Below, one piece after another: positions 1 through 29,342 of a DNA stretch of 29,342 nt. Location: NCBI GenBank assembly GCA_023515795.1, contig JALGPX010000103.1, positions 1 to 29,342 on the forward strand. Direction: 5' to 3'. This DNA is from Amoeboaphelidium occidentale (Eukaryota; Aphelidiomycota; Aphelidea). The first letter of the stretch is position 1. Each line of letters starts with the position of its first letter. Both the position numbers and the translations under genes were made by a program. The notes below the pieces were generated by a model. The model made no database searches and had not been told where the DNA came from. It worked only from the letters and a program-made list of their open reading frames with translations.

Positions 1-127
1 AATCCAACAAAGCGCTGACGTTAGCAGACGCTGGCAGTATGAAATCAACAGGAGCATTGTTGCGATACTTAACCCAAATGCTTATTGTATCAGATGTAGT
101 TGCTGATGCTGCTGCTTCAGATGCCAT
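1..127 (-). CDS. 5' end of a minus-strand gene of unknown function, cut by the window edge
   Basis: An ATG at 127 (minus strand) opens a frame that stays open for 42 codons to the window edge. The first 14 or so residues are Ala/Ser/Thr-rich. They are followed by a beta-strand-like stretch (ISIWVKYRNNAPVDFILP) and then ANVSALLD. A short strand-turn-strand followed by the start of a helix recalls the N-terminus of ubiquitin-like folds, including Crinkler-type headers known from chytrids and oomycetes, but 42 residues are too few to assign a family. It is divergent to the TACO1-like gene, with 673 bp between the start codons. Whether this is a real first exon depends on sequence outside the window. 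Confidence 0.45.
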   Translation of the reverse strand, partial: MASEAAASATTSDTISIWVKYRNNAPVDFILPASANVSALLD

Positions 128-800
128 GATTGTTAAGAAAACGGAAATAGAAACAGAAATGTGATTCGGAGTAATTGCTTGGTTTGATTGGATCCAAAGG
201 TTGCAACATGATGACCAGAGCTGTTCGTGTTGCTTTCACCTCGAACAATTCGCAGTTGTTTCACAATGTCAACAGTTTTACCTTCATGATAAGCATGAAA
301 GAAGGAGTTGGATTAGCTAACTGGCGGTTCAGTGCATTTCACCTGGTTGTTTCGTTCAGAAATCGCCACTGAAGTTCATTTGTTGCTAGTGGCGCCATGT
401 AGATCATCACAAGAATGTATGCAATTTAAATTCAATGACACGTGAAAAGTGACGCCAAAAGTTTAGAGTCTGGTCCTCGAGCAGACTTTGATAGTTTTGG
501 ATTCTGTAAACGGTTTCAATTATCAACTAGTCGTAAAGCACAAGGTGCAATCTGATCTATAAGCAGTTGTCACACTTGATCAAACGAACAATCCTTGATA
601 CACTCAGGCGGTACAGACCTCTCACGAACTATGATTTCACTGATCAATAAAGATGAGGTTGTCGCCATACCAACCATAGATAACGGTTCAAACAAGCTAG
701 CATCCTTAATGTACGCCAACACAAGATAATCCCGCTCGACGACTACTAATTATTTCAATTTTTTTCGCTGATCGTTTTCCACTAAAGATTATCGCACACA
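128..800. other. Intergenic region between divergent genes
   Basis: This is the longest gene-poor stretch in the window. It lies between the start of the partial gene on the minus strand and the TACO1-like gene on the plus strand. Open frames here are short and need non-ATG starts. I found no tRNA-like A/B box pair and no repeat. The part just before 801 is T-rich (around 755-770), as expected for a core promoter, but I recognise no specific element. Confidence 0.5.
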
Positions 801-1904
801 ATGATAAGAACATTAAAACGTTTCCATTCTAACTGGAACCAGATCAAGAAACATAAGGGAGAATTAGACCTCAAGAAGGCGCAGTATCGGGCCAAAATAT
901 CTCAAAGAATCACTCAAGCCGTTAAATCCAACGGATCTCAAGCGGACACGAATGTTCTATTGCGTAAATTATTAGAAGAAGCGCGAGAGAACGACGTCCC
1001 AAAGAAACTTATCGAGGATGTCATTGAAAGGGCAAAGAAAAGTAGTGCCGCAGGGTCATTATCTGTTTTCGAAGCAAAATACAAATCAGTTTTCTTTCTG
1101 GTGGAATGCATGACTGATAATAAGAGCAGAACATCACAGCATATCCGTAAAATTGTTCAGGATTCCGATGGTCAGTTCTGTGGTCAGTCTAATGAGGTAT
1201 CGTGGGCATTTAAACATTCTGGCATTATGGATTTATATGGACCACTCAGCGATAAAGAACTTGGTTTAGTGAATTCATGTCTAAAGAAGTTGCAGCCTTT
1301 CTATGAGAAGCTTTCTCGTTTAAATCCTGCGGAAGCTGGGCCTGTCATTCAGGAGTTGGATGATCTTGTCAACTCTGATGCGTTTCAAACAATTATACCT
1401 CAAAGCATCAGAGTAGAAGATATTTTCGATAAAGCAATTGATTATGGTGCTGATGATGTTTACGAAATTGATATTGACTTCTCCAAGACAAAGTATGCTG
1501 ATGCTTTGCCTTTGTTTAATATCAAATCTGCTAAGTTATCTCTTGCTAAATACTTGCCTTTCATAAGGGGCGCCCAGATTGTTGTAGAGCCTCATCATTT
1601 AGATTTGGTTTCGAATGATTTAGTGTCTGAAACTATATGTGGCCATAAACCTCTTATGGCTCGATCGGCTGCAATGTATGTTCCTGATTATGCAAAGTAC
1701 GGCAAGGAATTGTGGCAGGACTATCACAGTCAAGCTTATTCCTCTGATGACGTCAACAAGATGAAAACCGTTCTTGCAAAACTACATGAGCACGAAGAAG
1801 TTGTTCAAGTGTGGCATAATATCCGCTCTGAGGATCCATGGCGTGATTTTGTTTTACCAGAAGAAATCCAGAACTTGGACAGAGCCAATGAAGTTCTTGT
1901 TTAA
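801..1904 (+). CDS. TACO1: YebC/TACO1 family mitochondrial translational activator
   Basis: This is a single-exon gene of 367 residues. The YebC/PmpR/TACO1 family promotes ribosome progress during translation; eukaryotic members act in mitochondria (human TACO1 on COX1). The N-terminus carries a degenerate family signature (FHSNWNQIKKHKGELDLKKA in place of AGHSKW...K...D..+), then the helical domain (VLLRKLLEEARENDVPKKLIEDVIERA). A later segment, AIDYGADDV, matches the family's AlEaGAeDv block, and VVQVWHNI near the C-terminus matches the closing D-V-q-Vy-N motif. Bacterial YebC is about 250 residues; the extra length lies mostly in a helical insertion around residues 145-205 and a longer region before the C-terminal block. 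The start MIRTLKRFHSNW is basic and could serve as a short mitochondrial targeting sequence. The 3' end is convergent with SEC13, with only 25 nt between the stop codons. Confidence 0.9.
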   Translation: MIRTLKRFHSNWNQIKKHKGELDLKKAQYRAKISQRITQAVKSNGSQADTNVLLRKLLEEARENDVPKKLIEDVIERAKKSSAAGSLSVFEAKYKSVFFLVECMTDNKSRTSQHIRKIVQDSDGQFCGQSNEVSWAFKHSGIMDLYGPLSDKELGLVNSCLKKLQPFYEKLSRLNPAEAGPVIQELDDLVNSDAFQTIIPQSIRVEDIFDKAIDYGADDVYEIDIDFSKTKYADALPLFNIKSAKLSLAKYLPFIRGAQIVVEPHHLDLVSNDLVSETICGHKPLMARSAAMYVPDYAKYGKELWQDYHSQAYSSDDVNKMKTVLAKLHEHEEVVQVWHNIRSEDPWRDFVLPEEIQNLDRANEVLV

Positions 1905-1925
1905 ACATGAACCAACTACACATGA

Positions 1926-1931
1926 TTTATT
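1926..1931 (-). terminator. SEC13 polyadenylation signal AATAAA overlapping the stop codon
   Basis: On the minus strand AATAAA overlaps the TAA stop of SEC13 at 1930-1932. The cleavage site must therefore fall inside or beyond the 25-nt gap, so the SEC13 transcript probably overlaps the 3' end of the TACO1-like gene. Confidence 0.5.
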
Positions 1932-3029
1932 ATTGATGTTGGTAGTTTGATGGTTCTTCTAACTCAGACTGTTGTTCCCATGAACCATCAAGTTTCTGTT
2001 TAAACAAATAAACCTTATTGTCTCCACCACTCACAGCCAAAAGATTTCCAGCCAGTGACCAACTTACACGCCATAAAGCTTCTGGGAATTTCTCTGCTTT
2101 CAATAGTTTCTTTTCCCATTTAGTGCTGCCAGATTGCTGAACCCACAAAATGCAAGTCTTGTCTTGTGAACAAGATGCGATCGTTTGTGAAGATAGTCCA
2201 ACATTAGGAGCCCATTTCACATCTCTAACCCAGTCACTGTGGCCCTCCAAAGTTGATTCCAATTGCCAGTTACCCTCATTGTCCATGAACCACACCTAAA
2301 AATTACCACGAAATCCTAAATAGAAAATATCTACTTTGACTAAATTATCAGAACCACCTGTAGCCAGTTTCAAATGATTAGACTGTTGTTGTTGTTGTCC
2401 AGGTTGAGCGACATGCTGAGGAGGAGCAAGAGTGAACGCTGTAACAGCGTTGAACGAAACAGAATTACAGCCGATATTATGCGCCAAGAAGTCTCCGCAT
2501 ACATTCCATTTCTCATCTTTATACTCCACAACACTGACTCTTCCATCAGAGGAACCACATGCCAGCAACAGACCGAATTCATGTGGAGCAAAAGCAACGC
2601 TGTTAACAGAAGCGGTGTGCAACGAATGCTCATAAACGATACTCCACACAGACTGTTCTTCCTTCCATACCAAAACTTTACCATCATAAGAACATGAGGC
2701 CAAAAGAGTGCCAAACTTTGGATGTGCCCATGCAACTTCCCAGACAGGGCCTTGATGTCTACACACACAAAAAGCAAAAGTTATTTCTGTAAACGTCCAT
2801 TCAGAAGTTACCCCTTTAAAGTCTCAATTAACGAATGCGTTGAACCCTCCACGGCATGAATTCTGACCATCCTGTCTGAAGAACATGTCGCCAATTTCTT
2901 TCCGTAATAATCCAACTGAGCATCATGAATCATTTCCTCATGCTGAGTATCAAAGGAAGTTAAGACGGATGATCCAGCAGCAGCTGAAGGATATGCGGCA
3001 GATGTCGTTGTGTCCACTGCTTTTGTCAT
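1930..3029 (-). CDS. SEC13: SEC13, WD40 subunit of the COPII coat and nuclear pore Y-complex
   Basis: There are three exons on the minus strand: 2812-3029, 2335-2758 and 1930-2295, giving 335 residues. Introns are 2759-2811 (53 nt, phase 2) and 2296-2334 (39 nt, GTAGAT...TTTTTAG). Sec13 pairs with Sec31 in the COPII cage and with Nup145C/Nup96 at nuclear pores. The spliced protein matches Sec13 closely throughout: [127 protein letters not shown]. Six WD40 blades are present, as expected. The start at 3029 is the only in-frame ATG before the conserved block and gives an Ala/Ser/Thr-rich N-terminal extension of about 25 residues. A polyglutamine run sits in the loop before GGSDNLVK. Head-to-head with the transporter gene. 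Confidence 0.95.
2383..2399 (-). repeat. CAA/CAG microsatellite in SEC13 coding sequence
   Basis: A run of CAA codons ending in CAG on the minus strand encodes five glutamines ([10 protein letters not shown]) in the loop between the fourth and fifth WD repeats of Sec13. It stays in frame and falls in a variable loop, so it is probably length-tolerant. Confidence 0.7.
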
Positions 3030-3193
3030 TTTACTTTTACTCGAAGTCGCTTTCGGAAAACTTCAATTTGCGACGTCCAATTGGTTTTTTTTCGTCTACG
3101 AATTGCAGTCGGATGGTCTCTGGAAGCATTCCGAATGCGACTTTTCCTGCCGCTGGTGGTATCGATTACAGGACAAAAGATACACAAATTACA
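3030..3193. promoter_or_regulatory. Divergent promoter between SEC13 and the nucleotide-sugar transporter
   Basis: Only 164 bp separate the two start codons, so both promoters and 5' leaders must fit here. A T-run lies near 3084-3092. No TATA box is evident. The plus-strand frame stays open upstream of 3194 but shows no conserved protein sequence. Confidence 0.5.
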
Positions 3194-4271
3194 ATGAATA
3201 ATGGAAATGCTCCGCTGTTACCGCAATCTTCTTCGCATCAATTAAAGAAGGGCAATTCTTTTATGAAATACTTCTCCCTAGTCTTTCTGATAATTCAAAA
3301 TTCTACGCTGGTCCTTCTGATGAGGCATTCACGAGTGGCCAAGGAAGATTCATCACCGCAGCAGCTTTACATTTCTTCTACAGCCGTAGTTCTCATGGAG
3401 ATTGTGAAAATTGTTACATGTCTCATAATTCTATTGTTTCAAGGGCAGTCAATCACACGGATTTTGAAGGATGTAACGGATAGGGAAACTCTGTGGCCTC
3501 TGATGGTTCCTGCTGCACTGTACGCTATTCAGAATAATCTGCTGTACACTGCGCTTTCCAATTTAGACGCCACCACATTTCAAGTTTCATATCAGCTGAA
3601 GATACTCACGACTGCGCTTTTCTCTGTAGCGCTTCTGAAGAAAAAGCTTAATCATGTTAAATGGATTTCTCTTCTGCTTCTAATGGTTGGTGTCGCAATG
3701 GTTCAAGTTGATTCGATATCTTCCTCTTCGGCATCCAATTCGTCAAAGGATTCATCCAGCCCTGTGTTGGGGTTCTTTGCTGTTCTCGCTGCTTGTTTTA
3801 GTTCAGGTTTTAGCGGAGTGTATTTCGAATTAATGATAAAAAAGAGTTCATCGTCCTTATGGGCAAGGAATATTCAGTTGGGCATATTCAGTTTTCTATT
3901 CTCTGTGATCACGATGATACTGAATGATTTCTCTGCTCTTCGGCGTTTGGGCTTCTTTCACGGGTACAATTACATTACTTATTCTGTTGTTCTCAATCAA
4001 GCGTGTGGTGGATTGATCGTTGCCTTGGTAGTGAAATATGTAAGATCTTCTTTTAACTTTGAAACTTATTTCTTAGGCTGATAATATTCTCAAAGGATTT
4101 GCAACGTCAGTGTCGATTGTGGTGTCTGCTCTGTACGGAGGGTTGTTGGGTGGGTTTCGGCCTTCATTCACATTCTTTGTCGGAAGTCATTTAGTTCTTT
4201 TCGCGGTTTATTTTTACTCTTGGGATGACGGAACAATGCAAAGTGCGGCTGATGTACTGAAAAGCAAATAA
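3194..4271 (+). CDS. SLC35A-family nucleotide-sugar transporter (UDP-galactose / UDP-GlcNAc type)
   Basis: Two exons, 3194-4039 and 4077-4271, join across a 37-nt phase-0 intron (4040-4076, GTAAGA...TTCTTAG) to give 346 residues. SLC35A proteins are Golgi/ER antiporters that bring UDP-sugars or CMP-sialic acid into the lumen in exchange for the nucleoside monophosphate. Family blocks are clear: LYAIQNNLLYTALSNLDATT, FQVSYQLKILTTALFSVALL, LAACFSSGFSGVYFELMIKK, WARNIQLGIFS, and across the splice junction GLIVALVVKYADNILKGFAT. About ten membrane helices are visible, which is the usual number. I chose the ATG at 3194 (MNNGNAPLLPQ) because the open frame upstream runs into the SEC13 first exon and shows no conserved sequence. 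The substrate cannot be read from the sequence; UDP-galactose or UDP-GlcNAc is most likely. It would supply donors for glycosylation of secreted proteins. Confidence 0.9.
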
Positions 4272-4384
4272 ACTCCGTGTATTCCTTCTACAAACTCTTA
4301 CCAGCGTTCTTGTTTGCGTGTGGACGCTCGGTCTCTGTTCAGTGATTCGCCGGTTGCTACGGAAATTTCTTGTTAAACTTAAAA

Positions 4385-4477
4385 ATGTTTGTGCACAATG
4401 ATCATAGTGTACTTTTTATTGATACTGCAATTGTTTCAACTGGCCCTTCTGCAGCTGCCTCCTCCGCTATCTGTTGA
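4385..4477 (+). other. Possible overlapping upstream ORF of the large surface-protein gene
   Basis: An ATG at 4385 lies 13 nt before the presumed start of the surface-protein gene and in another frame. It has a good context (A at -3) and reads 30 codons before TGA at 4475-4477, overlapping the signal-peptide coding region. If the transcript starts upstream of 4385, this ORF would reduce initiation at 4398; if transcription starts between the two ATGs it is irrelevant. Confidence 0.3.
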
Positions 4478-7400
4478 AGTGAGCTTCGATGGTCCTGATG
4501 GTGCTCAGCCTTTGGACTATGTTCTTGTTGATGATACACTTTATGTTTTATACAGTGATGGAGAAGTGTATCGTTCTCAGACTGTTACTTCATTGTTATC
4601 CAACACCTCTTTTGCCTTGTTCAGACAGAGCTCAGGTGCTGCCACTGCTTTTGATGTTCATAGTGGCAAGATGGCAGTTGGTTTCAATGGGTATGTTGCA
4701 ATAACTGATATCTACTCTCAGAATGATATTCGTAATGTAACACTTGAGAGTTCTTCTACTGTTGCATGCATAAGACTTCATGGAGATAACTTATTTGTGT
4801 CGCAACTCACTGATATTAAAATCTATCAATACTCGGTGAGCTCAGGAACATTGATCAAGTCTTTCTCAGTTAATCCTGGAAGATCTACACTTGCGCTGAA
4901 GTTTGAGTTAGAAAGAAGTCGTAATCTGATATTTATTCATGGTGTTGCTGATGGACCTGATATGGTTAATAGTGTATTTACTTACGATTACAGCAATGGT
5001 GGCCTAATCGGACTAACTCAAGGAACATCTTTTAACAAAAGAATCTATCAGATTTATTTGGATCGTGGAACCAGTACTCTTTATGGTGCAACTGACGATA
5101 ATGGGATTAAGTCTGCAAGTTTGAATCCTCCTGTTTCTTCTGCCAACAACCTTGGTGGTGCTGGTACGACTTTTGTAGGTGTTGCAGCATCTTATAGTTT
5201 TATGGTTGCAATTACGGCTAGCGGTGTCGCTTATGCTTGGAATCCTACCGGAGTCCAGGTAATGCAAGTTAATACATACTCGACAACCGAAAAGTATTAC
5301 GCATTGAATGATGCGGCTAACTATAATTTAGCTGCTCTATTCACTAATAGGGCAGTCCAAATAGTTGGCAGCAAAATATTTATGATGTTCCCGGATAATC
5401 AGATAAGGCAAATATCAGGTCCGCTTGCTATTGACATGATCCCAGTTGGAATTTCCCAGGTGTATCCGTCGGTGCTATCAACAAGTGGCAGTAAGTTGTT
5501 ATAATTCTTGATTAACCATGTAGATGAATTGATCACATTTGAATTCTATCCGAATCCAAAAATTATTGCTGGAACTCTTCAAATTTCTATCGATGGGAAT
5601 GAATGCACCAGCGTTAACTTCAATATTCTTCTAAGAACAGCAACGTGTTACAGTCCAGCTGGGCTTGCTGCTTATGCTCCAGTTAATCTTCAATTCTCTG
5701 AATTGGGGTCTATCACAAAAACATTTCTAAGTTACAAAACGCCTACCGTTTTAAGCGTTTCTCCGCAGAATGGTTTAACTTCTGGTAATACAAATCTGAC
5801 TTTGCAAGCGAGTGATATTGGGTTGCTAACGGATGGGATCAGAGTTGAACTTCGCCAAGTTGCTCCCCCTTTCTTTGTGATGAATTGTCAGAGTGCTACA
5901 AGAGTAGATGCTTCAACAGTGACTTGTTTGACTCCTTCGGTCAATTATCCCGAAACTTTTAATGTTTATATTGAAGTTACATCCGGATCTTTGTCAAGGC
6001 GATCTTCCGATGTAATTCCTTTCACATTTGGACCCCCGAGCATCACTACCGTATTTCCATCGAATACTGCAGCTTCCATTGGTGGAGACTTACTGAACAT
6101 AACCGGTGCAAGTTTTGGTAGTTGTGGTGCTAACTGTCCCGAGATGCAAGTAACTATTGGAACATCTCCATGTCAGAGACCAAATGTTATTTCACACTCA
6201 CTGTTGCAATGCAGCGCACCACCTGGTGTTGGAAAAGATCTTCCGGTTACTTTCAGCATAAATGGAGTTTCTTCCACGCTGTCTAATGGATTCTCATATG
6301 CTAAACCCCAAATTACTAGCATAAATCCTCTGAAGAAATTAATTCAACCAGGAGACTGGATAGACATTTTCGGTGCAAACTTTGGTAATATTTGATCAGA
6401 ATTAGCTAATTGTAGGACCTTTTGATGCTGAAATGCCTACTGTATACTTTGCACCATCATCCGGAGACACCTGGTTAACATGTAATCAAGTTCAAAGAAA
6501 CTATGACTCTCAAGTCCGATGCCAACTGAATGCACTAGTACCAGGAAGTTATTCTGTGTATGTGTCAGTTGGAGGCCAAGTTTCCGCTTCAGAAAGTTCG
6601 GTTTTCATGAGCATGTTTCCGAACAGAGCTCCTGTTGCGAACAATGTTACTGCTTTGGGATATCAGAACGATGATTCTGTTATAATACAGTTTGACGCAA
6701 CAGACCCGGATGAAGACAACGTCAGATACATGGTGGAATCCCTCCCTAAGAGAGGAAAGTTGTATGAGTACTCGCCAAATACTGTGAAGGGTCCAGAAAT
6801 TCTGGGTCCTCGAGAAGTTCCAGGCAATTCTGTCGTCTACACACCACAAAGAAATTATAACGGAGGGGATGGCTTTTCATACAAGGCCCGAGATCAACAG
6901 CCGCTGTTTTCTGAGCCAGTATTGGCAGAAATTCATATAGCTTTCGTTAATCAACCTCCTTACTTGGATCAAACTGAAATCACCGTTCTTGGTATGGAAG
7001 ATGCTGTGTCGGATTTCCTAGTGTATGCAAATGATATCGATGATTATCTTTTGACTTGCTTTCTCACTTCTGTTACTTCTGTCGGAAATCTCACTTGGGA
7101 GGGCGCAGTGATTACATCAGAGATGCTTCCATATAATCTAACCAACCCAGGTACTATGTATCTGTTTGGTACCGTTACGTATGTTCCAAAGCCTCTTACT
7201 GATGGAAACAATGTCGATAGCTTTACGTACAATTGTATGGACTCTGCTGGTCAGACAATGCTAAGCGACGTGACAGTCAAAATCAATTTGGCAAGTGTCA
7301 ACCATGCACCCACTGCTGCTCAAATGGAAGTAGAGCTTCCTCAAGTAGGCGAAGGAGAGTCGGGGTTTATTGTGATTGTGTTCGAGGGAGCTGATGTGGA

Positions 7401-10257
7401 CGGAGAAAGCCTAACATATGTAGTCAAATCTTTACCGACCAATGGAGTTTTGTACTCTCTGACAAAAAGTGGTGTGAAATCGTTCCCTGTTGCTGAAGGA
7501 CAAGAGTTTCCTCCGACTGTTAACCAGAATGTCAGGTTTGAACCAAATACGAACTTCCATGGTACGGACTCCTTTATTTACTCAGCTATTGACGGCGCTC
7601 TTTCATTGAGCAATGACGCCACGGTTACTATCAACGTCACACCGGTCAACCAAAGACCTACTATGGTTAGTCCCACATCTAAGGTTGCGTGTGATGAGAG
7701 TGCTTCTGTCGATTTCTCGTTGACGGCGACAGATGTGGAGAACGATGAAATGTCATTTTCGATTCTTGAACTGCCTGTCAAGGGAGTTCTTTTTGATCAA
7801 AGCGGTACAGAAATTACTTTTGTTGGCCAAATACTTGGAAAGTCTTCCAATGAGATCCTAATTACTTACACGCCAAGTGAAGGTTACGGTCTCAATTATG
7901 ATTCTTTTAAGTGGACGGCAACTGACAGTCAGGGTTTGTCATTTAAAACGACTGCAACGGTGACTTTTGATGTGAACCCCGTAAATCATGCTCCTATTGC
8001 TCAAAATTCGACTGCATCTACAGTCGAAGACGCTGGTGTTATAATCACATTGAGAGCTGATGATCAAGATTTGAAGTATGCACAAAAACAAGAAGAACTA
8101 ACATACATAATCAAGGAAGTTCCAAAGAGTGGATCTTTAACTGAAGTTGACCCAGTGACGGGTTCAAGCACGCAGTCTTCAATCGGAAAAAACTCTTTCG
8201 TTGATTCTTCGACGATTTATTACACACCTGCTGCAGATTTCAACGGTGTTGACGAGATATGGTTTGTTGTGAGAGATGCTGCGGGTAGCGAAAGTGGGAT
8301 GGCAAAGGTTGATATAACAGTTTCTTCTATTAATGATCTTCCTGAATTATTCCCAAAACAGATTTCATTAGTGATCAAACCTGATACTGACATTTTGGAA
8401 TTAAGAGCTACAGTCGAGGATAAAGATCTGAATTCTCCGTACGTAATCAGTTTTAATGATCCGCCTACTAGGGGCTTGTGGTACACTTCTCCTGATAGCG
8501 ATAAGCCATTAAGTTTTGGGCCTGATGAAATAATTACTACTATCGAGAATTCTTCTTTTACGCTTTATGTCAAGCATGATGGAAGAATGGGCGGCACGCC
8601 TTATACAACTGCATCCATTGCTGTTACAGATGCTTTGGGTGGCCGCTCTTCGTCTCTAGCTAAGGTTGAAATCACAGTTGAATGTCCTCCTACATTGTAC
8701 ATCAACGTGTTCAACACCGAAAACCCTTCTGTTTGCACTACATGTCCTGTAGGCGGAGTATGCTCTCCTTCAGGTGCTTTCCTTCCTTTTAATCAAGCAG
8801 GCTATTATCAAGTATCTACCACAGTGTTTCTTCCATGTGAGCCATCGTCGGCATGTAAAGAAGGAACGCCAAGACAAGGAGTTTTATTGGAATTCACGTC
8901 ATCTGAAAGTGTATGTGCTAGCGGCTACAATGGAACAAGATGTGGTGAATGCACTCAAGGATATTACAGGGGTGGATCGTACTGCCAAAAGTGTCCGGAA
9001 AACTTGAATCCATTTGTTCTGGCTTTGATCATTTTTGTTGTCATTATTGCTGCTTTGGCTGCCATCAATTTTATCAGGAAAGTGGACGTCGGTTTTGTTG
9101 GCGTATTCATTAATTTTGTTCAAACCGTTTCTATCTTGCAAGAGTTTGGTATTGAATGGCCTATCAACTTGACTTCTTTCTTTCGCGCATTATCTATTCT
9201 GAACTTGAACATTGAGATAACAAGTCCAGAGTGCTTTGTTGGCAAAAGCGATGATGCTTATGAGCTTAAATACTATGGAATGATGAGTTTGCCTTTGATA
9301 GTACTAGGAATTTGTATACTCTTGGTCCTTTGCCATTATTTGATATCGAAATTCAATACTTCGATTCTGAAACGGGTACCTGAGAAACATGACTTCAACA
9401 AAGTCTGTATTAAGAAATCCGTCTTGTTGAATAATCCATTACAATCCAATAATGGGCTAGAGAAGGGCGAAGAAAATATGGAAGACTATGCTAACTTGAA
9501 TCCTGCGATGATTCCGTTTTACGGATCCATGGCAGCGGTATACATTCTTTTTTTAAAGATCTATTACCTCGCTGTCACTACCACAACACTCAAATTATTT
9601 GATTGCACAACGAGACAGGATGGTAAATCTTATTTTGATGCCGTTCCTTCAAGATTATGCTATGAAGAATGGTGGCAAAGGCTTCTTCCTTTCTCGATCT
9701 TTGGTATAGTTTGTTATGTGGTTGGCATTCCCCTTCTAATATTTACGTTGCACTATTACAAGATGAAGATCGATCCTAATGAGAAAACCAGTTTTGTTCA
9801 GAGACTTGTTCTTTATGCTACGTACGAAAAGAAACAGCAATACAAAAAGGAACACGGGTATTGGGATGTCGTTTTGTTAGCGAGAAAGTTTGCTGTTGTT
9901 GTCAGCCAGCTGTTCTTCACAGCATACATCAGTGTTCAAGTCATCTTTCTTTTAATGGTATTCAACGCTTTCACTATTCAACACGTTGATGCAAAGCCGT
10001 ACGTTATTTCGAGTCTGAACAAGTTGGAAACTGCATGTATGTTTGGAATCAACTTTGTAATGTTGTCTGGCATGTTATTTTATGTCAACAATCTGAATCC
10101 TGTGATTAATGAAGAACTTTTGGGTGCGTTTGTTATAGCTGCTATAGCCATATGCATTTCATCTGTGATTCTTCTCTTTCTTCATTACACACATGCTCCT
10201 ATGGTTGAGTTTATATTTGGAAAGTCAAAAGATAACAATGAAGAAAAATTTCAATAG
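4398..10257 (+). CDS. Giant surface protein: TIG domains, cadherin/Big_9-like repeats, Cys-rich stalk, multi-pass membrane domain
   Basis: Three exons, 4398-5490, 5524-6384 and 6416-10257, are joined over introns of 33 nt and 31 nt to give 1931 residues. A signal peptide (MIIVYFLLILQLFQLALLQL) precedes about 330 residues that look like a beta-propeller. TIG/IPT-like domains follow (about 350-715; repeated GFSYAKPQITSINPL-type blocks with paired Cys). Next are six cadherin/Big_9-like repeats (about 721-1405), each opening with N-x-x-P and carrying Y-x-P...G-x-D-x-F-x-Y. A Cys-rich segment (about 1407-1513) with CxxCPxGGxC and GTRCGECTQGYYRGG comes before about eight membrane helices (about 1518-1908) and a short cytoplasmic tail. 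The FVQTVSILQEF...WP...SPEC block is typical of Cys-rich/TRP-like multi-pass proteins of many protists. It is probably an adhesion or sensory receptor; the ligand is unknown. The start at 4398 is the first ATG in frame with the signal peptide. The stop lies 9 nt from the convergent FAP1 stop. Confidence 0.85.
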
Positions 10258-10266
10258 ATGTGTATT

Positions 10267-13113
10267 CTATTGCCCTGTCTGATTCTTGCCAGCCAATTCC
10301 AGTGCAGTCCATGCTAGCCAATTCAAAGTCTTTGTATTTACAGAGCTTGCAATATTGATTCGCACCAAACCCTCCTCATCGAAATTAAATTGGAGAAAGT
10401 CACCAGCACTTTTCAAAACGTTCTGATAATCATCTAAAGAGGTCATCTCAAGTTTGCAACCATCACATGTGCAGCCGCAAGGGTATTTAACAAGAAGATT
10501 GACTTCATCCATCAAGTTCTGCACAACAAAAGCAACAGAAGATTTGAACTGTTCTGCAAGAGCAACAAGATCTACTCCCGATTTCGCTTTAATAGCAACA
10601 ATATTTTCACTGGTTTCATCAGACATAAGCGCAACTTTAAGCCTCGGCTCGGTGTTAACCAAATGAGAGTGATCTAAAATACATGGGCAATCAAAATTGA
10701 ACAATGTTGGCTCGGGTTCTTCCTGTTCCTCTTGTCCATTCCAAATCTTCGCTTCTTGTTTTTCTGAAACTTTTACTGGGCGCTTTCCTGAATGAGATAG
10801 AGAAATAAGACTTTCTAACATTTGTTTAAACATCTGCTTTGATATCTTTCCAAGGGCATCTTTTGGTTTTCTTTTTACCACAATAACGCTTCTGAACGGA
10901 GGATTATCCTCACTTTCAGTAATAAGACCAACTATTGTGCCATAGTTTGTAACAACTTCATGCACCAGTCTTCTTGTTCCCTCATTCATCGGAGGATACC
11001 GAAGAACTCTGTCTCCTCCCTCAAAATAATCCTTTAATTTTATCAAAATTGCGCGACAAACAGAAGGATGTCGTACAATGATCCCCTCAATAAAATCTGT
11101 CGGAGCAGGAAGTTTAAGTTGCGGTACACCATTTGCAACATTCTCCAATTGCAAAGCTGCAGCAAATCGCCGATTTCTTTCAATTTGTTCACATTCTTGG
11201 TTACAATCCAAAGTAGGCTGCTCCCAACTCGTGACTTCAAAACAAGAAGCTTTTTGTTTCAGGTTACCACACATGCATTGCACATCTACAACACTGATAC
11301 ACTTTTGATTACAATCTTCACCAAAATGACAACGTTTCGGGCAAATGTGTCCACAATTGAGCGTCTGTCCACATTTCTGAGAGCATACCGCTAGACAATC
11401 TCCAGGAAAGTGACAAGGTTGATTGCATTTATGACCGCATTCAAGGGCCATATCGCAGAAAGACGAACATCTCGGCGTAGAGCTACACCAAACATTTTTC
11501 GCAAGTGTTTTGCCACATAAACACTGCTTATCCACCATCAATGTACATTTGGGACAAGCTTCGTCATCCGGATGACAAGAGTGATATCTGGTAGTCATTC
11601 TCAGAACAGAGTCGTGTCCGCAAGGTAAATATCGCATACATGCGAAGTCACATCTTGGGATTGTGTCCGAACATCTGATGGGAGGATCAACAACAGTTCG
11701 ACCACAATGACACACATATTGATCATAAGATACAAACTTGCATGAACCACATTGGCCTTTGTGGCACTTTCGAGGACATGCATGTTTCTTACAGGGAAGG
11801 AGTTTTTCACAATGCTGCTTGCAGTAATGATCTTTCACCGGCTTGTTACAGCAGACATCGAGACATTTGTGCTTTCCACATGCAAAAGAGCGTCCACATA
11901 CTTTTTTACATACAAACTCTCCTTTAAAATCAGAACAAAGTGCATCCTTTCTAACTTCTGAGCCACACCTGCATTTCTTTGTAATAATTTCCATGCACTC
12001 ACCTGGAATACAATCACCATAATGACAATCTAGTTTACATTTCCCAAGGTGGCCACATTCTAAAAGGAATTCTGCGGCACATTTCGCACCACAGGCCTCT
12101 GGAACGGGATCGAGACAAGTCTTCCTGTTGGTATAGGCGATCTTTCCACAAGGGCATGATTTTATGATGGAAGGATCTCTTGGGCATACTTTTACCTCGT
12201 TGTAATTTTTACCACATGAAACAATGTATTCGTGATTACCACAAGAATACTGGATACTGATAGACTTCCCACAAGAGAAACCATCTTGAAATCTTTCATA
12301 ACATTTCACGCTCTTCACTGTATCTCCACAAAAGCAGCTCTCGTCTACGATAACATCACACGGCGGACAGTTACCAGAATGACACACCAAGTTGCAAACA
12401 TGGCCACAATCTCTTACAGTCCCGCATTCCTTGCCACATTGTACTTTGGAGGATGCATTATATTCGGAGCATTTAACCATAACTTTCTCCTTGCCGCATG
12501 AACATACGCATTCAACCCACTTCAAACACTCTTCGCATGGCCCAGGATGACACGAAAGCGAGCATTTATGTTTACAATTACTGTCTCTAGACAATAATTT
12601 ACCACACGTCTGTCCACAACTTCCCAATTGAACATCTTCGTCACTACGAACACCGTGCCGAGACTCCAAGAGAAGTTTGCCACAGAAACAGGTGTAAAGA
12701 GGCTGACTTTGCCTTTCATATTGGCACGAAGGACACCGCCATTTCGTTCTTACAGATCCATGGCCACCAACAGAACTCTGGGACCATTTCGTAATGCAAT
12801 TCAAATGGAACACTGCATAACAGCAGGAGCAGGACCAAATAGAGCGATTCTTCAATATCACTTCACAACAAATCATGCACTCATAAGTCGGCGCTCCCAG
12901 GGCATACATGAGATATTCTCGTCTGTTCATATCTGCTGGAATTACTGAATTTGCTTTCGATACTACTTTAGCTTGTCCACGATGATTGTGACGTTTTGGA
13001 ACGTACACGTCATCCTCATGAATAGAAATATTCCTTTCCGTAATTGTGCGAGTATTTGGTCGACCTTTTCCTCTTTTGGAAGGCAAAGGCTTTGTATTCT
13101 TCTCTTCCGACAT
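10267..13113 (-). CDS. FAP1: NFX1-type zinc-finger protein, Fap1-like (RING/PHD-like, NFX fingers, R3H)
   Basis: This single exon encodes 948 residues. The order is a basic N-terminus, a RING/PHD-like domain starting at C79 (CMICCEVI...WRCPSCQ), about eight NFX1-type fingers from about 160 to 620 (recurring CGH-x-C-x3-CH, e.g. CGHKCNQPCHFPGDC and CGHICPKRCHFGEDC), and an R3H domain near 680-755 (MNEGTRRLVHEVVTNYG, then a beta-strand VIVVKRKP). The C-terminal 170 residues contain a further Cys cluster (YPCGCTCDGC). In yeast, Fap1 binds the FK506-binding protein Fpr1 and confers rapamycin resistance; NFX1 proteins in animals bind nucleic acids and have ubiquitin-ligase-type RING activity. Domain order and length (yeast Fap1 is about 965) fit. 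It lies 59 bp downstream of the SMP gene on the same strand, and its stop is 9 nt from that of the surface-protein gene. Confidence 0.93.
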   Translation of the reverse strand: MSEEKNTKPLPSKRGKGRPNTRTITERNISIHEDDVYVPKRHNHRGQAKVVSKANSVIPADMNRREYLMYALGAPTYECMICCEVILKNRSIWSCSCCYAVFHLNCITKWSQSSVGGHGSVRTKWRCPSCQYERQSQPLYTCFCGKLLLESRHGVRSDEDVQLGSCGQTCGKLLSRDSNCKHKCSLSCHPGPCEECLKWVECVCSCGKEKVMVKCSEYNASSKVQCGKECGTVRDCGHVCNLVCHSGNCPPCDVIVDESCFCGDTVKSVKCYERFQDGFSCGKSISIQYSCGNHEYIVSCGKNYNEVKVCPRDPSIIKSCPCGKIAYTNRKTCLDPVPEACGAKCAAEFLLECGHLGKCKLDCHYGDCIPGECMEIITKKCRCGSEVRKDALCSDFKGEFVCKKVCGRSFACGKHKCLDVCCNKPVKDHYCKQHCEKLLPCKKHACPRKCHKGQCGSCKFVSYDQYVCHCGRTVVDPPIRCSDTIPRCDFACMRYLPCGHDSVLRMTTRYHSCHPDDEACPKCTLMVDKQCLCGKTLAKNVWCSSTPRCSSFCDMALECGHKCNQPCHFPGDCLAVCSQKCGQTLNCGHICPKRCHFGEDCNQKCISVVDVQCMCGNLKQKASCFEVTSWEQPTLDCNQECEQIERNRRFAAALQLENVANGVPQLKLPAPTDFIEGIIVRHPSVCRAILIKLKDYFEGGDRVLRYPPMNEGTRRLVHEVVTNYGTIVGLITESEDNPPFRSVIVVKRKPKDALGKISKQMFKQMLESLISLSHSGKRPVKVSEKQEAKIWNGQEEQEEPEPTLFNFDCPCILDHSHLVNTEPRLKVALMSDETSENIVAIKAKSGVDLVALAEQFKSSVAFVVQNLMDEVNLLVKYPCGCTCDGCKLEMTSLDDYQNVLKSAGDFLQFNFDEEGLVRINIASSVNTKTLNWLAWTALELAGKNQTGQ

Positions 13114-13172
13114 CCTTTTTCCCTGATTGGTTGAATATCAAAATCTCACTGAAATTCGCGCAATTCATAATT

Positions 13173-14654
13173 CTATTCAAATTTGGTAGGAACATCGGAA
13201 TTTTCCTTCTCTGGAACTCGCGGAGGTAGAGGAGGAAGTTCATTATTGGGTTGTTGGACTTCTGAATCTTGTGCCAGCTCCGTGGATAGAACAGAATGTT
13301 GTTCTTCCTCTAAATCCGCTCTAGGCTCTTCCAAGTTCATTAGGAAATTATCAATTTCATTAATGAATTCTTCGTGAACTTCTTGTGACTCTTCCTCGAC
13401 CGTTGGAGGCGAAGGAGATAAATCATCATGAAATGAATTAGATTTCCTTCGAATAGGCTCTGGCCTTTCTGTGTCAGGTAACGTAAATGAAAATGATTTT
13501 GTTCTTGTCTTTATGCCAACTTCAGTTTCTTCAATAGGCTCGGCATCGGCAGCTGGTTGTTCATCTTTAGCGATAGGAGCAGGTTGTGGCTTTTTGAGTC
13601 TGTTCCGTAGCATACCACCAGCTTGAGCCAGAAACGCAGATACTTTCAGCTGCTGCGGATTCTCTTTGACTGCATTAATTCGGGACATAATCTTTTCCTT
13701 GATATTGCTGGCGGTGTTGTGTGGATTATGTGTGGATGAAGCGTTTGAGCTTTTTCTGTGGGAAAGAGATTCATCTCCAGACTCATCCAAAGGTATATCT
13801 TCTTTGAATTTATGATCATCTTGATTATCTTTCTTTAGAGCAGACGGTCTTGGCATCATAATTCTTCCAAAAGGTGTCACCCAACGCTTTTTAATTTCTT
13901 GCGGTAACACGGAATGCCTTATGAAATCCGTAATATTAGAGGGAACACTCTTCCCATTGACGTCTATGCTCAGAGCTAAACCACTTGAAATATCAGAGGG
14001 TAATTCAATAATTGACCAGCCATATGCTTTGATTGCTCGGTTGTAACGAAAGTACAACTTTAATCCTTTCAGCTTATCAACCCTCAACTTAACTTCGAAT
14101 GGCCATCGAACGTATTTAATGATGCCTTGTAAGGTAATCGATAATGGACTGTCCAAGTTCAACTCCAAAAGTAAAACGATCGAATCGTTATCATTCTCAG
14201 ATGAACAAGATGATATCTTTGTAACATAAAAAGGATGCTCCGGTAGAAGGAAGCCTGTCAACTTGAATTCATCCATAAAAATCTGACCAACTATTGAGCA
14301 ATGCTTCACTTCCCATATTTCTGAACCAACCTTCTTATTGAACCATCGAGCTAGACGTCCTTCATAAGCCCAGAATGAATACAAGCGAGCAATAATGGAA
14401 TTGAGCCATAGACAACTTTCCTTTTGAGTGTATAAGTCCAGCGTTTTTAGGGAACTGGAGAACTTTCCATTAAGTCGTTTGCGACTCATAGATTCAAATG
14501 ATATTAGAGCTTCAGGAGTTGGTTGTATAATCTTTGGTTTGACTTTTGCAGCCTGAGCTTCTAATGGTCTTTTTACTATAAACAAGAAGAGGATATACTG
14601 AATTAGAAACGTTATTAGGAAGCCATAAACGAAGTTTGGGATCAGATCAAACAT
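13173..14654 (-). CDS. SMP-domain lipid-transfer protein of membrane contact sites (TEX2/Nvj2-like)
   Basis: This single exon encodes 493 residues. A membrane anchor near the N-terminus (NFVYGFLITFLIQYILFLFIV, about residues 7-27) is followed by an SMP domain at about 75-285: ESCLWLNSIIARLYSFW, the GQIFMDEFKLTGFLLPEHPF block, LELNLDSPLSITLQGIIKY, and closing residues around FIRHSVLPQEIKKRW. SMP domains form hydrophobic tubes that shuttle phospholipids at ER contact sites. The WLN...R-L pattern fits the TEX2/Nvj2 branch better than Mmm1, Mdm12 or Mdm34, but the PH domain usual in Nvj2/TEX2 is not seen between anchor and SMP domain. The C-terminal 200 residues are polar, Ser/Glu/Pro-rich and presumably disordered, ending in a proline-rich ELPPLPPRVPEK tail that fits a class II SH3 ligand (PxxPxR). 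It precedes FAP1 by 59 bp. Confidence 0.8.
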   Translation of the reverse strand: MFDLIPNFVYGFLITFLIQYILFLFIVKRPLEAQAAKVKPKIIQPTPEALISFESMSRKRLNGKFSSSLKTLDLYTQKESCLWLNSIIARLYSFWAYEGRLARWFNKKVGSEIWEVKHCSIVGQIFMDEFKLTGFLLPEHPFYVTKISSCSSENDNDSIVLLLELNLDSPLSITLQGIIKYVRWPFEVKLRVDKLKGLKLYFRYNRAIKAYGWSIIELPSDISSGLALSIDVNGKSVPSNITDFIRHSVLPQEIKKRWVTPFGRIMMPRPSALKKDNQDDHKFKEDIPLDESGDESLSHRKSSNASSTHNPHNTASNIKEKIMSRINAVKENPQQLKVSAFLAQAGGMLRNRLKKPQPAPIAKDEQPAADAEPIEETEVGIKTRTKSFSFTLPDTERPEPIRRKSNSFHDDLSPSPPTVEEESQEVHEEFINEIDNFLMNLEEPRADLEEEQHSVLSTELAQDSEVQQPNNELPPLPPRVPEKENSDVPTKFE

Positions 14655-14879
14655 TTCGCGGAATAAGAAGACGGGCGTTGAGGCAGCAAGACGTGAATGA
14701 AGCGATCAAAGGGCAACTAATAACTGCGGCTATGGTATTTATGAATTTATTGGGTGTGGTATAAGCTGACCTATGGCGTTGTTTCATCTTTCGCAGTACT
14801 CCGTTCATTCTTGAGAGTTGTAAAGTTGATTCCGTCTGGGCATAGTCTTTGCAACAGATTTTTATGACATTGGTGCTGA
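14655..14879. other. Intergenic region upstream of the SMP gene
   Basis: This stretch separates the divergent SMP gene and the promoter of the first repeat-protein gene. I see no open frame with protein-like content, no repeat and no RNA gene. It must hold the SMP promoter on the minus strand. Confidence 0.5.
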
Positions 14880-15041
14880 GTGTCTGTGTCGTGTCACAGT
14901 TTTGACATTGTACCGCCTTGGCGTTTCACAACTATCAAATGTGTCTAGCATTGTGATTCCGATTGGATGGTCAGAATGTCCCACAACAACTAACAGCGGC
15001 ATAAAAGCAGCACAGACACATGTCTGAATTTTTAAAAAAAA
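14880..15041 (+). promoter_or_regulatory. Promoter of the first repeat-protein gene, homologous to that of the second
   Basis: This stretch aligns with 15782-15942 upstream of the paralogue. Shared blocks include TTTTGA-x-(A/T)TTGTACC, (G/A)CGTTT, GTGATT-x2-GATTGG, and CATAAAAG followed by AGCACAGA and TGTCTGA. CATAAAAG (15000-15007) begins exactly 42 nt before the ATG, as in the paralogue. A TATA-type element here would put the transcription start only about 5-15 nt before the ATG. An A-run just precedes the ATG. Confidence 0.7.
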
Positions 15042-15575
15042 ATGCAGCTAACTTCTTTTGTGTTCTGTCTTGTAGGGTTATTTGAAACTTTGGTAAATGC
15101 AAACGTCATTGGATTGCCGAAGTATTCATATTCTCCTCCTCCAGCTCCTCCACAAACGACGCTTTACATTTCAACTTATCGTCTTCCAGTTTCAACTATC
15201 AGGACTTCAATTGGACCACAACCAACAAATGTCATTCCGATCTATCGCCCTCCTTCTTCAACTATCAGGACTTCAATTGGACCACAACCAACAAATGTCA
15301 TTCCGATCTATCGCCCTCCTTCTTCAACTATCAGAACTTTAATTGGACCACAACCAACAAATGTCATTCCGATCTATCGCCCTCCTTCTTCAACTATCAG
15401 GACTTCAATTGGACCACAACCAACAAATGTCATTCCGATCTATCGCCCTCCTTCTTCAACTATCAGGACTTCAATTGGACCACAACCAACAAAAGCTGCT
15501 CCAACTGCAACCTTAAAGCCTTCTGTTGGACCACAAACAACAACCATAGGGCCCATCTATCTTTTTCCAAATTAA
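15042..15575 (+). CDS. Secreted Pro/Thr/Ser-rich repeat protein, short paralogue
   Basis: This gene has 177 residues and no intron. A signal peptide (MQLTSFVFCLVGLFETLVNA, probable cut before NVIG) is followed by a Pro-rich stretch. Four complete near-identical 22-residue units and a fifth partial one follow, each containing TSIGPQPTNVIPIYRPPS, then a degenerate end (SVGPQTTTIGPIYLFPN). The only cysteine is in the signal peptide, so the mature protein has no disulfides. Pro, Ser, Thr and Ile dominate, suggesting an extended and possibly O-glycosylated rod. It has no recognisable domain. The signal peptide, repeat register and promoter match the next gene, so the two are paralogues. Likely roles are wall, coat or adhesive component; this is inference from composition. 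The copies are almost identical at synonymous sites, so the array is recent. AATAAA at 15592 is the likely poly(A) signal. Confidence 0.8.
   Translation: MQLTSFVFCLVGLFETLVNANVIGLPKYSYSPPPAPPQTTLYISTYRLPVSTIRTSIGPQPTNVIPIYRPPSSTIRTSIGPQPTNVIPIYRPPSSTIRTLIGPQPTNVIPIYRPPSSTIRTSIGPQPTNVIPIYRPPSSTIRTSIGPQPTKAAPTATLKPSVGPQTTTIGPIYLFPN
15192..15491 (+). repeat. Tandem 66-bp coding repeats, four full copies plus one partial
   Basis: Units start at 15192, 15258, 15324 and 15390, with a partial fifth from 15456 that diverges after about 36 bp. Each unit begins TCAACTATCAGRACTT. The third copy differs by two substitutions near its start, one of them changing Ser to Leu; the others look identical. All units keep the reading frame. 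Confidence 0.95.
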
Positions 15576-15591
15576 ACGGTTTATGCGTCCG

Positions 15592-15597
15592 AATAAA
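15592..15597 (+). terminator. Polyadenylation signal of the short repeat-protein gene
   Basis: AATAAA lies 17 nt after the TAA stop, and similar A-rich copies follow within 20 nt. This fits the short 3' ends seen throughout the window. Confidence 0.6.
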
Positions 15598-15781
15598 ATT
15601 GAATAAAAGAATAAATAATGTAGAAAAATTTTATTTGCTCAGTTGTTATGTTATCCTTTTGCTAAAACTACGTTATGAACTGTCATCAGAACAATTAACG
15701 CTCGATACTCACTGCGGTAGTAACAAAGTTAAAATCATTGCCTCAGAAATGCTCGTAATCATCACTGTCGTATTTTTGCGT
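15598..15781. other. Spacer between the paralogous repeat-protein genes
   Basis: A short open frame crosses this AT-rich spacer on the plus strand, but it begins without ATG, has no protein-like pattern and runs into the next promoter. I treat it as non-coding. Confidence 0.5.
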
Positions 15782-15942
15782 AGAAATCATGTACAACATC
15801 ATGTTTTGAATTTGTACCACTGTGACGTTTTGAAACTTATGTTTTCATTGCAATCGTGATTGAGATTGGCCCAGATCAAGGTTGCACGGTACAAGAGTAG
15901 CATAAAAGTAGCACAGATGTCTGACCACAGTGTTTTCAAAAC
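15782..15942 (+). promoter_or_regulatory. Promoter of the long repeat-protein gene, homologous to that of the first
   Basis: CATAAAAG at 15901-15908 begins 42 nt before the ATG. It is followed by TAGCACAGATGTCTGA, the same order of blocks as upstream of the short paralogue except for a deletion of about five bases. Upstream, TTTTGAATTTGTACC, GACGTTTT and GTGATTGAGATTGG also align with the paralogue. The similarity covers about 150 bp of non-coding DNA. Confidence 0.7.
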
Positions 15943-18087
15943 ATGAAAATATCTTCTTACGTGTTTGGTTGTGTGGTAATTTTAGAAACTTTGGTAAGCG
16001 CAAACTATCCATGGCCAAGGAACCCACATCGTCCGCCTCCACATCAAGTATCATCCGTCCTACCGAAATCAACGAGCATTACACCAATCTACCCTGTTCC
16101 AACCTCCTCAGCTAAGTCTACTGCTGGACCAAAGTCAACAAGCATTACTCCTATTTACCCTCTTCCAACCTCCTCAGCTAAGTCAACAGCAGGACCAAAA
16201 TCAACGAGCATTACTCCTATTTACCCTCTTCCAACCTCTACTGCTGGACCAAAGACTAAAAGTGTGACTCCTATCTATCCGGTTCCAACCTCCTCAGCTA
16301 AGTCTACTGCTGGACCAAAGTCAACAAGCATTACTCCTATTTACCCTCTTCCAACCTCCTCAGCTAAGTCAACAGCAGGACCAAAATCAACGAGCATTAC
16401 TCCTATTTACCCTCTTCCAACCTCTACTGCTGGACCAAAGACTAAAAGTGTGACTCCTATCTATCCGGTTCCAACCTCCTCAGCTAAGTCTACTGCTGGA
16501 CCAAAGTCAACAAGCATTACTCCTATTTACCCTGTTCCAACCTCTACTGCTGGACCAAAGACTAAAAGTGTGACTCCTACTTACCCGGTTCCAACTTCAA
16601 CTGCTGGACCAAAGTCAACAAGCATTACTCCTATTTACCCTGTTCCAACCTCCTCAGCTAAGTCTACTGCTGGACCAAAGTCAACAAGCATTACTCCTAT
16701 TTACCCTCTTCCAACCTCCTCAGCTAAGTCAACAGCAGGACCAAAATCAACGAGCATTACTCCTATTTACCCTGTTCCTACCTCTACTGCTGGACCAAAG
16801 ACTAAAAGTGTGACTCCGATCTATCCTGTTCCTACCTCCTCAGTTAAGTCTACAGCTGGACCAAAATCAACCAGCATTACTCCTATTTACCCTGTTCCTA
16901 CCTCTACTGCTGGACCAAAGACTAAAAGTGTGACTCCTATTTACCCGGTTCCAACTTCAACTGCTGGACCAAAGTCAACAAGCATTACTCCTATTTACCC
17001 TCTTCCAACCTCCTCAGCTAAGTCAACAGCAGGACCAAAATCAACGAGCATTACTCCTATTTACCCTGTTCCTACCTCTACTGCTGGACCAAAGACTAAA
17101 AGTGTGACTCCTATTTACCCGGTTCCAACTTCAACTGCTGGACCAAAGTCAACAAGCATTACTCCTATTTACCCTGTTCCAACCTCTACTGCTGGACCAA
17201 ATACTAAAAGTGTGACTCCTATCTATCCGGTTCCAACCTCCTCAGCTAAGTCAACAGCAGGACCAAAATCAACGAGCATTACTCCTATTTACCCTGTTCC
17301 TACCTCTACTGCTGGACCAAAGACTAAAAGTGTGACTCCTATTTACCCGGTTCCAACTTCAACTGCTGGACCAAAGTCAACGAGCATTACTCCTATTTAC
17401 CCTCTTCCAACCTCTACTGCTGGACCAAAGACTAAAAGTGTGACTCCTATTTATCCGGTTCCAACTTCAACCAGAAGCCGGAGAAGAACACGTCGCCCAA
17501 GGACTAGGTATCCAAGAACAAATACTGTTCGTTATCCTTCTGGTGCCCCAACAATTGCTCCACCCATTGCTCATGTATATGAAGAAATTCCAAACATGCC
17601 TGCTCAAACTCAGGCTCCACAACCTGGAGAAAGAAGCAATGATCAGTCAAATACAGCACCTGATGGAAACTCTAATCAATATCACATTCCACCAGCATAC
17701 AGACAAGAACAGCAACAACAAGGCAATGACCAAGGACAGGACTATGATGATGATTACACAGGCGCTGGCAGATACAATTCTGTTGACTATCACCGATACT
17801 CAGCCGCTTGTAACTTGACAGTGTACAACTCAACAGACTCACTACCGCAGAATTGCACAACAGCTTTAGGTTCTAACAGTACTACTACCGGAATCCAAAC
17901 TTCGACTCAATTACCGTATCAAGACCAAATGCACAGACCATACTTGGATGCACTCAGAACATCAACAGTATCAGCAATTCCAAGCACAGCTACTTCATCA
18001 ATCGTGTACATGACTTCGTATCCAACGTCTTCAACAACTCTCAGTGTAATACCTGTCACAACTTCAGAAGCAGCAACTGTTTACTAA
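15943..18087 (+). CDS. Secreted Pro/Thr/Ser-rich repeat protein, long paralogue with distinct C-terminal region
   Basis: This gene has 714 residues and no intron. A signal peptide (MKISSYVFGCVVILETLVSA, probable cut before NYPW) is followed by 24 tandem units at residues 43-510, then an Arg-rich segment at 511-525 (RSRRRTRRPRTRYPR), a Gln/Asn/Asp-rich middle (EQQQQGNDQGQDYDDDYTG) and a Thr/Ser-rich tail to residue 714. The units share a (S/T)xS(I/V)TPIYP(V/L)PTS core with linkers of two lengths. The mature protein has two cysteines, in ACNLT and QNCTT, close together in the C-terminal region and near several N-glycosylation sequons (NLT, NST, NCT, NST). There is no transmembrane helix or clear GPI signal. 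The Arg-rich segment is a candidate Kex2/furin-type processing site. The likely role is a secreted structural or surface-coat protein; no known family is recognised. Confidence 0.8.
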   Translation: MKISSYVFGCVVILETLVSANYPWPRNPHRPPPHQVSSVLPKSTSITPIYPVPTSSAKSTAGPKSTSITPIYPLPTSSAKSTAGPKSTSITPIYPLPTSTAGPKTKSVTPIYPVPTSSAKSTAGPKSTSITPIYPLPTSSAKSTAGPKSTSITPIYPLPTSTAGPKTKSVTPIYPVPTSSAKSTAGPKSTSITPIYPVPTSTAGPKTKSVTPTYPVPTSTAGPKSTSITPIYPVPTSSAKSTAGPKSTSITPIYPLPTSSAKSTAGPKSTSITPIYPVPTSTAGPKTKSVTPIYPVPTSSVKSTAGPKSTSITPIYPVPTSTAGPKTKSVTPIYPVPTSTAGPKSTSITPIYPLPTSSAKSTAGPKSTSITPIYPVPTSTAGPKTKSVTPIYPVPTSTAGPKSTSITPIYPVPTSTAGPNTKSVTPIYPVPTSSAKSTAGPKSTSITPIYPVPTSTAGPKTKSVTPIYPVPTSTAGPKSTSITPIYPLPTSTAGPKTKSVTPIYPVPTSTRSRRRTRRPRTRYPRTNTVRYPSGAPTIAPPIAHVYEEIPNMPAQTQAPQPGERSNDQSNTAPDGNSNQYHIPPAYRQEQQQQGNDQGQDYDDDYTGAGRYNSVDYHRYSAACNLTVYNSTDSLPQNCTTALGSNSTTTGIQTSTQLPYQDQMHRPYLDALRTSTVSAIPSTATSSIVYMTSYPTSSTTLSVIPVTTSEAATVY
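16069..17472 (+). repeat. Tandem coding array of 54-bp and 66-bp modules (24 units) with 186-bp higher-order repeats
   Basis: Each unit carries STSITPIYP (15 units) or TKSVTPxYP (9 units) and ends in a short linker (TSTAGPK; 18-residue unit) or a long linker (TSSAKSTAGPK; 22-residue unit). A TKSVTP unit always follows a short linker and never follows another TKSVTP unit. A 66+66+54 bp block repeats with a 186-bp period starting at 16111, 16297 and 16483, with the first two copies appearing identical. Variants include Thr for Ile (TPTYP), Val for Ala (SSVK) and Asn for Lys (GPN). Confidence 0.95.
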
Positions 18088-18118
18088 GTCTTGACTAATT
18101 AAAAGCGATGCTCAAATG

Positions 18119-18124
18119 AATAAA
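18119..18124 (+). terminator. Polyadenylation signal of the long repeat-protein gene
   Basis: AATAAA lies about 30 nt after the TAA stop at 18085-18087 and is followed by AATAATATTT. Confidence 0.55.
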
Positions 18125-18236
18125 ATAATATTTCGGGGAAATCCTTAAATCTTTTCATCACATACTTGAAGTATCCTTCCTTGCTCGCTGCCCTTTTTCC
18201 TTTTTCTACACTTCAAACAACAACTGCAACATCAAA

Positions 18237-18859
18237 ATGCCAAAAAAATCCAAACAGGAATCGCAGTTATTCAAAGTCATAATGGTCGGCTCCGGAGGTG
18301 TCGGTAAATCCGCCTTAACTCTCCAATTCATGTACGGCGACTTTGTTGAAGAATATGACCCCACCAAAGCAGATTCCTACCGCAAGAAAATCACCCTTGA
18401 TGGCCTAGAATACCAAATCGATATTCTGGACACAGCTGGACAGGAAGAGTACGCAGCCATTAGAGATAATTACTACCGAAGTGGAGACGGTTTCATTTGT
18501 GTATTTTCCATCACGGAACATGAAAGCTTTCAGAATACACAGGAATTCAGAGAACAGATTATGCGGGTGCTTGACGATGAGGAAGTTCCATTCATTCTGG
18601 TGGGAAATAAGGCAGATTTAGTGGAATTACGGAAAGTAACAAAAAGTGAAGCAGAGCAGAGAGCAAAAGAATGGGGATGCGAATACGTTGAAACTTCAGC
18701 AAAGACGAGGCTGAATGTGGACGAGATTTACACAAAGTAATTTTCCCCAATTAGAAGAAGTTAATTTTCTTTAGGCTGATGAGACTTATAAGAAATAGGA
18801 AAGCATCGCAGGCCTCAGAAAAGGGCAAAAAGAAGAAGAAGGGTTGTATTCTTTTATAA
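18237..18859 (+). CDS. RAL: Ral-type small GTPase
   Basis: Exons 18237-18736 and 18775-18859 join over a 38-nt phase-2 intron (18737-18774) to give 194 residues; without splicing the frame stops at once. Ras-family motifs are complete: P-loop GSGGVGKS (18-25), DTAGQE (65-70), NKAD (124-127) and ETSAK (152-156). The switch I region reads [12 protein letters not shown], with the KAD that distinguishes Ral from Ras (IED); the N-terminus [20 protein letters not shown] is also Ral-like. The spliced end is a lysine run followed by CILL, a CaaX box whose final Leu predicts geranylgeranylation. In animals Ral controls exocyst-dependent exocytosis through Sec5 and Exo84. Gln69 matches the catalytic glutamine. 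The gene is convergent with the Yar1-like gene, with 27 nt between stops. Confidence 0.9.
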
Positions 18860-18886
18860 ATACTCATCTACATAAAATGTATTTCA

Positions 18887-19390
18887 TCATCTTTCTGGTT
18901 GATCATCTTCTGCTACCACTTCCTGTCCCTGTTCTTCTTCATCATCCTCTTCCTCATCATCGTATAGCGTATTGCTGAGTATAAAAGACGCAACTTCCTG
19001 ATGCTGAAATACTTCTGCGTAATAAAAAGGCGTGTGACCTGCTTCGTTTTGTATTTTACCATCTGCGCCGTGTGAGTAGAGGAATTGCACAACTTTTAAA
19101 TGTCCATTCAGTGCAGCCCAATGGAGCGCAGTATTTCCTTCCATATTCTTTTGGTTAATGTAAATGCCTACCATTTCCTGAGGAACGCGATCATTTATCA
19201 GATACTCAACAATATCATAGTGACCATTAGCAGCTGCCATGTGCAAAAGAGTATTTCCGTTCTTTTGGCTTTTGACTTCCAGAGGTACCGCGTACTGTAG
19301 AGCTTCTTTCAGTTCATCAAATTCACCATATCTGCTCATATCCAGAAGGCATTCAATAAATTCCTCGTGTTCTGTAGCTGTTGCTTCCAT
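18887..19390 (-). CDS. YAR1: Ankyrin-repeat protein, Yar1-like (chaperone of ribosomal protein uS3)
   Basis: This single exon encodes 167 residues. Three ankyrin repeats are visible: NGNTLLHMAAANGHYDIVEY (about 45-64), EGNTALHWAALNGHLKVVQF (about 84-103) and AGHTPFYYAEVFQHQEVASF (about 117-136), followed by an acidic tail (DDEEEDDEEEQ). Yeast Yar1 (200 residues) has the same layout: GNTALHWAALNG in a central repeat, a diverged final repeat and an acidic C-terminus. It keeps Rps3 soluble until it joins the pre-40S particle. Other small ankyrin proteins share parts of this pattern, so the assignment rests on the whole layout. The start is 46 bp from that of the SAP-domain gene, so the two share a very short divergent promoter. 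Confidence 0.75.
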   Translation of the reverse strand: MEATATEHEEFIECLLDMSRYGEFDELKEALQYAVPLEVKSQKNGNTLLHMAAANGHYDIVEYLINDRVPQEMVGIYINQKNMEGNTALHWAALNGHLKVVQFLYSHGADGKIQNEAGHTPFYYAEVFQHQEVASFILSNTLYDDEEEDDEEEQGQEVVAEDDQPER

Positions 19391-19436
19391 CTCGTTTTAA
19401 GATTGCTGTTGCTGTTTGATTCTTTTCGCAGAAGAG
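19391..19436. promoter_or_regulatory. 46-bp divergent promoter (Yar1-like / SAP-domain gene)
   Basis: The two start codons are 46 bp apart, so both 5' leaders must be very short or the transcripts must overlap into the opposite coding sequence. The plus strand includes TTGATTCTTTTCGCAG just before the SAP gene, which could also serve as a 3' splice site if there were a 5' UTR intron. Confidence 0.45.
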
Positions 19437-20963
19437 ATGAACAAAATATCAAATTTGGCTCAGAAGTTACGGACAAGAGGAACACGCTTAACTCCATTCA
19501 ATTTGGATCCTTACAAGATTGATACAAGTTTCAATGGAATGTCTAAAGCATGGACACGTGATATTCTTCAGGAATATTGTAAAATGCAAGGATTGCGGTA
19601 TTCTGGCACGAAAACTGATTTGATTCACCGTATTCGCGAATATTGGGGATTCTCAAGGGATTCTACATTTGTAAAAAGGAAGGTGTTTTGTAATGAAGAG
19701 CAGATGCATTTGATCAAGAACAGTGCGAGGCGATCGGTGCAGGGAACATTGCAAGCTGCAAATGTTGAGTGGCGTTTATGTAAAGATGAGGATGATGGCA
19801 AAACTGAAGAAAGTTTGGAGCTGAAGGGTGAACCTTTTAATATAGACAAGGCTGAAATGATGTTGCAGAGTATGCTAAAGAATTCTTGCAAACAGAAACT
19901 TCAGAAAAGTGATCATAAGGAACTGTCGGAAGCAGAACTGAGAATGATCTCGTCTGTTTCTCATTGTTATGTTAATGGCAAGGCGCTAGAGGTTTGTAGT
20001 GCAAAGAAGGCAGATTTACATTGCGCTCAAGACGCTTTGAAGTATTTCAATTACAAGAATCCTAAAATGATTCTGAAATCTTCGCGTGATGATACAGAAT
20101 GCAATTTTGGGTTATATCCAACGTATAATGACAGATTTCCTCTTTATTTTCAAAGAGTCGGATGCTACAAATTGCGTAATTCTGTTCGGCAAGGTGCTTT
20201 CAATACACCATCGCCAAGGAACTATCAGTATTCATCTGGTGAAGGTGGTCTCTTTGATTTACAAAATATTGTTGAAGATTTGACTTCATCAATTATAAAA
20301 AGTTCAACAAAATGTTGGCCTGTTGTCTCTATTGGTGATGCTTTAGTTTGGAACAGTCATGAACATTTACAAAATCCGTTTTTATTGCCTGCTATTTCAA
20401 GAAGTTTTCCTGAAAGGGGATTCTTTGAGTGGCTGTCTCAGTCTCAGTTTAAAGTGAAGTTGATTCCGGCTGATTTGGATCATCGAAGTGTAAAAAAGAT
20501 ATTCCTAAATGATGCTGATGTCGATGTGGAAACTAGAGAAACATTTGAAGTTTCAACACAACAAGGAAATGCAATTTACCTCATGAATAACGAAGAGAAC
20601 AAACTGACTCTTAAACTCATGACCAGAAATGATGATGATTTTAGCGATAACAGTGAAGCGGGACATTTGGTGTTTAATCCACACTATAAGAATGACTATT
20701 CCATCTCTTTAGAAACTAGTCCAGATTCTAGCGCAATCATTCAGGAAATTAGTGGTTCATCGCGGGAGGAGCTCTTGTCTGCTTTAGATGATCGGTTTGA
20801 ATTGCAACGGAGTGATTTAATAACAACGATCAAAATGTCCGACTGCGGAGAAATGATACTACACAGAGGACGCCTGCACTTACTAAACAGCAGCGCAGAC
20901 AGTTTGAAAGAAAACTGGATGAAGATTATCAGTTTGGTTGAAGCTTTAAGCAATAGAGTTTAA
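19437..20963 (+). CDS. SAP-domain protein with KH-like region, possibly mitochondrial (Sls1-like?)
   Basis: This single exon encodes 508 residues from the ATG at 19437. The N-terminus MNKISNLAQKLRTRGTRLTP is basic, lacks acidic residues and is amphipathic, like a mitochondrial presequence. A SAP-like helix-extended loop-helix lies at about 35-70 (MSKAWTRDILQEYCKMQGLR then KTDLIHRIREYW). A region at about 85-165 has a KH-like layout (KRKVFCNEEQMHLIKNSARR ... LELKGEPFNIDKAEMMLQSML) without a clear GxxG loop. The remaining 300 residues are not recognised. A SAP module plus KH-like folds recalls the fungal Sls1 family of mitochondrial inner-membrane translation factors, but I cannot confirm this by eye. 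The stop is 29 nt from that of the convergent amidohydrolase. Confidence 0.6.
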   Translation: MNKISNLAQKLRTRGTRLTPFNLDPYKIDTSFNGMSKAWTRDILQEYCKMQGLRYSGTKTDLIHRIREYWGFSRDSTFVKRKVFCNEEQMHLIKNSARRSVQGTLQAANVEWRLCKDEDDGKTEESLELKGEPFNIDKAEMMLQSMLKNSCKQKLQKSDHKELSEAELRMISSVSHCYVNGKALEVCSAKKADLHCAQDALKYFNYKNPKMILKSSRDDTECNFGLYPTYNDRFPLYFQRVGCYKLRNSVRQGAFNTPSPRNYQYSSGEGGLFDLQNIVEDLTSSIIKSSTKCWPVVSIGDALVWNSHEHLQNPFLLPAISRSFPERGFFEWLSQSQFKVKLIPADLDHRSVKKIFLNDADVDVETRETFEVSTQQGNAIYLMNNEENKLTLKLMTRNDDDFSDNSEAGHLVFNPHYKNDYSISLETSPDSSAIIQEISGSSREELLSALDDRFELQRSDLITTIKMSDCGEMILHRGRLHLLNSSADSLKENWMKIISLVEALSNRV

Positions 20964-20992
20964 ATTATTGTTGTAAATGTTCACAATTCGCT

Positions 20993-22681
20993 CTATTTCT
21001 TTCTGGATCTGCATATTCCATCAACCCACACAGACTCCACGCTGACATCAGTGAGATAGCAAGCCGTTTCTTGCTGGTTCGGGTCAGCTTTCCATATTGG
21101 TTTGTCCAAAATCACAAAATCTGCCTTGAAACCAGCGGATAACATTCCCAAGGAATCTTCCTCGCCTGCAGCAAAAGCAGCGCCAGTAGTATACATATCA
21201 AACGCCTCTTTGAAAGTTAATCTCTCTTCAGGATGATATGTTCTAAAGATTGAAGTATACAAGCCTTTGAAAGGATCAGGATCTTCCACTGGAGCATCAG
21301 ATCCAGCAGAAACATGGATTCCTTCATTGAGAAGAGTCTTCCAACAATAAGAATAGCGACTCCTGTCATTATTTTTCCCTAGGCGATCCTCGCACCATAA
21401 GGAATCTGTTGTAACAAAAGATGGCTGAACATTTGCAATTACACCTTGTTCTCGCATCTTCCTAAACAGATCCTTGCCCAGAACTTGACAATGCGTTAAT
21501 ATCGGTCTTTCTTCTGGTTTAACTCCGGCTTCCTTTAAGGCTTCGAGAACAACATTTGTAGCCTCATCGCCAATAACATGAATCTCAAGTCGAAAGCCGT
21601 GTGTTGAAGCGAACTTAAACTTTTGAACCAACTCTTCCTTCGATGATATTAAAATTCCGTGATTATGCTTGCAATCAGTATAAGGTTCTCTCAGAGCTGC
21701 AGTCCTACCTCCCAGACTTCCATCAGCGAATACTTTTAATCGATGACAACTGACTAAACCAAATTGATCATTTGCCACTGGGACATCTTCTGCATCTGAA
21801 GGATGTTCGATTTCATCCAAAGGCACTGTAAGCAAAACGCGCTGCTTAACTTTGCCATCATTAATTAACTGCTTATATATCAGCCATGCATCATTGAAGT
21901 CATTCGTCTGCACTGAAGTTATTCCTTTTGATAAACAAAGATCCAATCCTTCAACATACTGTTCCTGAAGTACAGAATCATCCAAATAACCATTAAGTAA
22001 ACTTTTTAAGTGAAAAAGCGACGTTTCTTTTAATATTCCATTGTTCACATCAACGAAATGTGGTTTACTTTGAAGCAAGTCTCGTAACTTTGCGACGGCG
22101 CGATTCCTATGTGGTGCTTCAAACAAGAACATTAAATGCTTGGGAAATCGTGTACCATCCAAAGGGATTAGCCCTAAGAGCATCAACATAAGAGAATTCG
22201 CAACGCATAAATGATAGCAGTTACGGTAAAGCACCAAAGGAATATTGACTTCCCGCAAACCGTTCTCAACCATTTCCAAAGTCAAAACATCAGCCAAGCC
22301 CAACTTATCCTGATCCCAGCCACCACATACGAGAAATTTAAGAGTATCCTTACGACTATAATAAAACGATTTAACTTTTGCAAAGATATCATCAACACTT
22401 AAGCAATCTTTAAGGTCCAGAAAGTTATCTTGACCCTGAAGAGATTCCCCCAACATTTGAATATGAATATGAGCATCAATTATACCCGGAATGATGTGTG
22501 ATCTGTTTTGAAGGTCAATAATCTCAAGTGAGCTAAGTAGCTCAGGCTGAATAGAATTACTACCAACAGAACCTTCACCCAAACTGTGAACCAAACCATC
22601 CTTAATAATCATCCAATTATAAAGCTTCCCATTCTTTCCATAAACTATCGTGTTCTCAAACAGGTAACCAGAAGATCCCAT
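20993..22681 (-). CDS. YtcJ-type metal-dependent amidohydrolase
   Basis: This single exon encodes 562 residues from the ATG at 22681. Amidohydrolase_3/YtcJ landmarks are all in place: DAHIHI (H71, H73), the LKVFADGSLGGRTAAL block with K316, LEIHVIGDEA (H368), LTHCQVL (H397) and SAGSDAPVEDPDPF (D462). The C-terminal beta-sandwich ends in LGMLSAGFKADFVILDK, the usual motif that returns the chain to the N-terminal sandwich. These enzymes hydrolyse amide or ester bonds at a metal centre; bacterial relatives act on N-substituted formamides or are uncharacterised, and fungi carry several. The substrate cannot be predicted. An insertion of about 25 residues near 178-205 precedes the usual GILKE block. 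There is no signal peptide, so it is probably cytosolic. The promoter is shared, in 46 bp, with the FtsX-like gene. Confidence 0.9.
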   Translation of the reverse strand: MGSSGYLFENTIVYGKNGKLYNWMIIKDGLVHSLGEGSVGSNSIQPELLSSLEIIDLQNRSHIIPGIIDAHIHIQMLGESLQGQDNFLDLKDCLSVDDIFAKVKSFYYSRKDTLKFLVCGGWDQDKLGLADVLTLEMVENGLREVNIPLVLYRNCYHLCVANSLMLMLLGLIPLDGTRFPKHLMFLFEAPHRNRAVAKLRDLLQSKPHFVDVNNGILKETSLFHLKSLLNGYLDDSVLQEQYVEGLDLCLSKGITSVQTNDFNDAWLIYKQLINDGKVKQRVLLTVPLDEIEHPSDAEDVPVANDQFGLVSCHRLKVFADGSLGGRTAALREPYTDCKHNHGILISSKEELVQKFKFASTHGFRLEIHVIGDEATNVVLEALKEAGVKPEERPILTHCQVLGKDLFRKMREQGVIANVQPSFVTTDSLWCEDRLGKNNDRSRYSYCWKTLLNEGIHVSAGSDAPVEDPDPFKGLYTSIFRTYHPEERLTFKEAFDMYTTGAAFAAGEEDSLGMLSAGFKADFVILDKPIWKADPNQQETACYLTDVSVESVWVDGICRSRKK

Positions 22682-22727
22682 CGACGATTGCAATTGATGG
22701 CGTTGATTTCCCCGTACTCAAAAAAGA
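22682..22727. promoter_or_regulatory. 46-bp divergent promoter (amidohydrolase / FtsX-like gene)
   Basis: The start codons of two oppositely oriented genes are 46 bp apart, the same distance as at 19391-19436. An A-run (AAAAAAG) precedes the FtsX-like ATG. I see no TATA element. Confidence 0.45.
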
Positions 22728-25700
22728 ATGGACAAGTTCAAACAGAAAGCGTGGAGTTCCCTGAGCCTATTCTACGCCCAATTGCTGCTTAGTGCCAAAC
22801 AGGCCATAAGGAATGCAGCAAAGAATAAGTGTCAATACTTTCTTGGTTCGAGCAGTGTTTTACTTGTGACGGTTACGATAACTGTTTTACTAACTGCGCT
22901 CAGTTACTCCCCTTCAGTCTTCTTCTCTTTGGCTGAGAGCTCCTCTGGACAGATCGATTTGGCATTGTCTTCTTCAAATGGTGAACCTCTGAATTTTACG
23001 ATGGTGTCTGAAGTTATGGCTGCGTCTCATAATAATGCACTCGGTTTCAGTCGATCTCTATTCACTGGTCGCATGCAATACGGACAAGTTACAACTTATA
23101 AAGCGTCAACATGCATTGGCTACGATGCTACGACTGGCAGGAATAAGCTTTTTTATACAGGACCAAAGTCCAGGAACGAGTTTGCGCAGTATGGCATTAA
23201 TGATCGTCTCGGACTGCTACTTCAGAATGTGTGTTTGAATACGACAGATAATTCTACACAACTGAGTTCATTTGGAAATTCATTGGCTTGCATGACAGGT
23301 TTATGCAGAGGAAGGCCATTGAAAACAAACGTTTATGTCATCGACAGCAACAGAGAGCGTGATCTTAAAATTGGAAGAGCTTGGCAATTTCCACCACTCA
23401 AGTTTTCATACACTGGGCCTAATACTCCTGCTGTTCCAATTTACATTCAGCAGAATGTCGCAAGAAGTTTGAATGTAGGTTCTGGCGACTACTTGAACAT
23501 CAATTTCGATAACTTTCCTAATTCATTTCCAGTTCTTTATCAATTTATTGCAGACGCCGTGACTAATACTACGGGAGCGCTTGGTACTAATTACAATTTG
23601 GAGGTCTTATTGCAAAGCGTGAATTTGGTTGCTAAAGTTGAAATAGTTGTCCAAGGAACTTATGGTAAAACAGATGCAAATGAAAACGCTGCTGTATTTT
23701 TTGAGCTTGATTCTTTTCTTACTTCTGTGGCGTTGAACGTGCATCCATATGTATTATCTCTTTACGATCCTCTTGTAGTGACAGTTCAGAATACGAGCTC
23801 TGCTTTGGTTAATGAGAGTATTACAAACATTTTGTTTTCTTGTGGCTCAAACAGACTTGAATGTTATTTGTCTGGATTAGGCTTTGATGATGTTACACAA
23901 AAGCTAATCGGTTGGTCCTCTGCCATTGTTTTTGATTTGGGTTTCTCTGCACTAAATCAAGATTTACCAGTTTTGGATGAATTAGCTGAAACTCAATTTT
24001 TCTCTGCGTTTCTGAACTTGATTTTCATGATGGTTGTTTTGATTATGGGTGGAATGAGTGTCTTTTTGATTTATTCGTTATTGATGGTGTCCGTGGAGAA
24101 TGCCCAATTTGAACTTGGTGTTTTCAGAATGATTGGAATGGTCAAATGGAAACTGATTGTTCTTATCCTTGTGCAAGGTCTTAGTTACAGTTTACCTGCT
24201 TGCTTAGTAGGATTGATAGTCGGTCAAGTGGCTTGGTTTATCTTGTACAAATACCTTGCAGAATTGCTTCAAACTGAGATTCAAGGTCTTTTAACTCCAA
24301 TTAGCATATTGGTTGCATTACTTCTTGGACTCATCATACCAACGCTAGGTAAGAAATGCCTGTAAAACTCGCTTCATATCTTTAGCCAGTATCTTTCCAG
24401 TCAAACAGGCATTATCCGAAAATCTGCATGATGCATTGGACACCAGGCGATCTAAAACAAAACCAGTAGTGATAACAGTTGAACGTGCTCGCGGACAAAC
24501 TATCTCTTATACTATGCTATTTAGTGGATCTATAATGGTTGTTCTGGGATTTGTCATTTATTATTTTCTACCTCTTGCATTGGTTTACGAAAACATATCA
24601 CTATTATTCAATATTTTCCTTTTACTACTTCTAGGAATGATGCTTGGTCTTGTGCTTCTATCGTTGAATTTGGAGCCTTTGTTGACAAGAGCTCTGGTGT
24701 TCATCGGTTTCTTCCTGTTGCAATACTTTGAAATACCTTCAATGTCTCTGTTGGTAAGAAAGAACTTGTTAGCACACAAAATTAGGAATCGAAAGACGTT
24801 CATTCTTTACGCTCTGTCTCTTGGTTTCATAATATTCCTTACGGTTGGAATAAGAGTTCAGTTGCAGTCTCTGATTTTCTTAACTCGAAGAGATTTTGCA
24901 GGTGAGATCAGAGTACAAGCCGGAGGCTGGAACCAACAAACTATGAAATACGCTTATCCACAGCTACGTTCTGCTTTAACTGAAAACCCTGATGTTGCTT
25001 TCTTTTCCTATAAGACATTTGATATATCAACAATACGAGGTCTAGAAGATAATGGAGTCGAAAACTTTGGCAGAATTCAATCTTATTCAAATTTCTTGTC
25101 TGCAGTGTCGCCAAATCACTTTGATGTCTTTGATCCTTCGTTTTTTGTTCTTAGCAGCGCTTACTATGATGAGAACGCCCGCTCCTTTTCTGAAGGTGTT
25201 TATACCATTAAAGGAAGCAGTAGTGTTTACTTGGGCTCTATCTATCAGACTCAGTTGAATATTCTATCATTCTTTGATGATTTTGTGATTTACAGTGTTC
25301 GAGGTATCGGTGGTGGAAGATCAAATACAACAAGAACAAGGATTACGGCTAACGCATTTCTTGCATCATCGCCCGGACTATTTTTCTCTGGGTATCCTAC
25401 ATCAAGAAGGCAAGACATTGTTATGGCTTTACCGCTATTGTATGAGCTAACTAATAACTCATTTTCGGTACCAACAGCTATTCCAATGCAGCGAATTTAC
25501 ATCAGATTAATGCCAAACTTACCTCAGCAGCGCATACAAGCTACAGTAGATGAGCTTACTAAGATTTTACAGTTTGAAACAGTTTCCTATGTTGAAGATG
25601 AACTACAAACTATTTACACAGCATCGAATACTCTGAGTTGGTTGTTTCAAATCATTACTGTACTGATTCTTTGTGTTGCATTCTTTTCATTGAATTCCTC

Positions 25701-26031
25701 TATGTTTACTAATATCATGGAACAATCCAAAGAAATTGGCGTTTTACTGTCTCTTGGTGCTTCTCACGCAACTGTGTATCGATTATTTGCATACGAAGCC
25801 TTCTTTTTAGTATTCTCTGGTTCTCTGATGGGATTTGCTATAGGATGTATTATGGGATGGTCAATGTCTGCACAAAGAAGTGTAGTTACACAAGTCCCAA
25901 TTGAGTTCCTATTCCCCTGGGACATTTTCCTTCTGACTTGTGCATGTTCAATTGTTTGCGCGATAGTTTCCACAGTTATTCCATTGAAAAGACTCTTTAC
26001 TGGACGAAAAATTGTAAATTTATTGCGCTAA
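22728..26031 (+). CDS. Large membrane protein with two FtsX-like permease domains
   Basis: Exons 22728-24348 and 24386-26031 join over a 37-nt phase-1 intron (24349-24385) to give 1088 residues. The splice restores IIPTLASIFPVKQALSENLH, a typical FtsX boundary motif (P..AL..NL). A first helix at about 38-62 is followed by a large non-membrane domain (about 63-420) with several N-glycosylation sequons, then three helices with FELGVFRMIGMVKWKL, the FtsX core (E.G..+..G). The second half has further helices, a second soluble domain and a C-terminal FtsX unit with QSKEIGVLLSLGASHATVYRLFAYEA. This is the MacB/LolC-like duplicated layout, best known from bacterial ABC exporters and mechanotransmitters. 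No ATP-binding partner is in the window, and none of its motifs is in this protein. Location and substrate are unknown; an endomembrane or surface role is likely. Confidence 0.85.
26019..26024 (-). terminator. Candidate polyadenylation signal for the small secreted-peptide gene
   Basis: AATAAA on the minus strand lies 43 nt after the stop of the small peptide ORF. It falls inside the last codons of the FtsX-like gene, so use of it would make the two transcripts overlap. Confidence 0.35.
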
Positions 26032-26066
26032 TATTGATTTATATGTACACACAGACACCAATTGCA

Positions 26067-26189
26067 TCAGTCATCGATATCCTTCACTTCCGCACCACTT
26101 CTTCCTACGGCCTTCTCTGATACCTGCAAAGGAAGTGCAAATGTAGAAGCAACTAAAGCAATAACCAATAAAGCAATCACCAATTTCAT
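26067..26189 (-). CDS. Candidate small secreted peptide (40 residues)
   Basis: The minus-strand ATG at 26189 opens a 40-codon frame ending in TGA. The first 18 residues (MKLVIALLVIALVASTFA) form a textbook signal peptide: one positive charge, a continuous hydrophobic core and small residues before the cut. The mature part would be about 22 residues, starting LPLQVSEKAVGRSGAEVKD, charged and without cysteine. An AATAAA follows 43 nt downstream. The first 8 codons encode only M, K, L, V, I and A, which is unlikely but possible by chance in 123 nt. An internal CTTTGCAG before GTATCA could be a splice acceptor, so the gene may differ from this reading. It lies in the 420-bp gap before eL20, divergent from it. 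It may be a signalling peptide or a secreted effector, but no family is recognised. Confidence 0.45.
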   Translation of the reverse strand: MKLVIALLVIALVASTFALPLQVSEKAVGRSGAEVKDIDD

Positions 26190-26451
26190 TTTCAGGATAC
26201 GAAGTGTAAGCTTGTGATCAAATCAATCAGTTCTTAAAAAGCAATTGATAGATTCAGCATCGCGATACAACATCGATCAGATCTGATATCAAATTGACAG
26301 CGTATTACTCAACCAACAAACTAAAACTAAGAACAAGTAATCCCATTTTTGTATTAACCCTCGCAAAAACCGCGAATAGTTCAAACAATTCCTCGCGCGA
26401 AGTGATCGACACGATTTTGAACCGAAAATTTTTTTCAAAGTTCATCGTGAA
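26190..26451. promoter_or_regulatory. Divergent promoter region of eL20 and the small-peptide ORF
   Basis: This AT-rich gap of 262 bp would hold the eL20 promoter. It contains palindromic TGATATCA at 26283-26290 and CTCGCGCGAAGTGATCG at 26393-26409, but I cannot link either to a known factor. An A/T-rich tract (AAAATTTTTTTC) lies at about 26425-26436, just before the ATG. Confidence 0.4.
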
Positions 26452-27115
26452 ATGGCAGCAAGAGTAAGTTAATCAATGGAACATAAACATAGTCGCGTCT
26501 TTAAAGGATAAGATGCGCTATTTATAGATTCCCGTAAGTAGCAGAGACTAACTTGTGCAGTTGAAGGAATTCCAAGTTGTCGGCAGAATGTTGCCAACTG
26601 ACAAGGTCGAGGAACCAAAATTGTACCGCATGCGTCTATTTGCCCCAAATGAAATCGTGGCAAAGTCCAGATTCTGGTATTTCCTTAAATTCTCCAGTCA
26701 CTTCAAGAAGACCTCCGGCGAGATTGTCTCCGTTAACCAAATCTTCGAAAAGAAACCTGGAAATGTAAAGAACTACGGAATCTGGTTGAGATACAACTCA
26801 CGCTCCGGTACTCACAACATGTACAAGGAGTACAGGGATGTTACTAGAGTTGGAGCTGTCACTTCTATGTACCAAGATATGGCTTCAAAGCACCGCGCTA
26901 GGTAAATCTATAAATATCACAGGGCTAACAACCTTAGATTTGCATCTATCCAAGTCATTAGAGTTGCAGAAGTTAAGTCTGCAGATGTTAGAAGAGCAAA
27001 CATTAAGCAGATTTTGGATCCAAAGTTGAAGTTCCCATTGCCGCACATCATCAAGCGTGCACCATCCCGCAGATTCAGAACAGTCTTGTCTGCAAACAGA
27101 CCAAGAACCTGTTAA
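26452..27115 (+). CDS. RPL20: 60S ribosomal protein eL20 (L18a)
   Basis: Three exons, 26452-26463, 26561-26901 and 26938-27115, give 176 residues (yeast eL20 has 172). The first exon holds only MAAR. Intron 1 is 97 nt, the longest in the window, with ACTAAC near its end (phase 0). Intron 2 is 36 nt (26902-26937) with GCTAAC and phase 2. The protein matches eL20 throughout: [87 protein letters not shown], and [13 protein letters not shown] near the end. eL20 sits on the large subunit surface near the 5S rRNA and is essential in yeast. A single long intron immediately after the start codon is the usual place for ribosomal-protein introns in fungi. AATAAA follows two nucleotides after the stop. 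Confidence 0.96.
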
Positions 27116-27117
27116 GT

Positions 27118-27123
27118 AATAAA
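27118..27123 (+). terminator. Polyadenylation signal of eL20
   Basis: AATAAA starts two nucleotides after the TAA stop at 27113-27115. The convergent mL41 stop is at 27180, so 3' UTRs of this pair must share at most 64 nt or overlap. Confidence 0.55.
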
Positions 27124-27179
27124 AGACAAGATGAATTTAAGCTGATTTATTCTTTGTATTGAATGATAGCGTGTAGAAG

Positions 27180-27666
27180 TTAGAAGCCCCACTTTTGATA
27201 CCATCCAGCTTTAACTCCAATCTTCTTGTTCTCTGATAGTTCCTGTACTTTTGACCTGATCATTTCCTGCCCCTTCGCATCCTGACTTTCATAGTGTTTT
27301 TCCATTGTCCGGAAGAAGTCCCATTTTGTGATGAGTTTCTCCTTCTGAACGGGTGTGCCTTGTTGAATGTATGGCTGCAGCTCCGAGGCGTGAATATCCT
27401 GCCACTTAGGCACAATGAATTTACGAACTTTATCCAGGTTCAATACAAATAGATCATTCTTTATCTTCATCATCATGGAGCCTCCACCGTAACCTATACT
27501 AAGTTAGTAAAAGTAATTTTCGTGTGTTGCCTTTGTGTAGTCTGTTTCTAAGAAGCTTTGGATGCCACCACTGTCTTCTGCGCGCACCCTTAACGCGTAA
27601 TTTCTGCGAAAAGTCCACATTGGCCCTCGTTATTCCCTTTGATATATTCGATAGTATGGAAGACAT
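27180..27666 (-). CDS. MRPL41: Mitochondrial large-subunit ribosomal protein mL41
   Basis: Exons 27531-27666 and 27180-27493 (minus) give 149 residues when joined over a 37-nt intron. The intron donor is GC, not GT (see separate entry). The spliced junction reads RLHKGYGGGSMMMKIKND, then LFVLNLDKVRKFIVPKWQDI and ELQPYIQQGTP. This matches the mL41 core known from yeast MrpL27 and human MRPL41: KG-x-G...G, a beta-strand, K(V/I)R-x-FVVP, and LKPYV-x4-P. The N-terminus (MSSILSNISKGITRANVDFSQKL) is basic and hydrophobic like a mitochondrial presequence. The second exon alone would give a protein starting at MMMKIK that lacks the KG block, so the spliced form is clearly better. mL41 sits near the large subunit exit tunnel side. 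Divergent from the J-protein gene, with 225 bp between starts. Confidence 0.8.
27494..27530 (-). other. 37-nt GC-AG intron in mL41
   Basis: The minus strand reads AAAG, then GCAACACACG at the donor end, a perfect TACTAAC branch site and TTAGTATAG at the acceptor. Removing 37 nt joins phase 1 to phase 1 and restores mL41 similarity on both sides. The length equals that of two other introns in this window. No GT lies at a position that would restore the frame with the same homology. Confidence 0.7.
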
Positions 27667-27891
27667 TTGATATCACAAGAAAGATTGACCAGGAAAGAAA
27701 GATTAGAGTTGAGATAGATCGTCTTGTTAAAGGAGTATCACGAGAAGTCAGTTTAATTATCTGCGCCACATTCCGTCTTTGAATGGCTGAAGTTTAACGA
27801 AGGGGTTCTCAATAATTGTAACAACGTGCTTCGGGTGATCCAATAAGAGGCTGCAGCATTGTTGATTCAATCGCAATCTCTAATTTTGAGA
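27667..27891. promoter_or_regulatory. Divergent promoter between mL41 and the membrane J-protein
   Basis: The 225-bp gap holds both promoters. A short upstream ORF (ATGGCTGAAGTTTAA) lies about 110 nt before the J-protein start. I see no TATA element and no RNA gene. Confidence 0.45.
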
Positions 27892-28917
27892 ATGTTGGCT
27901 GGAACAGAGGAACTAACGGACGAATTGGGACAATTTTACGTCGTTCTGCTTTGGGTTTTCGTGCCTGGGATTATCACGACTGTTCTGCTTCGTGCTATAC
28001 ATTACGTCTATTACAGAATCATTAAAAGACAGCCATGCCCTGATACGAAATCGCTGATATACAAGCGCAACTATAAGTGGCTATATACTTTTCTTATTGT
28101 TTCGTATTTGGCTGTGGATTATTATCGAATGGTGTCGGCATTACCGCCGAGTTATTATGGCGCAATTGAAGTATCATACAGTGAATTCTCTCCGCGCGAC
28201 TTGAAGAGCACATTCAGAAAGATGTCTTTGAAGTATCATCCTGATAAGCACATTGGAAAAGAAGATGAAGCGAACGCTGTTTTCATGAATGTGCGAAAGG
28301 CTTACGAAGTGTTGAGTGATAACACGAAGCGATCCTTGTATGATCGATTTGGACCGGCTGCTTTTGAGTGTCAGCACTGTAAGACAGTTCAGGAGTACAT
28401 GGCAAACGCGATTCTCTCGAATATGATATACTATGTCGCATCTTTCTTGTTTTTGGTAATGTTTCATGGTGTTGGTAAAGACTTTTCTGCGCTGTTTTGG
28501 AGGTTGCTCGGACTCTTTTGCGTTTTTAGTATTGAAGTTGGCATACTAACTGGTTACAGTCATCATAATTGGCTCTTCTCGTCAAGGCCAGGATTCGAAA
28601 AGATATCTTTAATGCACAAGTTGTTCTTGACTCTTTCTATCGCTTCAAATATGGTTTTGCCGTATTGGTTCCTGAAGCCAAGTTCACAATCAACTGAAGC
28701 GTTGGTATCGGAAGCAGAAAAGAAGATGGTATCTCTGTACGCAGAAGTTTATCAAAACATGAAACTTATGGCTGAACCATTCGCAAAGAGCGAAGTCATG
28801 ACAAAGAAATATCAAAAGGTGATGGATAAGGCAACCATTGAAGGACAGCTATCTACATATCCAGAATGCCAAGATGCTCATAGAAGAGTATCTGAAAGAC
28901 TCAAGAAACTAATTTAG
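27892..28917 (+). CDS. Membrane-anchored J-domain (Hsp40) co-chaperone
   Basis: This single exon encodes 341 residues from the ATG at 27892. A hydrophobic helix near the start (FYVVLLWVFVPGIITTVLLR) and one before the J-domain (YTFLIVSYLAVDYY) are followed by a J-domain at about 96-155 with an intact HPD in LKYHPDKHIGKEDEAN and the helix IV block RSLYDRFGPAAFE. The J-domain stimulates ATP hydrolysis by Hsp70. Beyond it, CQHCKTVQEYMANAIL is followed by three further hydrophobic segments and a lysine-rich C-terminal helix. The order of a helix, NYY-type entry, J-domain, FGP...W/F..C+T..EY and membrane helices is that of a fungal family of membrane DnaJ proteins, thought to act at the ER. The first ATG is used because the upstream frame has only a non-ATG opening. 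AATAAA copies follow the stop. Confidence 0.85.
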   Translation: MLAGTEELTDELGQFYVVLLWVFVPGIITTVLLRAIHYVYYRIIKRQPCPDTKSLIYKRNYKWLYTFLIVSYLAVDYYRMVSALPPSYYGAIEVSYSEFSPRDLKSTFRKMSLKYHPDKHIGKEDEANAVFMNVRKAYEVLSDNTKRSLYDRFGPAAFECQHCKTVQEYMANAILSNMIYYVASFLFLVMFHGVGKDFSALFWRLLGLFCVFSIEVGILTGYSHHNWLFSSRPGFEKISLMHKLFLTLSIASNMVLPYWFLKPSSQSTEALVSEAEKKMVSLYAEVYQNMKLMAEPFAKSEVMTKKYQKVMDKATIEGQLSTYPECQDAHRRVSERLKKLI

Positions 28918-28928
28918 CGGAGAAAATC

Positions 28929-28940
28929 AATAAAAATAAA
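28929..28940 (+). terminator. Tandem polyadenylation signals of the J-protein gene
   Basis: Two AATAAA copies (28929-28934 and 28935-28940) lie 12-23 nt after the stop, in a 26-nt gap before the convergent methyltransferase stop. Confidence 0.55.
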
Positions 28941-28943
28941 ACT

Positions 28944-29342
28944 CTATTTCGATATCTTTAATATGTGCACTCTAGAAACATCGTAGTCGTGTATAAGATG
29001 CAATTCTTGAGGTAAATTTGGTTCAATTAGGGTGTAAGTGAGTCCAGAATGTTTTAATTCATATGAGAAATAATTCCAAGTAAGATCGTTTCGTTTCGTT
29101 ATGGCCAAATAGCAAATAATGCTGCTGTTAAGTGACAAAGCCCTGGTTATTGTGTTAATGAATCCCGTAATGACTCTTTCTTCGTAGAAACAATCTGTCG
29201 CAACAATTAAATCAATTTCTTCCACTTGCAGCGTAGCAACATCTTGACTCTCCCAGTAAAAAGGTGTCACTGATACTTCGCAATGACAGAGATGATTATT
29301 TAACTCCACATTTTGCTTCAGCGCGTCAATAACAAGTTCATG
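28944..29342 (-). CDS. Family-16 (METTL-type) methyltransferase, C-terminal part, cut by the window edge
   Basis: The minus-strand frame is open from the window edge to a TAG at 28944, giving 132 residues of the C-terminal half. DALKQNVELN is the helix that follows the SAM-binding glycine loop, which would lie outside the window. IDLIVATDCFYEERVITGFI is the (L/I)D-x-(I/V)-x-A-(A/S/T)D motif of this family, and the next helix and strand ICYLAITKRNDLTW match METTL22-type members (yl+..+R..FT). These enzymes methylate lysines of proteins such as elongation factors and chaperones, among others. The N-terminal part, including the glycine motif, cannot be seen, so activity cannot be judged. Convergent with the J-protein gene. 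Confidence 0.75.
   Translation of the reverse strand, partial: HELVIDALKQNVELNNHLCHCEVSVTPFYWESQDVATLQVEEIDLIVATDCFYEERVITGFINTITRALSLNSSIICYLAITKRNDLTWNYFSYELKHSGLTYTLIEPNLPQELHLIHDYDVSRVHILKISK

Follow-up and report, generated by a model that had tools for sequence, protein, structure and literature searches.

Tandem genes for two apparently secreted, basic, Tyr-containing repeat proteins in the aphelid Amoeboaphelidium occidentale

Introduction

Mussel fp-1 is a secreted basic protein of tandem repeats in which Tyr, Lys and Pro recur periodically. For the mussel foot proteins DOPA cross-links are described, and Tyr-rich proteins are described as being cross-linked by tyrosinase (PMC11608171). 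Extensin-type proteins are likewise secreted, Pro-rich, Tyr-containing repeat proteins of often narrow distribution (PMC3149072, PMC8160292), for which repeated Ser-Pro3-5 together with Tyr-X-Tyr is given as the criterion (PMC4769139, PMC8160292). The mucin-like Phytophthora Car proteins (cyst-germination-specific acidic repeat) carry the octapeptide TTYAPTEE (PMC2654667), and the microsporidian PTP1 and PTP2 are encoded by adjoining genes, one product being Pro-rich and the other basic and Lys-rich (PMC7040029). Furthermore, an expansion of tyrosinase-domain genes is reported from the fungal side, chytrid tyrosinase-like CBM18 proteins included (PMC3569864).

Aphelids adjoin the fungi and infect algae via chitin-bearing cysts, and the same report states that no spore wall or polar tube proteins specific to microsporidia were detected in the transcriptome of the aphelid Paraphelidium (PMC6299283). 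The literature searched yielded nothing on the protein part of aphelid cysts, and the only match for 'aphelid' together with 'tyrosinase' was off-topic by its title and abstract. Here we describe two neighbouring genes, A and B, of A. occidentale, located in a window of 29,342 nt, which is the whole stretch of DNA that was analysed.

Results

Both genes lie on the forward strand, preceded by similar DNA:
14899..15104, +, copy A of the duplicated segment, covering ~143 bp of upstream DNA and the signal-peptide codons (aligned locally with copy B)
15000..15007, +, TATA-like box CATAAAAG, 42 nt 5' of the A ATG (pattern match)
15042..15575, +, gene A, ORF of 177 aa; basic Pro/Thr/Ile/Ser-rich repeat protein, apparently secreted, mature pI 11.0
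15042..15101, +, putative signal peptide at residues 1-20 of A, cleavage likely between VNA and N (by reading; hydrophobic window KD 2.36)
15592..15597, +, AATAAA, candidate poly(A) signal of A (read from sequence)
15803..16005, +, copy B of the duplicated segment, covering ~140 bp of upstream DNA and the signal-peptide codons (aligned locally with copy A)
15901..15908, +, TATA-like box CATAAAAG, 42 nt 5' of the B ATG (pattern match)
15943..18087, +, gene B, ORF of 714 aa; repeat protein, apparently secreted, mature pI 10.0
15943..16002, +, putative signal peptide at residues 1-20 of B, cleavage likely between VSA and N (by reading; hydrophobic window KD 2.31)
18119..18124, +, AATAAA, candidate poly(A) signal of B (read from sequence)

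The upstream DNA of A and B is alignable from about -143/-140 with a score of 36, compared with maxima of 33 in 1000 dinucleotide shuffles and 28 among 1095 other 200-bp segments of the window. The signal-peptide DNA scores 46 (shuffle maximum 30), and the combined alignment amounts to 68, a sum without a control of its own. In an ungapped comparison 11/21 residues and 45/63 nt of the signal peptides are identical, the codons differing by 2 synonymous versus 10 non-synonymous changes. The repeat units of both genes also run in a common register, as 2 shuffled units out of 20000 attained the in-register score of 50. In register 36/66 nt are identical, while none of the 65 remaining rotations exceeds 27. 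The duplicated segment stops past the signal peptide; the 3' parts gave no alignment above chance (score 24, shuffle maximum 28), and a decayed copy of the B C-terminal tail 3' of A was rejected (best tblastn E 0.13). Judged from the sequence, A and B are tandem paralogues with homologous promoters, signal peptides and unit register. An earlier note on this DNA had proposed such a duplicated pair, with a similar signal-peptide motif opening both genes, alignable non-coding DNA upstream and an identical sequence 42 nt before each ATG, and all of this was recovered.

Both proteins begin with a hydrophobic N-terminus followed, by reading, by a VxA/N cut site and appear to be secreted; neither carries a GPI-like tail. 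An intron at a GTAAG-like site at the end of the B signal peptide was considered and is held to be unlikely: inspection by eye revealed no branch-point- or acceptor-like sequence in the vicinity, and the reading frame is open throughout.

The remaining parts of the two proteins are as follows:
15191..15493, +, array of A, 66-nt (22-aa) units, 4.6 copies, 98% matches (TRF)
16084..17472, +, array of B, 24 PIY/PTY anchors, each unit holding a single Tyr plus one or two Lys (anchor count, TRF)
17473..18084, +, C-terminal region of B, 204 aa, absent from A, homologue not found (searches and alignment)
17473..17517, +, polybasic stretch RSRRRTRRPRTRYPR (composition)
17812..17883, +, sequon-rich segment (four N-glycosylation sequons) containing Cys 638 (sequence)

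The 23 anchor spacings of B comprise ten of 22 aa and 13 of 18 aa in the unit order LLkLLkLksLLkLksLkskLksk, with 8 distinct protein units among 23. The k units (9/23) read GPKTKSVTPIY or GPNTKSVTPIY, once GPKTKSVTPTY, and consequently have no T at position 8. Thus, of the 22-residue unit proposed earlier (GP at 4-5, T at 8, PIY at 12-14, P at 17) the register common to A and B stands, whereas the spacing is 18 in 13/23 cases of B and T8 is missing in 9/23. Pro makes up 20% of the B array and Thr, Ser and Pro together about 59% (pI 10.2). Array A (Pro 23%, pI 11.8) carries Arg in place of the Lys of B. Protein A has five PIY, although its array proper counts 4.6 copies, the last spacing being 39 and containing a degenerate unit without Tyr; a single YSYSPPP stretch (residues 28-34) stands just past the signal peptide. 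Mature A is free of Cys and mature B contains only Cys 623 and 638, both in its tail, the former just before the sequon segment.

Between A and B 8/22 unit residues agree, a much lower similarity than among the units of either gene, which indicates that both arrays turned over after the gene split. Consequently, the proposed expansion of one copy from 5 to 24 units could not be upheld: both arrays have turned over, and no outgroup gives the direction. The pair is a clean small example of a promoter and signal peptide being duplicated while the arrays turn over separately.

Among the ten 22-aa units of B, 223 synonymous versus 33 non-synonymous codon-pair differences were counted, and among all 23 units 1117 versus 534 at the 18 shared codons, where random change would be synonymous in 28%; in the two classes of 18-aa units taken alone synonymous differences did not predominate (20 vs 26 and 3 vs 3). 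B therefore looks like a coding and constrained sequence.

CATAAAAG occurs at three sites of the window, 15000 (+), 15901 (+) and 3265 (-). The pattern [CT]ATAAA at -60 to -25 was found at 3/44 uncurated ORF starts, two of them being A and B, so a TATA-like box at this distance is unusual in the window. When up to 2 mismatches are allowed, the pattern GCATAAAAGNAGCACAG occurs at 29 places throughout the genome and is exact at 2, which are A and B; 20/27 of the inexact places are the single word GCATAAAAGTTCCACAG, part of a dispersed repeat. A DNA search with the B 5' region returned at E<=1 only the self-match and also missed the known copy at A, so that other diverged copies could escape it as well.

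At the protein level, no Pfam family was obtained for A or B at E<=10 (of the matches above 0.1 most are removed by filtering), no recognised chitin-binding domain was detected in either, and B as query found no homologue among 5.8 billion proteins, in agreement with the earlier statement that no described family with this unit was known. As for the search of the organism's own genome suggested in that note, protein searches of the 11.3-Mb genome with A and B recovered the pair and no third member. With respect to these searches and to GCATAAAAGNAGCACAG, a genome-wide family or promoter class, as envisaged in the note, was rejected. The single-sequence AlphaFold2 model of B has a mean pLDDT of 31.7 (705/714 residues < 50), and B appears in it as disordered, without a predicted fold.

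The genome contains 8 Chitin_synth_2 matches, three of them strong and also with a CHS4 domain, which leaves the suggested wall or coat role plausible. About ten tyrosinase genes were found at 12 places. In the eight genes read by eye, all N-termini (8/8) have a hydrophobic signal-like segment and some C-termini a GPI-like hydrophobic tail. In the upstream DNA available for these eight no [CT]ATAAAAG box was seen, and co-regulation with A and B is thus not indicated. CBM18 was not reported in seven proteins scanned, six of which are tyrosinases by Pfam. For one tyrosinase (C11) homology of its single Tyr/Pro tail unit to the B unit was rejected, as the likeness to the 18-mers of B is not significant (1134 to 2020 of 10000 shuffles as high). 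The whole tail scores 229 against B, above 300/300 residue shuffles (maximum 209). Since such shuffling is no proper model for low-complexity repeats, this score was not counted as evidence; against A the score is ordinary (37/300 as high).

Discussion

A and B are probably orphans in the searches made, yet an example of an already familiar kind of protein. Array B resembles mussel foot proteins in its basic character and its 24 periodic Tyr anchors with Lys and Pro, in a tyrosinase-rich genome; unit length, sequence and lineage differ, in A Arg replaces Lys, and DOPA is conjectural here. The extensin likeness (secreted, Pro-rich, Tyr-containing repeats) is limited by another organism group, the lack of a sequence match, and arrays that by eye contain neither repeated Ser-Pro3-5 nor Tyr-X-Tyr, YSYSPPP occurring once and in A only. 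Car shares with the pair the repeats, a zoospore-cyst organism and Thr, Pro and Tyr in the unit (PMC2654667), but its octapeptide is acidic compared to the basic 18/22-mers, and homology was not found. PTP1 and PTP2 are adjoining genes as well, whereas their products depend on cysteines, of which mature A has none and mature B two; no homology was found in Pfam (A and B) or in the large protein set (B only). The chytrid tyrosinase-like CBM18 proteins are comparable, by the expanded tyrosinase genes, to the candidate partner enzymes and not to A and B, and differ by the CBM18 missing from the seven proteins scanned.

Tentatively, and with slightly less than even confidence, we regard A and B as secreted, disordered proteins with a structural part in a chitinous wall (of cyst, spore or cell) or in the adhesive around it, perhaps tyrosine-tanned. 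The signal peptide would export them from the cell, and the basic Pro/Thr/Ser array with Tyr each 18 or 22 residues and regular Lys (B) or Arg (A) would form an extended chain, whose positive charge may retain it on acidic wall polymers or the host surface. The periodic Tyr could be oxidised by the organism's own tyrosinases to form cross-links with Lys or chitosan amines as partners. The polybasic stretch and the sequon-rich two-Cys tail of B may represent an attachment or processing module that A is without, and the common TATA-like promoter would switch on both genes together at one stage. Against this reading stand the degenerate A unit without Tyr and the missing GPI-like tail and chitin-binding domain, and the tyrosinases may work in melanin instead. 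A more specific version, a cement or cyst wall of co-expressed lineage-specific Tyr/Lys/Pro repeat proteins hardened by the expanded secreted and surface-anchored tyrosinases, is doubtful. If true, chemistry resembling that of mussel glue would occur on the fungal side of the tree, and the repeat proteins would be under a stage promoter of TATA type that is rare in the genome.

Somewhat easier to entertain, albeit still unlikely, is a mucin-like coat, in which the Thr/Ser/Pro arrays carry dense O-mannosyl glycans as a slimy, protective, adhesive cover of cyst or germling, with Tyr incidental and no covalent curing. The Thr, Ser and Pro content of array B and one PMT match in the genome are consistent with it, and Car provides described secreted repeat coat proteins (PMC2654667), but Tyr in 24/24 B units exceeds the need of a pure glycan carrier (one degenerate A unit is without it) and both arrays are strongly basic. 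A secreted tandem duplicate with no homologue found, in which RSRRRTRR precedes the non-repetitive B tail, could also encode effectors or adhesins of host interaction with fast-diversifying repeats, the polybasic stretch being a processing site that frees the C-terminal 190 residues. We consider this improbable, since the units are uniform instead of diversified (8 distinct among 23 in B, 98% in A), only two copies were found and low complexity fits structural proteins better.

That the frames are open by chance in non-functional satellite-like arrays is very improbable: the repeats are indeed low-complexity and GC-skewed, but they show a synonymous excess in the codon frame, both copies retain promoter and signal peptide and are followed by candidate poly(A) signals, and 204 codons of non-repeat tail stay open. 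The 22-residue period might finally recall a folded solenoid of the leucine-rich-repeat type, and phmmer weakly matched B to a PDB 'Rab family protein' that has a repeat region (whole-sequence E 1.4e-4; two more such entries), which we take to be bacterial Roco LRR proteins. The best single stretch reaches 11.3 bits (i-Evalue 0.86) via 'tpi/pl' composition, no Pfam LRR appears at E<=10 and no structure is predicted, so this fold is disfavoured to the point of being negligible.

With the preferred reading of a structural wall or adhesive protein, the orphan pair and the roughly ten tyrosinase genes become a testable candidate for gluing and hardening of the aphelid cyst. Concerning other genes, canonical eEF1A was not among four matches, and animal-type peroxidase gave no match in the genome, its control being without a match too. 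Three tubulin matches were obtained; one, called only Tubulin by Pfam, reads as delta-tubulin-like by our own inspection, which would suggest a flagellated stage. A beta-tubulin fragment compared with the PDB was uninformative as to taxonomy. The amidohydrolase at 20993-22681 groups in a single-gene tree with P0001 (96% identical in this protein), P0002 and two Amoeboaphelidium rows, 5 rows in all (support 100/99). Together with the chitin synthases, this tree makes the genome look aphelid-like. The GC content of the window is about 40%, that of the 13.6-Mb A. occidentale genome being given as 39.93% (PMC10608142).

Shared upstream region and signal peptides

The tandem genes A and B, which are predicted to encode secreted repeat proteins, and the word common to their upstream DNA were located as follows.

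15042–15575, + strand: gene A, ORF call of 177 aa
15943–18087, + strand: gene B, ORF call of 714 aa, in tandem with A
15000, + strand: CATAAAAG before gene A, 42 nt 5' of the ATG
15901, + strand: CATAAAAG before gene B, 42 nt 5' of the ATG

As proposed in the earlier note, the upstream DNA of both genes can be aligned, CATAAAAG precedes both ATGs by exactly 42 nt, and the signal peptides are similar. The 200 bp upstream of A and B aligned with a score of 36, compared with a maximum of 33 (mean 18.6) for 1000 dinucleotide shuffles and a maximum of 28 for 1095 further window segments of 200 bp, taken from both strands. On the + strand of the window CATAAAAG occurs at these two positions only, and the - strand carries one copy (3265). 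For the signal-peptide DNA the score was 46 versus a shuffle maximum of 30, with 11 identities between residues 1–21 of the two proteins and 45 of 63 identical nucleotides. Upstream and signal-peptide DNA form one single alignment (score 68) reaching from about -143 to codon 21. Furthermore, AATAAA follows the stop codon in both genes.

Both genes also have ATGTCTGA in common (15020 and 15917) in the interval separating the TATA-like box from the true ATG. Upstream of B its frame ends in a TGA overlapping the B start codon; it may represent an upstream ORF or may lie 5' of the transcription start.

Repeat arrays

The array of A consists of a 66-nt unit in 4.6 copies (98%), followed 3' by a degenerate unit lacking Tyr and then by the last PIY. 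B carries 24 of the PIY/PTY tripeptides that mark each unit, spaced by 22 residues in 10 and by 18 residues in 13 of 23 cases; the 18-mers lack a four-residue piece, which is SAKS in most of the 22-mers. The 22-residue unit with T at position 8, as described previously, is therefore accurate for A and only partly so for B, where 9 of 23 units lack this T and the shorter spacing is found 13 times.

In register, the A and B units gave a BLOSUM score of 50, which shuffled units in their best rotation (mean 14.3) reached or exceeded in 2 of 20000 cases, and 36 of 66 nucleotides were identical as compared to at most 27 in every other rotation. Judged from these comparisons, the units are homologous and in register. 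The 23 units of B comprise only 8 distinct protein sequences and the A and B units agree at only 8 of 22 residues, indicating that both arrays have turned over since the genes split. Consequently, the suggested growth from 5 to 24 units in one copy is left without polarity and was not upheld.

Comparing codon pairs across the ten B units of 22 aa gave 223 synonymous and 33 non-synonymous differences, and over the 18 codons shared by all 23 units 1117 versus 534, the synonymous share expected for random change being 28%; the two 18-aa unit classes taken alone were without synonymous excess (20 vs 26 and 3 vs 3). The B array looks like protein-coding DNA.

Protein properties and homologue searches

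Mature A (cut after residue 20) comprises 157 aa with a pI of 11.0, and mature B (cut after residue 21) 693 aa with a pI of 10.0. The 204-aa C-terminal region of B, which has no counterpart in A, holds RSRRRTRRPRTRYPR and the acidic stretch DYDDDY; it also has two Cys and four sequons for N-glycosylation. An AlphaFold2 model of B calculated without an alignment had a mean pLDDT of 31.7 (705 of 714 residues below 50), which fits disorder, although models from a single sequence are often poor.

A Pfam scan of A and B reported no family at E ≤ 10. Searching about 5.8 billion proteins, a procedure depending on shared short words, returned no match at E ≤ 0.001 for full-length B (the 7993 candidates with the most words in common were scored) or for its C-terminal 215 residues (1449 candidates). 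A weak PDB match of B, situated in a repeat region, was rejected as a composition match. No report of such aphelid proteins was found among the papers listed in a literature search of one library with limited terms. On these searches A and B are a new orphan instance with a repeat unit of their own.

Further copies and promoter class

The window is an entire contig of the assembly (11.3 Mb, 204 contigs). Protein searches of this genome found no third family member; the B 5' region as a DNA query returned its self-match only, a weak result, as the known copy at A was missed too. The promoter word GCATAAAAGNAGCACAG has exact matches in the genome only at A and B. [CT]ATAAA was present at -60 to -25 in 3 of 44 ORF starts (window and loci in hand, uncurated, internal starts included), A and B being among the three; since A and B are paralogous, their two boxes count as one event. 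Even so, this marks them as putative TATA-type genes amid a mostly TATA-less set.

A dispersed repeat with GCATAAAAGTTCCACAG was located at 20 places of the assembly by a 2-mismatch pattern search; some copies are in tandem (300–1005 nt apart), some lie close to contig ends, and the three loci translated showed only short open frames across the repeat.

Tyrosinases and possible cross-linking

Cross-linking of Tyr-rich proteins by tyrosinase is established chemistry (PMC11608171), and the tyrosinases of this genome might cross-link the tyrosine array of A and B. PF00264 (Tyrosinase) has 12 match places in the genome, all above the curated cut-off and by position corresponding to about ten genes; the controls were 14 prokaryote genomes with zero matches, so that the search had no positive control. 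All eight tyrosinase genes read (three on C11, two on C177 and one each on C131, C48 and C172) have hydrophobic, signal-like N-terminal segments by eye, and in the Pfam scan six of seven proteins were tyrosinases, the seventh being a C11 neighbour. Hydrophobic GPI-like tails were seen by eye in the C177 pair, in one C11 gene, which was read in two pieces flanking an N, and in the said neighbour, which has no Pfam match. Counting against a tyrosinase link to A and B, the [CT]ATAAAAG box was found in 0 of 8 upstream regions examined, and the likeness of a Tyr/Pro unit of a tyrosinase tail to the B unit was not significant. A mucin-like nature of A and B is a possible alternative to cross-linking, with one PMT match in the genome in its favor.

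The tyrosinase genes lie on contigs C11, C177, C131, C48, C172, C114 and C97, partly in tandem clusters, and several have Pro/Thr/Ser-rich or GPI-like tails. Chitin is present on Paraphelidium cysts (PMC6299283), and three proteins of the genome combine Chitin_synth_2 with CHS4. Together with the amidohydrolase tree given below, these three proteins make an aphelid-like organism the most probable reading.

Other genes

Canonical eEF1A is not among the four PF03143 matches in the assembly, which by reading are mitochondrial EF-Tu, eRF3, an HBS1-like protein and a divergent GTPase; perhaps it is absent from the assembly, or EFL takes its place. In the window, a large surface-protein gene (4398–10257), apparently in three ORFs and perhaps interrupted by short introns, combines TIG, bacterial-Ig and cadherin-like domains with C-terminal hydrophobic segments. 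FtsX-like permease domains, here in a eukaryote, occupy two adjoining ORFs (22728–26031), perhaps a single gene that an intron or a frameshift divides. The YtcJ-like amidohydrolase (20993–22681) matches archaeal, bacterial and protist proteins besides those of Amoeboaphelidium; it is 96% identical to a JGI metagenome protein, with which it groups in a 68-row tree; two proteins of Amoeboaphelidium protococcarum and one from ENA belong to the same group (100/99).
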